DNA of 64,000 bases from Candidatus Limihabitans stercoravium (GTDB lineage: Bacteria; Bacillota; Clostridia; Christensenellales; CAG-314), in the NCBI GenBank assembly GCA_018715495.1, contig DVLO01000044.1:1-64000 (forward strand), read 5' to 3'. The notes beneath the pieces are model-generated. The model searched no databases and was not told where the DNA came from. It saw only the letters and a program-made list of their open reading frames with translations. Made by a program: the position numbers and the translations under genes. This document shows, piece after piece, positions 1-64,000 of this stretch; the first letter of the stretch is position 1, and every line of letters begins with the position of its first letter.

Positions 1-84
1 CAAATGATGTTCACGCATATCTAGTATAACAGATATCTTGAATTCTGCACTATATTTTCTCTGCTTTGTTCCTTTTTTTGCCAT
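1..84 (-). CDS. IS3-family transposase OrfA, N-terminus only (cut by window edge)
   Basis: Reading leftward from the ATG at 84-82 gives 28 residues without a stop, beginning MAKKGTKQRKYSAEF and continuing to the window edge. The basic start followed by K-Y-S-A-E-F-K is typical of the helix-turn-helix OrfA protein of IS3-family elements, which binds the element ends and is normally joined to OrfB by a -1 frameshift. A GGAGG ribosome site lies just upstream, inside the element's terminal hairpin. OrfB and the rest of OrfA would lie left of the window, so intactness cannot be judged. Confidence 0.75.
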   Translation of the reverse strand, partial: MAKKGTKQRKYSAEFKISVILDMREHHL

Positions 85-90
85 AAAAAA

Positions 91-128
91 TGTGTACCTC
101 CAAAAGTGTCTAACTTTTGGGGTACACA
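91..128. repeat. Terminal palindrome of the IS; hairpin covering the transposase ribosome site
   Basis: TGTGTACC at 91-98 pairs with GGTACACA at 121-128, and CCAAAAG at 100-106 pairs with CTTTTGG at 114-120, leaving a 7-base loop and one bulged base. The OrfA ribosome site lies in the arm nearer the gene. RNA entering from outside the element would fold over it. Confidence 0.75.
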
Positions 129-531
129 TCATTTATACCGTCTATTTTGGTTGTCTTAAAACTTGTTTATTGCAACAATTTAATTATCTGTTTTATTTTC
201 TTTTAACATTGATAATGTGAAAAATTAAAATCAGCATTAAACAAAACCCTTACACCCATATAATAAATCATAAATAAGTCAACAAAATTACTTTCTTCTA
301 CTTTCATAATTCTTTATTATTAATTAATCGATTTCTTTTCACTACGCTCTAAATTAGGCAAGGCGAACTTTAATGATACAAGATAAGTTTATATTATTTA
401 TTCCTTAAATATCTTTAAAATCGGATAATATAAAATTGTCCATAAAAATATGTGACAGTCTTGATACAAGTCGGTGTCGCTTTGCTCCACCGAAAGACAA
501 GCACACGCTAATAATCTAATTGCATTTTGTT

Positions 532-586
532 GCAAAAAGAGCGGTTGCTGGCATGGCGTAACGCAATCCGCTCTTTTGCTTTTTTA
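532..586 (+). terminator. Strong orphan hairpin with T-tract
   Basis: GCAAAAAGAGCGG at 532-544 pairs with CCGCTCTTTTGC at 568-579, and the stem continues inward through TTGC/GCAA with one bulged T. A run of T follows at 580-585. It has the form of a plus-strand terminator, but no plus-strand gene precedes it. It may end a small RNA or read-through transcription. Confidence 0.55.
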
Positions 587-745
587 TTTTCTTCTCTCTA
601 TTTTCCAGTGTAAGCGAATATTCTTTGTTGTCAAGGTTAAAGTGCATGTCAAAAGATTTGTAGAGTTGAGTATTTTCACGACAACCTATGACAACGGCAG
701 AAGTATTCGTTTTTTTGCAATTAAGCGAGAGTTGGTGCAAAAAGA

Positions 746-773
746 AAACATAGGCAGCTTTTTGCCTATGTTT
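746..773 (-). terminator. Terminator of the Big_3 lipoprotein gene
   Basis: AAACATAGGCA and TGCCTATGTTT form an 11-bp stem, followed on the minus strand by a T-rich tract. It lies about 70 bases beyond the stop of the gene ending at 843. Confidence 0.75.
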
Positions 774-842
774 CTCTTAAATAATCGGCTAGTTTCAAAA
801 GTAAGTAACTAAAGTCCATCTTTTTTTGTTGGTTGAATTCAA

Positions 843-3800
843 TTACTTTTCAAATCCTCTGAACACTACGCCAAGGTACTCAACGCCTACCTTCAGGTAA
901 ACAATGAGATCGCTTGATGTTTCTTGTGACATGTCGCCTTTAACAGGCACAAATCCAAGTTGATCACCCCCAAATACAACCCATGAGTTACCGCAATTGA
1001 TAATGGGAGCTCCTGCCGCTTCGACTGATATTCCTGCACCAGGTATTTCATATTTTCTGATATACTGGTATGTTGCGTCTGTAGTTGAGAATACCTTGTC
1101 ACCAATTGTGAAGTTGATGTCAACGGGGTGTTGGTTTGTCAGCAATTCACTTGTGTTGGGGATGAGTGCCGATACCATGTTGAAAGCAATTCCGTCACCA
1201 ATTTTTGTTGTAAATGTGTACTTAGCATTTGAAACATTCGCCAAAATTGCCTTCAACGTACCAGCAAATTCCGAAACGCCGTTGATTACAAACCATGTTT
1301 CCTGACCGGACAATTGGCTGATGAGTTGTGTTTCAGCGTCCACTGTCCAACGTGGGTTGACATAAGTTTCGTTGGGGTTTGTGTTAGCGTCTTCGATTAC
1401 AAACAACGGACCACCACTGTTCTTCATGATGCAGTTAGTGATTGTACCGCCCTTTGTCTGCCAGTCAAATACCATGTTGCTGTAGGAGTCGTACCACTTG
1501 CAGTTAGAAATGTGGCTGTCGCCTGCAAGGTTGGGATCCTGGTCGTAAAGGTCGGCGATGAGGTTTGTAAAGAAGTTGATTGATACGATGTTATCGATTG
1601 TAAGGTTTTGCGACTTGGAGTGAATGAGCAACAAGCCTTGAGGTCCGTTTACTTCTTCACGGGGAGCATTACCTGTTGCGTAGATGTCGTAGATACCGCA
1701 ATCCTTGGTTACTATGCCCTGCTTTTCCGAAGGACTTTCGAAACCGAACAATGAGTAGTGAGGTTCGCTTGAGAAACTTGCGTCAGTTGGCTTCATTCCT
1801 GCGTCAATTACAACTCGGATGTCATCCGCAACATTAACGGTGTGGTAGTTGCCGTACAAGTTGATTGTACCGCTGTGACCGTACAAAGCTCTTTGAATTT
1901 CACCTCTTTGGTCGATTGCGTAGTTGCCTTCACGCAAAGATCCTTCAATGTAGTCGGCAATTGTCTTACCGGATTCGTCACTGTCGTACTTCTTGCCTTC
2001 GTACATTTTCTTGACAGATTCAAGGTCGCTGTCGCCACTGTTGAAGAAGTAACCTGCAGGCAGACTTTGTTTGTCTACCGAAATGTTAGAGTGAATAAAC
2101 ACTGCTTTAACTGTTGCAGCGTATTCGCTCAAGGGCTTGCTGTCCCAAGGCATTGTCTGAGCCTGAATTGTCGCCATTGCGTTTGTGTGAACGTTGTCGA
2201 ATACTGCAAGGCTCTTAGCGTCATAAACGTTGTAACCTTCTTCAACGCTGATTTCAATGTCCAGGGAAGTGTTGCTACCCAACATTGTTGTGTCGTACAT
2301 GGATGAAACAGCAATGTTTAACTTGTACTTGTTACCTACTGCATCTGCAGTGAATTGGTAACGGTTGTTAGAGATTGACACATGAGATTCCAATTCCGAA
2401 CCTTCCAGCTGTACGTAGGAATTGCCGTTCCACAAATAAACTGTTGCCACTGTGTTGACGTTGCTGACGATTTCGAAATTGTCGTCGGTTGCAACGGGAA
2501 CAAACACAAAAGCATTATCCGCACCTACACGATAGGGATTATCTGTAATAAAGAAACCGTTGTCGTCTTCAATAGCTATATTGTTGAGATACTGTTGGTA
2601 ACCTGCCGAATAGGTGAAGGACAACAACTTAGCTTGACCTGAAATTGTAATTTCAACTTCAGCGTGTTTAGTATTTACAATTTCATCACCAACAACCACA
2701 TTGTAAGTTATAAGGTAAAGCACAGAACCAATGTGTTGCATGTTGGGAAGATCGTATGTCAATCCGGCGCTGTTGTGAGCAACTTCTTCAGTTGTGCCGT
2801 CTGTGTAATGAAGAATCAAAGTACAGTTGGGAACAAACGTTTCGCCTACTGTGTACTCAGTCTTCAATGTGCCTTCCTTTATGGTGATGTTCTCAACGGA
2901 AATTACAGCAACTTCCACTTCATTGGATGTTACACCGCCTACAGACACTGTAAATTGCTTGTTTCCTGCAATCTTGGTGTCAATTGGTGTAAAGTTTACA
3001 ATGTTGTCGGAACCCTTGACAACCACTTCATCTTCAGAACCTTCGTAGGTAACTGTTACAGTAAACTGTGAGTAATCCACAGGTTGTCCTTGCTTGAATT
3101 TAGCATTTTCTGCAGAAAGAACAACACCTGTTACTCTAGCAGTGTCACTGTTTACATTGAATGTAGCAGTCGTCGTCTGTCCACTGTAGCTGATTGTAAC
3201 AGCGTATTCGCCTTGAGCAGTGATTGCAGGTTTTTCCAACACTACTGTGGAAAGATTGTCTCCGACCTTGATTTCCTTTTGACTTCCGTCATCGTAACTT
3301 ACAACAAGCACAATGTCATTGTAATTGATGGCAGCAGCACTTTCGTAGCTGTCGGCAAATGTTCCTTCCTTAACTTCAATCGAAGTAACCTTAGCAATGT
3401 CTTTTACAACAACATTTACTGTCACTGACTTTCCTTGATACTGCAACGTAAGTTGCTTTGTTCCGGATGTGGATGTATCAATTGCATTGTGTGTGATCTG
3501 TCCTTCGCTATTGGTTACCGTTGTTGTAGAATCGTCCGTGTAAGTTGCTTCCAGTTGGATAGTTGAGTAGTCAGGTGTTTCGCCCACTGTGTATTCAAGA
3601 GGGAAACTTCCTTCTACAAGGCTGATACTTTCTACTGTTGGCCTAGCTGTTACGGTTACAGCAATCAGCTTGGAAAATCCAAGGTACTTGATGCTGACAT
3701 TGAAAGATCCTTCTCTTTCCGTGCTGATTCCAAGAAATTCAACGCCTTTTTCTTCAAACTGACTGTAATTGATTGTTTCTGTTGTATTGTTGTCGTAGGA

Positions 3801-3974
3801 CACAGTAATGGACAAACTGCTGTAATCTACAGTGTCGCCCACAATGTACCGGGTCTTGAAATCATCTGTATTGAATGTTACATTTGTTACCGTTGGCTGA
3901 CATGCCGTAAGCACAAGAAGATTTGCACTGACAAGCACCACTGCAAGTAAAACTGCAACTAATTTCTTTTTCAT
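843..3974 (-). CDS. Surface lipoprotein with five Big_3 Ig-like domains and a beta-helix-like C-terminal half
   Basis: The start is placed at the ATG at 3974, behind AGGAG, because it opens a lipoprotein signal (Lys-rich start, hydrophobic core, LTAC lipobox with Cys25). A frame opening at 4028 would only bury that signal. The product is 1,043 residues. Residues about 28-450 hold five tandem modules of roughly 80 residues with the Big_3 pattern: a Y-x-V-G-x start, a D-Y-S-x-L/I segment and Y-x-D-G/D-S. The second half contains repeated short N-x-T/I-x-N-C strands (around residues 690-900) suggestive of a right-handed beta-helix, so a carbohydrate or surface-binding role is possible. No catalytic motif was recognised, and function is unknown. 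It lies downstream of an ABC exporter operon but 136 bases from it. Confidence 0.8.
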   Translation of the reverse strand: MKKKLVAVLLAVVLVSANLLVLTACQPTVTNVTFNTDDFKTRYIVGDTVDYSSLSITVSYDNNTTETINYSQFEEKGVEFLGISTEREGSFNVSIKYLGFSKLIAVTVTARPTVESISLVEGSFPLEYTVGETPDYSTIQLEATYTDDSTTTVTNSEGQITHNAIDTSTSGTKQLTLQYQGKSVTVNVVVKDIAKVTSIEVKEGTFADSYESAAAINYNDIVLVVSYDDGSQKEIKVGDNLSTVVLEKPAITAQGEYAVTISYSGQTTTATFNVNSDTARVTGVVLSAENAKFKQGQPVDYSQFTVTVTYEGSEDEVVVKGSDNIVNFTPIDTKIAGNKQFTVSVGGVTSNEVEVAVISVENITIKEGTLKTEYTVGETFVPNCTLILHYTDGTTEEVAHNSAGLTYDLPNMQHIGSVLYLITYNVVVGDEIVNTKHAEVEITISGQAKLLSFTYSAGYQQYLNNIAIEDDNGFFITDNPYRVGADNAFVFVPVATDDNFEIVSNVNTVATVYLWNGNSYVQLEGSELESHVSISNNRYQFTADAVGNKYKLNIAVSSMYDTTMLGSNTSLDIEISVEEGYNVYDAKSLAVFDNVHTNAMATIQAQTMPWDSKPLSEYAATVKAVFIHSNISVDKQSLPAGYFFNSGDSDLESVKKMYEGKKYDSDESGKTIADYIEGSLREGNYAIDQRGEIQRALYGHSGTINLYGNYHTVNVADDIRVVIDAGMKPTDASFSSEPHYSLFGFESPSEKQGIVTKDCGIYDIYATGNAPREEVNGPQGLLLIHSKSQNLTIDNIVSINFFTNLIADLYDQDPNLAGDSHISNCKWYDSYSNMVFDWQTKGGTITNCIMKNSGGPLFVIEDANTNPNETYVNPRWTVDAETQLISQLSGQETWFVINGVSEFAGTLKAILANVSNAKYTFTTKIGDGIAFNMVSALIPNTSELLTNQHPVDINFTIGDKVFSTTDATYQYIRKYEIPGAGISVEAAGAPIINCGNSWVVFGGDQLGFVPVKGDMSQETSSDLIVYLKVGVEYLGVVFRGFEK

Positions 3975-4110
3975 TTTGCACTCCTGATTTTTTAAAATAT
4001 CTATTATAAAAACACGTTTTAAAAACAATGTTGGGTTTTTGTTGCTATACTGTAGTACATTTTACTTAAAAAGTATACTGCACATATATTTAACAATACT
4101 TAAAATTTAA

Positions 4111-4548
4111 TCAGATGTCAAATAATATGCCTGTTTCCTGGCCTGAAGGAATCATGACGTAGATGTCGCACAAAACAGTGACGTTTCTTCCGTCCGTGGA
4201 ATGTAGACGAACACTGATTGTTCCAGGCTTGGAAAATATGAGGTTACCGGACACCAACTGTGCTACTCCTTGGTCGGATTGGTAGTAAATTTCTACCGAA
4301 ACGGCATTTCGATTGGTGGCGTTGGCGGGAAGAGCTTCGAATGTAAGAGGAACGGTCAATCCGTCAACGTAGTCGAAATACATGTAGAGACTTCCGTCCT
4401 GACGAGTCTGCAATTCGCTGTTGGTGATGTTGATTTCGTTGATGTAGATGATCGGGTTGTAGGAAGAAACTTCCAGTCCGAAAAAGCCCACCACTGCAAT
4501 GGAAACAAAGTAAATGGCGGCAATTACGATTATTGTTGATTTTTTCAT
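4111..4548 (-). CDS. Small membrane-anchored extracellular protein, unknown function
   Basis: The 145-residue product has one N-terminal hydrophobic helix (about residues 5-27) followed by a polar domain rich in beta-type sequence. This predicts an anchored extracytoplasmic domain, perhaps Ig-like. Two ATG codons are adjacent. The second (4548) is better spaced from the AGGAGG that overlaps the end of the permease gene upstream. The gene follows the permease by 11 bases, so it is very likely co-transcribed with the ABC exporter and may be an accessory subunit. I do not recognise a named family. Confidence 0.7.
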   Translation of the reverse strand: MKKSTIIVIAAIYFVSIAVVGFFGLEVSSYNPIIYINEINITNSELQTRQDGSLYMYFDYVDGLTVPLTFEALPANATNRNAVSVEIYYQSDQGVAQLVSGNLIFSKPGTISVRLHSTDGRNVTVLCDIYVMIPSGQETGILFDI

Positions 4549-4559
4549 CATTACCTCCT

Positions 4560-6203
4560 TTACTTTTCCATGTAATACAGTTTAACTCTGGTGAAATACA
4601 GGTAAAGCCTTGCACCAAGGAATACCAGTGCCACAAGGCCGATCTTGATAAACGCCATTGTCTGACCTTCTTTCAACAGGAAATACACTGCAAATGCGAA
4701 CAATGCAGAAATCAGGAAAGACAACACCGTTGCCTTGCGTTCGTTTGGATTGTCGAAAGACACGCCTACGGTGGAATACTGTCTGCTTTGCGGATTCATT
4801 ATGTCAAGTTCCGCACTCCAGAAGATGTAGGCAATGTTGACAAACACCACGATTACTGCAAGCAGTACACTGTCTGTTACAGATGTTCCGGTTACGTTGG
4901 CAAAGCCCACCGTAGCAAGCACAACGGAAAGTGTTGTAGCAACAAGGTTTACATAAAGTTTAGCAACGACACTGTTTGCGTAGCTTACAGGTCTTGTCTT
5001 GATGATGTAGCGTGCATTTCCTTCACGGCTGTAAACTGACGCCAGCACTGAGTTCTGGGATGTGGAAATGAGCAACATCAACAGCACGTTGAACGCAACC
5101 GCCATGTGCTGACCTGCCAGTCTTGTGTTCATTGCGACGAATGTCTTGTTCAAGAAAAAGATTGCAACGGGCAAGACTGCAATTTGACCAAACACCTTGA
5201 CAATGTATGTCAGGCTGCGGAAATTCATTGTAAGTTCCTGTGAAATTGCACTTGTCTTTGCCGAATGAACCTTGTTTGGTTTTGCCTTGACGTTGTTGTT
5301 TTTCTCAAATTCAAACTGTTTGCTTGCCATATAGAGAAACAACGGACGTGCAAGCAGATAGGAAATACCGATCAGTACTGCCATTGAAGCAACCAATACA
5401 GCAAGAATGACAAACGTTTGAAGAGAAAACAGCTTGTAAACGTAACCGACAGTCTGACCGACAACCATCACAGTGATGTAGTTGAGCAATGCAAACTTGT
5501 CGCACACCCACTGCAATGCGTCCTGAATTGCGTAGTATATTTCACCCCACTGACCAACAAGGTTGATGTTTTCGGGGATCAATGCAATGAGTTTGACGAT
5601 AACAAAAGTAATTGCTGCCAATCCCAATACACACAATACGCCACGCAGGATTCCGTTCTTGATCACCCTCATTACGAACATCAGCGGAATGCTGACAACT
5701 GAAGCAACAGCTACAGGCACAAGAGACACAAGAAAGATGCACGGAATGAGCCACAAATAGTAGTAGAATGCGTAACCGTTAACCATTCCGAATGCCACGA
5801 AAAGAGGAAGCGTAAACAGTATGCTTTTCTTCAGTTCGTAGATGTAGTAAAGCGTAAGTTTGGACAAAAAGACGGTATTTGTACTCACGGGCATTGTGAG
5901 CAACACCTTGTTGTCAGTTGCAAAATACAGAGCATTGGTAAGACCTACCGTGCAACCTATCATTGACAGCAATTGCATTGCAATGAACACGACAGACAGC
6001 ACGTTGACGGGAAGGTTGTCCCAGAATGAGAATATACGCAACATCACCGCCACCTTGAACAACAGGAATATCACCGCAGTGACAGCCACCACTGACAGGA
6101 CAGCCAACGCTGATTTTAATATCAGTTTGCGTCTGTTACCCATGAATGACAGATCCAACTTGTCCTTCAATTGCATCAAGACAAGGGTTTTTAGATATTT
6201 CAT
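4560..6203 (-). CDS. ABC-2 type exporter permease
   Basis: The 547-residue product is strongly hydrophobic, with about a dozen predicted membrane segments and no binding-protein or sugar-permease EAA loop. That is the form of ABC-2 exporter permeases. Its ATG overlaps the stop of the upstream ATPase gene as ATGA, so the two are translationally coupled and should form one transporter. The substrate cannot be read from the sequence. Exporters of this type move peptides, lipids or drugs in Bacillota. The small anchored protein downstream is a candidate partner. Confidence 0.75.
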   Translation of the reverse strand: MKYLKTLVLMQLKDKLDLSFMGNRRKLILKSALAVLSVVAVTAVIFLLFKVAVMLRIFSFWDNLPVNVLSVVFIAMQLLSMIGCTVGLTNALYFATDNKVLLTMPVSTNTVFLSKLTLYYIYELKKSILFTLPLFVAFGMVNGYAFYYYLWLIPCIFLVSLVPVAVASVVSIPLMFVMRVIKNGILRGVLCVLGLAAITFVIVKLIALIPENINLVGQWGEIYYAIQDALQWVCDKFALLNYITVMVVGQTVGYVYKLFSLQTFVILAVLVASMAVLIGISYLLARPLFLYMASKQFEFEKNNNVKAKPNKVHSAKTSAISQELTMNFRSLTYIVKVFGQIAVLPVAIFFLNKTFVAMNTRLAGQHMAVAFNVLLMLLISTSQNSVLASVYSREGNARYIIKTRPVSYANSVVAKLYVNLVATTLSVVLATVGFANVTGTSVTDSVLLAVIVVFVNIAYIFWSAELDIMNPQSRQYSTVGVSFDNPNERKATVLSFLISALFAFAVYFLLKEGQTMAFIKIGLVALVFLGARLYLYFTRVKLYYMEK

Positions 6204-8413
6204 TTCTTCACCCCTTGATTTACTGCAATGGGCAGAACTTCACTGCCTTCAACAACATCCATGTAGAATTGTTCAAGAGTAACACCGGATTCTTCAATTT
6301 CCTTGACAGTCTTTACGCATTGAATCTGTCCCTTGCGAATGATGCCGATCTTGTCGCAGATACGCTCAACAACGTCAATGATGTGACTGCTGAAAAATAC
6401 GATGTTTCCTTCTTCGGCATGTTGTTTCATACATTCCTTGACCTGGTAAATACTGTTGGGGTCAAGACCTGTCAGCGGTTCGTCCAGTATCCACACCTTC
6501 GGATTGTGTATCAACGCTGCCATGATTGTGACCTTTTGCTTCATACCGTGAGAGTAAGTCTTGATCTGGTTGTCTATTGCCGTTTCAAATTCAAAGAGTT
6601 TGATAAATCTGTTTAAACGTTCGTCACGCAGTTTCTTGTCAACGTCATAGAGATCGGCAACATAATTGATGTACTCTCTTGCCGTAAGTTTTTCGTACAA
6701 TGCGTAGTGATCGGGAACAAAACCTATCTGTCTTTTAGCCTGCACAGGCTGACGCTTAGCATCGTATCCGCACACTTCTATTGTGCCATCTGTGATGGTC
6801 TGTATTCCCACAATACTCTTGATGATTGTGGATTTTCCTGCGCCGTTGGGTCCCAAAAATCCGAATATTTCTCCGCCTACCACTTCAAGGTTGGCATCTT
6901 TTACGGCGTAAACGTCACTTTTGCCGTATCTTTTTGTAAGGTTTCTAAGTATAAGTTTGTTGGTGTTTTCCATATTCAACGGTTCCTCAATCTTTCCTCC
7001 CAGAGTACTGCTGATTGCAATGCAGTCAGCCCTATAAGCCTTGTTTCGGCTGTGAATATCCGACCAGCTTGCCGCAACGTCGTAGCCCAATTCATATACG
7101 AACCAAACGCCCAGCGCCAACGCAACATACACAAGGAAAAACAATGCCTGATACAACGGATAAAATGTAAGGGTCAACAACTTGTCGCCCACCTGCCACT
7201 CTACTGTCCATACGATGTCACGCAGATTTTCAGCCCAGTTACCCAACTGACTTGCAACATAATCGCTGTTTAAGAAGAAGTAGTCAACACTTGCGTCGTA
7301 GTTAGCAAACAGTGCATTCAGGAAAAGTATCACAACGAAGTACACTGCAAATCCCACCATTGAGTACTTGAATTCCCTGAGTCTTGGACGGGGGAAAATT
7401 CCCAGTCCCACCACCAGCAGCGGCATGAAGAATGCCTGATAGTGATTGACCCAGAACAAAACAACACTGGCACTTGTAGCCACACTGTTGCTGTAGTTTG
7501 GTATGAGCAAAGCGATAAATGCGCCTAGAACGTTTATGAAATAGGTGAAATAGAAGATCTTCTTGCCATTGAACATCAGACACAACGGAGTGATGTACAT
7601 TGCCGTGTGACACAAGTGCAACGGAAGATTGGAAATGCGTTGCATGTCGACAAAACGGTAGTCGTTGGAGAAAATCAGCAAACTTGCCAATGCGTAATAC
7701 AACAACACCAGTCGGCGGGTACGCAAACTCTTGTTCTTCAGCACAAGATACAGCACAAGCGGTATGATAAATCCGAAATACAAGCCTATGCGGTGAGCTT
7801 GGGAGAAATCATCTAAGTACCAAGTGACATTTTCAGTACCAACAACGGCATTGAGTGCGTAGTTGGGAATGTTTACAACGATCATTGCCAGCACTGCCGC
7901 TACAATTGAAAGGGCATTTGTTCTGACATTCCACTTGCATTTGAGCAATGATGCCATGCTGTATCCCAGCCCGTAGCCCGTACCAACGGAAATCATTACG
8001 CTGCGCACAGTCAGTTGTTCAATCGCACCCGCCCCTTCGATTGCCGTTATATATTGCGGAAGAGCAAAGAATACTACAGCAAATGCTGCCGTGCCGAAAA
8101 CAGCAACAATCTTGTCGAAGGATGCCATACGGAAAAACGGATGCAAAGATACTGCCAGAGCTGCTGCAAAATACAATGTCACAAGTACAAGTGCGAAAAC
8201 GATACTTTGCTTTGTGGCGAAGTCCACCGTCGTCTCCAGATTGTTCACCTGCGACAGGACGTCTTCAGCCAGAAGATGACGTACAAACAAACCGACTCCC
8301 ATAAGAGCCGATGTTATCTTTAGTAAAATGTTATTTCTGCATTTTGAGGCGACAACAAAAGTGACCACCGTCAAAACTGTTGATATCAAATAGTAGTAAA
8401 CTGTTGCTTTCAC
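6200..8413 (-). CDS. Fusion of a YwaF/TMEM164-like membrane domain with an ABC transporter ATPase
   Basis: The 737-residue product starts with GTG (8413) behind GGGGAG. Residues 1 to about 460 are a polytopic membrane domain with an L-H-L-C-H segment and later conserved H-Y-Q, resembling the YwaF/TIGR02206 (TMEM164) family. Residues 481-737 are a complete ABC ATPase: Walker A GPNGAGKST, signature YSHGMKQK in place of LSGGQ, and Walker B WILDEP followed by a D-loop. An in-frame ATG at 6973-6971 opens the ATPase precisely and has GAGGA ten bases upstream, so a separate ATPase may also be made. It is the first gene of the exporter operon. The fusion is unusual, because exporter ATPases normally stand alone. 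Confidence 0.75.
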   Translation of the reverse strand: MKATVYYYLISTVLTVVTFVVASKCRNNILLKITSALMGVGLFVRHLLAEDVLSQVNNLETTVDFATKQSIVFALVLVTLYFAAALAVSLHPFFRMASFDKIVAVFGTAAFAVVFFALPQYITAIEGAGAIEQLTVRSVMISVGTGYGLGYSMASLLKCKWNVRTNALSIVAAVLAMIVVNIPNYALNAVVGTENVTWYLDDFSQAHRIGLYFGFIIPLVLYLVLKNKSLRTRRLVLLYYALASLLIFSNDYRFVDMQRISNLPLHLCHTAMYITPLCLMFNGKKIFYFTYFINVLGAFIALLIPNYSNSVATSASVVLFWVNHYQAFFMPLLVVGLGIFPRPRLREFKYSMVGFAVYFVVILFLNALFANYDASVDYFFLNSDYVASQLGNWAENLRDIVWTVEWQVGDKLLTLTFYPLYQALFFLVYVALALGVWFVYELGYDVAASWSDIHSRNKAYRADCIAISSTLGGKIEEPLNMENTNKLILRNLTKRYGKSDVYAVKDANLEVVGGEIFGFLGPNGAGKSTIIKSIVGIQTITDGTIEVCGYDAKRQPVQAKRQIGFVPDHYALYEKLTAREYINYVADLYDVDKKLRDERLNRFIKLFEFETAIDNQIKTYSHGMKQKVTIMAALIHNPKVWILDEPLTGLDPNSIYQVKECMKQHAEEGNIVFFSSHIIDVVERICDKIGIIRKGQIQCVKTVKEIEESGVTLEQFYMDVVEGSEVLPIAVNQGVKK

Positions 8414-8427
8414 TTTATCTCCCCGAA

Positions 8428-8444
8428 TTCAACGCTACGTTGAA
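8428..8444. promoter_or_regulatory. Palindrome in the 5' leader of the exporter operon
   Basis: TTCAACG-CTA-CGTTGAA is a perfect 7-bp inverted repeat between the promoter and the GTG start. It could be a repressor operator or a leader hairpin near the ribosome site. No regulator gene is adjacent. Confidence 0.4.
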
Positions 8445-8472
8445 ATATTATTTATACACTGTCCAGTTTACT

Positions 8473-8501
8473 ATTTTATCAAACTATATTTTAATAGTCA
8501 A
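8473..8501 (-). promoter_or_regulatory. Promoter of the ABC exporter operon
   Basis: On the minus strand a -35 TTGACT (8501-8496) and -10 TAAAAT (8478-8473) are separated by 17 bases. The start codon is 59 bases beyond the -10. Confidence 0.65.
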
Positions 8502-8723
8502 TAAAATGTAAACTAAATGCGTCAAAATTTGCCAAACTTCCCTTAATTTGGGCACAAGCGTATAAATAATAGAAAAGTTTTGTTTATCTTTTATTGAAAT
8601 TGCCGTTATTTTTAGCATATATTTCATCACAAAACGCAATCTTTCTTGATTCTAGTGTGAGATTTTTGGGGAAAATTATTACACTTTGCGACGGTGAAAG
8701 CCACAATGTGCCAAGACACAAAA

Positions 8724-8758
8724 AGACGGCGCCGTGCCCTGAAGGTGCACTGCGCCGT
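8724..8758 (-). terminator. Terminator of the PTS operon
   Basis: ACGGCGC/GCGCCGT and GTGC/GCAC pair around a short loop with one mismatch between the two helices. On the minus strand the stem is followed by a TTTTT tract. It lies directly after the HPr gene. Confidence 0.8.
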
Positions 8759-8764
8759 ACAAGT

Positions 8765-9028
8765 TTAAAGTTTTTCCGAAACGAATACGTTTTTTATAGC
8801 GTCGGCAATTTCCTGTTCCTTCCCTCCGTCTACCGTAACAGTAATTGTTTCGCCCTGTTTTACCTGCAATGCCATGACGGAGAACATACGCCTGGCGTCG
8901 GCATGCTTGTCCCTGTAAATGATGTTTATGCAGCTGTCTTTATAGGGCGCAACTGCTCTGACAACCAATCCTACCGGTCTTGCATGTAATCCCATGGGAT
9001 CGCTTACTGTGTATTGAAATTGTACCAT
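8765..9028 (-). CDS. ptsH: HPr-type PTS phosphocarrier lacking the regulatory serine
   Basis: The 87-residue product has the HPr fold length and the active-site motif GLHARP with His15, which accepts phosphate from Enzyme I and passes it to EIIA. In Bacillota HPr the segment K-S46-I-M-G-V-M carries the serine phosphorylated by HPr kinase. Here the aligned segment is R-R-M-F-S-V-M, with Arg47 in the serine's place. It therefore should not act as a CcpA co-repressor and looks like a transport-dedicated HPr. It is the last gene of the amino-sugar PTS operon, with AAGGAGG before the ATG. Confidence 0.88.
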   Translation of the reverse strand: MVQFQYTVSDPMGLHARPVGLVVRAVAPYKDSCINIIYRDKHADARRMFSVMALQVKQGETITVTVDGGKEQEIADAIKNVFVSEKL

Positions 9029-9050
9029 TGTTTTCCTCCTTGAAAACCAC

Positions 9051-9785
9051 TTATTGATTCAGTACACTGTTGTCACGCAATGCGCTGTCAATTGTTGCTT
9101 CAAATGAAGTTCCTTTGAGATTTTTGGCAGCACGTAAAAGATACTTCTTGGTCAACTGCTCATCGCCCTTGTGATAGGCAAGTCTTGCAATACGATACTG
9201 AGTCACCCCACGCACAACAGGATGAGAGGTCACAGAAGCCTTCTGTTTCAGATTGTCAATAAAGCCGACATCTTTTTCAATGTAGACCTTGACAATTGCA
9301 TCGGCTTCCTCAATGATTTCTCTGTACTTTTCCGTTTTGTCGGCTTTAAGTCTTTTTAGAAAATCGACCAGCATATCACGACTGGCTACAGTTTGTTCGG
9401 CACTGTTGCGTTGTGCAAAAAAACTCAACCTTGTTTCAAGGAATTCCAATTTCTCCTGCGGCTCAAGTTTCATCTTGTCCAGGTTTTCTATACACTGCAG
9501 TGCGTTGTTCTCATCGCCCTTTGCTATGTATCCCTTCAACATCATGAATTCAATTACACTTTTTCTGAACACCCACCGCAATCGTCTGTTGTCTCTAAGA
9601 CGCTGCAAGTACAGATCCACATTCGAAACAAGCAATTCATCTAAAACTTTTACCGAATGTGTGCGTGCATCGGAAAGCATACGCAGTGTGATGCCGACAA
9701 TGGCAGACATCAGTACAAAGCCCAACAGATAACCCCAGTTGTTTTGTAAAAATTCACCGACAGTATCAACATTAAACATGCTCAT
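9051..9785 (-). CDS. Membrane-anchored helical protein in the PTS operon, unknown function
   Basis: The 244-residue product has one hydrophobic segment near residues 17-36. A long charged, helix-rich cytoplasmic region follows, with repeated A-L-x-x-I/L-x-x-L patterns reminiscent of TPR-type helical repeats. It sits between the EIIA and HPr genes (gaps of 6 and 22 bases), so it is co-expressed with the transporter. A scaffolding or regulatory role is only a guess. I do not recognise the family, and it is not a standard PTS subunit. Confidence 0.7.
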   Translation of the reverse strand: MSMFNVDTVGEFLQNNWGYLLGFVLMSAIVGITLRMLSDARTHSVKVLDELLVSNVDLYLQRLRDNRRLRWVFRKSVIEFMMLKGYIAKGDENNALQCIENLDKMKLEPQEKLEFLETRLSFFAQRNSAEQTVASRDMLVDFLKRLKADKTEKYREIIEEADAIVKVYIEKDVGFIDNLKQKASVTSHPVVRGVTQYRIARLAYHKGDEQLTKKYLLRAAKNLKGTSFEATIDSALRDNSVLNQ

Positions 9786-9791
9786 CTGACG

Positions 9792-10178
9792 TTACTCCGT
9801 GGGATAAACCAATACCGACTGCACTGTAACCTCTGCAGCAAGTTGTGCAAGTTGTCTTGCACTCAACTGCCTGTTGAACGTTATTTCCGTAAAGGCGGAA
9901 GTATTTATCCCCGCCACCACTGCGTATCTGTCACAAGTCGTACAGAGAAATGCTGCTTCACGAAAGGGCGAACCTCCCGCAAGATCACACACAAAAAGAA
10001 CATCGTCCTGTCCTGTTTCTTGCAGTACGTGCATTAAATTTACCTTCAATGTTTCCAAGTCGTCCTGAAGATCGAAATCCACGAAATGCATTCCTTCGGG
10101 CTGTCCGATCAACATTGACAAGTTTCTCTTTACCGCCGATGCGTATCCACCGTGTCCTGTTACAACTACTTGTGTCAT
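9792..10178 (-). CDS. PTS EIIA component, mannose/fructose/sorbose family
   Basis: The ATG at 10178 behind GGTGG gives 128 residues. V-V-T-G-H-G-G-Y at the start places the phospho-accepting His at residue 9, as in EIIA-Man. The D-L-A-G-G-S-P motif and the later V-V-A-G-I-N segment are also family hallmarks. It accepts phosphate from HPr and passes it to EIIB in the cytoplasm. Here EIIA is a separate polypeptide from EIIB, as in the Aga/Gam and Lev-type systems. The gene follows an 11-bp intercistronic hairpin after the SIS gene. Confidence 0.88.
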   Translation of the reverse strand: MTQVVVTGHGGYASAVKRNLSMLIGQPEGMHFVDFDLQDDLETLKVNLMHVLQETGQDDVLFVCDLAGGSPFREAAFLCTTCDRYAVVAGINTSAFTEITFNRQLSARQLAQLAAEVTVQSVLVYPTE

Positions 10179-10200
10179 CCAAACCACCTTCCTGACACAA

Positions 10201-10226
10201 CAGGGTCGGAAGATTTTCCGACCCTG
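10201..10226 (-). repeat. Intercistronic hairpin between SIS and EIIA genes
   Basis: CAGGGTCGGAA pairs perfectly with TTCCGACCCTG across a 4-base loop. No T-tract follows on the minus strand, so it is more likely an mRNA processing or stability element, or a leaky stop, than a full terminator. Confidence 0.6.
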
Positions 10227-10236
10227 CGGTCTGTAT

Positions 10237-10998
10237 TTACATATTTTTTGTACCTTTTACAAGTTCCGTGTAATCGGCATATACTTCCTGCATGTATTCC
10301 TTGGGTACTTCTGTTACGTTGGGTGACACGAAGATGTGCATCTTGTGACCCATTTTCTGCAACAGCAATGCCGTTTCGGACGCTATAGACTGCGCAATTG
10401 TAATCACTGCGACAGTGGAACTTGCGCCCACTTTCTGATAGTATCCCTCAATGGGCACCAATGCATCTTCAAGCGGACAGCAATTGTCAATAAGTATGTC
10501 TGCAACATCCCCCAGTTTGTTGCCTGATGAGTGTGTAGCTACGGCTTTCATGTAGTTTTCGCCGCTTGTCACGGCAATTACTTTCAAGCCTCTTTCCTTA
10601 GCGTACATTGCCGCCTCAATAGGTGCTGCATTCAGACCGCCGTGAGAGAACACTATCAAAACCTCTCCTTCACGGAAATTGTAACTTTGCAAAAAGTTTT
10701 GTATGTAACCTTCCTGTCTTTCAATCCACAGCAATTCTCTTGCGCCGCCTGGACCGATTACATTGTCCCACATCAGTCTTGGGTCCATGCAAGGATGCCA
10801 GCCCACTACGCCGCCGTAACGTGGAAACACATCCTGTACCGGCAGAACACTGTGACCGCTTCCGAACAGGTGAACAAGTTTGCCCTGATGAATGGCGTCA
10901 GCACACAGCCTTGCAGCCTTTTCGATGTTTTCGCCCTGTTCAACGTTGATTTTTTGTAAAATCTTGCTGATTTTTTCAATGTATTGCAACTGTTTCAT
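10237..10998 (-). CDS. SIS-domain sugar-phosphate binding protein (UPF0309-like)
   Basis: The 253-residue product has a SIS phosphosugar-binding domain, with L-F-G-S-G-H-S near residue 45 and later V-F-S-H-G-G-L and I-A-V-T-S-G segments. Proteins of this type (UPF0309) often sit in PTS operons and are thought to isomerise or sense amino-sugar phosphates. It is not clearly AgaS, the deaminase/isomerase of GalNAc operons, but could play that part. It lies between EIID and EIIA in the operon, with GAGGTGG before the ATG. Confidence 0.8.
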   Translation of the reverse strand: MKQLQYIEKISKILQKINVEQGENIEKAARLCADAIHQGKLVHLFGSGHSVLPVQDVFPRYGGVVGWHPCMDPRLMWDNVIGPGGARELLWIERQEGYIQNFLQSYNFREGEVLIVFSHGGLNAAPIEAAMYAKERGLKVIAVTSGENYMKAVATHSSGNKLGDVADILIDNCCPLEDALVPIEGYYQKVGASSTVAVITIAQSIASETALLLQKMGHKMHIFVSPNVTEVPKEYMQEVYADYTELVKGTKNM

Positions 10999-11025
10999 TT
11001 AACCACCTCACTTTACAACTGACAA

Positions 11026-11901
11026 TCACGCAAATGCACCCACGTTGGGTATGTATCCGATAGCTGTCAACACTGCCGCCAATACAAGAATCAATCCCAT
11101 GATTGCAATGGGCGACCAACGTTTCTTGGTGTACAATCTGTAAACAACCAGTGTCAAAGCCAATGGAACAATCTTGGGGAATACGTTGTTGAGCAGTGTG
11201 TCAAGATTGAACACCGAAACAAGCTGTTCTACATACTCAGTACCGTTGAACACTTCCTGCATTGCCTTAATGTCGATGTTCAATGTGCATGTGACGAAGT
11301 TGGCTGTCAATCCGCCCACTACAATGAGACCAAGAATTGTAGCTGTCGACATCAGTTTGTCCAGTTTACCCGACGCCATGAACCTGCTGATACCTTCAAG
11401 ACCTGCCTTATATCCCAGTCTGAACAGGTACCATGAAAGGAAATAGGTACCAACGGGATAAACAATCATATAAACCACAGCCCCCACCCACGGTGCGGAA
11501 GTAAGGCTTGTTGCAACTGCAATACAGATTGTAAGCAACAACGGAATGATTGTCGCAACCCACAGTGAGTCACCGATTGCGGATGTAGGTCCGATCAGTG
11601 CAACCTTGGTTTCGGAAATCATTTCCGCAGTACCCGTTCCGTTTGCAAGTTGTTCTTCCATGCCGATACAGATACCGTTTACCACCGAACCAACCTGCGA
11701 TTCGGTGTTGAACAACGTGATGTGACGTTGTAAAGCCTTGGCTCTGTCTTCCTTAGTTTCGTACAGTTCTTCCACAACGGGCGCCATTGCCTGTCCGAAA
11801 GCCATACCCAACATGGATTCCGCCTGTTGTGAACATCCGTTCCAGAAAAACCAGTTGTTAAATGATTTTCGCAATGTCTTTTTGCTGACTTGTTTTGTCA
11901 T
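11026..11901 (-). CDS. PTS EIID membrane component, mannose family
   Basis: The ATG at 11901 gives 291 residues and is preceded by AGGAGGT, itself inside the end of the EIIC gene. Opening twelve codons earlier would have no ribosome site. The N-terminal L-R-x-S-F-N-N-W-F-F-W-N-G and the E-S-M-L-G-M-A-F-G-Q segment are typical of EIID. Hydrophobic segments in the C-terminal part make up the membrane portion. With EIIC it forms the channel that imports and phosphorylates the sugar. A single base separates its ATG from the EIIC stop. Confidence 0.9.
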   Translation of the reverse strand: MTKQVSKKTLRKSFNNWFFWNGCSQQAESMLGMAFGQAMAPVVEELYETKEDRAKALQRHITLFNTESQVGSVVNGICIGMEEQLANGTGTAEMISETKVALIGPTSAIGDSLWVATIIPLLLTICIAVATSLTSAPWVGAVVYMIVYPVGTYFLSWYLFRLGYKAGLEGISRFMASGKLDKLMSTATILGLIVVGGLTANFVTCTLNIDIKAMQEVFNGTEYVEQLVSVFNLDTLLNNVFPKIVPLALTLVVYRLYTKKRWSPIAIMGLILVLAAVLTAIGYIPNVGAFA

Positions 11902-11902
11902 A

Positions 11903-12694
11903 TCAGGCCACCTCCTCATCGGAATGTTTTTTAACAATCACACTGTACACGATTACAGCAACAACAATTGCCACCACCGCAATTGCCATTGAAGACAATC
12001 CGAAATAGGTTGCCAATACAAAACCGCCCATAAAGATTGCCCAATGAACCTTTCTCTTGATGAGGAAGGACAGAATGATGCCCATACCAAGAGCCGCCAT
12101 CATGTTTCCGAATGCCGTAAGACCTGTTGTCAGCCATGCCGGAATTTCAAATCCACCGGTTGCTTCTCCCGCAGCACTGATACCAAGTAAAACAATGATT
12201 GCGGGAACAAAACGGCAAAGAAAACCAATTGCCTGACCGCCGATTACGTTGGGCATCCACATTTTTTTCGTGTCACCTTCTGACGCAATCTTGCCAGCCC
12301 AACGATTCAGTACCACGTCAAGTGCGTAGTGAACGTTCCACATCGTACCGCCGATTACACCGCCGATACCTGCACCCGCAAATGCAAGTCCTATCAACGC
12401 TTCGGTAGACGTTACGGTGTTTTTCAACGCAATGGCAGTAAAGGTGCCGACATATGTAGCGTAAGACAAATCCCACGCAACCGCACCGCCCGGTGTGACA
12501 TTGGCAAGGTAGGCAATCTGCAACGGAACGCCCACCGCCATTGCCGTGGACACATCTCCCATTATAAGCCCCGTAACAAAGGACGCAATCAGCGGTCTGC
12601 CCAGACAGTACCAACCAATTGTATTACCTACAATTGACCCAATGGCTCCAAGGTAAATAAACAGTGCTACTAATACTGCTTGAAGTACCATCAT
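11903..12694 (-). CDS. PTS EIIC membrane component, mannose/GalNAc family
   Basis: The 263-residue product is strongly hydrophobic with the EIIC-Man/Sor features: an early G-x-P-L-x-x-x-x-x-x-G-L-I-M-G-D segment and the G-V-P-L-Q-I-A-Y-L-A turn. It forms the sugar-translocating part with EIID. AGGAGGG precedes two adjacent ATG codons, and the first is used here. Position between EIIB and EIID is the standard order. Substrate cannot be fixed from sequence, but the neighbouring nagA and SIS genes point to an N-acetylhexosamine. Confidence 0.88.
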   Translation of the reverse strand: MMVLQAVLVALFIYLGAIGSIVGNTIGWYCLGRPLIASFVTGLIMGDVSTAMAVGVPLQIAYLANVTPGGAVAWDLSYATYVGTFTAIALKNTVTSTEALIGLAFAGAGIGGVIGGTMWNVHYALDVVLNRWAGKIASEGDTKKMWMPNVIGGQAIGFLCRFVPAIIVLLGISAAGEATGGFEIPAWLTTGLTAFGNMMAALGMGIILSFLIKRKVHWAIFMGGFVLATYFGLSSMAIAVVAIVVAVIVYSVIVKKHSDEEVA

Positions 12695-12761
12695 AGAGTA
12701 TTACCCTCCTAAAAAATTTATTTGTTTATATCCACAGGAAATTTCATTCCCGCATCAATAA

Positions 12762-13256
12762 TTACCTGATTTCCGAACGCATTTCCGACCACGTTTTCTT
12801 GAGCGAATTGGGCACTGTCTGATACACAAGATTTACCCCTTCACCTGCCACTTCGTCCAACAGTTGCACGTCTTGTTTGCTTGCGAAAAACACCGACCCG
12901 CCGCCCTTTGTCAGGTTGTAATCATCGGGATTGCGTTTACTTGCGTTGCCGATAATACACATGTCGAATTTCTTTAGCTCTTCACGGTAATTTGCAAGGT
13001 CTTGAGTAAAACGTGTAACAAACAATCTGTTTTTCTCAGTTTCAGACGACATCAGCTTTTTCGCCTGTTCGGATGTGACGACATGCGCCCTGTACTGTTT
13101 GGGAATTCCCATCAACATGATCGTCTGCAACATCGGTGAAGTTGCCAACTTATCATCAATGGCAATGATCTCATTTATTTTTAAAAACCCGCACCAAGCG
13201 GTGACAATCTGTCCGTGAATAAGACGGTCATCTATTCTGAAATAATCTTTACCCAT
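12762..13256 (-). CDS. PTS EIIB component, mannose/fructose/sorbose family
   Basis: The 164-residue product begins with R-I-D-D-R-L-I-H-G-Q, which places the phosphorylated His at residue 14 as in EIIB-Man. Length fits a single EIIB domain (about 160). It takes phosphate from EIIA and phosphorylates the sugar as it comes through EIIC/EIID. It is the first gene of the minus-strand PTS operon, 67 bases upstream of EIIC. I found no clear sigma-54 promoter (GG/GC at -24/-12), although Lev-type operons often have one. Confidence 0.9.
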   Translation of the reverse strand: MGKDYFRIDDRLIHGQIVTAWCGFLKINEIIAIDDKLATSPMLQTIMLMGIPKQYRAHVVTSEQAKKLMSSETEKNRLFVTRFTQDLANYREELKKFDMCIIGNASKRNPDDYNLTKGGGSVFFASKQDVQLLDEVAGEGVNLVYQTVPNSLKKTWSEMRSEIR

Positions 13257-13337
13257 TTAACATCCTCCGATTTATATGCTGAATTGAGTGTTTGTACTTC
13301 ATTACGTCAAAATGCGACGGAAAAATTACTTTTTATC

Positions 13338-13366
13338 TTGAAACAGACTTACTTTTGTGATATAAT
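13338..13366 (+). promoter_or_regulatory. Promoter for the 13403 membrane gene
   Basis: TTGAAA at 13338-13343 and TATAAT at 13361-13366 are separated by exactly 17 bases. The ATG at 13403 is 36 bases further on. Confidence 0.75.
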
Positions 13367-13402
13367 TGCAAAGTAAGCAATCAAGTAGTTTCTGAGGTGA
13401 AA

Positions 13403-13960
13403 ATGAAAAAAATTTCTCTTTCCGACCGTAAAACCAAGTTCAATGTCATTGCAATTACACTGCTTACACTGGCTGTTGCAATCGTTGTGATTGTGTTGAA
13501 TTCAGCTTCCGTTGTTGTGGTAGTTGTCGCAAGTGTATTGGGAGCAATTGCTCTGCTCATCGCATTGTTCTACATGTCAATCGTGTTGTCGGAAAGAGTG
13601 GAAATCGAAGGCAACACGTTGACCGAAAGGTGTCTTAACAAGAGTTCGCAAACAGACACTACTTCCGTTGCCGCAGTACTTACAGCTCAACGTACAGTGG
13701 GACACACTACGACACGGGCAATACTGCTTTTGGACAAAGACAATATCACAATATGCACATTAAACTGTTTTTGCTCAGGCAACGGTTACAACGCCGAACT
13801 GATTGCAATGGAAATTGCCAAGGCATTGAATGTTGAGTTCATCCCCACAGTTGATCCGTCACTGTACGGCAAGAAATCCAAGTCAAAGACCAACGTGTCC
13901 ACCCAACAAGTGCAAACTCCGACAAATTTCGACGAACAGGACGACAATGAGATACAGTAA
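13403..13960 (+). CDS. Two-helix membrane protein, possibly PH-like, unknown function
   Basis: The start is placed at ATG 13403, six bases after GAGG. A GTG two codons earlier overlaps that site and is less likely. The 185-residue product has two hydrophobic helices (about residues 12-60), a compact beta-rich domain (about 65-145) and a polar Gln/Thr/Lys tail. Two helices followed by a beta domain resemble bacterial PH-domain membrane proteins, but no motif confirms it. The gene is transcribed divergently from the PTS operon. Confidence 0.7.
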   Translation: MKKISLSDRKTKFNVIAITLLTLAVAIVVIVLNSASVVVVVVASVLGAIALLIALFYMSIVLSERVEIEGNTLTERCLNKSSQTDTTSVAAVLTAQRTVGHTTTRAILLLDKDNITICTLNCFCSGNGYNAELIAMEIAKALNVEFIPTVDPSLYGKKSKSKTNVSTQQVQTPTNFDEQDDNEIQ

Positions 13961-14280
13961 CCTGTTCTACACTACAATATTCACAATACAAGACAGTAGA
14001 ACACACACCATAGTCAGTTTAAAGTGTATTTAGCCTCACACCTCAACATTTTTTACGGGCAAATACAATTGAAACAAACATTCATTACACGTAATTTTAA
14101 GGTACGTTGTGTAGAATTTTGCATGAAAGATAACCAAGCTCAAATGACATATTCTGCAGAGGCCACTACCGAAAGACTTGCATTTCGTCTGAAATTATTT
14201 GTTTTTTTCTCTCAATTTTAAAAATTTTGAATGTTTGTAAATACAATAGAGTATCACAGAATGTAAATAAGGAGATTTCA
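13961..14280. other. 320-base gap before the nagA operon
   Basis: TGTTCTAC at 13973-13980 can pair with GTAGAACA at 13996-14003 just after the preceding gene, without a T-tract. It may be a weak terminator. No convincing promoter for the downstream operon was found, and nothing else was recognised. Confidence 0.4.
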
Positions 14281-14538
14281 ATGAAAGAAAACCGCACCGA
14301 AGTTGGAACAGACAAACAAAACAATGCAAAAATCGGCGGCACTATCGGATTGGGACGAATAATATCCGTTGTACTTGTTGCCGTTGCCATTGTGGCAATC
14401 TGTGTGATACTTGGAGTACAGAGTTTCAGCAAAGGCGAAACAACACAAGGTGCGCTGTACGTAGTCCTGGCTGTAATAGGCGTAGCGGCAACAGTCGCAA
14501 TACTTATACTAAATAACCTGAATGGTAAAAAACAGTAA
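14281..14538 (+). CDS. Small two-helix membrane protein, unknown function
   Basis: ATG 14281 follows AAGGAG at good spacing and gives 85 residues: a polar head of about 22 residues, a hydrophobic helix, a short Lys/Glu/Thr loop and a second helix. It is 16 bases upstream of nagA and so probably shares its transcript. There is no family I can name. It may be a small accessory protein of the amino-sugar pathway or just a passenger. Confidence 0.65.
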   Translation: MKENRTEVGTDKQNNAKIGGTIGLGRIISVVLVAVAIVAICVILGVQSFSKGETTQGALYVVLAVIGVAATVAILILNNLNGKKQ

Positions 14539-14554
14539 ACAAAGGAGAATTAAA

Positions 14555-15673
14555 ATGGCTACTGTTCTGAAAAATGCCAACGTGCTGACGCCCAACGGGT
14601 TCAGACGTTGCGACATACTTATAAAAGAAGGCAAGATTCTTGACATGGGCAACCTTCAGCAGGAAGGCACTGATCTTTCAGGCAAGACTGTGATTCCCGG
14701 ATTGTGGGACATTCACACACACGGCGGATTCGGTCACGACTTCAATGAAGCAAATGCCGAACAAATGGAAGAAATACTACACTTCTACGCAAGAAACGGA
14801 GTGACAAGTGTACTGGCAACCGTAATGACAGACCGTGACGAAACAATCAAACGTCAACTTACCATTCTCAGTGAGGTGGCAAAAAAACACCCCATTGTCA
14901 AGGGAATACATCTTGAGGGCCCCTTCCTTTCGGCGGAATACAAGGGGGCAATGCCACTTGAATACCTGCAAATTCCCTCCTTCGAAAAATTCGAAGAATA
15001 CCAGAAGTGCGCCAACGGTCTGATAAAACTGGTAACCATTGCGCCCGAACTTCCTCACGCAACGACTGTAATTCGTCGTATCTCAAAAAGCGGAGTTGCG
15101 GTATCTCTGGGGCACAGTTCCGCTTCATACGAACAGACAGTATCGGCAATAAAGGCAGGGGCTAAAAGTTTTACTCACCTGTTCAACGCAATGCGCCCCA
15201 TACACCATCACACACCGTCCATTGCACTGGCGGGACTGGCAACAGACAACTACACCGAAGCAATTGTAGACGGAAGACACCTTCATCCCGATGTTGTAAA
15301 ATCCATTGCTAAAATCAAGAAGGACAAGATGATTGCCATCACCGACAGTCTGATGTGTGCAGGTCTTCCCAACGGCGAATACACTCTTGCAGGCACGCCC
15401 ATCGAAGTGGAAGACGGAGATGCGTGGATAAAGGGTACTAAGACACGTGCAGGCAGTACGCTTACAGCAATAGAAGGACTTCGAAACGTAATGAAATTCT
15501 GCAAGTACACATTGGAACAGAGCATATCGTTTTTCACTTCAAACCCTGCAAAAATGCTGGGTATGGCTGATAAAGTGGGCACTGTTGAAATTGGTAAATT
15601 TGCCGATCTCTTGGTACTGGACGACAAATACAACCTGATTGAAACATATATAAGCGGAAACAAAATAAACTGA
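14555..15673 (+). CDS. nagA: N-acetylglucosamine-6-phosphate deacetylase
   Basis: ATG 14555 behind AAAGGAG gives 372 residues, the usual NagA length. It removes acetate from GlcNAc-6-P to give glucosamine-6-P. Family motifs are all present: H-T-H-G-G, the metal-binding Glu in H-L-E-G-P-F, the L-G-H-S metal His, T-H-L-F-N-A-M, D-G-R-H and the catalytic Asp in I-T-D-S. Enzyme I follows 24 bases later, and a mannose-family PTS operon lies divergently upstream, so it processes the PTS product. nagB, the next step, is encoded at 29628-30356. Confidence 0.93.
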   Translation: MATVLKNANVLTPNGFRRCDILIKEGKILDMGNLQQEGTDLSGKTVIPGLWDIHTHGGFGHDFNEANAEQMEEILHFYARNGVTSVLATVMTDRDETIKRQLTILSEVAKKHPIVKGIHLEGPFLSAEYKGAMPLEYLQIPSFEKFEEYQKCANGLIKLVTIAPELPHATTVIRRISKSGVAVSLGHSSASYEQTVSAIKAGAKSFTHLFNAMRPIHHHTPSIALAGLATDNYTEAIVDGRHLHPDVVKSIAKIKKDKMIAITDSLMCAGLPNGEYTLAGTPIEVEDGDAWIKGTKTRAGSTLTAIEGLRNVMKFCKYTLEQSISFFTSNPAKMLGMADKVGTVEIGKFADLLVLDDKYNLIETYISGNKIN

Positions 15674-15700
15674 TACTACCAAAATAAAAAGGAGTATTTG

Positions 15701-17305
15701 TTGAAATTCAATGGATTAGGTGTATCGGAAGGAATTGCAACGGGGAGTATATTTTATCTGACCACCCCCGATCTGACTGTTACACGCATTGACAATTGCG
15801 ATGTAGTCAGTCAACGTCAACGTTTTTTAAAGGCAGTAAACAAGGCGAAAGGTCAACTCCGACAACTGTACGAACGCACTCTTGAAACTGACAGTGAAAG
15901 TGCTGAAATTTTCCACGTTCACATGATGATGCTGGACGACCCGGACTTTACGGAAGGTGTAGAGCAGTTGCTCAATCAAGGTTTAAATGCCGAATACGCT
16001 ACACGCACCGCAGGTGACAATCTGAAGAACATGCTGGAAGGTCTTGACGACGACTACATGAAAGCACGTGCCGCAGATGTCTGTGACATCACCGACAGAG
16101 TCATTGCAATATTGAAAGGAATTGACCAAACACCACTTAAACCCAAAGGAAAGGTAGTTGTAGTAGCCGATGAACTGTACCCAAGTCAGACAATGAAACT
16201 GAACAAGGATTTCGTTGTGGGATTTGTAACACGACACGGTTCTCAAACGTCGCATTCGGTAATACTTGCACGGTCAATGGGTATTCCCTGCATTGTTAAC
16301 GTTCAGAGATTCAATGACATTCCGCACAGCGGAACAATCGCAATGGACGGTACAACGGGAGAAATTTTAGTAAATCCCTCCGAACAACAGTTGACAACAA
16401 TTGGCGACAAACTGCTCCGACAGCAACAGCAAAGGAAACAATTACTTGATTACTGCGGAAAAGCCGTAAGTAAATGCGGCAAATCAATGGATGTTTGTGC
16501 AAATATAGGTAATCCGTCGGACGTCAGACAGGTACTTGAAAATCATGCCGACGGAGTGGGATTGTTTCGCAGCGAATTTATTTACCTTGACCGTAATACA
16601 TTCCCCGACGAACAGAAACAATTTGCCGCCTACAAAGAGGTGCTTGAAAAGATGTCTCCGCTACCCGTTGTCATCAGGACGCTGGATATCGGCAGCGACA
16701 AGCAAGCGCCCTACTTCAACATCGGTAAAGAAGACAACCCTGCAATGGGATACCGTGCGATACGTATCTGCCTGGATAAAGAGGAAATATTTGTAACTCA
16801 ACTGCGTGCGTTGTTGCGTGCGTCCCTTTACGGAAACCTCAACATCATGTTTCCAATGATCAGCGACATTGAACAGGTTTACCGGATAAAACGCATTGTG
16901 CAGCGTGTCAAAGATCAGTTGACTTCGGAAAACATATCTTTTGCCGACGTCCCGCTGGGAGTAATGATTGAAACTCCCGCTTCGGTCATCATCAGCGACC
17001 TGCTTGCCAAAGAGGTGGATTTCTTTTCAATAGGAACAAACGACCTCACTCAATACACCCTTGCGGCAGACCGCACCAACGAAAAGACAGCTCACCTGTT
17101 CGACAGCCGTAACATCGCAGTACTTCGAATGATAGAACTTACTGCAAAAAACGCCCACGCAAACGGTATCAAGGTGGGAATCTGCGGCGAATCGGCAGCG
17201 GACACAACCCTGACGCAATTTTACATCGACGTAGGTATAGACAAACTGTCCGTCTCCCCCGCTGCTGTACTCAAAGTAAAAAAAGCGGTATGTCAATGTA
17301 ACTGA
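15701..17305 (+). CDS. ptsI: PTS Enzyme I (phosphoenolpyruvate-protein phosphotransferase)
   Basis: No ATG suits the start. Tandem TTG codons follow AAGGAG, and the second (15701), with six bases between, is chosen. The 534-residue product is slightly short of the usual 570. The phosphohistidine motif G-S-Q-T-S-H-S places His185. A PEP-binding C-terminal barrel follows, with R-S-E-F, E-T-P-A, G-T-N-D-L-T-Q-Y and the active-site Cys in G-I-C-G-E-S. It moves phosphate from PEP to HPr, whose gene closes the facing operon. A TTG start suggests modest expression. Confidence 0.93.
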   Translation: MKFNGLGVSEGIATGSIFYLTTPDLTVTRIDNCDVVSQRQRFLKAVNKAKGQLRQLYERTLETDSESAEIFHVHMMMLDDPDFTEGVEQLLNQGLNAEYATRTAGDNLKNMLEGLDDDYMKARAADVCDITDRVIAILKGIDQTPLKPKGKVVVVADELYPSQTMKLNKDFVVGFVTRHGSQTSHSVILARSMGIPCIVNVQRFNDIPHSGTIAMDGTTGEILVNPSEQQLTTIGDKLLRQQQQRKQLLDYCGKAVSKCGKSMDVCANIGNPSDVRQVLENHADGVGLFRSEFIYLDRNTFPDEQKQFAAYKEVLEKMSPLPVVIRTLDIGSDKQAPYFNIGKEDNPAMGYRAIRICLDKEEIFVTQLRALLRASLYGNLNIMFPMISDIEQVYRIKRIVQRVKDQLTSENISFADVPLGVMIETPASVIISDLLAKEVDFFSIGTNDLTQYTLAADRTNEKTAHLFDSRNIAVLRMIELTAKNAHANGIKVGICGESAADTTLTQFYIDVGIDKLSVSPAAVLKVKKAVCQCN

Positions 17306-17315
17306 AAAAATTTTT

Positions 17316-17349
17316 ACACACAGTCACGCAATGTGACTGTGTGTTTTTG
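17316..17349 (+). terminator. Terminator after ptsI
   Basis: ACACACAGTCAC and GTGACTGTGTGT form a 12-bp stem with a 5-base loop followed by a T-tract. Confidence 0.9.
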
Positions 17350-17577
17350 TCTTACATTACAAGATAAAAAACACAAATACTTACTGTTTTTTCATATTAC
17401 GTGCCGTTAAAAATGATGGTTAGCACAGTAAACTTAAAGTTGCAAGCCAAATGTTTGACCACTCCCTTTAAGGCAACTTGCGACAAAAGTTCAGTCAACA
17501 TCGTATAGACAAATGGAGGAATTTGTGGTATTGTATATTAGATAAAGTTGCCACTTGTGACAACAAAGGAGTGAAAA

Positions 17578-20500
17578 ATGGCTACTTCGAAACAACTGGT
17601 AGAATTGGACGTTGCTCTTCGTAAAGCGGTGGGTTATTCCTACTACAAGAGCAATGTGTCACTGATTGAACGACTGTACCTGAAAAACAACAGCCACGAG
17701 CCTTTAGCCAATGTGGAAGTGAAGTTGGAGAGTCAGCCGGAGTTTTTGTTGCCTTTCAGTAAACTTATACCGCAATTGCCTGCTGACAGTACGGTGGAAA
17801 TCGACACCGGAAACCAGGCATTGCTGTCGCCCTATTTTCTGTGCAATGTCAACAGCACAACTAAGGCTACTGTCAAGGTTACCGTGTCGGGTGAAAAGAA
17901 GTACTGTGTAAAGGAAAGCACCGTAACACTGCTTCCGTATGACGTGTGGCGTCCGGAAGGGGAATTTGTTGACCTGCTTGCAGGGTTTGTCAAGCCCCGT
18001 CACCCGGAAATAACAAGACTGAAAACCACTGTAAAGAAATTTCTTGCCGACTGGAAACTTCCTACCGATATTGACGGATACGTTCAGAGCAACAAGACAT
18101 CGGTAAGACAGTTGTCGGCAGCTATTTACGCAACTCTTCAATGGCTGCAACTGGAACCTCTGAAAGAACAATCGGATTTCCGCATCCGCAACTACTCAGA
18201 AATACTGCAATCCAAGAAGGCAACCATGACGGAAATTGCCGTTCTGTACAGTGCATGTGCCGAAAACTGCGGACTTCATCCGGTGATACTGGTTGGTGAA
18301 GGACAGACACACGCCGGCGTGTGGTTGTATGACAACTGCATGTTGGACAGCTACACCAACGACAGAGAACTGTTAAAGAAACTCACATCCGAAGGTATCA
18401 ACGACCTGTCCACCTTCGACATTTCGGCGTTGTACCAATCGGGAATACTCAACTACACCGGTGCGGAAAAGTCCTACTACTCCAAACTTGACAAGCCCGA
18501 AACATTCAGTTACTGCGTTGACATCAAGAGATGTCGTGCAGGTGGCGTAAGACCGCTTCCCGAAAGAGTTATAGGTGAAAACGGCGCACAACTGTTTACC
18601 GAAACGGACACCGACATCACATCCGCTCCCAAGGACATCGAAACGGGCAAGGTGCTTGACCTCAAAAACACCGTTTCCCGTGAGAAACAGTGGGAAAGAC
18701 GTCTGTTGGATCTGTCACAACGCAACATGTTGTTGCACTTCCGCCCGTCGGTGAGTTCACTGCATGTATTGAACACCAACCTTGCCGAAACAATCAGCTA
18801 TCTGTTGGACAAGCGTACATTTACCGTCAGCGAAATGCCGCCCGACATTGGCGGAGTGCTTGCCAAGTCACGCAATTTCGATACACCCGCAACATTAAAG
18901 AGTTTTGCAGAACTCAACACCATTGAATTAAAGAACAAGAGACTTCGTACTTTTGTAGATAAAAACAAATTAAAAACCACTTTGAATACCCTGTACCGTC
19001 GTGAACGCACCGCATTGGAAGAAATGGGTGCCGATCCATTGTATCTTGCAACAGGATTTTTGAAATGGTACGAAAAGCAGGACAGTATTTTCCCCAAATA
19101 CGCACCGCTGGTGCTGTTCCCCGTAACACTGATAAGAAAGGAAGGGGGCAAGGGTTACTCACTGCAACTGCGTGACGAAGGTTTCCAGATAAACACCACA
19201 CTGCTGGAATTTTTAAAGCAGGAATTCAACATAGACCTCAGAGGTCTTGACGTAATCCAACCGGAAGAATTTAACATCAACAACATCATTGCATCGGTAC
19301 GCAACAAGATTGTATCCATGCACGGATGGGACGTTGTGGAAGACGTACACCTTGCAATATTCTCTTTCACAAGATATCTGATGTGGAGCGACATCCGCAA
19401 TCACATTGATGAATTCAAGAAAAACAGCATTGTTTCCGCACTTGTAGACGGCAAGATGTACAACAGTGACAAATTGCAATTGCCCTCAGCCGACATCGAC
19501 CATGACTACAAGCCTCAGGATCTGATGTTGCCCATTGTAGCCGATTCGTCACAGTTCGAAGCCGTTTCAGCATCGCACAACGGCAACAGTTTTGTCTTGC
19601 ACGGACCACCGGGAACAGGTAAATCGCAAACAATTACCAATATCATTGCAGACGCACTGGCAAACGGCAAACGTGTATTGTTTGTGGCGGAAAAAATGGC
19701 GGCATTGTCCGTTGTTAAACAACGTCTTGACAGCATTGGAATAGGAGACTTCTGTCTGGAATTGCACTCCAACAAAGCCGACAAGACGGAAATCTGCGAA
19801 AAACTGTTAAACACTCTTGAAAGCAAACAGAAAGTAGCGTCGGATTTCAACGACGCTGCACAGAAATACCAGCAACTGCGTGACAAACTGTGCCAGGCAA
19901 TGGATGCACTGCACTACGACCACACATTGGGAAGCGTATACAACGCATGTCTTGAATATCTCAGAAACGCCGATGCGCCCGATGTAATGGAAATTGACAG
20001 CGCATTTGCCGATGACCTTACAAAAGACAAACTTCAGCGATACGAAACACTGCTTACCGAACTAGCAGTATATGCCCGTGAATGTGGAGAAGTACACCAC
20101 TCACCTTTCAACGATCTTGAAATCACCGAATACAAGACGGGCATGGAGAACAGTCTCAGTGTGTATTGCACCGTCATGATTGAAGAAACACAGCGATTGA
20201 AGTCTTACATCAGTCACATTTCCGACCTTTTCGGAATGCGTATCCGTGTACTGACAAAAACTAAGCTGGATTGTCTCAATCAACTGTGCAACATGTTGCT
20301 GGAAGCCAACAACGCCTACCGCACATTGTTTGCCGACGGAAACACCGAACTTGCAGTGCTTTTGGACAACTACGGCAAGACAATGTTGCACCACAACAAC
20401 ATTACAGAGCAATACCTTACAAAAAGCCGTGTTATTCCCGAACCTAATGCCAAGATAGAAATCCTGCGTCAGGAATTCAACACAGCAGGCATCCACAGCA

Positions 20501-23232
20501 ACGGCAAACTCAAGGGATTTATCAAACGTATACAGAAATACAGCAACACAACTCTTGACGACAAGTCAATTGAAAAGATGTGCGACCTTGCACTCTGTAT
20601 CTGGGAAACAGAACAGCAATGTGAGGAAATGGCAAAGCAACTTGCGTCAAAACTGGGGTTGTCCAGACGTCAGATGTCGGAGCTTGAAAACTTCTCCGAA
20701 CAATTGCAACGTCTTTACGGTCTTGCGTCCGATGTATTTGCGGAATTCAATGTGGCGCAGTTTAACAACGCTTGTTCCGACCTGTACATTAACGACAACA
20801 CTCTGATTGTTTCTAAGTTTATTGAGAGTTGCAACAGTTTCTATCGTCAGCAAGCAGAATTTTTCAAGAAATTCAACATAAACAGCGACTACTCTGTGCT
20901 GGACTGCAACTATCCCGACTTCATCGAAACAAAGTGCCGTGCATTGCGTGACAACGTGGATCTGTTTGACAACTGGTGCAAGTTCTACTCTACATCAGCC
21001 GAACTCAACAAACTGGGATTGTCATTCACAGTTCAACCACTCTTGGACGGCACGCTGACCAGCGACAACCTTTTGAGTTGCTTTAAAAAGAAAATCTACA
21101 ACCACTACATCACAACCACCGTTTCCGAAGACGAAGTGTTGAATCAGTTCAGTTCCGCACAAATTGAGGACAAGATTGAAAAATTCCGTCAGATAAACGA
21201 CACCTTCCTCAATGCTACACGTACCGAAATACTGAGACGACTTGTAGAAGGCGTGCCCGATGTGGACACCGAAGGCAAGCTGTCACTGGAAATTGTGGCA
21301 CTGCAAAAGACAGCCAAGTCATCTGCGCACAGTTACACATTGCGTAAACTGTTTGACGACATACCCAACTTGTTGTCAAAACTTGCGCCCTGTATGCTGA
21401 TGAGTCCCATTTCGGTAGCGCAATACATTGCTCCCGTTGCAAATACATTCGACCTTGTTGTATTTGACGAAGCATCACAGCTTCCCACTGCCGAAGCGGT
21501 AGGAGCAATTGCAAGAGGTAAGACGGTAATTGTAGTAGGCGACCCCAAACAGTTGCCTCCCACATCATTCTTCAACACCGATTACGTCGACGAAGAAAAC
21601 CTTGACCTTGAAGACCTTGAAAGCGTGCTTGACGATTGCATGGCGCTGGGACTTCCACAAAAGCACCTGCTGTGGCACTACCGTTCAAGACACGAAAGTC
21701 TGATTGCATTCCCCAACCTGATGTACTACGGCAACAAGCTGCACACATTCCCGTCACCCGACTCAATGGACAGCAAGGTAACACTGCGTTACCTGCCTGA
21801 CGGCGTGTACGACCGTGGCGTAACCAAGCAAAACAAAAAGGAAGCGGAAGCGCTCACCGAAGAGGTAAAACGAAGACTTACCGACAAGAACCTGTGCAAA
21901 CAGTCCATTGGTATTGTCACATTCAGTACTGCTCAGCAAGTGGCGGTAGAATCAGCAATCAACACAATGCTTGTCAAGAACAAACTGGAAAACATTGCAT
22001 ACGACCGTGAAGAACCTCTGTTTGTCAAAAACCTTGAAAACATCCAGGGTGATGAACGTGACGTAATACTGTTTTCGGTAGGATACGGACCGGACAGCCG
22101 TGGATACCTCTTGCTGAACTTCGGACCGCTCAACCAAAAGGCAGGCTGGAGACGTCTGAACGTTGCGGTTTCCCGTGCAAGGGAAGAAATGATCGTGTTC
22201 AGTTCAATGACTTCGGCAATGATTGACTTGTCACGTACCAACAGTAAGGGCGTTCAGGGATTGAAACGTTTCCTTGAATTTGCCGCCGGCGGTAAATCAA
22301 TGCTTGCTGTCAACGCCAACGACATTTCGGTAAGTAAACACGGAATAGGCAAACAAATTGCCAAGGAACTCCGAAAACAAGGCATTGAATGTCGTTACGA
22401 CCTGGGTGTATCCGACTTCAAGATTGACGTTGCGGTTGCCGACCCACGCAACAAGAAGAAATTCCTTCTTGCAATACTGTGTGACGGTGTTTACGACAAC
22501 TCTGTAAAGGACAAATTCATCCTGCAAACACAGACGTTGAAACGCCTGAACTGGAACGTAATGCGTGTGTGGACATTGAACTACTACAACAATCCCAAGC
22601 GTGAAATCCGCCGTATAAAAGATTACATTGCCAAACTTCTTGAAACGGGCAAGAAACCTGCCAACAAGACGGTAGACAAGTACCTGCGTGCTTACACCAC
22701 TGCAAATATCCGTGCGGAAAACGTTCAGTCCGACTACCTGTTCGAACAAGACAACGAAAAGAGTATTCTTCAACGTATGACGGCAATTGTTGAGAAGGAA
22801 TCGCCGTTGTCCACATCTTTCCTGATCAAGCGCACATTGAATTCCTACGGCATTGTTCGCAGCGGAAGCAAGATAAACAAGCGCATGACTGAACTTGTTG
22901 CTAAACTCAAATGCAACAGCGAAAACATCAACGGAACAACATTCCTGCGTGGCGATGACAGCTGTCTGCAATGCAACTTCTACCGTCCGCTGTCTACCAT
23001 GAAACTTGACATTGATGACATTTCGCCCTACGAAGTTGTCGCTGCGTCACGAAGCGTGCTTGAAGACCGCATTGCCCTTCCTATGGAAGAACTGGTCGTT
23101 GAAACAGCACAGAAACTGGGCTACGGCAAGAACAACAACGCTCTTCTGGATCACGTAAAACAATGTATCTTGTACGGTGTAAGACGATCTATACTGATTG
23201 TCACCGCCAACGGCAAGATAACTAAAGCGTAA
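17578..23232 (+). CDS. Giant DUF4011-SF1 helicase-Vsr-like nuclease-DUF3320 protein (Hhe-like defence candidate)
   Basis: The 1,884-residue product is one continuous frame starting at ATG behind AAAGGAG. Domains in order: a beta-rich N-terminus; a transglutaminase-like fold (about 130-290) whose expected Cys is replaced (A-T-M-T-E-I); DUF4011 beginning R-L-L-D-L-S-Q-R-N at about 374; an SF1 helicase with Walker A GPPGTGKS near 676, DEASQ near 1297, then G-D-P-K-Q-L, H-Y-R-S-R-H, Q-G-D-E-R-D and V-A-V-S-R-A-R-E; an MTES_1575/Vsr-like nuclease (about 1585-1690) that keeps I-D-V-A-V but has L-A-I-L-C-D-G where family members have an acidic residue before C-D-G; and DUF3320 at the C-terminus. This layout matches the single-gene Hhe antiphage protein. 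No other defence gene adjoins it. Confidence 0.82.
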   Translation: MATSKQLVELDVALRKAVGYSYYKSNVSLIERLYLKNNSHEPLANVEVKLESQPEFLLPFSKLIPQLPADSTVEIDTGNQALLSPYFLCNVNSTTKATVKVTVSGEKKYCVKESTVTLLPYDVWRPEGEFVDLLAGFVKPRHPEITRLKTTVKKFLADWKLPTDIDGYVQSNKTSVRQLSAAIYATLQWLQLEPLKEQSDFRIRNYSEILQSKKATMTEIAVLYSACAENCGLHPVILVGEGQTHAGVWLYDNCMLDSYTNDRELLKKLTSEGINDLSTFDISALYQSGILNYTGAEKSYYSKLDKPETFSYCVDIKRCRAGGVRPLPERVIGENGAQLFTETDTDITSAPKDIETGKVLDLKNTVSREKQWERRLLDLSQRNMLLHFRPSVSSLHVLNTNLAETISYLLDKRTFTVSEMPPDIGGVLAKSRNFDTPATLKSFAELNTIELKNKRLRTFVDKNKLKTTLNTLYRRERTALEEMGADPLYLATGFLKWYEKQDSIFPKYAPLVLFPVTLIRKEGGKGYSLQLRDEGFQINTTLLEFLKQEFNIDLRGLDVIQPEEFNINNIIASVRNKIVSMHGWDVVEDVHLAIFSFTRYLMWSDIRNHIDEFKKNSIVSALVDGKMYNSDKLQLPSADIDHDYKPQDLMLPIVADSSQFEAVSASHNGNSFVLHGPPGTGKSQTITNIIADALANGKRVLFVAEKMAALSVVKQRLDSIGIGDFCLELHSNKADKTEICEKLLNTLESKQKVASDFNDAAQKYQQLRDKLCQAMDALHYDHTLGSVYNACLEYLRNADAPDVMEIDSAFADDLTKDKLQRYETLLTELAVYARECGEVHHSPFNDLEITEYKTGMENSLSVYCTVMIEETQRLKSYISHISDLFGMRIRVLTKTKLDCLNQLCNMLLEANNAYRTLFADGNTELAVLLDNYGKTMLHHNNITEQYLTKSRVIPEPNAKIEILRQEFNTAGIHSNGKLKGFIKRIQKYSNTTLDDKSIEKMCDLALCIWETEQQCEEMAKQLASKLGLSRRQMSELENFSEQLQRLYGLASDVFAEFNVAQFNNACSDLYINDNTLIVSKFIESCNSFYRQQAEFFKKFNINSDYSVLDCNYPDFIETKCRALRDNVDLFDNWCKFYSTSAELNKLGLSFTVQPLLDGTLTSDNLLSCFKKKIYNHYITTTVSEDEVLNQFSSAQIEDKIEKFRQINDTFLNATRTEILRRLVEGVPDVDTEGKLSLEIVALQKTAKSSAHSYTLRKLFDDIPNLLSKLAPCMLMSPISVAQYIAPVANTFDLVVFDEASQLPTAEAVGAIARGKTVIVVGDPKQLPPTSFFNTDYVDEENLDLEDLESVLDDCMALGLPQKHLLWHYRSRHESLIAFPNLMYYGNKLHTFPSPDSMDSKVTLRYLPDGVYDRGVTKQNKKEAEALTEEVKRRLTDKNLCKQSIGIVTFSTAQQVAVESAINTMLVKNKLENIAYDREEPLFVKNLENIQGDERDVILFSVGYGPDSRGYLLLNFGPLNQKAGWRRLNVAVSRAREEMIVFSSMTSAMIDLSRTNSKGVQGLKRFLEFAAGGKSMLAVNANDISVSKHGIGKQIAKELRKQGIECRYDLGVSDFKIDVAVADPRNKKKFLLAILCDGVYDNSVKDKFILQTQTLKRLNWNVMRVWTLNYYNNPKREIRRIKDYIAKLLETGKKPANKTVDKYLRAYTTANIRAENVQSDYLFEQDNEKSILQRMTAIVEKESPLSTSFLIKRTLNSYGIVRSGSKINKRMTELVAKLKCNSENINGTTFLRGDDSCLQCNFYRPLSTMKLDIDDISPYEVVAASRSVLEDRIALPMEELVVETAQKLGYGKNNNALLDHVKQCILYGVRRSILIVTANGKITKA

Positions 23233-23237
23233 ACCAA

Positions 23238-23273
23238 AACAAGCAACCGACAACAAACGGTTGCTTGTTTTTT
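23238..23273 (+). terminator. Terminator after the helicase-nuclease gene
   Basis: A 12-bp perfect stem (AACAAGCAACCG with CGGTTGCTTGTT) with an 8-base loop ends in a T-tract. Confidence 0.9.
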
Positions 23274-23386
23274 GTCTGGTTAAAGTAAATTCAGTGCGAT
23301 TAAATTGCCAAACAAACAGCAAATCATTGAACAAATAGTATATATGTGTTAAACTGTAAGCAACTGAACAGAGGGGGGGAAACATA

Positions 23387-25375
23387 ATGAAAGCAAAGAA
23401 AATTGCGGCAATCGTTTTCAGTTACCTGATTGCCATTGCTCTCATCATCGGAATGTGGGTGCTGGGATACTACACCTACAATGGAAAATATCTGCATTGG
23501 ATACTTCTAGGTGTGTCATTAGCAGTAATGCTTACATGCTTTATTGCAAATATTGTGCTGACAGCTAAATTCAGCAAAAAGTACAACGACATGTCAATGA
23601 AACAATTGTACGAAATGTCCAAACAATGGAAAAGTGAAGTGGAAAGCGATTACCTGTCCGCACAACGCAAGGTAGACAAACTGATCACCCTTGCCAACAC
23701 TTATTTAATTTTTCTCATTGTAATTCAATGTGTGTTCTTTTACTCATTGGGTTGCACGAAAGCAGACTTTGGCGCAGGAATAATCGGCATTTCAATCTTT
23801 GCCTTTGCGCCGTTGTTTTTTAAACTTCTTTATCCTGCGGTAGAAGAACAACCGAAATCTACATTAATATCAGAAAAACAATTTCCAATGCTGTACGAAA
23901 CAGCAAGGCGTGCCTACCAAACAACCCACTGCACGGGACAGCTTCAACTTGCCTACAGCAACGAAGGAATTGCAATTAACAAGGTTGGCAACAAGATTAC
24001 TGTCTTTCTTCATCCTTCCGTCGTGCGTTTGCTTACACAGGAAGAACTGTACAACGTACTGATACACGAATTTGCACACGACGTAAACGTAGACACAAGA
24101 CGGACAATGCGTTACTTCAAGGCGGAGCAAAAATGGATAGCCGACGACGGAGTCAGTTACAATTCGCTGTTTACGTCGCTATTGGAACAAAAACTGTCGC
24201 TTGCAATAACCAAATACCGTGCTTTTTCATCACGTTACCACGAAATCAAGGCGGATGAATTGGTCGCTGAACTTGGAAACGCACAACACTACACCAATGC
24301 CAATGCAAAGTCAGAAATGTACAAGCTGTACACTCAGGGCGAAAACTATGTGATGAACTACGAAATATTTGCTTCCGACAATCCGCCTGAAAATTGGTAC
24401 AACAAGGATATCGAAAGTTTTTTCAACGCTAAAAAATCATTTGAACAACAGTGGAAAAAACAAATGGAAGTAGAACTGCCTGCAATGAACGACAGTCACC
24501 CTACCTTCCGTATGCGTATGGAAAACGCCAACTGCACCCACTACGACTGCGACACAGTTGAAGACAATTCGCAGTACGTGGACGAACTTGATCGTTTCAT
24601 TGAATTTGGCAACAAATTGGTGTGCAAAGAAATGAAACCACATTACCAATTTATACACGAAGAAGCCTACCTGTTGCGACAAAAAAACATTGAAACCTAC
24701 CAAAAGTTTAAGGAAGGAGCGAACATTTCTTCCAACACACTGGTAGAATGTGCAAAATCACTGTTCAATGTAGACAATTCAAAGGCTGCCGAAATTGCTG
24801 AAGTTCTTATAGACAGAAAATCGCCGTGGGGATACTACATCATGGCAATGGTACACTTCTTAAACAATGATGAAAGATGTGTGCCACTATTTGAAGAAGC
24901 AATGAAGACATCGACGCTTGCTGCGGACTGTATTCAGAACATAGGATTGTTTGCATTGCGCAGCGGAAACCAACAGTTGTTAGACGAATACCGTAGCAGA
25001 GTTGCCGACACCATGCAGACGGCAAAGGACATCTACAACGACAGGGTGTGGACACCGAAAATTGCTCTCAAACAATGCAACCTTACAGAAAAAACACGCA
25101 ATCAACTGATTGATGAACTGAAAAAGCAATTCAAGGACGACCTTACCGCCATTTACATGGCAACTTACAACAAGGCCAGTACAGAAACACACCTTGTAAT
25201 GGTGCAATTTGACAAGAAACTCAAACCTCAGCAACTTTACCCACTGTTCGAACAGTTGTCGGAAGTGATTGAAAACTTCGGCGACGAAAACATCTGTCCT
25301 TCCGTGACGCTCAACAAACAACAATTCAATGCCATCAAAAAGGTAGACGGATCGCTTGTGTACCAAAAGGATTGA
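23387..25375 (+). CDS. M48-type membrane metalloprotease with helical C-terminal region
   Basis: The 662-residue product has about four hydrophobic helices in the first 150 residues. A zinc protease domain follows, with H-E-F-A-H near residue 227 (two zinc His and the catalytic Glu) and a downstream E-I-K-A-D-E-L segment that supplies the third ligand. After about residue 380 it is soluble and helical with TPR-like A-A-E-I-A-E-V and G-Y-Y-I-M-A patterns. It resembles HtpX/M48 proteases that cleave membrane proteins but is over twice their length. A GAGGGGGG ribosome site precedes ATG 23387. It is followed at once by a broken small membrane gene that was probably its partner. Confidence 0.82.
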   Translation: MKAKKIAAIVFSYLIAIALIIGMWVLGYYTYNGKYLHWILLGVSLAVMLTCFIANIVLTAKFSKKYNDMSMKQLYEMSKQWKSEVESDYLSAQRKVDKLITLANTYLIFLIVIQCVFFYSLGCTKADFGAGIIGISIFAFAPLFFKLLYPAVEEQPKSTLISEKQFPMLYETARRAYQTTHCTGQLQLAYSNEGIAINKVGNKITVFLHPSVVRLLTQEELYNVLIHEFAHDVNVDTRRTMRYFKAEQKWIADDGVSYNSLFTSLLEQKLSLAITKYRAFSSRYHEIKADELVAELGNAQHYTNANAKSEMYKLYTQGENYVMNYEIFASDNPPENWYNKDIESFFNAKKSFEQQWKKQMEVELPAMNDSHPTFRMRMENANCTHYDCDTVEDNSQYVDELDRFIEFGNKLVCKEMKPHYQFIHEEAYLLRQKNIETYQKFKEGANISSNTLVECAKSLFNVDNSKAAEIAEVLIDRKSPWGYYIMAMVHFLNNDERCVPLFEEAMKTSTLAADCIQNIGLFALRSGNQQLLDEYRSRVADTMQTAKDIYNDRVWTPKIALKQCNLTEKTRNQLIDELKKQFKDDLTAIYMATYNKASTETHLVMVQFDKKLKPQQLYPLFEQLSEVIENFGDENICPSVTLNKQQFNAIKKVDGSLVYQKD

Positions 25376-25382
25376 GGTAAAA

Positions 25383-25816
25383 ATGACAATTTTAGATATA
25401 GCAATTCTTATTTTTGTAGTAATGGACTTTCCAACGTTCTGGTAATGTATTTCAAGCCCGACTTCAAGTACGCCAACAGTATGGCAGTGTTTAAACAATG
25501 GGCTGAGAGTCAGCAGGACGAAAAACAACGTCTGTTTGTAAAATATCTTGTCAACTGGGTAGCCAACTGCAAGTTGATATTTATTGCACTTCTGCTTGTA
25601 GTTGTGTTTTTTGCCAACGAACAAGTAAAGATCTTTGCCGTTGTGGCAATGATTGTGTCCATTGCAATGTACTTCGTTTAATTACATTCAATCATACGCA
25701 AACTTGACAAACAGGGAGAAATAACACCCAAGGGATACAGTAAACAGCTTGCACTGACCATTGCGGTGTTCATGGTGATGTTTACGGTAGCACTTGTTGT
25801 CCACCTGGTAATTTAA
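25383..25816 (+). pseudogene. Broken four-helix membrane protein gene downstream of the M48 protease
   Basis: ATG 25383 behind GAGGT opens a helix in one frame that meets a stop at 25443. The matching continuation runs in another frame, so about one base is missing near 25420-25430. That second frame encodes two more helices and hits TAA at 25679-25681. The same frame then continues without a break to 25816, encoding a Lys-rich loop and a fourth helix. Repairing the shift and the stop would give about 144 residues with four hydrophobic helices. The two lesions make it a pseudogene unless they are sequencing errors. The intact gene would have followed the protease by 7 bases. Confidence 0.7.
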
Positions 25817-25830
25817 CAGCTTTAAATCTG

Positions 25831-25861
25831 ACACACAGCTCATACGGGCTGTGTGTTTTTT
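25831..25861 (+). terminator. Terminator after the protease locus
   Basis: ACACACAGC pairs with GCTGTGTGT across an 8-base loop and is followed by six or more T. It lies 15 bases after the broken gene. Confidence 0.85.
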
Positions 25862-25933
25862 GTCCAGTAAATTTGATAGTATTTTTCTAATAGAGAACAA
25901 CTTTTTTTATTACAAAATACAACACAAACAGCG

Positions 25934-25962
25934 TTGACGAAACTAAATCTACACATTACACT
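25934..25962 (+). promoter_or_regulatory. Promoter of the ECF S-component gene
   Basis: TTGACG at 25934-25939 and TACACT at 25957-25962 with 17 bases between. The leader to ATG 26005 is only about 35 bases and too short for a known vitamin riboswitch. Confidence 0.6.
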
Positions 25963-26004
25963 ACCATTGATACAGGACGACTTGCCCATACATAGGAGAA
26001 ACAC

Positions 26005-26628
26005 ATGAAAAAATTCAACACACTAAACGTAGTAACAACTGCGATGCTGACAGCACTGGCTGTAATTCTTGCCCGCACCTTCCACCACCTTGCAGGGGGT
26101 GCGCTGGGTTCCCTGTTCAGTCCCATGCACTTTCCCATACTTGTAGCGGGATTACTGTGCGGACCCTATCTTGGCCTTATCGGCGGACTGTTTGCGCCAA
26201 TTCTGTCATTCGCAATGAGCGGAATGCCGGCGTTCCCCAACGGACTTGTACCGATAGCGTTTGAATTGGCTGCCTACGGGTTCTTTGCAGGATTACTCCG
26301 AAGCGTATTTATAAAAAACAACAAGGTAAACAAATTCGCATCGGTGATTGCCCTTGCCATTTCGATGGTAATCGGACGTCTTATAAACGCACTTGTGGGT
26401 GCAGTACTGATGACCGCAACGGCAGGAACGCCCTTCTTCGTCAATTTGTGGACGAAGTTTATAGGAAACTTCACTTCAACATGGCTTGCAATCATTCTTC
26501 AACTTGTGTTGATACCTGCTCTGCTTTTCGCATTGAAGAAAGGCGGAATACTTGTCAAGTACATTGACGACAACTCCCAACCACAATCAGACGAAGTTAA
26601 AGGGGAACAACCTGTCCAACAACACTGA
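26005..26628 (+). CDS. ECF transporter S component (vitamin-binding membrane subunit)
   Basis: The 207-residue product has about six hydrophobic helices, an N-terminal A-M-L-T-A-L-A motif of the kind S components use to dock EcfT, and P-M-H-F-P-I-L-V-A-G-L-L-C-G-P near residue 40. It would capture a vitamin or similar trace nutrient and work with shared EcfA/EcfT subunits, which are not in this window. The sequence resembles PanT-type pantothenate S components, but the substrate is not certain. The tail is Gln-rich and polar. It has its own promoter and is a single-gene unit. Confidence 0.8.
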   Translation: MKKFNTLNVVTTAMLTALAVILARTFHHLAGGALGSLFSPMHFPILVAGLLCGPYLGLIGGLFAPILSFAMSGMPAFPNGLVPIAFELAAYGFFAGLLRSVFIKNNKVNKFASVIALAISMVIGRLINALVGAVLMTATAGTPFFVNLWTKFIGNFTSTWLAIILQLVLIPALLFALKKGGILVKYIDDNSQPQSDEVKGEQPVQQH

Positions 26629-26795
26629 TTTTAAATGTAAATTGACAATTTGATGTAAGTAATTGAGTGCAATGTTTAACACAGATAAAACATCGCCGCA
26701 TTGTACCAACAACAGAAAGTAATGAAATAAAATTACATTGAAATAAATCTTGCTTTCACACTGAACAAACCTACAAAATCAATAGGACAAAAAAA

Positions 26796-26823
26796 CACAG
26801 CACCGTGTGGTGCTGTGCTTTTA
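26796..26823. terminator. Bidirectional terminator between convergent genes
   Basis: CACAGCACC and GGTGCTGTG form a 9-bp stem with a 4-base loop. The minus strand has a seven-T tract and the plus strand CTTTTAATTT. Confidence 0.85.
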
Positions 26824-26835
26824 ATTTAGTATGTA

Positions 26836-27981
26836 TTACTTTTTTTCGGGAATATAAGCGTCGCCACCCGTCAGCACAATCATCTTGATTGCCTGAGTTG
26901 AGAAGTCATTGGCGTAAACACTCAGTTTCTTGTCCAATGTTCCCCTGGCAAGCACCTTGTAATGACCAACATTCTTGGCAATCAGGTTTTTCGCCTTCAA
27001 TGCTTCAAGCGTTACTTCCTCTCCGTCTTCGAAATTAGCACTGATTGTGTCAATGTTTACAATACCCTTCTTACCTTCAGACAACACAAATTCGCTGCGT
27101 TCCACCATTGCACTGACAAATTCGTCAGGTACGATTGCGTCGGCTTCGGCAACGGTGATTTTCGAACGAATGAGTTCGGCAATGTCCGCCTTGACAAGTT
27201 TGGCATTTTCAGTACTTCCGTCCGCCTTGATTTTTACAAGTCCCATTTCAACAAGTTTGGCTGTATTTTCGTAAGGCAACTTGTAATCGACGTAAGGTGC
27301 ATTGGACGGTTCAATTCCTTCCAGTGCCATTTCAATGAGTTCCAGTGCGTATCTGCTGCGAAGGGGATTCTTTATTCCGTAACGTGTGGGAACATCAACG
27401 TACTTCTTGCTTTCAGATGCGTCTTCAACCTTGAACTTGCTTTCCAAAAGTGTGTTGGGATCAATTGCAAGGTAGAGATTCAACGTCTTTCCCTTGACCG
27501 CCAATACTGCGTACAGCTTTCTGCCGATACGGAAACTTTCGCCCGACCAACTGAAACGACTCTTTACACCCTTGTAGGACAACAGCTTGTTTTTCAACAG
27601 ATCGTAAAATTCCTTCAGCTGATCATCTGCCTGCATGACACGTGCTTTAAAACTGCGGTCGTAAAGAACATGCACAAGACGTTGTTTCTGTTCGACAACC
27701 TTGGCTGTCTTTGCAACAGGACGTTGTTCCTCAATTTTCGGAGCTTCCTGTTCGGCAGGTTGTTGGGCAGGTTGTTCTTCTTCAAGAGCAATGGGCTGTG
27801 GCTGAACCGTCGGTTGTTCAAGAGGCTGAATTTCTACTGGTTGCTGCTTTTGCTGTTTAGATTGCTTCCTTCCACGTGCAATAGCTGCAACAATCACAAC
27901 CACAAGCAACACAGCCACAACCAACATCAATCCGTAGATGATGTATTGGTCAATCTGTAATGCGTTGAGTAAAGTTGACAT
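26836..27981 (-). CDS. Membrane-anchored protein with a ribosomal uL15-like C-terminal domain
   Basis: ATG 27981 behind AGGAGGAG gives 381 residues. One hydrophobic helix (about 10-35) is followed by a long Gln/Pro/Glu linker (about 45-105). A conserved-looking domain with a Y-D-R-S-F segment comes next (about 108-230). The last 75 residues match the C-terminal domain of ribosomal protein L15: a V-T-L-E-A-L motif, V-L-A-R-G-T-L-D-K-K-L-S-V, F-S-x-x-A and a final G-G. It cannot be the ribosomal gene itself, because it lacks the L15 N-terminus and is membrane-bound. Function is unknown, and such proteins may be annotated loosely as uL15 family. Confidence 0.75.
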   Translation of the reverse strand: MSTLLNALQIDQYIIYGLMLVVAVLLVVVIVAAIARGRKQSKQQKQQPVEIQPLEQPTVQPQPIALEEEQPAQQPAEQEAPKIEEQRPVAKTAKVVEQKQRLVHVLYDRSFKARVMQADDQLKEFYDLLKNKLLSYKGVKSRFSWSGESFRIGRKLYAVLAVKGKTLNLYLAIDPNTLLESKFKVEDASESKKYVDVPTRYGIKNPLRSRYALELIEMALEGIEPSNAPYVDYKLPYENTAKLVEMGLVKIKADGSTENAKLVKADIAELIRSKITVAEADAIVPDEFVSAMVERSEFVLSEGKKGIVNIDTISANFEDGEEVTLEALKAKNLIAKNVGHYKVLARGTLDKKLSVYANDFSTQAIKMIVLTGGDAYIPEKK

Positions 27982-28009
27982 ATTACTCCTCCTTTTCTGT
28001 ACTGCGTTC

Positions 28010-28027
28010 ACATTGCAGTTGCAATGT
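28010..28027. promoter_or_regulatory. Perfect 18-bp palindrome in the 5' leader of the uL15-like gene
   Basis: ACATTGCA-GT-TGCAATGT lies between the promoter and the start codon. It may be an operator or a leader hairpin. Confidence 0.45.
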
Positions 28028-28062
28028 TGCGACAGAATTTCTCTTTAGAAATATATACTGAC

Positions 28063-28091
28063 ATTATGCCCAATTGCATCGATTTTGTCAA
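28063..28091 (-). promoter_or_regulatory. Promoter of the uL15-like membrane gene
   Basis: On the minus strand TTGACA (28091-28086) and CATAAT (28068-28063) are separated by 17 bases. Confidence 0.65.
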
Positions 28092-28147
28092 GACGTTACT
28101 TAAAAAATAAGCACAAATTTTAAATTTTTACTAATCGCAATTTACCA

Positions 28148-29044
28148 TTATATACTCAATGTCCAGTCTATCCCTGCCTTTTCAAGACGTTGTTTATCCT
28201 TGACTACACTGTTCAACAACCGTCTTGGAAGATCTTCGTTTTGCTTCAATATGTTGTCAAACTGACTGTATGGGAATGGATGTTCGAAGGTGTCGCTTCC
28301 CACTTCGATTGTGTAGGAGGGAATCTTCAACATCTTGATACACCAGTCCTTGTAGCCGCCTGTACTACCCTTGCCGTCAATCAATGTGTAGCCGGTACTT
28401 CTTGCAATGGCGTCGGCGTACCTCTTGTCACGCCACAATCGGTGAGTTGCCTGATTGAATTTCCAGTACACCACTTCACCCTTGCAGTGGTAACTCAATG
28501 TCACAAGCGGTTTTACCGCAAGAGTAAAACGCACAAGCGCCTGCGTTTCCGCTTCGCTTTCGGGACACTTGCCAACGTAGTTTTCTTTGTCGGGATTGAA
28601 CACGTTGCTTGCGCCCTTACCCCAGTTAGCGTCGAAATTGACATTGATGTCCACACCGTTGACATTGCTTTTCCACAACGAAAAGTCACTGCCGCCGTTC
28701 AGTTCCGAAAGAAATCGGCGTCGCTCTTCATCATCAATAAAATCCACTCCTTCCTGACACAACCTCACACCGTCGGGATTTGCCATGGGAATGAAGTAAA
28801 TCCCCCCAAGGTTAAGCAAATCGCTGTTCTTGACCAGATACTTCGCCTGACAAAGGCACAACAATGCCGTAATGTGTTCACGTGCGTGTATTGCAGACTG
28901 AACAATCATATAATTGCCGTTTTTCTGTCCTACAAATATGTAGGGAATACGTTGACCTAAAGTACTTTCCCCAATGCTGCCCACTTCTACTCCGTGAGTG
29001 TTGAACAATTGCAATTCGTGCAGTAAATCCTTGTAACTAAACAC
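28148..29044 (-). CDS. M14-family zinc carboxypeptidase, cytoplasmic
   Basis: The start is GTG 29044 behind AAGGAG. The 298-residue product has the zinc motif H-A-R-E (His53, Glu56), N-P-D-G-V near 89, D-I-N-V-N-F, the third zinc His in S-Y-H-C (His186), and the catalytic Glu in Y-T-I-E-V-G (Glu247). All essential residues are therefore present. There is no signal peptide, so it works inside the cell. Related enzymes cleave gamma-D-Glu-diamino-acid bonds of muropeptides, so cell-wall peptide recycling is the best guess. It is a single-gene unit. Confidence 0.87.
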   Translation of the reverse strand: MFSYKDLLHELQLFNTHGVEVGSIGESTLGQRIPYIFVGQKNGNYMIVQSAIHAREHITALLCLCQAKYLVKNSDLLNLGGIYFIPMANPDGVRLCQEGVDFIDDEERRRFLSELNGGSDFSLWKSNVNGVDINVNFDANWGKGASNVFNPDKENYVGKCPESEAETQALVRFTLAVKPLVTLSYHCKGEVVYWKFNQATHRLWRDKRYADAIARSTGYTLIDGKGSTGGYKDWCIKMLKIPSYTIEVGSDTFEHPFPYSQFDNILKQNEDLPRRLLNSVVKDKQRLEKAGIDWTLSI

Positions 29045-29127
29045 CGTTTCTCCTTACTTGTGATATTATATGACACAAGTTCAGCCGATTTGACAAAATG
29101 CACAAGTCACTTTTTATATGCAGTTAC

Positions 29128-29156
29128 TTGACTAAATACCGTAACAGTGGTTAAAT
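29128..29156 (+). promoter_or_regulatory. Promoter of the antiporter-remnant leader
   Basis: TTGACT at 29128-29133 and TTAAAT at 29151-29156 with 17 bases between. The transcript would begin near 29163, at the left end of the structured leader. Confidence 0.55.
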
Positions 29157-29159
29157 GTA

Positions 29160-29256
29160 AACAAGGGAATAAAGTTCTCCCGAACATTGATTATCTTAAA
29201 CCGCTTTTAAAGGCTGATGACTTCTGCAATGTGCAGGGGTATCAGCCTTTTTTGCG
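29160..29256 (+). promoter_or_regulatory. Structured leader, possible ion riboswitch (Na+-I/DUF1646-like) with terminator
   Basis: The leader holds a small GGGA/TCCC hairpin. A long stem follows, AAAGGCTGAT (29209-29218) with ATCAGCCTTT (29241-29250). Its interior has GACTT on one side, GGGGT on the other, and a CTGCA/TGCAG tip, and the stem ends in a T-tract. The inner asymmetric loop looks conserved rather than like a plain terminator, and it stands directly before a cation antiporter remnant. The assignment to the Na+-I class rests on memory of that motif and needs a covariance search. Confidence 0.45.
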
Positions 29257-29269
29257 TATGTGAGGTTTT

Positions 29270-29547
29270 ATGTTGGATTTTTTGACGTCATTTGCAGTAA
29301 TTACGTTGAGTTCGTTGTGCTTGGTTCAATCTTGTCCAAACTGAAGTTGCCGCCCCTTGTGGCAATGCTGATTGTGGGGATTGTGTTGATTACTGCACCG
29401 CTTGGTGCAATTGCAATAGACAACCTTTACAAAAAACTGCTGACACACGACATCAACCCAACTGACAACGACAACAGTCAATCAAAACTGCCGTTACATC
29501 CACCAGTGACGCACAAGTCAGATTGTAAAACAACAAACAACACTTGA
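29270..29547 (+). pseudogene. Remnant of a cation/proton antiporter, internally deleted and frameshifted
   Basis: ATG 29270 behind TGAGG opens M-L-D-F-L-T-S-F-A-V-I-T-L in one frame, which stops at 29345. The other frame supplies S-K-L-K-L-P-P-L-V-A-M-L-I-V-G-I-V-L, the hallmark of the N-terminal helix of CPA-type antiporters, so a one-base indel lies near 29325. This is followed immediately by I-T-A-P-L-G-A-I-A-I-D, which belongs at the C-terminus of the same family, and a polar tail to 29547. Most of the protein, over 300 residues in intact members, is missing. It therefore looks like a degraded copy left behind its leader RNA. Confidence 0.65.
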
Positions 29548-29564
29548 AAGTGAATTATTGCACA

Positions 29565-29600
29565 AAAAACACGCTTGCCAAATCTTACAAGCGTGTTTTT
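29565..29600. terminator. Bidirectional terminator between antiporter remnant and nagB
   Basis: AAAAACACGCTTG pairs with CAAGCGTGTTTTT across a 10-base loop, giving T-tracts on both strands. Confidence 0.9.
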
Positions 29601-29627
29601 ATTAAAATAGTCAATATAAATTTTTCG

Positions 29628-30356
29628 TTACATTTTAAGTTTAGCAGCAGCAAGTGTGTCACACACCAAAACTACATCAGGGTGTTTTTGCAGTACGCTT
29701 GCAGGACAGTTTTCACTGATTTCTCCCTGCACCATTTTGTACACTGCATCCGCCTTGTTGGTTCCGTTGGCAATTACAATGATTTTTCTTGCGTTAATGA
29801 TGTTGGAAATGCCCATGGTGATTGCCTTTGTCGGCACTTCGTCAATGCTGTTGAACAGACGGGAATTGTCCTTGATTGTGCTGTCGGCAAGTTGCACGAT
29901 GTGGGTCACACTGTCGAAAGGTGTGCCCGGTTCGTTGAAACCGATGTGTCCGTTACTGCCGATTCCCAACACCTGGATGTCCTGTTTCAAACTTGCAAGC
30001 AATTCATTGTACTGTCGACACTGCTGCTCAAGGTTGTCGGCACTTCCGCATGGAATGTGAGTGTTGCCAAGGTCAATGTCAATGTGGTCAAACAACACGT
30101 TGCGCATGAAGTAAGCGTAACTTTGCGGATGATCTCTGTCAAGTCCCACGTATTCGTCAAGGTTTACGGTACTGACATTGGCAAAAGACAACAAACCCGC
30201 CTCATACATTTCAATGAGGTTGTTGTAAAGACCGATTGGACTGCTTCCCGTTGCCAATCCTAAAACTGCATTGGGATTGTCCAGGACAACATGGCTGACG
30301 ATTTCCGCAGCAACCTTGCTCATTTCGTGGTAATCATTGGTAACAATTACTTTCAT
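29628..30356 (-). CDS. nagB: Glucosamine-6-phosphate deaminase
   Basis: The 242-residue product has the standard NagB length and motifs: L-A-T-G-S-S-P near 34, the catalytic N-L-D-E-Y segment, G-I-G-S-N-G-H-I-G-F-N-E-P and T-M-G-I-S. It converts glucosamine-6-P to fructose-6-P and ammonia, completing the pathway from the PTS and NagA at 8.8-17.3 kb. It is transcribed alone from a consensus promoter, apart from nagA. Confidence 0.95.
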   Translation of the reverse strand: MKVIVTNDYHEMSKVAAEIVSHVVLDNPNAVLGLATGSSPIGLYNNLIEMYEAGLLSFANVSTVNLDEYVGLDRDHPQSYAYFMRNVLFDHIDIDLGNTHIPCGSADNLEQQCRQYNELLASLKQDIQVLGIGSNGHIGFNEPGTPFDSVTHIVQLADSTIKDNSRLFNSIDEVPTKAITMGISNIINARKIIVIANGTNKADAVYKMVQGEISENCPASVLQKHPDVVLVCDTLAAAKLKM

Positions 30357-30383
30357 ATCTTCTCTCCGACATTTGATAATCCC

Positions 30384-30412
30384 ATTGTATTACTAATTAA
30401 AAAATATGTCAA
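30384..30412 (-). promoter_or_regulatory. Promoter of nagB
   Basis: On the minus strand TTGACA (30412-30407) and TACAAT (30389-30384) are separated by 17 bases, 27 bases upstream of the ATG. Confidence 0.75.
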
Positions 30413-30454
30413 GACTGTAACTGACTGTACATGAATTTGCAAAATGCAATTTGT

Positions 30455-30484
30455 ATAAAAAGTCACCTGTGAAATACAGGTGAC
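30455..30484 (-). terminator. Terminator of the Sel1-repeat gene, a diverged copy of the hpt terminator
   Basis: GTCACCTGT and ACAGGTGAC form a 9-bp stem with T-tract on the minus strand. It follows the 30492-30546 repeat at the same distance as the hpt terminator follows its copy. The stem bases differ from the hpt one but remain paired. Confidence 0.8.
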
Positions 30485-30491
30485 CTTGTGC

Positions 30492-30546
30492 ACAATATAT
30501 TCAATTTTACTTGTAGGCTTCTTCCGCAAGCACGCAGATATCACGC
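30492..30546. repeat. 55-bp direct repeat, copy of the 3' end of hpt
   Basis: Identical at all 55 positions to 34853-34907. That copy holds the last codons, stop codon and following bases of hpt. The two copies flank the Sel1-repeat gene. Confidence 0.95.
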
Positions 30547-30581
30547 GACGTGATTTTAGCAAAATTGAGAAATTTGCCTTG

Positions 30582-33500
30582 TTACAAGTTTTCCTTGTTG
30601 TTTTCCTTTAACCGGCAAAGGAACTCCACAATCTTCGGATCGTAAAACTCGAATCTCTGTGGCAAGAACGTTTCTACAACTGCGTATTTGCCAAAAAGTT
30701 TCTTGACAATGTCAATTGACTTTACTTCAAACAACGGAATTTCAACATCGTTGATCTTCAACAATCCAAAGTTGACAATCAGTTTGTTGCCCGACTTCTT
30801 GTCCGTTAAAACAGTGTTGGTATTTGACATTCCGTCAACATTGCAGTAAAACAATTTGCGGTTTGAATACATTAATGAGTGACATTTCCTGAAATGTTGA
30901 GCTGCCCTTGACTTGTCCACAGCCGTACCGTAGCCGTAGCGATAGCAACAGCCCAAAAGATAGTCGACACCTGTCCACGGTTCGGGATTTTTGCAACTTG
31001 ACAGATACTTGAAGGCAAGGTTGTAGTTCTTTTCGACCAATTGCCCTTCGTAGTAAATCTTACCTAATTGACAAGCAGCATGGTTGTTTCCGCTCTCTTT
31101 GTAAATTTTCTCTAACAATCTGACGCCTTCGGCGCCGTGTTGCTGACGAAAGTGATTTAGATATAGATTTGCCAACTTTAATTCTACACTGGTGTTACCT
31201 TTACTGAGAGCGCTCCTGTACAGTTCGACAGCCTTGTCAAGATTTACTCTGTCGTTGACATATTGGTCGGCAAGTTCGATTTCGGCATATTCAAATCCCG
31301 ATTCCGCAGCCTGTTCCTTGTATCCCGCCCAATACAGCGCAGGCGGATAGCCTTGCCGGGCTGACAGTTGAATCAATCTTTCTTGTTCTTCCTTGTGGGG
31401 CAAACTCCATATCTTCCGCCCTGCAATGAAATATTCAAAACTCTCAGTCTGCAAAATTCCGAAGTAAAACTGTGCAACACAGTTTCCTTCCCTTTCGTAC
31501 TTTCTCAATAAATCGTACAACTGACTGTGCCTGTTTTCCGCCAGCATTTCTTTGTACATTTTTCCAATCAACTGATATTCCTTGACGTACATTTCATTGG
31601 TAAACTGCTTACACTGTACATACTTTCGCATTGCAACAATGCAGAACTCCAACGCAAAGGACTTGATAAAGCCGGATTGCTGAGTAAACTTGTCCAACAG
31701 GTAGGTTTCCGCCTCATTACAGCCACGTGAAACCGCCTTGATGAACAGTTCCTGGGACTTCATGCTGTCTTTAACAACAAATTTACCGTTTTCGTATCGC
31801 TGTGCAAGACGATACATTGCCCAAGCGTCTCCATTGTCCGCATCCTTGCTGTACTGTTGCGTTGCGTCCGAACGCAACTTCATTGCCTTTAATTTGTCTA
31901 CGGAAACGCCTCGTCCATCTTCGTAACACCCTGCAAGGTTGTCCATCGCAACAGCATTGCCAAGTTCGGCGGATTTTGTGTACCATTCCACTGCCTTAGA
32001 GTAATTCTGTTCAACTCCTTCACCATTTGCATATCTTAATCCAAGATTGTTCATTGCCTCTCTGTTGCCAAGCTCTGCTGATTTAGTGTAACACTCTACC
32101 GCTTTAAAGTAATCTTTTTCTACTCCTTCACCCTTGTAATAACTATTGCCAAGGTTGAGCATTGCGCTTGCATTGCCAAGCTCAGCGGATTTAGTGTACC
32201 ACTCTACTGCTTTAGTGTAATCCTGTTCAACTCCTTCGCCATAGTAATAACTATAAGCTAAATTGAACATTGCATCTCTGTTACCGAGCTCTGCGGATTT
32301 AGTGTACCACTCTACCGCCTTAGTGTAATCCTGTTCAACTCCATTACCCCTATCATAACAAAAGCCAAGATTGTTGATGGCATCTCTGTTACCAAGCTCT
32401 GCGGATTTAGTGTACCATTCTACTGCCTTGGTGTAATCCTGCTCAATGCCGTTACCATTGTAATAGCACAAACCAAGATTGAACATTGCATCTCTGTTTG
32501 CAAGTTCTGCGGATTTAGTAAACCACTCTACTGCTTTAGCATAATCCTGTTCAACTCCTTCACCCTTGTAATATCTTAATCCAAGACTGTTCATGGCATC
32601 TCTGTTACCAAGTTCGGCGGATTTAGTGTACCACTGTACTGCTTTAGTGTAATCCTGTTCCACACCTTCACCCTTGTTATAGCAATAGGCTAAATTGAAC
32701 ATTGCATCACTGTCACCAAGTTCGGCGGATTTAGTGTACCACTGTACCGCTTTAGTGTAATCCTTTTCTACGCCTTCACCCTTGTAATAACTATTGCCAA
32801 GGTTAAACATTGCGCTTGCATTGCCAAGTTCGGCGGATTTAGTGTACCACTCTACTGCCTTAGTGTAATCCTGTTCAACTCCATTACCCCTATCATAACA
32901 AAAGCCAATACGGTTCATGGCATTTCTGTTACCAAGTTCGGCGGATTTAGTGTACCACTGTACCGCTTTAGTGTAATCCTTTTCAACTCCTTCGCCATTG
33001 TAATAACTATAAGCTAAATCGAACATTGCATCTCTGTTACCGAGCTCTGCGGATTTAGTACTCCACTCCACTGCTTTAAAATGATCTTTTTCAACACCGG
33101 TACCATGGTAATAGCAAACACCAAGATTGCGCATTGCATCGCTGTTTCCAAGTTCGGCGGATTTAGTGAACCATTCTACTGCTTTAGAGTAATCTTGCTC
33201 GACACCTTCACCGTTATAATAACTATTGCCAAGGTTGAGCATTGCGATTGCATTGCCAAGCTCTGCAGATTTAGTGTACCACTCTACTGCCTTAGTGTAA
33301 TCCTGTTCAACTCCTTCACCATAGTAGTAACAGTTACCAAGATTGCGCATTGCGCTTGCATTGCCAAGCTCTGCGGATTTGGTGTACCACTGTACCGCTT
33401 TAGTGTAATCCTGTTCAACTCCTTCACCCTTGTAATAACCATTGCCAAGGCTATTCATTGCATATGCGTTACCCAGTTCAGCAGATTTAGTGTACCACTC

Positions 33501-34685
33501 TACCGCTTTAAAGTAATCTTTTTCTACTCCTTCACCCTTGTAATAGCAAACACCAAGATTGAACATTGCATCACTGTCACCAAGTTCGGCGGATTTAGTA
33601 TACCACTCTACTGCTTTAGCGTAATCCTTTTCAACTCCTTTACCCTTCTCATAACAATAGCCAAGGTTGTTCATTGCATCTCTGTTACCAAGGTTTGCAG
33701 ATTTTGTGTACCATTCTACTGCTTTAGCGTAATCCTGTTCAACTCCTTCGCCATAGAAATAACCATTGCCAAGGCTATTCATTGCATATGCGTTACCCAG
33801 TTCAACAGATTTAGTGTACCACTCTACCGCTTTAAAGTAATCTTTTTCTACTCCTTCACCATTGTAATAACTATTGCCAAGGTTAAACATTGCGCTTGCG
33901 TTACCAAGCTCTGCGGATTTAGTAAACCACTCTACTGCTTTAGCGTAATCCTTTTCAACTCCTTCGCCATAGTAGTAACAACTACCAAGATTGCGCATTG
34001 CTCCTGAATTACCAAGCTCTGCGGATTTAGTAAACCACTCTACTGCTTTAGCATAATCCTGTTCAACTCCTTCACCCTTGTAATAGCAATAGCCAATATT
34101 GTGCATTGCATCACTGTTACCAAGGTTTGCAGATTTAGTGTACAACTCTACTGCTTTAGCGTAATCCTTTTCAACTCCTTCACCCTTGTAATAGCAAACA
34201 CCAAGGTTGCGCATTGCGTTGCTGTTGCCAAGTTCGGCGGATTTAGTGTACAACTCTACTGCTTTAACGTCATCCTTTTCTACGCCTTGACCGAAGTTGT
34301 AACAGTAGCCCAATGCGTTTATTCCAGAGGAATTGTTGCACTGTGCTGATTTCTTGTACCAAGACAAAGCCTCGTCGTAATCCTTGTCAACACCCAAACC
34401 GTTACTGTAGCACTTACCGATGTAGTACATTGCCTCGCCGTCACCGTTGCCTGCAAATTTACGAAATATTTCAAGTGCCTGACTGTACTGCTTGTTTTCC
34501 AGAAGATCCACTGCCTGCTTGAGTTCGCACTCGCTTGACAATTGGTCAGACGAAACAGTGCTATTTTTTTCAATGCCGTACTGCTTGTCAATGTCGGTAC
34601 TTCCACACACAGGACATTGCCTGATCTTGTCGAAGTCCTTGGCGTCAACTTGCAGTTCAAACCCGCATTTGTTACATTTAATCAT
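30582..34685 (-). CDS. Giant Sel1-repeat protein with N-terminal zinc ribbon
   Basis: ATG 34685 behind GAGGAGGGG gives 1,367 residues. An opening frame 15 codons longer has no ribosome site. Residues 4-27 form a zinc ribbon (C-x-x-C ... C-x-x-C at 4, 7, 24, 27). A linker and an initial Sel1 unit are followed by 22 near-identical tandem 36-residue Sel1 (TPR-like) repeats with core K-A-V-E-W-Y-T-K-S-A-E-L-G-N. More diverged repeats follow, then a distinct end domain of about 80 residues. It should form a long solenoid for protein-protein contacts in the cytoplasm. The repeats are nearly identical in DNA, so recent expansion is likely. It lies between 55-bp direct repeats taken from hpt. Confidence 0.9.
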   Translation of the reverse strand: MIKCNKCGFELQVDAKDFDKIRQCPVCGSTDIDKQYGIEKNSTVSSDQLSSECELKQAVDLLENKQYSQALEIFRKFAGNGDGEAMYYIGKCYSNGLGVDKDYDEALSWYKKSAQCNNSSGINALGYCYNFGQGVEKDDVKAVELYTKSAELGNSNAMRNLGVCYYKGEGVEKDYAKAVELYTKSANLGNSDAMHNIGYCYYKGEGVEQDYAKAVEWFTKSAELGNSGAMRNLGSCYYYGEGVEKDYAKAVEWFTKSAELGNASAMFNLGNSYYNGEGVEKDYFKAVEWYTKSVELGNAYAMNSLGNGYFYGEGVEQDYAKAVEWYTKSANLGNRDAMNNLGYCYEKGKGVEKDYAKAVEWYTKSAELGDSDAMFNLGVCYYKGEGVEKDYFKAVEWYTKSAELGNAYAMNSLGNGYYKGEGVEQDYTKAVQWYTKSAELGNASAMRNLGNCYYYGEGVEQDYTKAVEWYTKSAELGNAIAMLNLGNSYYNGEGVEQDYSKAVEWFTKSAELGNSDAMRNLGVCYYHGTGVEKDHFKAVEWSTKSAELGNRDAMFDLAYSYYNGEGVEKDYTKAVQWYTKSAELGNRNAMNRIGFCYDRGNGVEQDYTKAVEWYTKSAELGNASAMFNLGNSYYKGEGVEKDYTKAVQWYTKSAELGDSDAMFNLAYCYNKGEGVEQDYTKAVQWYTKSAELGNRDAMNSLGLRYYKGEGVEQDYAKAVEWFTKSAELANRDAMFNLGLCYYNGNGIEQDYTKAVEWYTKSAELGNRDAINNLGFCYDRGNGVEQDYTKAVEWYTKSAELGNRDAMFNLAYSYYYGEGVEQDYTKAVEWYTKSAELGNASAMLNLGNSYYKGEGVEKDYFKAVECYTKSAELGNREAMNNLGLRYANGEGVEQNYSKAVEWYTKSAELGNAVAMDNLAGCYEDGRGVSVDKLKAMKLRSDATQQYSKDADNGDAWAMYRLAQRYENGKFVVKDSMKSQELFIKAVSRGCNEAETYLLDKFTQQSGFIKSFALEFCIVAMRKYVQCKQFTNEMYVKEYQLIGKMYKEMLAENRHSQLYDLLRKYEREGNCVAQFYFGILQTESFEYFIAGRKIWSLPHKEEQERLIQLSARQGYPPALYWAGYKEQAAESGFEYAEIELADQYVNDRVNLDKAVELYRSALSKGNTSVELKLANLYLNHFRQQHGAEGVRLLEKIYKESGNNHAACQLGKIYYEGQLVEKNYNLAFKYLSSCKNPEPWTGVDYLLGCCYRYGYGTAVDKSRAAQHFRKCHSLMYSNRKLFYCNVDGMSNTNTVLTDKKSGNKLIVNFGLLKINDVEIPLFEVKSIDIVKKLFGKYAVVETFLPQRFEFYDPKIVEFLCRLKENNKENL
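31960..34330 (-). repeat. Tandem 108-bp coding repeats, about 22 units
   Basis: Each unit encodes one 36-residue Sel1 repeat. Neighbouring units differ at few positions, mostly at the same hypervariable codons (for example A-S/R-D/S-D before A-M). This array is unstable by nature and may differ between strains or be mis-assembled. Confidence 0.9.
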
Positions 34686-34721
34686 CAAAATCCCCTCCTC
34701 TCTTGCGATAAATATAACAAC

Positions 34722-34750
34722 ATTATACACTAAACTAGTCTTGTATGCAA
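34722..34750 (-). promoter_or_regulatory. Promoter of the Sel1-repeat gene
   Basis: On the minus strand TTGCAT (34750-34745) and TATAAT (34727-34722) with 17 bases between. Confidence 0.7.
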
Positions 34751-34815
34751 TAACAATCGTGTAATTAGTTGTATTGTCAATCCATTACATTTGACAAAAT
34801 TCGTCAATCTAACTG

Positions 34816-34846
34816 ACAAAAGCCACCTGCGTGATTGCAAGTGGCT
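34816..34846 (-). terminator. Terminator of the tilS-hpt operon
   Basis: AAGCCAC pairs with GTGGCTT, extended by TGC/GCA after a mismatch. TTTTG follows on the minus strand, just after the end of hpt. Confidence 0.75.
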
Positions 34847-34852
34847 TGTAGT

Positions 34853-34907
34853 AACAATATATTCAATTTTACTTGTAGGCTTCTTCCGCAAGCACGCAGA
34901 TATCACG
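34853..34907. repeat. 55-bp direct repeat at the 3' end of hpt
   Basis: Exact partner of 30492-30546. The coding part is the end of hpt, so this is the original and the other the copy. Confidence 0.95.
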
Positions 34908-35411
34908 CAGTGTGCGGTATTTTTCGTCGAAATCAAGACCGTAACCGATTACAAATTCATCGGGAATTTCGAAACCGATGTACTTGACATCCACTTCTAC
35001 CTTACGACGTGAAGGTTTGCTGAGCAATGTGGAAATTTCAACTGACTTGGCATTGCGATCTCTCATGAGATCCTTTAAGCGGGCAAGTGTCAAGCCGCTG
35101 TCTACGATGTCTTCGACAATCAGGACATCTCTGCCTGTAACGTCAACGGAAAGATCCTTGACAATTGTAATTGTTCCGCTTGTTGAAGTACCGCTTCCGT
35201 AGCTGGACACCGACATGAAATCAACATCGACATCAAGGTCAACTTCACGCAAGAGGTCGGCAAGGTAAATCCATGCGCCCTTTAAAACACCAATGACAAT
35301 GGGACGTCTACCCTTGTAATCGGCAGTGATCTGCTTGCCCAATTCGGCAATGCGTTGTTTAATCTGTTGTTCGGAAACCAGAGTTGCCTTGATAAGATTT
35401 GTGTGCTCCAT
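34869..35411 (-). CDS. hpt: Hypoxanthine phosphoribosyltransferase
   Basis: The 180-residue product has the purine-PRTase features: G-V-L-K-G-A near 43, S-S-Y-G-S-G-T, and the PRPP-binding loop V-L-I-V-E-D-I-V-D-S-G-L-T. It salvages hypoxanthine and guanine to nucleotides. It follows tilS by 2 bases, the common tilS-hpt pair of Bacillota. Its last codons and terminator region have been copied to 30.5 kb. Confidence 0.95.
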   Translation of the reverse strand: MEHTNLIKATLVSEQQIKQRIAELGKQITADYKGRRPIVIGVLKGAWIYLADLLREVDLDVDVDFMSVSSYGSGTSTSGTITIVKDLSVDVTGRDVLIVEDIVDSGLTLARLKDLMRDRNAKSVEISTLLSKPSRRKVEVDVKYIGFEIPDEFVIGYGLDFDEKYRTLRDICVLAEEAYK

Positions 35412-35413
35412 TT

Positions 35414-36685
35414 CTAATCTTCCCCTTTAGTAAAATTGATATAATATATTTTGGACTGTTCGTCCGTCTTGACTGATTGGGAGATTTCCACGCCGCACAC
35501 CACCAGCACATTGTTGCCGCTTGCAATAAGCGGAATACTGCTGCGCAGTCGGGCAGGAATTTTTTTGTCTGTAAGATATCTGTTCAATGGCTTTGTGCCG
35601 CCACCGAACTTTGTAAAAGTGTCGCCTTCCATCGGCGTGCGGATTACTGCGTCCGTTGGAATCTTGTCAATGTCCACACGCAGACTGTCTTCGGTGTGCT
35701 CACTGCCAATGTACAGTGTTCCGTTGGGCAGTTGTATTGTGCCTGTCTGAAATGGCATTGAATAGTTACAACCTTCCTGCCTTATTGACAGAGTAACTCC
35801 GTTGTAATCGTTATAGGCAACAAGTCCGTGCGGAAGATCCACCCTGCTTCCCGATTGTTTATCGGCAAGTGCTACAATGTCGTTGTAATGACAACGGCGA
35901 AAATCGCAGCAGTAGCCCATATTTTGCAGCGTATTGTCAACTACCCTGTACGCAATTGCAGGGTGTTGTTTTAGTAATCTTGACGGAATAAATGCGTAGC
36001 CGTTACCAAACACAACGTCATCAATTGAAGCCACGTCCAGCAAAAATTGCTGATCTGCCGACAGATTAGCCCCAAACTGCACAATGTTGTCTGTTGCTGC
36101 ACTGTTGACCTGTCTAAGCAGCGGCATGATGTTGTGTCTGACAAAGTTTCTTGTGTAATCAACGGAATTGTTTGTTTCGTCCACAACAAACCTGACGTTG
36201 TTTAAACGGCAGTAGGTAAGCACTTCATCCTTACTCATGTTGATGAGCGGTCGAAAATATCTTCCGCTGTAAGGTTGCATTCCTAATGCCCCCTTGACGC
36301 CGCTTCCACGAACAATGTGCATCAGGATGCTTTCGGCATTGTCATCCTTGTTGTGGGCAAGACAGATGTAATCGCAATCAAATTGTTTCAATGCGTTGTG
36401 ACGAAGAATCCTTGCACCCGTTTCCACCGATACGCCATGTTCTTCGCAATATCCCTTGACATCAACGGTGACAACATGACAATCGATGCCACGTTCACCA
36501 CACCACCGTGCAACAAACTGGCAGTCGCTACTGCTTTCATTGCGCAGTTGATGGTCAACCGTCACAACGAAAAACCGCAACTTTGGACTGTGTTTATAGA
36601 ACATGTCCAGCATTGCCATGGAATCTGCTCCGCCGCTGACGGCCAAGAGATACTTTTTGTCAACATCAACGTCAAAGTTGTTCAT
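35414..36685 (-). CDS. tilS: tRNA(Ile)-lysidine synthase
   Basis: The 423-residue product has the ATP-pyrophosphatase P-loop S-G-G-A-D-S at 17-22, the H-N-K-D-D-N-A-E segment near residue 109 and G-x-K-G-A-L-G-M, all typical of TilS. It modifies the CAU anticodon of a minor tRNA-Ile so that it reads AUA, an essential step. There is no ribosome site before the ATG. A consensus promoter ends only 8 bases upstream, so the mRNA is probably leaderless. It shares this transcript with hpt. Confidence 0.93.
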   Translation of the reverse strand: MNNFDVDVDKKYLLAVSGGADSMAMLDMFYKHSPKLRFFVVTVDHQLRNESSSDCQFVARWCGERGIDCHVVTVDVKGYCEEHGVSVETGARILRHNALKQFDCDYICLAHNKDDNAESILMHIVRGSGVKGALGMQPYSGRYFRPLINMSKDEVLTYCRLNNVRFVVDETNNSVDYTRNFVRHNIMPLLRQVNSAATDNIVQFGANLSADQQFLLDVASIDDVVFGNGYAFIPSRLLKQHPAIAYRVVDNTLQNMGYCCDFRRCHYNDIVALADKQSGSRVDLPHGLVAYNDYNGVTLSIRQEGCNYSMPFQTGTIQLPNGTLYIGSEHTEDSLRVDIDKIPTDAVIRTPMEGDTFTKFGGGTKPLNRYLTDKKIPARLRSSIPLIASGNNVLVVCGVEISQSVKTDEQSKIYYINFTKGED

Positions 36686-36693
36686 AATTACTG

Positions 36694-36722
36694 ATTATAC
36701 ATTACACTAATTGAACCGTCAA
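36694..36722 (-). promoter_or_regulatory. tilS-hpt promoter, apparently giving a leaderless mRNA
   Basis: On the minus strand TTGACG (36722-36717) and TATAAT (36699-36694) with 17 bases between. The start codon begins 8 bases after the -10, where transcription itself should begin. The -35 overlaps the stop end of rsmA. Confidence 0.75.
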
Positions 36723-37561
36723 CTTTTACTGTTACAAAAGCCCTTTAAAAGTTTAGCAAGTTCTACAAATTGCTCTACGCTCAACGCTTCCCCACGAATG
36801 TCGGGACGGACGTTTAGTTTTTCAAGTATTTCAATACACTGTTGCTTGTCGATTTCAAATCCGTTCAACAAATTGTTGAGCAATGTTTTCCGACGCATTG
36901 CGAAAGCACACTTGACTGTCTTGCGGAAACATTCGTCTTCTACAACTCCGTACTTGTCACGGAACACAATATTTACCACCGCACTGTCCACCTTCGGGAC
37001 GGGGTAAAACATTGTCTTGTCAATGATTCGTGTTACTTCTACGTCGGCAACCGACTGCACTGCAACGGAAATTGCTCCGTAATCCTTGGTACCCTCTTTG
37101 GCAGCAAGACGAAGCGCAACTTCCTTCTGAATTGTCAATGTCAATGACGACGCCCCGAATTTCGGATCGGCAAACATCATGATTATAGGTGTTGTTATGT
37201 AGTACGGAATATTTGCAACCACCTTGTACGGCTTGTTGTCCATCAGTTTCTTGACCGCATCAGGCGTCATCTTCATGACATCTGCCATGACGTAACTTGC
37301 GTTCTTGCAATCGGCAAGGGTGATGTCAAGTACCTGTCTCAAATTGTTGTCAACTTCCAAAGCCACGACCTTGTTTGCCACACGGGAAATTCGCCTGGTC
37401 AGTGTTCCTGCACCTGCACCTATTTCCAGTACGTTGTCGTCACTTGTCAAACCGCTGTCGGCAACAATTCCGTCCAACAAAAAGTTGTCGGTAATGAAAT
37501 TTTGTCCGAACTGCTTGTTGAATCGGAATGATTGTTCCCGTAAAATTTGTTTTATATCCAT
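36719..37561 (-). CDS. rsmA: 16S rRNA (adenine1518/1519-N6) dimethyltransferase
   Basis: The 280-residue product has the KsgA/RsmA features: N-K-Q-F-G-Q-N-F near the start, the SAM motif L-E-I-G-A-G-A-G-T-L-T, and the catalytic N-I-P-Y-Y. It dimethylates two adenines near the 3' end of 16S rRNA during small-subunit assembly. Its ATG follows AGGAG. A terminator-like hairpin lies between it and the small membrane gene upstream, so part of its expression may come from read-through. Confidence 0.95.
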   Translation of the reverse strand: MDIKQILREQSFRFNKQFGQNFITDNFLLDGIVADSGLTSDDNVLEIGAGAGTLTRRISRVANKVVALEVDNNLRQVLDITLADCKNASYVMADVMKMTPDAVKKLMDNKPYKVVANIPYYITTPIIMMFADPKFGASSLTLTIQKEVALRLAAKEGTKDYGAISVAVQSVADVEVTRIIDKTMFYPVPKVDSAVVNIVFRDKYGVVEDECFRKTVKCAFAMRRKTLLNNLLNGFEIDKQQCIEILEKLNVRPDIRGEALSVEQFVELAKLLKGFCNSKS

Positions 37562-37580
37562 TAGTTTCTCCTAACAAAAA

Positions 37581-37615
37581 AGCAAGTGACACTTTCTTGT
37601 TCAGTTGCACTTGCT
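37581..37615 (-). terminator. Terminator overlapping the end of the 37601 gene
   Basis: AGCAAGTG pairs with CACTTGCT across a 19-base loop, followed on the minus strand by six T. One arm lies inside the last codons of the 122-residue gene. rsmA begins 20 bases beyond, so this could act as an attenuator for rsmA. Confidence 0.7.
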
Positions 37616-37969
37616 GTTTTTGCGATGCTTTTCCACATCGAAGTCGTAATTGTTTTGTCTGATGTGTTTTACTACACGTTTCAAGTTGATGTACACAAAA
37701 GTCGAAATAAATGCGCACACCAGAACTACCGTCCACAATGCAAGGGAAATTCCCACCACTGCGCCCCTGTGTCCATCCAATACAAGATGCAGTCCCAGTG
37801 TGACCACGATAAAGGCCACAAATGCGAATGTTGCAAGTATCATGATGGAAATGAGCGATCCGAACAATGCAACACGCTTGGTGATGTACTTGAGCTGGGA
37901 TTCCGTGTAGTTGTCCGTCGGTACCACAAACGGGTACAATGACGGCGCTTTTTTCTGACGTTTTTTCAT
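37601..37969 (-). CDS. Small two-helix membrane protein, unknown function
   Basis: The 122-residue product has a basic head (M-K-K-R-Q-K-K), two hydrophobic helices (about 34-60 and 71-93) and a basic tail. No family was recognised. Its promoter is the best in the window, a perfect consensus, which suggests strong expression. The terminator overlapping its last codons separates it from rsmA. Confidence 0.65.
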   Translation of the reverse strand: MKKRQKKAPSLYPFVVPTDNYTESQLKYITKRVALFGSLISIMILATFAFVAFIVVTLGLHLVLDGHRGAVVGISLALWTVVLVCAFISTFVYINLKRVVKHIRQNNYDFDVEKHRKNSKCN

Positions 37970-37991
37970 ATGTAGTTACTCCCTTTGACCC

Positions 37992-38020
37992 ATTATAACA
38001 TCACAGAATACATCTGTCAA
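37992..38020 (-). promoter_or_regulatory. Perfect consensus promoter for the 37601 gene
   Basis: On the minus strand TTGACA (38020-38015) and TATAAT (37997-37992) are separated by 17 bases. The start codon lies 22 bases beyond. Confidence 0.85.
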
Positions 38021-38225
38021 ATATCGTCTGCAACTTGTGTAAAATTACCCACATCAGGGCACTTTTTATGTAACGTGCTGCAAGATTACATGATAGAAAC
38101 ATGTGCAATTCAATTTCACACACCGGAAGAGCCCAAAGAAACCGCAGATTAACGCATATAACGTTTGTGTAAATCAACTTGTCGGTGCGGGTACAGCGGC
38201 TGAAATGGATTTTACGACAAAAAAA

Positions 38226-38249
38226 AACGACCGACTTATGTCGGTCGTT
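38226..38249 (-). terminator. Terminator of the rpsF-ssb-rpsR operon
   Basis: AACGACCGAC and GTCGGTCGTT form a 10-bp stem with a 4-base loop, followed on the minus strand by a long T-tract. Confidence 0.9.
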
Positions 38250-38266
38250 GATGTCTTTCGCCTCTA

Positions 38267-38512
38267 TTAGTCTGCTACATATGGAAGCAAAGCCATCTGT
38301 CTTGCACGCTTGATTGCTACTGCAAGTTCTCTCTGGTGTCTAGCACATACACCTGTCATTCTTCTTGGCAAAATCTTGCCCTTTTCGGTGATGTACTTGC
38401 GCAACTTAGCAACGTCCTTGTAGTCGATGCTTGTAGCCTTTTCCAGACAGAAGTTGCACACCTTGCGGCGAGCAGGCTTTCTCATAGGCTTCTTGAATTC
38501 TTTGTTTTCCAT
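38267..38512 (-). CDS. rpsR: Ribosomal protein S18
   Basis: The 81-residue product has the basic S18 core with [20 protein letters not shown] and the final A-R-x-x-A-L-L-P-Y. The Cys pair (C-x-x-C) marks the zinc-type form. It binds the 30S platform as a pair with S6, whose gene opens the same operon. Confidence 0.97.
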
Positions 38513-38530
38513 CTTAATTCACTCCTTAAC

Positions 38531-38935
38531 TTAGAAAGGCATTCCGTCATCAAGGTCGTCCTGAACTTCTACCAGTCCGCCTGCAGGTCTTGACGGTGTG
38601 CCGTTGTTTGCCGATGCCCCATTGCTGTTGGGACGATTCAAAAATTCTACCTGTTCGGCACGAACATCAACAGTTGTTCTCTTGATACCGTCTTTTTCGT
38701 AACTGCCGGTCTGCAAACTTCCTACTACTGCAACCTTGCTACCCTTTACAAGGTATTTAGAACAGTTCTGAGCCAAACCGTCCCAAGTTACAATGTTGAT
38801 GAAGTCTGTGCGGTTGTCATCTCCACGGGTGTATCTGCTTACCGCAATGGAAAATCTGCACGCTGTGTGACCGCTGTCGAATGCCGATACCTGAGGATCT
38901 GCTGTAAGATTGCCGATCAAAAATACTTTGTTCAT
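38531..38935 (-). CDS. ssb: Single-stranded DNA-binding protein
   Basis: The 134-residue product has the SSB OB-fold start (M-N-K-V-x-L-I-G-N-L), F-S-I-A-V-S-R, a Gly/Asn/Ser linker and the acidic tip D-D-G-M-P-F that recruits repair and replication partners. It sits between rpsF and rpsR as in most Bacillota. The tail is short, giving a protein smaller than the usual 150-170 residues. Confidence 0.97.
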   Translation of the reverse strand: MNKVFLIGNLTADPQVSAFDSGHTACRFSIAVSRYTRGDDNRTDFINIVTWDGLAQNCSKYLVKGSKVAVVGSLQTGSYEKDGIKRTTVDVRAEQVEFLNRPNSNGASANNGTPSRPAGGLVEVQDDLDDGMPF

Positions 38936-38946
38936 ACCCTATCTCC

Positions 38947-39228
38947 TTACTTAGCAAGAACAAGGAAACGCATTACACCATCAGTAATACGCATTACACG
39001 TTCAAGTTCAAGAGGAAGAGTTGCAGGTGCTGTAAAGTTGACAAGAACGTAGTAGCCTTCTGTCTTGTAGTTGATGGGATAAGCAAGTTTCTTAGTACCC
39101 CACTTGTCACAAGAATCTACTGTACCGCCGTTGTCTGTGATTACCGCATTGAACTTAGCAACCAAAGCCTCTTTAGCTTCATCAGCAAGTCCGTTGTCTA
39201 CGATATACAACGCTTCGTAAGTGTTCAT
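38947..39228 (-). CDS. rpsF: Ribosomal protein S6
   Basis: ATG 39228 behind AGGAGG gives 93 residues, the normal S6 length. Opening 17 codons earlier would read through the leader hairpin. M-N-T-Y-E-A-L-Y-I-V-D and the K-L-A-Y-P-I-N-Y-K segment are typical. It forms a pair with S18 on the 30S platform. It is the first gene of rpsF-ssb-rpsR. Confidence 0.96.
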   Translation of the reverse strand: MNTYEALYIVDNGLADEAKEALVAKFNAVITDNGGTVDSCDKWGTKKLAYPINYKTEGYYVLVNFTAPATLPLELERVMRITDGVMRFLVLAK

Positions 39229-39256
39229 TTGATGTACCTCCTTTTGGTCTAGTGTG

Positions 39257-39277
39257 GCTACGGATGGTAACCGTAGC
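39257..39277 (-). promoter_or_regulatory. Leader hairpin before rpsF, candidate S6:S18 autoregulatory site
   Basis: GCTACGG and CCGTAGC form a 7-bp stem with a 7-base loop between the promoter and the ribosome site. Many bacteria carry an S6:S18-binding leader here. The specific binding bulge was not confirmed. Confidence 0.4.
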
Positions 39278-39303
39278 AAGGTGCTTGTAATTCAAGCCTT
39301 GAT

Positions 39304-39332
39304 AGTATAGCAAAATCCTTAAAAAAAATCAA
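39304..39332 (-). promoter_or_regulatory. Promoter of rpsF-ssb-rpsR
   Basis: On the minus strand TTGATT (39332-39327) and TATACT (39309-39304) with 17 bases between. The leader is about 70 bases. Confidence 0.75.
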
Positions 39333-39393
39333 GCAATTGCGACACATTTTTAGTGAAATTGTCCTTTACACGGTCGATTTTGTCTTTACCACA

Positions 39394-39430
39394 TTGTGAT
39401 ACGCCCACCTTTACAGCGGACGTATCACAA
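39394..39430 (-). terminator. Hairpin after malG
   Basis: TTGTGATACG pairs perfectly with CGTATCACAA across a 17-base loop, 30 bases past the malG stop. There is no good T-tract, so it may be a weak or factor-aided terminator, or an mRNA 3'-end stabiliser. Confidence 0.55.
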
Positions 39431-39459
39431 AAGGAGCTATAAAAACAATCAACTGAAAT

Positions 39460-40299
39460 TTATTCCTTTACCGCACCGGCAGACAGTCCGTTGACCATGT
39501 ACTTGGTAAGACAGAAGTACAGCACAACGATAGGCACACCTATAAATACTGATCCTGCGGCAAATCTTGCAAATTCCTTATCGGGAAGGGACATCAATCC
39601 CATTGCCACCGTCCACAATTCACGGTCTTTCAGCAACAATTTGGGAAGAATGTAATCGCTCCACGGCCATGCGAACTGCGTAAGCAATGTGTAAACCAGT
39701 ATAGGTTTAGACAACGGCAACGTTACCGAACAGAATATCCTGAGGTTACTTGCGCCGTCAATCTTGGCTGCGTCGTAAATTGTCTTGGGAATTGTGTCGA
39801 AAAATCCCTTCTGTACAAGATAACCCATAGGTGCGCCGCATGCGTAAATAAGTGCAAGACCTATCCTGCTGTTGATGAAGTTGAACTGCGTCATCAACAG
39901 ATAAACTGCAGTCATTCCCATGAAAGAGGGAAACATTCCCAATGCCAGAGCGCCCTTCATCAGTGCTTTTCTTCCCTTGAACTGGAAGGTGGAAATGGTA
40001 AATGCCGTAACAACCACAAGCAACGTACCCAGAAAACTACTGACTACGGCAATCAGCAAGGTGTTTTTAAACCATGACCAGTAGTTGTAGAAACTGTCGG
40101 TAAACAGTGACTTGAAACTGTTGAGCGAATACTCCGTTGGGAAGAATCCGTTGAAGCTGTAGATACTTCCGCTTGCCGAAAAACAGCTCAACACCAACCA
40201 CAGACAAGGAAACAGAAACACCACCGACACAAGCAGCAGCAAAGCATATGTTAAAAAGGTGTCCGCTATACGTTTAGGACGAAGTTTAAGTTTTTTCAT
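39460..40299 (-). CDS. malG: Maltodextrin ABC transporter permease, MalG type
   Basis: The 279-residue product has six hydrophobic helices and the EAA loop I-Y-D-A-A-K-I-D-G-A that docks the ATPase. It resembles MalG/CUT1 permeases. Its ATG overlaps the malF stop as ATGA, so translation is coupled. With MalF it would import maltodextrins delivered by the adjacent binding lipoprotein. No ATPase gene is in the operon, so a shared MsmX/MalK-type ATPase elsewhere is expected. Confidence 0.9.
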   Translation of the reverse strand: MKKLKLRPKRIADTFLTYALLLLVSVVFLFPCLWLVLSCFSASGSIYSFNGFFPTEYSLNSFKSLFTDSFYNYWSWFKNTLLIAVVSSFLGTLLVVVTAFTISTFQFKGRKALMKGALALGMFPSFMGMTAVYLLMTQFNFINSRIGLALIYACGAPMGYLVQKGFFDTIPKTIYDAAKIDGASNLRIFCSVTLPLSKPILVYTLLTQFAWPWSDYILPKLLLKDRELWTVAMGLMSLPDKEFARFAAGSVFIGVPIVVLYFCLTKYMVNGLSAGAVKE

Positions 40300-41645
40300 C
40301 TGAACGTATCCTCCTTCTTGTACGAAGCCGACTTGACGTAGACAATGAGACTGAGAGCCGATGTTATCAAAAAGATGACCAGACTGATTGCGGCACCTAT
40401 ACTGTAGTACTCTTTGTCAATAGACATTCGGTACAGCCAGTTGATGAGAAGGTCGGTGTCGCTTGCAAGGAAGTAGCCGTCACTCAAAACATCCCCTCTC
40501 AAAAAGTAGAACACGCCGAAGTTGTTGAAGTTGCCGATAAATTGATTGAGTAGTACGGGTGTTGTTGAAAATATTACAAATGGCAACGTAATGCTCTTGA
40601 ACTGCACCCAACCCGACGCACCGTCAATCCTTGCCGCTTCGTACAGATCGGTGTTGATGTTGGACAGAATACCCGTTGCCAACAGCATTATCGACGGAAC
40701 AGACAGCCACGCATTGACGAAAAATCCAATACCACGTGCCATCCACTTGGAATTGATGCCGAAGAAGTCGATGATCTTGCCTCCGTTGTCGACAATCATG
40801 TTGTTGATTGGACCGCCGTTACTGAACATGAACTTGAACGCCAACAGGGTGATAAACCCCGGAATGGCGTAGGCAAGCACGGGGAAAGAACGCCAGATTG
40901 CCTTGCCTTTTACGCACTTTTTGTTAAACAGAATTGCCAGACCCAATCCCACGAAGTAGTTGAAAAACGTTGAAGCAAATGCCCAAAGAAGGTTCCAACC
41001 CAATATTCTTGCGAAAGACTGTGCCAGTTCGCCACCTGCGAAAAGTTTTCTGAAACTGTCAAGGCTCCAATCCACCAACTCCGGCGGAACGATTGTACCG
41101 CCGTAATTGGTAAATGCAATAAGGATCATGAAAACAATGGGAAGAACGTTGAAAACCAACACGCCAAGCAGCGGCAAAAACAGCGCAAATTTGTAAAACT
41201 TTGAATTGATGAGCGCCGCCAGGTCGTCCTTGATTCCCGGTATCTTCTTGAACGCCTTCATGTCGGCGTACTTTTTAGCGTCCTTGATATTTGCAAAATA
41301 CAGGTAAACCAGAAATCCCAATGCAATCCAGGCAAAAATACCCATCAGCAACATTATTACCGAATTGTCACCTTCGATACCCAGCCATGCGTCAGCCTTG
41401 ACTGTACCCAGCGTGAAAAATCCTACAATGTCCGATATACCTTGCAATGCAAAATAAGCAACAAGCAGGATTTCGGCAAGCATATACAGCAATCCCTTTA
41501 CATACTGACCGTTTATCATCTGCCCTACCCCCATGAAGCACATGGAAGCGTAAGTTTCTCTTCCGCTGTCTTTAAAGAACTCTTTGCACCGCAACGGCAG
41601 TTTTTTAATACTGCCAAGCGTTCGCCTGAAAACATTGTTTTTCAT
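40296..41645 (-). CDS. malF: Maltodextrin ABC transporter permease, MalF type
   Basis: ATG 41645 behind AGGTGG gives 449 residues, longer than MalG. The N-terminal about 120 residues add extra hydrophobic segments, including G-V-G-Q-M-I-N-G-Q-Y-x-K-G. The CUT1 permease core with the EAA loop L-Y-E-A-A-R-I-D-G-A follows. It pairs with MalG as the membrane channel. It lies 12 bases after malE in the GH13-malE-malF-malG operon. Confidence 0.9.
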   Translation of the reverse strand: MKNNVFRRTLGSIKKLPLRCKEFFKDSGRETYASMCFMGVGQMINGQYVKGLLYMLAEILLVAYFALQGISDIVGFFTLGTVKADAWLGIEGDNSVIMLLMGIFAWIALGFLVYLYFANIKDAKKYADMKAFKKIPGIKDDLAALINSKFYKFALFLPLLGVLVFNVLPIVFMILIAFTNYGGTIVPPELVDWSLDSFRKLFAGGELAQSFARILGWNLLWAFASTFFNYFVGLGLAILFNKKCVKGKAIWRSFPVLAYAIPGFITLLAFKFMFSNGGPINNMIVDNGGKIIDFFGINSKWMARGIGFFVNAWLSVPSIMLLATGILSNINTDLYEAARIDGASGWVQFKSITLPFVIFSTTPVLLNQFIGNFNNFGVFYFLRGDVLSDGYFLASDTDLLINWLYRMSIDKEYYSIGAAISLVIFLITSALSLIVYVKSASYKKEDTFR

Positions 41646-41657
41646 ACAAACCACCTA

Positions 41658-43064
41658 TTAACCAAATGTGTGAATTGCCTTGTAAATGTTGTCGTCTATA
41701 GTTTCAAGTACTGCCTGAATATCATCCATTGTGTACAGACAATCGCCACAGCCATCAGTTGCAATTTGTTTAAATCCGGATGAAATAGGCAACCAGATCT
41801 GCCCCACTGCCGATATAGAAGGCATTACGACAATTGTGCCGTCATCGAGATTGTTGAAGATAATTTCCGCAACTTCGTCACCTACCTGTTGCAATGCGTC
41901 CGCTCTTGCAGGAACAACACCCAACATTTCGGCACGTTTTAATACCATTTCTTCACTTGTTGCGAATTCAACGAATTTCAACGCCCATTCTCTGTTCTTG
42001 GTGTAACTGGAAATACCGTATCCGTTTACACCGCCCATTGTCTTGTGTGCAACCCACAGACTGTCATCCGTCACATCCTGTCTTACAGTGATGTCGCCAT
42101 TGGCAGGAAGTTTGGGCAAACCCGTGATTACTAGATTTTCATCCACCTTTTTAAGGGCTTCTTCTTCCGACAAACCTTCTTTCCGGTACACTGCCGACAA
42201 TTCCTTGACAAAACTTGAAGTCATGTCGGGAGTACAGATTGTTGCAAAAATTGTTCCGTTTGCAAGCATTGATTCTCTGCCCGTAGTGAACGTGTCGTCT
42301 AGACACTTCTCATCCATTATTCCCGCAAGATCCCAGATGATCTTACCTCCCAGTTTCGCATTTCCTGCGGACAAACCAATGTCGGTGTCATCGGTGTTGT
42401 TGTTGCCGAAAATATATCCACCGTATGTAAACAAAAATCCACTGTTGAAATACTCATTGTTCAGTTGCAATGCAAATCCGTACTTGCTCATGTCGGACTT
42501 TCTGATGGATTGACTGTAAAGATACAGTTCGTTCCAGAACTCCACCATGTCGGGAATACCGTTGTCGTTGTCATCCCATTCCGTTTGCCAATCTTCGGGC
42601 AGCATGTCTTTGCGGTAGTAAAGCAAGGGTTGTTGTACGTTTACGGGAATACCGCAGTAGACGATCTCTCCGTTGTTGTCGTATTTGTAGGCGTCCCAGG
42701 CATTTTGCGGAACCTGTTCGAACACGTCCATTTCCGTCACATTGATGGGCATGATGTGGTGACCGTCAACGTACTTCATCAACACGTCGTTTGCCTGATA
42801 CAACACATCGGGGCCGTGACCGTAGGGACCGTCCTGTTCCAGGTTGGAATACTCGTCCATGTTAGCGTCAACGGCAACTACATTTTCATCCTTGTACTTT
42901 TCATTGAAAGCGTTGAGCAAGTAATCAAGATAGCCTTCTTTTTTGGCAGTGTCGTTTTCAAGCACTCTCAATGTTATTTGTGTTGAAGGTTCACACGCAG
43001 CAAACACCGATAACATGCCCGCCATCATGAAAACTGCCAGCATTATTGCAAATATACGTTTCAT
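41658..43064 (-). CDS. malE: Maltodextrin-binding lipoprotein, MalE type
   Basis: The 468-residue product begins with a lipoprotein signal ending V-F-A-A-C with Cys24. A CUT1 solute-binding fold follows: early L-L-N-A-F-N-E-K-Y, D-V-L-Y-Q-A-N-D and a C-terminal K-F-V-E-F-A-T-S-E-E segment. It captures oligosaccharides outside the membrane for MalF/MalG. Its start overlaps the GH13 stop by four bases (ATGA). The adjacent amylase and starch-type lipoprotein support maltodextrin as substrate, though other oligosaccharides cannot be excluded. Confidence 0.88.
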   Translation of the reverse strand: MKRIFAIMLAVFMMAGMLSVFAACEPSTQITLRVLENDTAKKEGYLDYLLNAFNEKYKDENVVAVDANMDEYSNLEQDGPYGHGPDVLYQANDVLMKYVDGHHIMPINVTEMDVFEQVPQNAWDAYKYDNNGEIVYCGIPVNVQQPLLYYRKDMLPEDWQTEWDDNDNGIPDMVEFWNELYLYSQSIRKSDMSKYGFALQLNNEYFNSGFLFTYGGYIFGNNNTDDTDIGLSAGNAKLGGKIIWDLAGIMDEKCLDDTFTTGRESMLANGTIFATICTPDMTSSFVKELSAVYRKEGLSEEEALKKVDENLVITGLPKLPANGDITVRQDVTDDSLWVAHKTMGGVNGYGISSYTKNREWALKFVEFATSEEMVLKRAEMLGVVPARADALQQVGDEVAEIIFNNLDDGTIVVMPSISAVGQIWLPISSGFKQIATDGCGDCLYTMDDIQAVLETIDDNIYKAIHTFG

Positions 43065-44749
43065 TTCAGCCTCCCTTGAATAAGATAATATTTGTTAGAT
43101 ATATTTTCAGCAACCCCGTTGCCGAACCATTCCTCAACAAAAACGCCCTTTTGCTTACTTACTGTCAAGCGTACTGTCTGAACGTCACAACTGCGTTTGA
43201 TTGTGACATCTCCGTCAACTTCACGAATTGAAATATCACCACGTTGCAAGGCAGGTTGTTGTTTCAATGCCAGAAGTGAAGTCAATTGTCTTGTAAACTG
43301 TACTGTTGACGGGTCATTTAGTTTGTTCCAGTCAAACGTTCTTCTGTTGTCGGGATCGTATCCGCCTTCCGTCAGTATTTCGTCACCGTAGTAAACGTTG
43401 CAACTGCCCGTCATAAACACCATCATTGCCAGCGCCGACAGGTACTTGTCCTTGTTGCACTTGACCAATGAGTAAAATCTGTCGGTGTCGTGACAGTCAA
43501 GCAGGTTGAACATCATGTTGTTTGTGGTATCGGTGTAACGCATGAGCAATCCGTTGAGCTGTTGGACAAGTTCAACTTCGTCTATTTTTTCATGTACGAA
43601 GTAATCCACCATCTGCTTTGTGAATGCGTAATTCATGATGCTGTCAAACTGATCGCCACCAAGGTAACTTTCGCTGTTGTGCCAGTTTTCCCCTATCATC
43701 ACAGCGTCAGGCTTGACTTCCTTTACCGCCTTGCGCATCATTCGCCAGAAGTCATGAGAAACTTCATCCGACACGTCAAGTCTCCATCCATCAATGTCGT
43801 ATTGTCTGATCCAGTAGGTTGCAACATCTAAAAGATAGCGTTGAACGTCCTTATTGGAAGTGTCCAGTTTGGGCATGTAAGGACAACTTGCAAACTGACA
43901 GTAGTTGTCACGCTGATTGTTTACCTTGTCGCCATCTATTACAAACCACTTGAAAAACTCCGACTTGTCACCCTTTCTCAACACATCCTGAAACTGCACC
44001 GACCTGTCGCTGATGTGATTGAACACTGCGTCCAACACAATCTTCATTCCACGTTTGTGACAACCTTCTACCAGGCGCTTCAACGCATCATTCCCGCCGA
44101 ACATTGGGTCAACGGTGTAGTAATCGTAGATGTCGTACTTGTGATTGGAAATTCCGCAAAACACAGGCGTAAGATACAATGCGTTTACATTCAGGCTCTT
44201 GATGTAATCCAATTTACTGCAGATTCCGTCAAGATCGCCGCCGTAAAAGGACTTGGGATGTGGAAGTTCATTCCACTTCGCATTGATGTAACTTTCGTCC
44301 TTTTTCGAAGCCTTTAAAAATCTGTCGGGAAAAACCTGATAGAACACTGCATTGTTGAGCCAACCGACATTTTCCACTATATCGTTGCGGTTTATATAGG
44401 CATACTGGAAACTGTTGAGATAGGCTATGTTGAAATCGTAACTTTCAACAATACCGTACTCACAAAAATACCTTACACTGTCGTCGCAAATAATTTCAAA
44501 TACGTAGGCAAGTCTTGAATCGGCAAGATTCAATACTGTTCCGTAGTAACTGTACACACTGTCGTCGCAAATGTGATTCAGTTTCTGTCGGAACTGATGT
44601 TTGGCAATTTCGTACTTGTTGTTGTACAGAACGCTGACGCTGTCCAGCTGTTCGCCCTTGGCAAACCTTATACGAAGCACCACCGTCTTGTCATCCAATG
44701 CAAAGCAATAGTTACTTTCCGCCCTGTGATATATTGCAGGAATGTTCAT
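43061..44749 (-). CDS. GH13 alpha-amylase family enzyme (cyclomaltodextrinase/neopullulanase type), cytoplasmic
   Basis: ATG 44749 behind AAGGGG gives 562 residues. A frame 103 codons longer runs back over the promoter and lacks a ribosome site. GH13 regions I-IV are complete: D-A-V-F-N-H, G-W-R-L-D-V (nucleophile Asp), I-G-E-N-W (acid/base Glu) and L-D-C-H-D-T. The N-terminal about 110 residues resemble the beta-sandwich of maltogenic amylases. No signal peptide is seen, so imported maltodextrins are cut inside. It is first in the operon with malE, malF and malG and diverges from a LacI regulator. Confidence 0.9.
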   Translation of the reverse strand: MNIPAIYHRAESNYCFALDDKTVVLRIRFAKGEQLDSVSVLYNNKYEIAKHQFRQKLNHICDDSVYSYYGTVLNLADSRLAYVFEIICDDSVRYFCEYGIVESYDFNIAYLNSFQYAYINRNDIVENVGWLNNAVFYQVFPDRFLKASKKDESYINAKWNELPHPKSFYGGDLDGICSKLDYIKSLNVNALYLTPVFCGISNHKYDIYDYYTVDPMFGGNDALKRLVEGCHKRGMKIVLDAVFNHISDRSVQFQDVLRKGDKSEFFKWFVIDGDKVNNQRDNYCQFASCPYMPKLDTSNKDVQRYLLDVATYWIRQYDIDGWRLDVSDEVSHDFWRMMRKAVKEVKPDAVMIGENWHNSESYLGGDQFDSIMNYAFTKQMVDYFVHEKIDEVELVQQLNGLLMRYTDTTNNMMFNLLDCHDTDRFYSLVKCNKDKYLSALAMMVFMTGSCNVYYGDEILTEGGYDPDNRRTFDWNKLNDPSTVQFTRQLTSLLALKQQPALQRGDISIREVDGDVTIKRSCDVQTVRLTVSKQKGVFVEEWFGNGVAENISNKYYLIQGRLK

Positions 44750-44771
44750 TTTCTTACCCCTTTTTACTTTC

Positions 44772-44800
44772 TTGACAAATAAAATACACAATATTATAAT
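44772..44800 (+). promoter_or_regulatory. Perfect consensus promoter of the LacI gene, apparently leaderless
   Basis: TTGACA at 44772-44777 and TATAAT at 44795-44800 with 17 bases between. The ATG begins 9 bases after the -10, and no ribosome site is present, so the mRNA should start at or next to the ATG. Confidence 0.8.
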
Positions 44801-44820
44801 TGTTACATCATGAAAAACAA
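44793..44820 (-). promoter_or_regulatory. Promoter of the GH13-mal operon, overlapping the LacI promoter
   Basis: On the minus strand TTGTTT (44820-44815) and TATAAT (44798-44793) with 16 bases between. Its -10 overlaps the opposite -10 in ATTATAAT, so only one polymerase can sit here at a time. ACAAT...ATTGT (44788-44803) frames the shared -10 and may be an operator. Confidence 0.6.
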
Positions 44821-45613
44821 AGTTACGCTGCGTGACATCGCACGTGAAGCAAATGTGTCCGTTGCAACTGTCAGTTACGTACTGAACAACCGCAACGACC
44901 AGAGCATCAGCGAAGCCACACGCAAAAAAATCCTTCAAATAGTCAACCTGTACAACTACAAGTTGAATTTTTCCGCCAAAAGCATTGCCAGCGGCAAGAC
45001 AAACATCATTGCGCTGTGTCTTGGAAACCACAGTTTCGCCCTGCACAAGGCCGAACACATGCTTGTTGTCGAACGTCTGTCACGTTTCTTGCACAAGCAG
45101 GGATACAACCTGAGCATCGTTTACGGCGAAGATGTTTCACGTCTTGATTGGTGTGACGCAATAATCTGCTGCGATACCGATTCGGTGTTTTTCACCAACA
45201 TAGCGGAAGCCAACTTCTGTCCGCTTTTGGCATTCAATACCCGTTCGGAAAACCAGATGCTGTTCTACCAGGTAAATACCGACTACGCAAATGTCAAGAA
45301 GATTGCCGATGAAATAAACGGCGAAAAACCTTACACTGTAGTAAGTTATCCTGTAAACAGTACTTTGTTGAAAGATATCATCACGGAAACCTTCCCTGAT
45401 GTTGTGTTTGCCGACAGTTACCAATGTCTTGACAAACTGGCAAACAAAAACCTTGTTGTCCTTGGCGAAACGCTTGGTGAATATTGCAAGCGCTTTGCGA
45501 AAGACATCCTTGTTATCGACACATGCAGCAGTGACAAGATTGCCAAACTTTTTGAGTGTTTCAACTTTGCGATTGAACGCAAGGAGGGAGCCCCTCACGA
45601 CATACGTATCTGA
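44810..45613 (+). CDS. LacI-family transcriptional regulator of the maltodextrin locus
   Basis: The 267-residue product begins with a LacI helix-turn-helix: V-T-L-R-D-I-A-R-E-A-N-V-S, then T-V-S-Y-V-L-N-N and a Y-N-Y-K hinge. The ligand domain is shorter than the usual about 280 residues of that part and lacks clear C-terminal subdomain motifs, so its effector may differ from a plain maltodextrin. It diverges from the GH13-malEFG operon and most likely controls it and the nearby lipoprotein gene. The mRNA appears leaderless. Confidence 0.87.
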   Translation: MKNKVTLRDIAREANVSVATVSYVLNNRNDQSISEATRKKILQIVNLYNYKLNFSAKSIASGKTNIIALCLGNHSFALHKAEHMLVVERLSRFLHKQGYNLSIVYGEDVSRLDWCDAIICCDTDSVFFTNIAEANFCPLLAFNTRSENQMLFYQVNTDYANVKKIADEINGEKPYTVVSYPVNSTLLKDIITETFPDVVFADSYQCLDKLANKNLVVLGETLGEYCKRFAKDILVIDTCSSDKIAKLFECFNFAIERKEGAPHDIRI

Positions 45614-45648
45614 TATATTTAAATTTAAAAAGTACTTTCCCCTACCCG

Positions 45649-45675
45649 CTCCGCCACGATTGTGGCGGAGTTTTT
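45649..45675 (+). terminator. Terminator of the LacI gene
   Basis: CTCCGCCAC and GTGGCGGAG form a 9-bp stem with a 4-base loop followed by TTTTT. The base composition is notably GC-richer than the surroundings. Confidence 0.92.
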
Positions 45676-45696
45676 CAGGTAAGGGTAAATCAATTG

Positions 45697-47427
45697 TTAT
45701 GCAGCCGTAATAGTAAGCACGGGTGTCTCGCCGCTCATGTCAAGCACAAGAGTATATGTACCCGTTACTGTGCAGGCAATGTTGCTCTGAGAAAGGTCAA
45801 ATCCCTCGGGCGTTCCCGAAACATTGGACGAGCCTACCCAACCGCGTTGGTTGCCGGAATCGTTGCCCATGCAGATTCTGAGACCGAACTGATCGCCTTC
45901 GGTAAATTCCTTGGTGATGGTATAAGTCAGCGCGTCGGCGTCGTAAGTCATCTTCCATTCGGCGTCGACTGCCCAACCCGCGCCGGTCATTGTGCCGTAA
46001 ACATACACGTCGTCCGGAATGTTGAGGTCTTCAACCGAAATCATCTTGGAAAGACTGTTGAAAGTTATCTTGTAATCGCTTGTCTTTAAAATCTTGATGT
46101 TGTTGTTGGATGCGCTTACCGCACTGAAATTGTCACCGCCGTTCAACAGATTAAAGTAATTGTAACTACCCAGACCATTGTACGTATCCGTTCCCCATTC
46201 GCCTCTTTCCGTAGAGCCTTCCTTGAACGCCTGAATTACAAATTCTTTGTCTGCCGTCAGGTGGATACTGTCAATTGTGTAGATGTGCGGATTGGTTTCG
46301 TCCTGAACGAATTTGTACTGTTCATTGAAACAGTAGCCTTCCCAGTCCTTTACTCCGTCGGCAAATGTACCGTCGATATAGTAATCGGTGGGTTCGGGTA
46401 CATATTCGGTATCTACAGTTACGTTAAGTTTCGCCGTTTCTTCGGTGTAAGTGAATGTGTACATTCCCGCTTGCTTCGTGATCATGTTGCCACCGCTGTC
46501 TTCAAGCAGTTCCTTTGACGCGTCGTCAAGGTTTACGTACTTGATGTACGTCTTGCCCGCTGTCGTAACGCCATCTTCGGTAACTACCGTCGCAAACATA
46601 AAGGAATCTCCTTCCAACATGTACATCGACAGTGTGTAAATACCTTCTTCACCCTCTTTGAGAGTTGTTCCCGAGTATATAAAGTCTTTCCAGTCGGTGA
46701 CTTTTTCGCCCTTTATATAAAAGGTGGTAACCGCTCCTTGCGGTTCTTCCTCGCCGCCGCCCACTACATCGCCGTTGCGCACAACGGTTACAGAGTTATT
46801 GGCGTTGACGGGATCGGTAGTAACGGTAAACGTATAATTGCCCGCCATTGAACAAATTGCATTCTTGGGAGCATCGCCGAGACCGCTTCCTGCCTCTATA
46901 TACTCACCGGGATTTGCAATCGCGTCAAATCCGACGTTTACACCGTCGGCATTGTTGTAATCGAGCACTCCGTCGGAATTCAGAACGGTAAACTTGAATT
47001 CGTCCCCCAGATTGACGTCGATGGTAACTTCAAATACGTTGCCTTCGCCGCTTTTCTTGGTAAGTCTCACTGCGTCTTCAGGCGTCCAGCCTATTCCCGA
47101 ACCGACCATTACCCAGTTGCGCTCATCGTTGTAACCCTCCAGCTTCCAACGTGCGTAGGCAGACGCATCTTCCGTCATTACTGCTGTAAAATCGAATTCC
47201 TTGGCATTAGTAGGTGTTACAAACCAACCCACAAATTCGTAACCCGGCTTATCGGGATTGGAAGGTTTTGTAGGAGCCTTTCCTTCCTCTACTGTGATGG
47301 TATCCAATACGGTTGTACCGTCATCGTCGTACAATGTCAATGTGTAAGTAGCAGGATTACATGCCACCAATGTCAACGACAAAGCAATACACATCACAAG
47401 CACTACCGCCAAAAATATACGCTTCAT
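45697..47427 (-). CDS. Surface lipoprotein with InlB-type repeat and starch-binding-like modules
   Basis: The 576-residue product has a lipoprotein signal ending L-V-A-C with Cys23. Residues about 30-95 form an InlB/Listeria-Bacteroides repeat (G-Y-E-F-V-G-W-F, then Y-A-R-W-K). Three or four modules of about 110 residues follow, with repeated T-Y-T-I/L, N-Y-T-F-T and G-x-Y-T-F-T-Y patterns like SusE/SusF-type or CBM carbohydrate-binding domains. It likely holds starch at the cell surface for the adjacent maltodextrin transporter. No catalytic motif was seen. The gene has its own promoter and a 19-bp palindrome in its leader. Confidence 0.78.
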   Translation of the reverse strand: MKRIFLAVVLVMCIALSLTLVACNPATYTLTLYDDDGTTVLDTITVEEGKAPTKPSNPDKPGYEFVGWFVTPTNAKEFDFTAVMTEDASAYARWKLEGYNDERNWVMVGSGIGWTPEDAVRLTKKSGEGNVFEVTIDVNLGDEFKFTVLNSDGVLDYNNADGVNVGFDAIANPGEYIEAGSGLGDAPKNAICSMAGNYTFTVTTDPVNANNSVTVVRNGDVVGGGEEEPQGAVTTFYIKGEKVTDWKDFIYSGTTLKEGEEGIYTLSMYMLEGDSFMFATVVTEDGVTTAGKTYIKYVNLDDASKELLEDSGGNMITKQAGMYTFTYTEETAKLNVTVDTEYVPEPTDYYIDGTFADGVKDWEGYCFNEQYKFVQDETNPHIYTIDSIHLTADKEFVIQAFKEGSTERGEWGTDTYNGLGSYNYFNLLNGGDNFSAVSASNNNIKILKTSDYKITFNSLSKMISVEDLNIPDDVYVYGTMTGAGWAVDAEWKMTYDADALTYTITKEFTEGDQFGLRICMGNDSGNQRGWVGSSNVSGTPEGFDLSQSNIACTVTGTYTLVLDMSGETPVLTITAA

Positions 47428-47454
47428 AAGTTCCTCCTTGAAATTATTTACGGT

Positions 47455-47473
47455 TTACTTAACCGTTAAGTAA
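47455..47473. promoter_or_regulatory. 19-bp palindromic operator candidate
   Basis: TTACTTAAC-C-GTTAAGTAA is a perfect 9-bp inverted repeat around one base, near the expected transcription start and before the ribosome site. Its centre resembles LacI-family operators. The adjacent LacI protein is the obvious candidate. Confidence 0.6.
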
Positions 47474-47477
47474 CTTC

Positions 47478-47506
47478 AGTTTAGTATCACATTTTGCCAA
47501 AGTCAA
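47478..47506 (-). promoter_or_regulatory. Promoter of the starch lipoprotein gene
   Basis: On the minus strand TTGACT (47506-47501) and TAAACT (47483-47478) with 17 bases between. Confidence 0.7.
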
Positions 47507-47702
47507 TACCATATGGAAATAATTAAAAAATAACATTTTTGTTCATTTAATTGACAAGTCCCGATCAGATTGTACAACAAAGTGCCTAAGACTTCAATAT
47601 CCCAATCGTGCAAAATAGATGAGCTAATGTATTGCGATGCAATATTTAAGGCATTTTAAAGTTACACAAACAGATTATAAAGAATGCTTCAGATTTTGGG
47701 TA

Positions 47703-47731
47703 TTGAAATACTTGGTGTCTTGTGCTACAAT
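47703..47731 (+). promoter_or_regulatory. Promoter of the formate/nitrite channel gene
   Basis: TTGAAA at 47703-47708 and TACAAT at 47726-47731 with 17 bases between. Confidence 0.75.
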
Positions 47732-47762
47732 TTCATTGCACAAAACAAAAGGAAGTGACACC

Positions 47763-48581
47763 ATGAACACACCTAAAATCATTGCGGAAAAATATCTTGA
47801 TGTGGCGCAAAACAAGATGAAAACTCCTTGGTACAAGACGCTGATGCTTGCTGTTATGGCAGGAATGTTCATTGCCGTAGGATCAGTTGCCGCTACCATT
47901 GCGTCACGTTCTTTCGAAGGCGCAACGGCAAATATCGTCAAGGGCGCAATCTTTCCTGTAGGACTTGCAATGGTAATTGTCGCAGGTAGCGAACTGTTTA
48001 CAGGTAACTGTCTGTTGATCATGCCACTACTACAACGTTGTATTTCATTAAAGGGAATGGCGAAAAACCTTGCCATTGTTTATGTCGGAAACTTCATCGG
48101 TTCGATAATTATCGCACTCATTGCCACGTACAGTCACGCATTCCAGATTGCCGACCTTGCGCCAAAAATTGTGGATATTGCCGAACAGAAAGCAACGCTC
48201 GATTTCGGACAAGCACTTTTACTGGGAATAATGTGTAACATCTTTGTCAGCATTGCCGTGTGGATGTCCATGTCCTCCAACAGCGCATCGGGTAAGATTG
48301 TTGCATTGTATCTGCCCATCATGGCGTTTATAATCTGCGGATTTGAACACAGCGTGGCAAACATGTACTACCTGACAAGCGGATTGCTGAGCAGCGCAGT
48401 ATTCAACATTTCCGCCGAAGGGCTGACCGTTTCCAACTGCATTTTCAACAACTTGATACCCGTAACTCTTGGCAACATGATAGGCGGTATGGTTTGCGTA
48501 GGACTGCCCTACTGGTTCATTTACCTGCATCAGGAAAAGTCCCACTGCACTGCCGAAACCCAGGAAAATGAAAAAAAGTAA
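47763..48581 (+). CDS. Formate/nitrite transporter family channel
   Basis: ATG 47763 behind AAAGGAAG gives 272 residues. Opening 42 codons earlier would include the promoter. The product has six hydrophobic helices. Its G-S-E-L-F-T-G-N segment and the later A-V-W-M-S match FocA/NirC channels. It would pass formate, the product of pyruvate-formate lyase, or nitrite across the membrane. With AdhE in the same window, a formate role in mixed-acid fermentation fits. It is a single-gene unit. Confidence 0.88.
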   Translation: MNTPKIIAEKYLDVAQNKMKTPWYKTLMLAVMAGMFIAVGSVAATIASRSFEGATANIVKGAIFPVGLAMVIVAGSELFTGNCLLIMPLLQRCISLKGMAKNLAIVYVGNFIGSIIIALIATYSHAFQIADLAPKIVDIAEQKATLDFGQALLLGIMCNIFVSIAVWMSMSSNSASGKIVALYLPIMAFIICGFEHSVANMYYLTSGLLSSAVFNISAEGLTVSNCIFNNLIPVTLGNMIGGMVCVGLPYWFIYLHQEKSHCTAETQENEKK

Positions 48582-48590
48582 AGAAATCAG

Positions 48591-48619
48591 TTGACAACTT
48601 GTTGTTTTTTTGATTTAAT
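48591..48619 (+). promoter_or_regulatory. Promoter of the amino-acid ABC transporter leader
   Basis: TTGACA at 48591-48596 and TTTAAT at 48614-48619 with 17 bases between. The RNA would begin about 23 bases before the leader peptide. Confidence 0.75.
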
Positions 48620-48648
48620 TGTAACAACTTTTCAAAAAAAGAGGATTT

Positions 48649-48708
48649 ATGACAATGACCATGTATTTCAATATTCGACGTCGCAACAATAGACAGTGTG
48701 AAAATTAG
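48649..48708 (+). CDS. 19-residue leader peptide rich in arginine codons
   Basis: ATG 48649 follows GAGG at five bases. The peptide is MTMTMYFNIRRRNNRQCEN and ends at TAG 48706-48708. Four of its six codons from position 10 to 15 are arginine or flank it (CGA CGT CGC AAC AAT AGA). Two terminators follow before the transporter genes. This is the classic arrangement of a ribosome-mediated attenuator sensing charged tRNA-Arg, which would make the transporter an arginine importer. Too short for similarity searches to confirm. Confidence 0.6.
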   Translation: MTMTMYFNIRRRNNRQCEN

Positions 48709-48767
48709 GAAACGAATTTCCCGATTGCCTTTTGTTGTGTAAAGATTTTAGAAATACATTACCAAAT

Positions 48768-48796
48768 GCACCGAGAACTTCGTCGGTGCTTTTTTA
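48768..48796 (+). terminator. First leader terminator of the amino-acid transporter
   Basis: GCACCGA at 48768-48774 pairs with TCGGTGC at 48783-48789, followed by TTTTTT. The 3' arm could instead pair with the loop of the second hairpin. Confidence 0.85.
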
Positions 48797-48823
48797 TTGT
48801 TATAGGCGTAACCCGCATTACGA

Positions 48824-48857
48824 GGCAATATCCGCACCGACGGATGTTGCCTTTTTT
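48824..48857 (+). terminator. Second leader terminator of the amino-acid transporter
   Basis: GGCAATATCCG at 48824-48834 pairs with CGGATGTTGCC at 48841-48851 with one mismatch, followed by TTTTTT. The loop is CACCGA, the same six bases as the first hairpin's 5' arm. Confidence 0.85.
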
Positions 48858-48921
48858 GTGGGCAAAAACATCGCAAGATGACAAGATATACAAACCATCG
48901 AAATATAAAAGGAGATTTACC

Positions 48922-49710
48922 ATGAAAAAAATTGTAATGCTTACCATTGTAGCTATACTGTGTCTCACAAGCGTATTTGCTTTTACAGCTTGCGCACCCA
49001 AGGGAAACGTTTTGTACGTTGCAACCAATGCGGAATTCGCACCATTCGAATACGTTGACAAAGACGGAGAACTCATCGGCATTGACATTGAACTTGCCTA
49101 CTCAATCGGTGAAATCATGGGTTACGAAGTAGTAGTAAGCGACATGCCCTTCACGTCGGTACTTACCGCACTTGAAACAGGGGCTGCCAACATTGCAATG
49201 GCAGGACTTACAATCAGCGAAGAACGTCTTGAAAAGGTAGACTTCTGCACCCCCTACTTCACTGCAAACCAAGTTGTAATTGCTAAAAACGGTTCGGAAA
49301 TCGCCAACGCTACCACCACCGAAGAACTGTTGACGTTGCTTGAAAACAAGAAGATCGGTTTCCAATCAGGCACTGTTGCGGAATACTTCGTAGAAGGTGA
49401 CGAAGGCTGGGGATTTGAAGGAATTGCAGGAGCGGAAGCATTGGGATACAACAGCGGATCTCTTGCAGTACAAGCATTGTTGTCAGGTGGACTTGATTGC
49501 GTCATCATCGACTTGATTCCTGCACAAAGATTGGTAGAAGGTCACACCGAACTGACAGTATTGAGCGAAATGCCCTTGACTCAAGAAGAATACGCATTCG
49601 CAATTCAAAAGGGTGACACAGCATTGCAGACTGCCGTAAACAACGCTTTGCAACAACTGATGGACGACGGCACATTCGACGAAATTGTAGACAAGTACTA
49701 CGGTGAATAA
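48922..49710 (+). CDS. Polar amino-acid ABC transporter binding lipoprotein
   Basis: ATG 48922 behind AAAGGAG gives 263 residues. An earlier in-frame start lies in the terminators and is rejected. The signal ends F-T-A-C with Cys24, so it is lipid-anchored. The type-3 solute-binding fold is clear: A-T-N-A-E-F-A-P-F-E, G-I-D-I-E-L, A-G-L-T-I-S-E-E-R and a final D-G-T-F-D-E-I-V-D-K-Y. It delivers a polar amino acid to the permease encoded next. The arginine-rich leader points to arginine or a related basic amino acid. Confidence 0.92.
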   Translation: MKKIVMLTIVAILCLTSVFAFTACAPKGNVLYVATNAEFAPFEYVDKDGELIGIDIELAYSIGEIMGYEVVVSDMPFTSVLTALETGAANIAMAGLTISEERLEKVDFCTPYFTANQVVIAKNGSEIANATTTEELLTLLENKKIGFQSGTVAEYFVEGDEGWGFEGIAGAEALGYNSGSLAVQALLSGGLDCVIIDLIPAQRLVEGHTELTVLSEMPLTQEEYAFAIQKGDTALQTAVNNALQQLMDDGTFDEIVDKYYGE

Positions 49711-49740
49711 TAAAGATAACTGGTTTTAAAGGGTGAAGAA

Positions 49741-50413
49741 ATGAATTTTTGGCAAGAAATTTCCGCAGTGTTAGAATACCACACCTTGATTTTCAAGGGA
49801 TTGGGTGCTACACTGCTCATTACGGTGGGAGCGTTTCTCATCGGTCAGGTACTTGGTGTGGTTACTGCCACAATCAAGGTTGCACGCAACAACAACAGAA
49901 ATGTGTTCCTAAAGATACTCAACGCATTGGCGTCCGCTTACGTTACGGTAATACGTGGCACTCCCGTAGTAGTACAGTTGTTGTTGATGTACTTTGTAAT
50001 ACTGGGCGCAAGTCCGTTCCTCAATCCGCTCATTGTGGCAATCGCCGTATTTGGTATCAACAGCGGAGCGTATGTAGCGGAAACAATGAGAGGCGGTATT
50101 CTTTCGGTAGACAAGGGACAAATGGAAGCGGGCAGATCGCTGGGACTCAGTTTTCCCAAGACAATGGTAAAGGTTGTTGTTCCGCAAGCGACCAAGAACT
50201 CACTGCCTGCACTGTTCAACGAATTGATTGCACTGTTGAAAGAAACTTCCGTTGCAGGATACATCACGGTAGTTGACCTGACACGTGCATTCGAAAAAAT
50301 CAGCAACAACGAAACAAGCGCAATTGTACCCTACATCATGCTTGCGGTAATCTACCTTGTAATTGTAGGAATACTGACGCTCATCATACGTCAGATAGAA
50401 AAGAGGTTACAAA

Positions 50414-50427
<14 letters not shown>
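49741..50427 (+). CDS. Polar amino-acid ABC transporter permease
   Basis: The 228-residue product belongs to the HisM/GlnP permease type: helices, R-G-T-P-V-V-V-Q-L, and the loop E-A-G-R-S-L-G-L-S that contacts the ATPase. A single permease gene implies a homodimer channel. It lies 30 bases after the binding-protein gene and overlaps the ATPase start by 14 bases. Confidence 0.93.
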
Positions 50428-51232
<805 letters not shown>

Positions 51233-51249
51233 AACAATCTGATCATACC

Positions 51250-51281
51250 AACGGTGACGTTACAATGTCACCGTTTTTTTT
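51250..51281 (+). terminator. Terminator of the amino-acid transporter operon
   Basis: AACGGTGAC and GTCACCGTT form a 9-bp stem with an 8-base loop followed by a T-tract. Confidence 0.92.
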
Positions 51282-51427
51282 ATTAAAAACATCTTTAAAA
51301 ACTAAAACCAGAAAATGAACTGCGTTCCAATACAAAATTTCGTATAAGCAAAATTTAAATAGGTGGTGAGAACTGGATACATATTGTTCAGTATGGTAAA
51401 GAGTAGGTAAAATTTATGTAAAGTTTA

Positions 51428-51456
51428 TTGCTTTTACAAGATATATATGCTATGGT
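51428..51456 (+). promoter_or_regulatory. Promoter of the permuted carboxypeptidase lipoprotein gene
   Basis: TTGCTT at 51428-51433 and TATGGT at 51451-51456 with 17 bases between. Confidence 0.5.
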
Positions 51457-51487
51457 CCAATTAAACAATATGTAGGAGGTTCCTGAC

Positions 51488-53650
51488 ATGAAAAAAAACA
51501 AATTATGGCAAGTGGCAATATGTTTTGTACTAATATTGTCAATGTGCTTTCCGTTGCTTGCGGGATGCACCCCTGCACAATCTTCAAGTTTCCATGTAGG
51601 CACTACTGCTCCTGCTGACGACTTGGGTCAAAAGGGGGATTTCTACTTCAACAAAACAACAAGTGAGTTGTTCTACAAGACTGATGCCTGGGAGAAGGTA
51701 GCTGACCTCAAGGGGCAGCAAGGACAACCCGGACAAACCGGTGAACAAGGAGTAGGCGTTACCGACGTTGCACTGGTTGACGGTGAAATCATTGTAACAC
51801 TCAGCAACGGTGAAAAAATCAATGTAGGTCCTTTGCCGACTGACGAATCGCAACAACCCGAATTCAGCGAAACGGATGCAAAAAATGCTTTCTACGCTAA
51901 AATGAAGGAAAAGGCAGCCAGCTTCGGAATCGACACCGACAGACTGACATTCAACAGTGCAATCAGCGAAAGTTCCGGCTCTATAACTTCTCGTGACATG
52001 GCGAAAATGGGTGTTATGGCAATGGGCTACGACGAGCTTGTAAAAATTTGGAACCAACACAAATACACCTTCACTACTTCCGAAGTGGTCAAGACAATTA
52101 CGGTAGAATCCACATTCATGGAAGGTGACTACGGACACTATCTTTCCGATCACTATTACGTACTGGGAGGAAAAACAGGTAGTCTTGCCAAAACCAGCGC
52201 AGGCACTCCTGTTACTTGCATTGTAGTGGCGGTCAAGGGACCGAACGACGCTACGTTTGTGGGATTTATTTCAGGCAAGTTCCGTGATACGGACAGCCAG
52301 AACAGATTCCGCCTTGCAAAAACAGCTTTTGACATAGCCAGTCAAAAATATCTTGACAAAAATGCCGACACTTCGGCATTGGAAGAAACATTGCCCAGTG
52401 ACTGCATGATAACAATACTGTCTCTGCCCCAAACAGGAAATCTGCTTTCGTATAACTACTACGACTGGTATGCAGAGGACAGTCCGTATCTGGTATACGA
52501 TAAAAACGGAACAATGCCCTACTACACGGCAAGTTCGTGGAAAATACTCACTTGCATGACTGCCCTTGATTACATTGCCGATCTGGACGAAACATTGACC
52601 ATTACCGAAAGCTGTATAAAATCCGGATCCGGTCCGGTGTTTGACGGAGGAGAAGTTATTACCTACCGTGACGCATTGCATCTTATATTGCTTCCCTCTT
52701 CCAATACCACCTGCGTTGCAATAGCTGCGGCTGTCGGTCAAAAAATATTGCAACACGAATCTTCCGTCAGCGGAGGTCCTGTATACAGCCCTGTAGGAGA
52801 AGGGGACTTCGGTTTTGACACAGCACCCGTAGTATCAGTTTCCGAGGCAAAATCCAATCCCGATACAGGAATGCCGGTCAAAGTACGTGGCGTCGTGATC
52901 GGTGCTACCAACACTTACGACAACAGCACCAGCACGGTAATGCTCATAAAGGACGAGCAGTCCAACGAAATCTGCGGCGTGGCGAAAGCATTGACTACCA
53001 AAAGTGCTTTTGAAACCAATCTTCCCTTCGAGATAGGCGATATAGTAGAAATACCTGTCATCTGCGAAGTGGTTCCTGGAAATTTCAGCTACGGCGGCGA
53101 ACACAACAAACTGACATTCACATGGTTCGGTGATCGTTTCGACTCGACAGACCCCACACCGTTTGTAACCAAGTACAGGGTCGGCCACACCGACAACTTC
53201 GCAATTGACAAAGAACAGGTAACAACCGTCATCGACTCACAGGAAGACCTTGAAGCATTCTGCAACAGAGAATCAGGTCTGCACTGGGAAATCGTAATTC
53301 TCAGAGGTACAACAGAACAACCGCTCAAAGCCGTTACAGGCGCAGCTACTGCCAGCGGTAAAGAAGACAAGGACATGAAGCGTGAATACATCAGAATCTT
53401 CTTCGACAATCCGACAAGTATTGACGAGCAAAAAGTAGGAAAAACGTCTCCAAGTCTCAGTAACTTCGGAAACCTTCACAATCTGCCTGACCTACTGAGC
53501 ACAATGATGTTCAATCAGACGGAATACGCACAGGAAGATTTTACACAACCTTACACATTTGTAGGCGATGTGTACTGTCTGGTGATAGGCGGTTCTACTG
53601 CATATTACCACTTTATCGTACCCGATGCTTCCTGCATTGTTCCGGCTTGA
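51488..53650 (+). CDS. Lipoprotein with a circularly permuted D-Ala-D-Ala carboxypeptidase (S11-like) domain and a C-terminal OB-fold-like domain
   Basis: The 720-residue product has a lipoprotein signal (L-L-A-G-C, Cys27), a G-D-F-Y-F-N-K-T-T-S segment and a short collagen-like stretch of five G-x-x triplets (about 76-90). In S11 enzymes the order is SxxK, SxN, then KTG. Here the half with S-R-D-M-A-K-M (168-174) and G-G-K-T-G (227-231) comes first. The half with A-S-S-W-K (SxxK, Ser349/Lys352), L-D-E-T-L and L-L-P-S-S-N (SxN, 404-406) comes second. All three catalytic motifs are kept, so activity on peptidoglycan stem peptides is plausible. Residues about 445-550 resemble an OB-fold (V-R-G-V-V-I, then E-I-G-D-I-V-E-I-P). 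Confidence 0.82.
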   Translation: MKKNKLWQVAICFVLILSMCFPLLAGCTPAQSSSFHVGTTAPADDLGQKGDFYFNKTTSELFYKTDAWEKVADLKGQQGQPGQTGEQGVGVTDVALVDGEIIVTLSNGEKINVGPLPTDESQQPEFSETDAKNAFYAKMKEKAASFGIDTDRLTFNSAISESSGSITSRDMAKMGVMAMGYDELVKIWNQHKYTFTTSEVVKTITVESTFMEGDYGHYLSDHYYVLGGKTGSLAKTSAGTPVTCIVVAVKGPNDATFVGFISGKFRDTDSQNRFRLAKTAFDIASQKYLDKNADTSALEETLPSDCMITILSLPQTGNLLSYNYYDWYAEDSPYLVYDKNGTMPYYTASSWKILTCMTALDYIADLDETLTITESCIKSGSGPVFDGGEVITYRDALHLILLPSSNTTCVAIAAAVGQKILQHESSVSGGPVYSPVGEGDFGFDTAPVVSVSEAKSNPDTGMPVKVRGVVIGATNTYDNSTSTVMLIKDEQSNEICGVAKALTTKSAFETNLPFEIGDIVEIPVICEVVPGNFSYGGEHNKLTFTWFGDRFDSTDPTPFVTKYRVGHTDNFAIDKEQVTTVIDSQEDLEAFCNRESGLHWEIVILRGTTEQPLKAVTGAATASGKEDKDMKREYIRIFFDNPTSIDEQKVGKTSPSLSNFGNLHNLPDLLSTMMFNQTEYAQEDFTQPYTFVGDVYCLVIGGSTAYYHFIVPDASCIVPA

Positions 53651-53667
53651 TAAGTTTTCTCCATAAA

Positions 53668-53704
53668 AACACAGGGGACGCAATCTGCGTCCCCTGTGTT
53701 TTTT
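53668..53704. terminator. Bidirectional terminator between convergent genes
   Basis: AACACAGGGGACGCA pairs with TGCGTCCCCTGTGTT, a perfect 15-bp stem with a 3-base loop and T-tracts on both strands. Confidence 0.95.
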
Positions 53705-53724
53705 ATACACTTTTAAAATTTAAT

Positions 53725-54528
53725 TTACTTTACCGCAACAATGTTGCTGTCAGGCATTCTGACTTCATCTTCGCTCATTTCAAGATACTGCACAATATCA
53801 CGGATGAGTCTCGGACTGTTGTTTGTAAGAAACAGAGCATGACCTACGTCGTCATATAATTTCAATTTGTGGTAGGTAAAGAAATCGCACACGAAGTCTG
53901 CCGATGATCTTGGGACAAGTTCATCAAGCTTACCCCACACCACCATTGCAGGAACATCAATACTTTGCCTTTCCTTCAATGCGTCGTTACACAACTTCAT
54001 TAGATCTCTGAACACACTGTACGTGTGACTGTTTATATTTGGTAAAATTCGTCTTATTCCTATACGAATAGACAACAAGCTGTTGTTGCGGTAAGGTTTC
54101 AAGTAGTCGTTTGCCTCTCTCATACGTGCGGCGACAGCCCCGTTTGAATTCTGGTACTTCTCGTTGTAGGTCTTGAAGTAAAAGGACAGCATGGCAAACA
54201 ACGAACGGAAATTGAGATATTTGTTGGAAGGTGCGCACAATACTGCACGGTGCACATCCCTTACCGAACAAAGATAGGAAGTCAATGCTCCGCCCATAGA
54301 AAAGCCGATGACATCTACCTGGTCGTACTTTTCACGCAACATGTCGTAATCGGAACGGACTGTCGCAAGCGTATCCGCAACGTTAAATTCGTTGAAGTTG
54401 ACCTTACCGTTGTGTCCGGGAATCTTACACTTGTAAACGCAATCGTAGTCGCCCAAGCTGTCGTAGAGATCACCGAAATCCGCCACGTCTGTCAGAAAAC
54501 CGTGTATTGTCATCACTGCCTTGCTCAT
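53725..54528 (-). CDS. Alpha/beta-hydrolase (esterase/lipase-like)
   Basis: ATG 54528 behind AGGAGG gives 267 residues. The fold is shown by H-G-F near residue 9 (oxyanion hole), the nucleophile elbow G-F-S-M-G-G, the V-W-G-K-L-D-E-L-V segment with the acid, and the final D-V-G-H-A-L with the catalytic His. It resembles monoacylglycerol lipases or carboxylesterases, and the substrate is unknown. There is no signal peptide. It follows ung by 11 bases and is likely in the same operon. Confidence 0.85.
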   Translation of the reverse strand: MSKAVMTIHGFLTDVADFGDLYDSLGDYDCVYKCKIPGHNGKVNFNEFNVADTLATVRSDYDMLREKYDQVDVIGFSMGGALTSYLCSVRDVHRAVLCAPSNKYLNFRSLFAMLSFYFKTYNEKYQNSNGAVAARMREANDYLKPYRNNSLLSIRIGIRRILPNINSHTYSVFRDLMKLCNDALKERQSIDVPAMVVWGKLDELVPRSSADFVCDFFTYHKLKLYDDVGHALFLTNNSPRLIRDIVQYLEMSEDEVRMPDSNIVAVK

Positions 54529-54539
54529 AAAGACCTCCT

Positions 54540-55202
54540 TTACCACCTGATTTCCCTATCTTGAAGTGCAAGAAAATCGTTGGCTTTGCTGAAATGCCTA
54601 CAACCGAAAAATCCGTGATAAGCCGACAACGGACTGGGATGTGCGGCGGTAAGCACAAGATGTTGTCTGCCTGTAATCAACCTGCGTTTAGAGATTGCAT
54701 TGTTTCCCCACAGCATGAACACCACTCCACGCTCTCTGTTGTTGAGATATTTTATTACAGAATCGGTAAATATTTCCCAACCCTTGCCCTTGTGTGAATT
54801 GGAAAGACCTGCTTCCACCGTCAGTACGGTGTTTAGCAACAGTACTCCCTGATCCGCCCAAGGTGTGAGATTTCCACCCTTGATCATGCTGTCGTAACCA
54901 AGATCATCCTTTATTTCCTTTCTGATGTTTACAAGACTTTGAGGAGGACGCACTCCGTCGGGCACGGAAAAAGCCAATCCCATTGCCTGCCCGGGATTGA
55001 TGTAGGGATCCTGCCCAAGTATTACGACGTTTACCTCATCGGGACTTGTTGTGTCAAAAGCATTTAAAATCAGCTGCTTGGGTGGGTAGATTGCCTTCGT
55101 TCGGTATTCTTCAACAAGAAATCTCTTCAGTTCGACAAAGTAAGGCTGACTGAACTGTTCTTTAAACAATTCTTCCCATCCGTTGTAGTATCTGTCTTTC
55201 AT
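54540..55202 (-). CDS. ung: Uracil-DNA glycosylase
   Basis: The 220-residue product has the family-1 UDG motifs: G-Q-D-P-Y with the catalytic Asp, G-L-A-F-S-V, L-L-N-T-V-L-T-V, and H-P-S-P-L-S-A-Y with the catalytic His. It removes uracil from DNA to start base-excision repair. Length and motif order are normal. It lies 6 bases after a small membrane gene, with the hydrolase gene following. Confidence 0.96.
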   Translation of the reverse strand: MKDRYYNGWEELFKEQFSQPYFVELKRFLVEEYRTKAIYPPKQLILNAFDTTSPDEVNVVILGQDPYINPGQAMGLAFSVPDGVRPPQSLVNIRKEIKDDLGYDSMIKGGNLTPWADQGVLLLNTVLTVEAGLSNSHKGKGWEIFTDSVIKYLNNRERGVVFMLWGNNAISKRRLITGRQHLVLTAAHPSPLSAYHGFFGCRHFSKANDFLALQDREIRW

Positions 55203-55208
55203 CTTAAA

Positions 55209-55640
55209 TTACACTTTCTTGATGAGAATTGAATTGGAAACACCTGATATTGTGTCACCTTCAGCAAGATAAATACTGTCGTCCTTAGAAAATTCACGGA
55301 CAAGACCGTTGAATCTTACGTTGAACTTTTCTTCGCTTTCGATACTGCTTTCTACAATGTACTTACCTGTGGAAATCTGTCCCTGTGCACCTGCACTGTA
55401 AATGACGTTGCGGGCAAGTACGTAAAATTCGCCACGCATTTCCATTTCTTCAAGATATTCACTTGCGGTCTGTACTTTTTCGCCCTTATCTTCCTTAGTC
55501 TTCAACTTACCTTTGTTTCCACGAATGATGTATACAGCAAGGGCTATTGCCACAATCAGAGCAATTGCACACACAACGGCAAGTATAGTCACATAGGTTT
55601 CCAATCCTGATTCATCCAGAGCCAAAAACAACATTGACAT
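55209..55640 (-). CDS. Small single-pass membrane protein, unknown function
   Basis: The 143-residue product has one hydrophobic helix (about 15-44), a Lys/Glu-rich stretch and a beta-rich C-terminal domain (about 72-143). GGAGGAG precedes the first of two ATG codons. It leads the operon with ung and the hydrolase. No family was recognised. Confidence 0.65.
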   Translation of the reverse strand: MSMLFLALDESGLETYVTILAVVCAIALIVAIALAVYIIRGNKGKLKTKEDKGEKVQTASEYLEEMEMRGEFYVLARNVIYSAGAQGQISTGKYIVESSIESEEKFNVRFNGLVREFSKDDSIYLAEGDTISGVSNSILIKKV

Positions 55641-55669
55641 ATTCGTACTCCTCCAATGTACTTTTTACC

Positions 55670-55698
55670 ATTGTATCACACCGCAAAACAAAGTGCAA
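55670..55698 (-). promoter_or_regulatory. Promoter of the 55640-ung-hydrolase operon
   Basis: On the minus strand TTGCAC (55698-55693) and TACAAT (55675-55670) with 17 bases between. Confidence 0.65.
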
Positions 55699-55910
55699 CA
55701 CTTACGCCGATTATTATATATTGTATAAATTAAACACATTGTAACGCACATTTTATTTAAAAATTAATCAATATCTCAATTTTTATCGATCTTCCGGGCA
55801 TATAGGCTAATCAGACATAAAGCTAACTGTTGTTTTTACAACGGTTTCCACTGTTTCACAAACGCTTTACCAAAATATTTAAATGGACGTTTCGCTGCCA
55901 GAACAAAAAA

Positions 55911-55936
55911 AGTACGCCTGCTGAAACAGGCGTACT
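55911..55936 (-). terminator. Terminator of the adhE operon
   Basis: AGTACGCCTG and CAGGCGTACT form a 10-bp stem with a 6-base loop, followed on the minus strand by seven T. Confidence 0.92.
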
Positions 55937-55949
55937 GTAAAAATTGTTG

Positions 55950-56699
55950 TTATTCGTAATCTACTACGTTTATCCACTTCAAGAGGAAATCTCTTTCTTC
56001 CTTGTTGCCCTTGACAAGCTGTGTTGCGGCAACAATGGGGATGCACTTCTGAACGTATCTCTTGTCGGTGTTGGTCTTGGTGCAGAACAAGTCAAGATAC
56101 TGTTCCGCAAGAGCTTCCTTGCCTTCAAGATAGAACAGCAAGTAGGTGCGTGCAACGTCCATTGATGCGTTACCTTGCGTTGCGTGCGACCAGTCGATGA
56201 CAAAGGGTGTGCCGTCGTTGTCAATGATTACGTTACTTGGGTTGAAGTCACCGTGACAAACCTTCTTGTGACGGGGCAACGCTTCAAGACGTGTGTGAAG
56301 TTCGTACTTGGTTGCAGCGTCAAGATCGGTCATGTCAATCTTGCGGGACATCTTGTCCTTTTGCTTTGTGAGCAACGGGCTTACTTGCTTGTGTATCCAC
56401 AGTTGAATTTCAACAAATTTGTTGAGATACTTGTCAATTTCTTCGGGATGTTCTTCCATCAATTGTGCAAGAGTCTTTCCCTTGACGTAAGACAATGTGA
56501 TTGCCCACTTGCCTTCACGCTTGCTTACTTCCAACAAGGAAGGAACATTTACTTCCGTTTCTTCGATACGTGCGTGGTTCAACGCTTCGTTCAACACCAT
56601 TGCCGTGTTGTATTCGTAGTCAAACACCTTGATGATCTTGTCATCGGCAAGATAGATTTGCTTGTCCTTGCGGGTGACAATGAGTTTTTCCTTCGACAT
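55950..56699 (-). CDS. Aminoglycoside-phosphotransferase-like kinase
   Basis: The 249-residue product has the APH fold signatures: the catalytic loop C-H-G-D-F-N-P-S-N-V and the metal-binding I-D-W-S-H-A. Its ATP-binding N-lobe has a Lys in I-K-V-F-D-Y. Members phosphorylate small molecules such as choline, fructosamines or aminoglycosides, and the substrate here is unknown. It starts 3 bases after the adhE stop, so it is co-transcribed with adhE, which argues for a metabolic rather than resistance role. Confidence 0.82.
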   Translation of the reverse strand: MSKEKLIVTRKDKQIYLADDKIIKVFDYEYNTAMVLNEALNHARIEETEVNVPSLLEVSKREGKWAITLSYVKGKTLAQLMEEHPEEIDKYLNKFVEIQLWIHKQVSPLLTKQKDKMSRKIDMTDLDAATKYELHTRLEALPRHKKVCHGDFNPSNVIIDNDGTPFVIDWSHATQGNASMDVARTYLLFYLEGKEALAEQYLDLFCTKTNTDKRYVQKCIPIVAATQLVKGNKEERDFLLKWINVVDYE

Positions 56700-56702
56700 A
56701 TT

Positions 56703-59297
56703 TTATTCCTCCTTTCCGTAGTAAGCGTCAAGATACATCTGCTTGATTTCGCTCATCAATGGGTAACGTGGGTTTGCACCGGTGCATTGGTCATCGAATG
56801 CCTGTTCGGTCATTTCGTCCAACTTTTCAAGGAAGTACTTTTCATCAACGCCGTATTCCTTGATAGATTTCTTGATACCTACCGATTGTTTCAGTTCGTT
56901 GATTGCCTTGATGAGGTTGTCAAGTTTTTCATTGTCGTTCTTGCCCTTCAACCCCATCATGTCGGCAATTTCGGCGTATCTTGACAATGTGTGCGGGTAA
57001 GCATATTGAGGGAACGTACCCATCTTTTTAGGTGTTTCGCTTGCATTGAAACGCATTACATATGTGATGAGCAAGGCGTTGGCGACACCGTGAGGAAGGT
57101 GATGGAACGCACCCAGCTTGTGAGCCATTGAGTGGCATACACCAAGGAAAGCATTTGCAAAAGCCATACCTGCCATTGTAGCAGCGTTAGCCATCTTTTC
57201 ACGGGCAAGAATGTTGCTTCCGTCGTTATAAGCTGTTGGCAGATACTCAAAAATAGTCTTTATAGAACGCAATGCAAGACCGTCGGTGTAGTCTGTTGCA
57301 AGCATTGATGCGTAAGCCTCAAGGTCGTGAGTCAATGCGTCGATACCCGATGCGCTTGTCAGTCCCTTGGGTGAAGACATCATGAGATCGCAGTCTACAA
57401 TTGCCATGTCGGGCAACAGTTCGTAGTCGGCAAGAGGATACTTGGTTCCGCTGTTTTCGTCAGTAATTACCGCAAAAGGTGTAACTTCCGAACCTGTACC
57501 TGCAGATGTGGGAACGGCTACAAAGTACGCCTTTTCGCCCATCTTGGGGAAGGTATAAATACGTTTTCTGATGTCGGAGAAACGCATTGCCATGTCCATG
57601 AAGTCTGCTTCGGGGTGTTCGTAGAGTACCCACATGATCTTTCCGGCGTCCATTGCCGAACCGCCGCCCAATGCGATGATACAGTCAGGTTGGAATGCAC
57701 GCATTTGTTCCGCACCTGCCTTGGCACTCTTCAGAGTGGGGTCAGGCTCAACATCGAAGAATGTTGCGTGTTGCACTCCGTAACTGTTCAACTTGTCGGT
57801 GATGCACTTGGTAAAACCGTTGCTGAACAGGAAGTTGTCTGTTACTATAAACACCTTTTTCTTACCCATTGCGACAATTTCGTCAAGGGCAACGGGAAGG
57901 CATCCCTTCTTGATATAGATTTTTTCCGGTGCTTTAAACCACAACATGTTTTCTCTCCTTTCCGCAACTGTCTTGATGTTCAAGAGGTGCTTTACCCCTA
58001 CGTTTTCCGACACGGAGTTACCACCCCATGATCCGCAGCCCAATGTCAAGGAAGGAGCAAGACGGAAGTTGTACAGGTCACCGATACCGCCCTGTGCAGA
58101 CGGTGTGTTGATGAGAATACGGCAAGCCTTCATTGTGTTGTAGAAACTTGCTGTCTTTTCCGTTTCTTTGTGCTGATCGATGTAAAGAGAAGCTGTGTGA
58201 CCAAGACCGCCGTCTTCAACAAGTCTTTCCGCCTTTTTCAATGCGTCATTGAAATCCGACGCCTTGTACATTGCAAGTACGGGAGACAGCTTTTCGTGAG
58301 CAAATTCTTCCGACAATTCAACGCTTTCCACTTCACCGATGAGTATCTTGGTGTCAGTCGGAACTTCAACGCCCGACAACTGTGCAATGCGGTAAGCCGA
58401 TTGTCCTACAATCTTGGCATTCAACGAACCGTTGATGATGATTGTCTTTCTTACCTTGTCCTTTTCTTCGTCGTTTAAGAAGTAGCAACCTCTTTGTTGA
58501 AATTCCTTCTTGACCTTGTTGTAGACGTCACTAAGTGCAATTACCGACTGTTCGGAAGCGCAAATCATACCGTTGTCGAATGTCTTGCTGTGAATGATGG
58601 AGTTTACTGCCAACAGTATGTCGGCACTGCTGTCGATGATGGCAGGAGTGTTACCTGCGCCTACACCCAATGCAGGTTTACCTGATGAGTAAGCCGCACG
58701 TACCATTCCGGGACCGCCCGTTGCAAGGATGATGTCCGATTCCTTCATCAGCATGTTGGTCAGTTCAAGGCTGGGTACATCGATCCAACTTACAATGCCT
58801 TCCGGAGCACCTGCCTTAACGGCTGCTTCCAACACCACTTTAGCTGCTGCAATTGTCGATTGCTTAGCTCTTGGGTGAGGACTGATGATGATACCGTTGC
58901 GTGTCTTCAATGCAAGCAACACCTTGAATATTGCAGTAGATGTGGGGTTGGTTGTGGGGATTACAGCCCCAACTAATCCGATTGGTTCGGCAATCTTTCT
59001 GATTCCGTAAACCTTGTCTTCTTCTATAACTCCGCATGTCTTGGTATTGCGGTAAGCGTTGTAAATGTATTCCGATGCGTAGTGATTCTTGATTACCTTG
59101 TCTTCAACGATACCCATGCCCGTTTCTTCAACAGCCAGTTTCGCCAAAGGAATACGTGCCTTGTTAGCGGCAGTCGCAGCGGCAAGGAAAATTGCGTCTA
59201 CCTGCTGCTGTGTGAATGTGGCGTATTGTTTCTGAGCGTTGCGCACAACCTCAAATTCCTTAGCCAATGATTCCACACTGTCTACAAATGTCTTCAT
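56703..59297 (-). CDS. adhE: Bifunctional acetaldehyde-CoA/alcohol dehydrogenase
   Basis: ATG 59297 behind AAAGGGGG gives 864 residues, the usual AdhE length. The N-terminal aldehyde dehydrogenase half reduces acetyl-CoA to acetaldehyde and has G-A-G-N-T-P-A and the catalytic Cys in N-G-M-I-C-A-S-E. The iron-dependent alcohol dehydrogenase half makes ethanol, with G-G-G-S-A-M-D, T-S-A-G-T-G-S-E and the metal His cluster H-S-M-A-H-K-L and H-H-L-P-H-G. It regenerates NAD+ in fermentation and normally assembles into spirosome filaments. No Rex-type operator was recognised upstream. Confidence 0.96.
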   Translation of the reverse strand: MKTFVDSVESLAKEFEVVRNAQKQYATFTQQQVDAIFLAAATAANKARIPLAKLAVEETGMGIVEDKVIKNHYASEYIYNAYRNTKTCGVIEEDKVYGIRKIAEPIGLVGAVIPTTNPTSTAIFKVLLALKTRNGIIISPHPRAKQSTIAAAKVVLEAAVKAGAPEGIVSWIDVPSLELTNMLMKESDIILATGGPGMVRAAYSSGKPALGVGAGNTPAIIDSSADILLAVNSIIHSKTFDNGMICASEQSVIALSDVYNKVKKEFQQRGCYFLNDEEKDKVRKTIIINGSLNAKIVGQSAYRIAQLSGVEVPTDTKILIGEVESVELSEEFAHEKLSPVLAMYKASDFNDALKKAERLVEDGGLGHTASLYIDQHKETEKTASFYNTMKACRILINTPSAQGGIGDLYNFRLAPSLTLGCGSWGGNSVSENVGVKHLLNIKTVAERRENMLWFKAPEKIYIKKGCLPVALDEIVAMGKKKVFIVTDNFLFSNGFTKCITDKLNSYGVQHATFFDVEPDPTLKSAKAGAEQMRAFQPDCIIALGGGSAMDAGKIMWVLYEHPEADFMDMAMRFSDIRKRIYTFPKMGEKAYFVAVPTSAGTGSEVTPFAVITDENSGTKYPLADYELLPDMAIVDCDLMMSSPKGLTSASGIDALTHDLEAYASMLATDYTDGLALRSIKTIFEYLPTAYNDGSNILAREKMANAATMAGMAFANAFLGVCHSMAHKLGAFHHLPHGVANALLITYVMRFNASETPKKMGTFPQYAYPHTLSRYAEIADMMGLKGKNDNEKLDNLIKAINELKQSVGIKKSIKEYGVDEKYFLEKLDEMTEQAFDDQCTGANPRYPLMSEIKQMYLDAYYGKEE

Positions 59298-59354
59298 AAA
59301 TCCCCCTTTCGGACGTTGCCGTCCCTTTACGTTACTGTTTTTCAAACATTAACT

Positions 59355-59382
59355 ATTATATGTTTTTTTACGCAACTGGCAA
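59355..59382 (-). promoter_or_regulatory. Promoter of adhE
   Basis: On the minus strand TTGCCA (59382-59377) and TATAAT (59360-59355) with 16 bases between. The leader is about 50 bases. Confidence 0.65.
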
Positions 59383-59718
59383 CTGAATAAGCCCATAAGA
59401 AGAATACCGATATTTTATTAATCCATAAGATTTGTTTATTATATTTTATTTTCGCATGATTTCGATTATATCCGTAAAATGATTTTTCCACAGCAGAAAA
59501 GACATAAAATTCAAGTAATGACAGTTTTGTGCAATTTTTGCCAAATGAAATGCAGACAAAACGACTACAAATTACACTTCGCTTGAAAAAATGTAAATTA
59601 CCGTTTTAAAGGCTGATTTTAAAGGTGCTGATGCAATAAAATGTAAATTCTTACACTAATCTACCGTTGAAATTTACAGATTGAAAGACAGCAATATTCA
59701 AACAACAGAGTTTTAAAA

Positions 59719-59749
59719 AATTGCAGTCGTTGTTACTACGACCGCAATT
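59719..59749 (-). terminator. Terminator of the 59774 gene
   Basis: AATTGCAGTCGT pairs with ACGACCGCAATT with one mismatch, followed on the minus strand by a T-tract. Confidence 0.8.
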
Positions 59750-59773
59750 GAGATTTTATAAAACAACTGCAAT

Positions 59774-59977
59774 TTAATTGTTGTTTTCGAAGTCAAGGTA
59801 CTCCAGAGCTTCTTCAGCGGTAGACAGCCTTGTTTCGGAAGGGGAAACAAGTATCACCAACGGAAGTCCTACACATGAATTCACTTTATATATCGGAACA
59901 TACACTTGGTAATCTTTCCAATCCTTGCCCCTTTTTACCCCATCTGCTGACAATTGTTCAATAAGTTGTTGTATCAT
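59774..59977 (-). CDS. Small conserved-looking protein, unknown function
   Basis: ATG 59977 stands behind a full AGGAGG, and a terminator follows the stop, so this 67-residue gene is probably real. It begins with an amphipathic helix (M-I-Q-Q-L-I-E-Q-L). The middle is Y-Q-V-Y-V-P-I-Y and G-L-P-L-V-I-L-V, and the tail is acidic with A-E-E-A-L-E-Y-L-D. A small alpha/beta cytoplasmic protein is predicted. No family was recognised. Confidence 0.6.
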   Translation of the reverse strand: MIQQLIEQLSADGVKRGKDWKDYQVYVPIYKVNSCVGLPLVILVSPSETRLSTAEEALEYLDFENNN

Positions 59978-60135
59978 TTAAAAACCTCCTTGAAACATTT
60001 GTTTAGCCACTATTGTCGTTATTGCAAAAACACCACAATCAGCTGTGCCACACAAGTATATCACATTGTTTACTTCAATTCAATACCTGCTTTTAAAATT
60101 ACTGCCTACAATTTGCACCACACCGCAACAAAAAA

Positions 60136-60160
60136 GCAGGACGACACAATGCCGTCCTGC
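60136..60160 (-). terminator. Terminator of the large repeat-protein gene
   Basis: GCAGGACG and CGTCCTGC form an 8-bp stem with a 9-base loop, followed on the minus strand by a T-tract. Confidence 0.85.
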
Positions 60161-60167
60161 CATTTAA

Positions 60168-63100
60168 TTACTTAAAGTAATTGAAGTAAGTTTGATTGTT
60201 GACGTATTCCGTTGCCAGACCGTACTCACTTTCAAGCAGTTGCAGATGAGGTTCAATTGTACTGATTGTACACCAGTCGTCCAACATACTGAATGTTGCG
60301 TCAAGTGATGTCAGATTGTATGTTTCGTCATGGGTAATGCCCACCGTAACAGGTCCGAGGTTGGTATCCATGGGTTTCAAGTCAAGACCCAATTCAAACC
60401 TGCTGTTCTCGTAGGTGTAACTTGTCAGCAACTGTTCGGGTTGAAAACTGCCGCCGCCGTTGTCATTTGTGTTGCCCAGAATCTGATCTCTGATCCACTG
60501 CTTGAAGTTGATCATTTCCATGAGGTTGTTTATCATGACATTACCGTTGAAATCCTTGGCGGGAATTTCCGCAACGTAATTTCTTTCCATCATGGTGTGT
60601 TTGAACCACTTGCAATCCCACGAATTTCTGACAATGGAAATCATGTCTGTTCTGCCGTTGTAGTACAGGTAGCTGTAACCGCCGTAGTCGTTGAATGCTG
60701 CACCGGAGAAGTCAAGCTGTCCTAATTTTTCACGTTCGAGCAGTACCGCCACATTGACAAATCCTTCTTCGTCGATGTCCACGTACACTGCAACGAACAA
60801 ATCAATTTCTACAACAAGCTTTGCCTTTATCTTTCCTTCAATGTGGAAACTGTTGTTATCCGCCGTAACCACAAATGCCGACAACAGATGATAAATGCTG
60901 TCAAAGTCAATGTACTGAGCAATGTCGGGAGCTGTAATTTCCGTTTCGGCAACCTTGACGGAAGCAATGCCGTTGACTGTCATTCCGTCATAGGAAAGGT
61001 TTTTAACGTTGAGGGTCAGATCGGGATCTGCCGATACTGTCAACGCCACTTCACCAAGACCGGACATCACCACTCCGCCGTTCAGCACGATGTCAAACAC
61101 ACCGTCGGTGTAAGCAAGGTTTAAAATGATTGTAGAGAAATCAACGGGTTTACTTGCTTCGTCCTTAGCGGACAACAGGTCATTGACAAGCTGTTCCAAT
61201 TGCGGAACTACACGGAACAATTCATCCTTCAACGACAATGTATCCTTCAGGGATTGCAATGTGAAGGTCACCTTCAATCCGTTGTAGTCGATGTAGAATC
61301 TTTCGTCAACGTAATGGAAGTTGACCGTCTTGAAGGGCTGGAAAGTTGTGCCGTCGTACTTTTCGATGTTGAGGTTAGCAACAAAGGAGTAGCCGTTTTC
61401 TGCACTGAACTGTGCTGTTGAATTGGTCAGTCTGTACTTCGAACCGTCAGACAATGCCAGTTCGCCGTCGATTGTAAATGCCCAACTGCGAGCTACAAAC
61501 AGCTGTTCGAACACGGGAAGGAAGTCGTCAAATACCAGACCGATGTCGACGTAGGACATGTTGTCGTCAAACTGCATGTAAACTTGCTGTTCGCACGGTC
61601 TTGCGGTAATGGACTTACCCAGGATGTCGATTGTTGCGGTAAATGTTGAAGTGATACCCGTTGTGATGTCAACGGACAATCCGATGTTTCCTAACGACAA
61701 CCCAACGGTCATGCTGTCCTGACCTGTCTGTATTGTCATTCCGTTTAGAATGTCAGAAATGGACAGTGAGAAAGCATTTCCTATCGGGTCATTGTTGCCC
61801 AGTATTTCACCCAGTCTTGTTACGACTTGTTCAATTTGCGCAATGTTTCCTTCGGCATAAACGGTGTCGTAGTTGAAACGGAATGTCTGACTGTTGAAGT
61901 CGTATTCGCCCGACAGAACATTGTCCGTACCCATCTTGAAACGCAGGACACCGTTCAATCCGTCCAATTGCAGATACAGTGTGTTGAGTTCGTCGATTGT
62001 AACTTGAATATCTGTGAGATACTCACCGTCAATCACTACTTGTTCTTCCGTTGAGCGTACAGTTGCGCAAACACTCAAAGCAACGCCCTTGACTTCGACG
62101 TCGGAAATTGCAGCTTCCATACTGTCGGAGGCATTGAGAGTTACATCGAATGTATTGAGTCCCAACTGACTGCCGTTTACTGTCACAGTCAGCTGACCGT
62201 CGGCAAATGCCACTTGTTCAATCAATGCCAGGATGTCGATGTCGGACAGAGAAAGTCCCGTTGCCCAGTCAAGAATTTCGTCAAGCTGTTCGTTGATACC
62301 TTTGAATTGTTCAAATACCGAACCGTCAACGTTGCCGTTGAGACTGACTGCAGTCTTGATACCTGCAATGTCAAGATACAATGTGTTGTCAACAATCTTT
62401 ATGTTTCCGTTGAGTAACTTGCTGTTTGCCATTGACAACTCAAATTCAACTTCAATTGCATTTGCAAACAAGATGTTTGCATTGACCAGATATTCAGCTC
62501 CGTTCAGAGTAAGTTTAGCCGATATATCCGCATCGTAGCCGTTTGCGTTGAGCAATTCGCCGATATAGGGAGCGAATTTTTCCACAACTTCTGCCAAATC
62601 AATTGCGTTGTCAAATTCTGCTTGGTGTTCCTGCCAATCGGTAAGACGGGCGGTCAGTTGCCTTCCCATCACATTGACGTTGATTTCACCCAGCGTCCAC
62701 ACGTTGTTGACATTGTTCAATGTCACTGTCGCAATGTCGGAAACAGCAATCTTTAAACTTCCGTCCTCTTGCGCTTCGAAACTTACATTTAAATTAAATT
62801 CGCCAAGTTCAGGAAGTGCAGGCAACTCTACCATTCCTTCAAGGCATTGCAACACACTGCCGATGTCGGCAATTGCAAGTTTGCCGGTGATGTTTCCGTA
62901 CTTAGCCAAAAGTGTTTCATCATTGTACATCACATACAAATCATTCCACACCAAATGTGCTTGTTGCTTTGTGATGTCCAAACCGATGTAGGCTTCTATT
63001 GAACCGCCCACTTCAAGAGCAACCTTTCCGTCTGCGAAAATCTCAATCAATCCCGAAATGTCGGGGTAGTCGCCTGTAAATTCGGGAACATTCCAACTGT

Positions 63101-64000
63101 CAGGTACAATTTCCAACTTCCAGTCGCCCAATGTCGCCGTAGCCGACACAAAGGAGTAGCTGTCTCCTTCAAGCACACCTTGAATTGCAATATTCGCTTC
63201 CAATCCTTGCAAATCGATGTGCAATGAAACAGTCACTTCTCCGTCGGTGTACTGTGCTGTAATTTCACCAAGCAGATCTTCAAGTGCAGGCAATTGAATG
63301 TCGGGAAGACTTCCGCCCGTAAATACCGATACCGCTTGCATCAATCCGTCCACAGTTGCGCTTGCCTTCACATCACCTTTCTGCACCAACAATCTGTTGT
63401 CGGAATACATTGCATCTATTCCCAATGCAGACAAGTAAACGGTTGTGTCGGCAAGGTTGTTCATGTCAAGCAATGCTCTTGCATTTCCTTCAATGATCGT
63501 GTCGGCGTTACTTAGTTTCAATGAAATGTCCAACGGCTTGTTTTCCGTAAGATAAGGGTTGAACATCTGTGTCAGCACCGTAACAGCGTCAGGATTGGTG
63601 TCAGGTTGTTCTATTTCAGCATCAAAGTACTGTTCGAAAAATTCGAAATGCGGAAGCTGATTAACTTCGCCAATATCACTGAATGTTTCGGTAAGACTTT
63701 CGGTACAAGTGATACCTCCCAACATTGCAACCTTGTATTGACAATCGGTGGTTATCGACACAACTTGCCAATTGCTGTCCATTGTGACAAGCAGTTGCGC
63801 CTTCAAAAATTCGGGGAATGCCTTGGTTCCTGCCGATGTGCGCATTTCGTACAACAAGTAGTAAGGTGCAATGGTCGTATCCAATGTGTATTGGAAGGTA
63901 AACAATCCGTCTTTTTCCTCCACAAACTGTGCGTCTGTGATTGTCTTGTCGTTGAGAACGTAGGCGGAAAGTGAAGTCGGGATATATCCGAACATTTCAA
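60168..64000 (-). CDS. Very large beta-rich repeat protein, 5' end outside the window
   Basis: At least 1,275 residues are encoded. The frame stays open past the ATG at 63995 to the window edge, there is no ribosome site there and no signal peptide, so the true start is to the right. The sequence is built of diverged modules of about 110-130 residues. Each alternates V-D-I/Y-L-D-I-A-G strands with L-T-V-T-V/A-N-G and 'L-x-x-Q-L-x-x-I/L' helices, rather like LolA/LppX-type lipid- or ligand-binding half-barrels. It is probably an exported surface protein. No catalytic motif or named family was recognised. Confidence 0.75.
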   Translation of the reverse strand, partial: EMFGYIPTSLSAYVLNDKTITDAQFVEEKDGLFTFQYTLDTTIAPYYLLYEMRTSAGTKAFPEFLKAQLLVTMDSNWQVVSITTDCQYKVAMLGGITCTESLTETFSDIGEVNQLPHFEFFEQYFDAEIEQPDTNPDAVTVLTQMFNPYLTENKPLDISLKLSNADTIIEGNARALLDMNNLADTTVYLSALGIDAMYSDNRLLVQKGDVKASATVDGLMQAVSVFTGGSLPDIQLPALEDLLGEITAQYTDGEVTVSLHIDLQGLEANIAIQGVLEGDSYSFVSATATLGDWKLEIVPDSWNVPEFTGDYPDISGLIEIFADGKVALEVGGSIEAYIGLDITKQQAHLVWNDLYVMYNDETLLAKYGNITGKLAIADIGSVLQCLEGMVELPALPELGEFNLNVSFEAQEDGSLKIAVSDIATVTLNNVNNVWTLGEINVNVMGRQLTARLTDWQEHQAEFDNAIDLAEVVEKFAPYIGELLNANGYDADISAKLTLNGAEYLVNANILFANAIEVEFELSMANSKLLNGNIKIVDNTLYLDIAGIKTAVSLNGNVDGSVFEQFKGINEQLDEILDWATGLSLSDIDILALIEQVAFADGQLTVTVNGSQLGLNTFDVTLNASDSMEAAISDVEVKGVALSVCATVRSTEEQVVIDGEYLTDIQVTIDELNTLYLQLDGLNGVLRFKMGTDNVLSGEYDFNSQTFRFNYDTVYAEGNIAQIEQVVTRLGEILGNNDPIGNAFSLSISDILNGMTIQTGQDSMTVGLSLGNIGLSVDITTGITSTFTATIDILGKSITARPCEQQVYMQFDDNMSYVDIGLVFDDFLPVFEQLFVARSWAFTIDGELALSDGSKYRLTNSTAQFSAENGYSFVANLNIEKYDGTTFQPFKTVNFHYVDERFYIDYNGLKVTFTLQSLKDTLSLKDELFRVVPQLEQLVNDLLSAKDEASKPVDFSTIILNLAYTDGVFDIVLNGGVVMSGLGEVALTVSADPDLTLNVKNLSYDGMTVNGIASVKVAETEITAPDIAQYIDFDSIYHLLSAFVVTADNNSFHIEGKIKAKLVVEIDLFVAVYVDIDEEGFVNVAVLLEREKLGQLDFSGAAFNDYGGYSYLYYNGRTDMISIVRNSWDCKWFKHTMMERNYVAEIPAKDFNGNVMINNLMEMINFKQWIRDQILGNTNDNGGGSFQPEQLLTSYTYENSRFELGLDLKPMDTNLGPVTVGITHDETYNLTSLDATFSMLDDWCTISTIEPHLQLLESEYGLATEYVNNQTYFNYFK

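Follow-up and report, generated by a model that had tools for sequence, protein, structure and literature searches.

A gene of Candidatus Limihabitans stercoravium probably encodes a lipid-anchored surface protein that carries a naturally permuted S11 (DacA/PBP5-type) D,D-carboxypeptidase domain, for which a fold is predicted and a catalytic activity, a substrate and an origin by duplication are proposed. With somewhat less confidence, but still leaning towards it, we regard the protein as the first circular permutant to be found in nature of the serine D,D-peptidase fold that recognises penicillin; it would be a working, lipid-anchored cell-wall peptidase whose permuted termini allow a surface module to be attached on either side of one catalytic domain. 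The window, i.e. the whole stretch of DNA that was analysed, comprises 64,000 nucleotides (contig DVLO01000044.1, positions 1 to 64,000), and coordinates refer to the window unless a locus of another genome is named. The chain order KTG - SxxK - SxN was found in four proteins: the one from the window, its counterpart in a genome of the same genus (G001) and two paralogs (L036, L037) in a genome of another genus of the same family (G011). Sequence comparison establishes that the domain is permuted, that its four carriers belong to one clade and that the motifs are conserved. Because of this order, the domain is classed as a circularly permuted variant and not as an ordinary member of S11.

Layout of the lipoprotein

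The gene and its surroundings have the following features.

51250..51275, plus strand: hairpin resembling an intrinsic terminator, an 11-pair stem and then a T run (scan; consensus match only)
51474..51479, plus strand: Shine-Dalgarno sequence AGGAGG, eight bases ahead of the ATG (sequence reading)
51488..53650, plus strand: gene of the permuted-S11 lipoprotein, ORF of 720 amino acids (ORF read; homologs)
51488..51568, plus strand: lipoprotein signal peptide with lipobox L-A-G-C27, residues 24-27 (sequence)
51569..51844, plus strand: leader/stalk module with a short collagen-like GXY run at 51713-51751; matches no Pfam family
51845..52390, plus strand: C-terminal half of S11, first in the chain, residues 120-301, canonical columns 126-281 (profiles, secondary structure)
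52172..52180, plus strand: KTG motif, residues 229-231 (alignment, sequence)
52391..52405, plus strand: short linker between the former C and N termini, ahead of strand beta-1, at about residues 302-306 (boundary approximate)
52406..52777, plus strand: N-terminal half of S11, second in the chain, residues 307-430, canonical columns 27-125 at about 321-420 (profiles, secondary structure)
52454..52468, plus strand: N-x-Y-D-W, family-specific motif in the beta-1/beta-2 insertion, invariant in the permuted family
52532..52543, plus strand: SxxK motif, S349-S-W-K352, with predicted nucleophile Ser349 and base Lys352 (alignment, sequence)
52697..52705, plus strand: SxN motif, S404-S-N406 (alignment, sequence)
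52778..53647, plus strand: C-terminal module, residues 431-720 (homology to other lipoproteins)

The reading frame is as originally described and has AGGAGG upstream and the lipobox LAGC, and when the sequence was re-read, the motifs KTG (229-231), SSWK (349-352) and SSN (404-406) as well as the flanking SRDMAKM (168-174) and DLDET (365-369) were all found where they had been placed. The protein consists of a lipid-anchor signal, a stalk, a domain of about 300 residues and then a further module. The collagen-like stretch that had been described does exist (GQQGQPGQTGEQG, residues 76-88), but it is short. Leaders resembling that of the window protein are present in other proteins of the family, for example in one of 1093 amino acids (G018:C19).

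The C-terminal module had been likened to an OB fold. It is a genuine recurring module, but the OB fold is unconfirmed, as no Pfam family scored above threshold. The module is 36-46% identical to one that is located N-terminal of the permuted S11 domain in G011, and it is also present in other lipoproteins without S11. In the two genera, this module is attached to the one catalytic domain from opposite sides; new termini exposed at the surface would permit this. It recurs, moreover, in large lipoproteins (L038 1896-5570; L039 2013-7524), one of them with Big_3 domains, and these are encoded beside double C39-like peptidase lipoproteins.

Permuted order and predicted fold of the S11 domain

The S11 enzymes (PF00768; PBP5/DacA of E. 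coli, DacA/DacB/DacF of Bacillus) and the window domain have the three catalytic motifs in common, and the Pfam score is above the cut-off: PF00768 matches the window protein with 40.5 bits (cut-off 27.6), in two stretches in reversed order, with profile positions 119-212 earlier in the chain and profile positions 25-115 at residues 335-416. An alignment of the four permuted domains (A1) was compared by hhalign with a profile of 19 canonical S11 domains from relatives. The single canonical profile gave two swapped matches (A1 202-301 to columns 27-125 and A1 15-182 to columns 126-281). The doubled profile gave one unbroken alignment of 271 columns (E 5e-25, 24% identity) that runs through columns 126-281 and then 27-125 and never returns to a canonical column already used. 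The permutation cut is between columns 125 and 126, in the segment that leads from the SxN helix to the helix after it.

A second canonical S11 HMM, built from 53 sequences, matched each of the four permuted proteins twice and in reversed order. In the window protein, HMM positions 107-224 are found at residues 132-261 (i-E 1.7e-7) and positions 16-107 at residues 330-420 (i-E 1e-19), with a sequence E of 9.7e-28; the best i-E among 100 shuffled copies was only 0.24. Half-profiles revealed the canonical order in 20/20 other distinct S11 ORFs that had both halves recognised. Put back into canonical order in silico, the permuted domain has its motifs in register with the canonical ones and is about 26% identical to the best canonical domain. 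Judged from these profile comparisons, the S11 domain of the window protein is naturally circularly permuted, with a clean cut. The permutation that had been proposed from the motif order is borne out: the two halves are complementary parts of one S11 domain whose order is swapped in four proteins from two genera, and the halves are each independently S11-like; neither turned out to be unrelated to S11, the outcome that had been named as a refutation.

An ordinary S11 domain with misread motifs is out, since the profiles show both halves to be S11, and decayed tandem S11 domains are disfavoured by the clean complementarity of the halves in the doubled-profile alignment. A class A beta-lactamase was rejected as well: PF13354 matches the N-half of the window protein weakly (15.8 bits, cut-off 22), whereas the C-half matches S11 and not class A. 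On the L037 paralog, the NCBIfam model NF033103 (bla_class_A) stays below its cut-off (14.2 vs 200).

The likeness to S11 extends to the helix following SxN, the RDMAK helix, the KTG strand and the C-terminal helix, and in the predicted model the secondary-structure elements are at the expected places inside each half. The window protein differs in having the C-half before the N-half, an N-terminal lipid anchor, the NxYDW insertion between beta-1 and beta-2, and S-x-W-K where S11 has S-T-T-K. Many S11 enzymes have a C-terminal membrane-anchoring helix as an accessory feature; from sequence reading, the window protein lacks this helix and has the N-terminal lipobox LAGC and the C-terminal module instead.

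Every genome considered here is a draft assembly in many contigs, and one could imagine a chimera made in assembly or binning, or else a pseudogene, in which pieces of different S11 genes were united. We consider the chance of this negligible, since two independent assemblies with syntenic flanks have the same order, two diverged paralogs in a third genome share it, and the frames are open and equipped with a Shine-Dalgarno sequence and a lipobox. A mere assembly artefact is out on the same grounds, i.e. the second assembly and the diverged G011 paralogs.

From the four permuted sequences alone, AlphaFold gave a weak model (pLDDT 67, pTM 0.74; the other four models 39-50). With an alignment to which canonical half-fragments had been added (A4), AF2 predicted one compact domain with a pLDDT of 84.8 and a pTM of 0.86, and the five models were close to each other. 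The canonical fragments, misaligned in the first attempts, were cut back and subsampled to bring the motifs into line, so the A4-based model presupposes the homology it illustrates. Its elements are a helix, a helix pair, beta-3/4/5, a long helix, beta-1, beta-2 and the SxxK helix, followed by short strands, a helix and the SxN helix; we take this to be the S11 order, rotated. Foldseek tracks chain order, its structural alphabet using signed sequence separation, and matches of half-domains to S11 were nonetheless expected from this order-dependent search. With both models, the 50 PDB matches listed included neither S11 nor PBP nor beta-lactamase structures, and no match reached E <= 0.001; in BFVD nothing was significant, one match being the unnamed entry A0A7G9V0F9 (E 0.07, 115 columns, 3.4 A). 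The nearest solved structures by sequence are 1es4 (DD-transpeptidase), 6muq (murein DD-endopeptidase) and 3mfd, and in 1es4 and 6muq both halves were matched, in swapped order. The serine-transpeptidase (beta-lactamase-like) fold of the permuted domain is predicted, not confirmed.

Relatives, probable recent exchange and proposed origin

In G001, the permuted gene is located on a separate 158-kb contig and its product is 98% identical to the window protein. Identity between the window and this locus (L040) is mostly 92-99.6% over about 48750-53740, falling to 89% in a single 250-base bin, as compared to mostly 55-85% in the flanks. Synonymous divergence is 0.03 for the permuted gene and 0.05-0.17 for the transporter genes, as opposed to 1.8 or more for the flanking genes. 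The two species probably exchanged this tract, with its polar amino-acid ABC transporter and the permuted gene, not long ago, by recombination or transfer. Owing to this probable exchange, the copy in G001 shows that the gene is real, yet it is no independent sign of long selection; the G011 paralogs are. At the edge of the compared region (46650-47000), identity to L040 is about 98% again and then about 80%, which suggests a second exchanged tract. A functional tie to the upstream amino-acid transporter is unsupported: the terminator-like hairpin at 51250-51275 follows the gene of the ABC-transporter ATPase and parts it from the permuted-S11 gene, and there is no such neighbour on the short G011 contigs.

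The S11 domains of the two G011 paralogs are about 32% identical to that of the window protein. Both proteins have an extra module N-terminal of S11, and their chains end just past the SxN helix, i.e. at the new C-terminus. PF00768 gives L036 14.4 bits, which is under the cut-off, and L037 is matched by PRK11669 at 482-561 and by Beta-lactamase2 (PF13354) at 684-778, both weakly and in permuted order; the 53-sequence canonical HMM matches both paralogs with an E of 1e-17 or better. In L037, Cys-rich zinc-ribbon-like repeats (1437-2000) replace the collagen-like stalk, which is odd in a secreted lipoprotein.

Searches of about 1200 genomes with the A1 profile, in overlapping samples (396 genomes of the order, 41 of the family, 391 of the class and 398 of the phylum), gave no further permuted members, and among the genomes searched permuted S11 was seen in three only. 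Viral relatives were looked for and none was found. When the reordered domains are placed in a tree, the four permuted proteins fall into one clade (100/99), whose long stem measures 3.74 changes per column and which lies among long S11 proteins from other families of the order. Descent from the canonical S11 genes of the same genome (L001, L002) is unsupported; the permuted clade is elsewhere in the tree and its neighbours are weakly resolved.

The permutation would most likely have a single origin, in which tandem S11 copies fused and their outer halves were lost; the permuted domain would later have been joined to surface modules in differing orders. Permutation by duplication, which begins with tandem copies whose outer halves are then lost, is a known route (PMC3320104). 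In one relative from the order, three S11 genes follow each other head to tail (L077 456-4915; G060:C34), with 2 bases separating two of them, so raw material fit for fusion is present in the group; a fusion intermediate was not seen. The same route and the same tandem genes also speak for remnants of two S11 domains, each of which lost one half, that do not pack together within the chain and may assemble between chains. This is most improbable given that the matched halves do not overlap and use each canonical column at most once, that a single compact domain is predicted, and that domains about 32% identical, set in two module arrangements, share the order; swapping of halves between chains may nevertheless occur.

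Catalytic motifs, proposed function and significance

In the proposed permutant, the old N and C termini would be united via the short linker, and the new termini would be located in the loop that leads from the SxN helix to the helix after it, away from the motif residues in sequence. The chain would fold as the usual serine-transpeptidase fold, in which Ser349/Lys352, Ser404/Asn406 and Lys229/Thr230 would come together. The enzyme would act on the D-Ala-D-Ala end of the stem peptides of peptidoglycan, as a carboxy- or endopeptidase and via an acyl-enzyme, and the stalk and the C-terminal module probably place it at the wall. Our best inference places such an acyl-enzyme D,D-carboxy- or endopeptidase on the outer side of the membrane.

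All four permuted proteins keep the Ser and Lys of SxxK and the Ser and Asn of SxN without exception, despite a domain identity of only about 32%, which argues for a working enzyme. The third motif is KTG in the window protein, and KSG and KGG in the two G011 paralogs; together with the Trp at the third position of SxxK (S-x-W-K), this drift means that the activity may be altered. The main rival to an acyl-enzyme peptidase is a binding-only domain, that is, a genuine, folding permutant that is a peptidoglycan- or beta-lactam-binding pseudo-enzyme, or else one with another acyl-transfer or esterase activity. In addition to the two motif changes, the stretch with SA in place of the canonical NPHGL region and the long stem branch point in this direction, and the selection test has little power, the two closest copies having barely diverged. 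KSG, however, also occurs in class D beta-lactamases (PMC12073871), and with the four invariant residues we consider the loss of peptidase activity unlikely, at roughly one chance in a handful.

As had been suspected, no natural permuted S11 enzyme, PBP or serine beta-lactamase was found in the literature searched (full text, open-access only, where absence is no proof); the permuted S11/beta-lactamase folds in it are laboratory constructs only. Functional permuted class A beta-lactamases were engineered in a TEM-1 library (PMC3334891), and the engineered permuted beta-lactamase CP254, listed as 1ALQ in PMC2395249, was crystallised. They share the superfamily fold and remain functional or crystallisable in permuted form, but they are laboratory-made, are cut elsewhere and belong to class A instead of S11. 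Natural permuted enzymes exist in NlpC/P60 (PMC3142127), a superfamily that includes cell-wall peptidases; there, too, the permutation reorders catalytic residues, but the fold is that of an unrelated cysteine peptidase.

The few carrier lineages limit the physiological reach of the finding. The S11/beta-lactamase fold is, on the other hand, among the most studied in microbiology, and a permuted member is easily overlooked by annotation that expects the motifs in order. A natural permutant would reveal where this fold tolerates new termini and would be a natural scaffold for the design of sensors and split enzymes. It also opens a clear test of the role of chain order in the folding and catalysis of a penicillin target.
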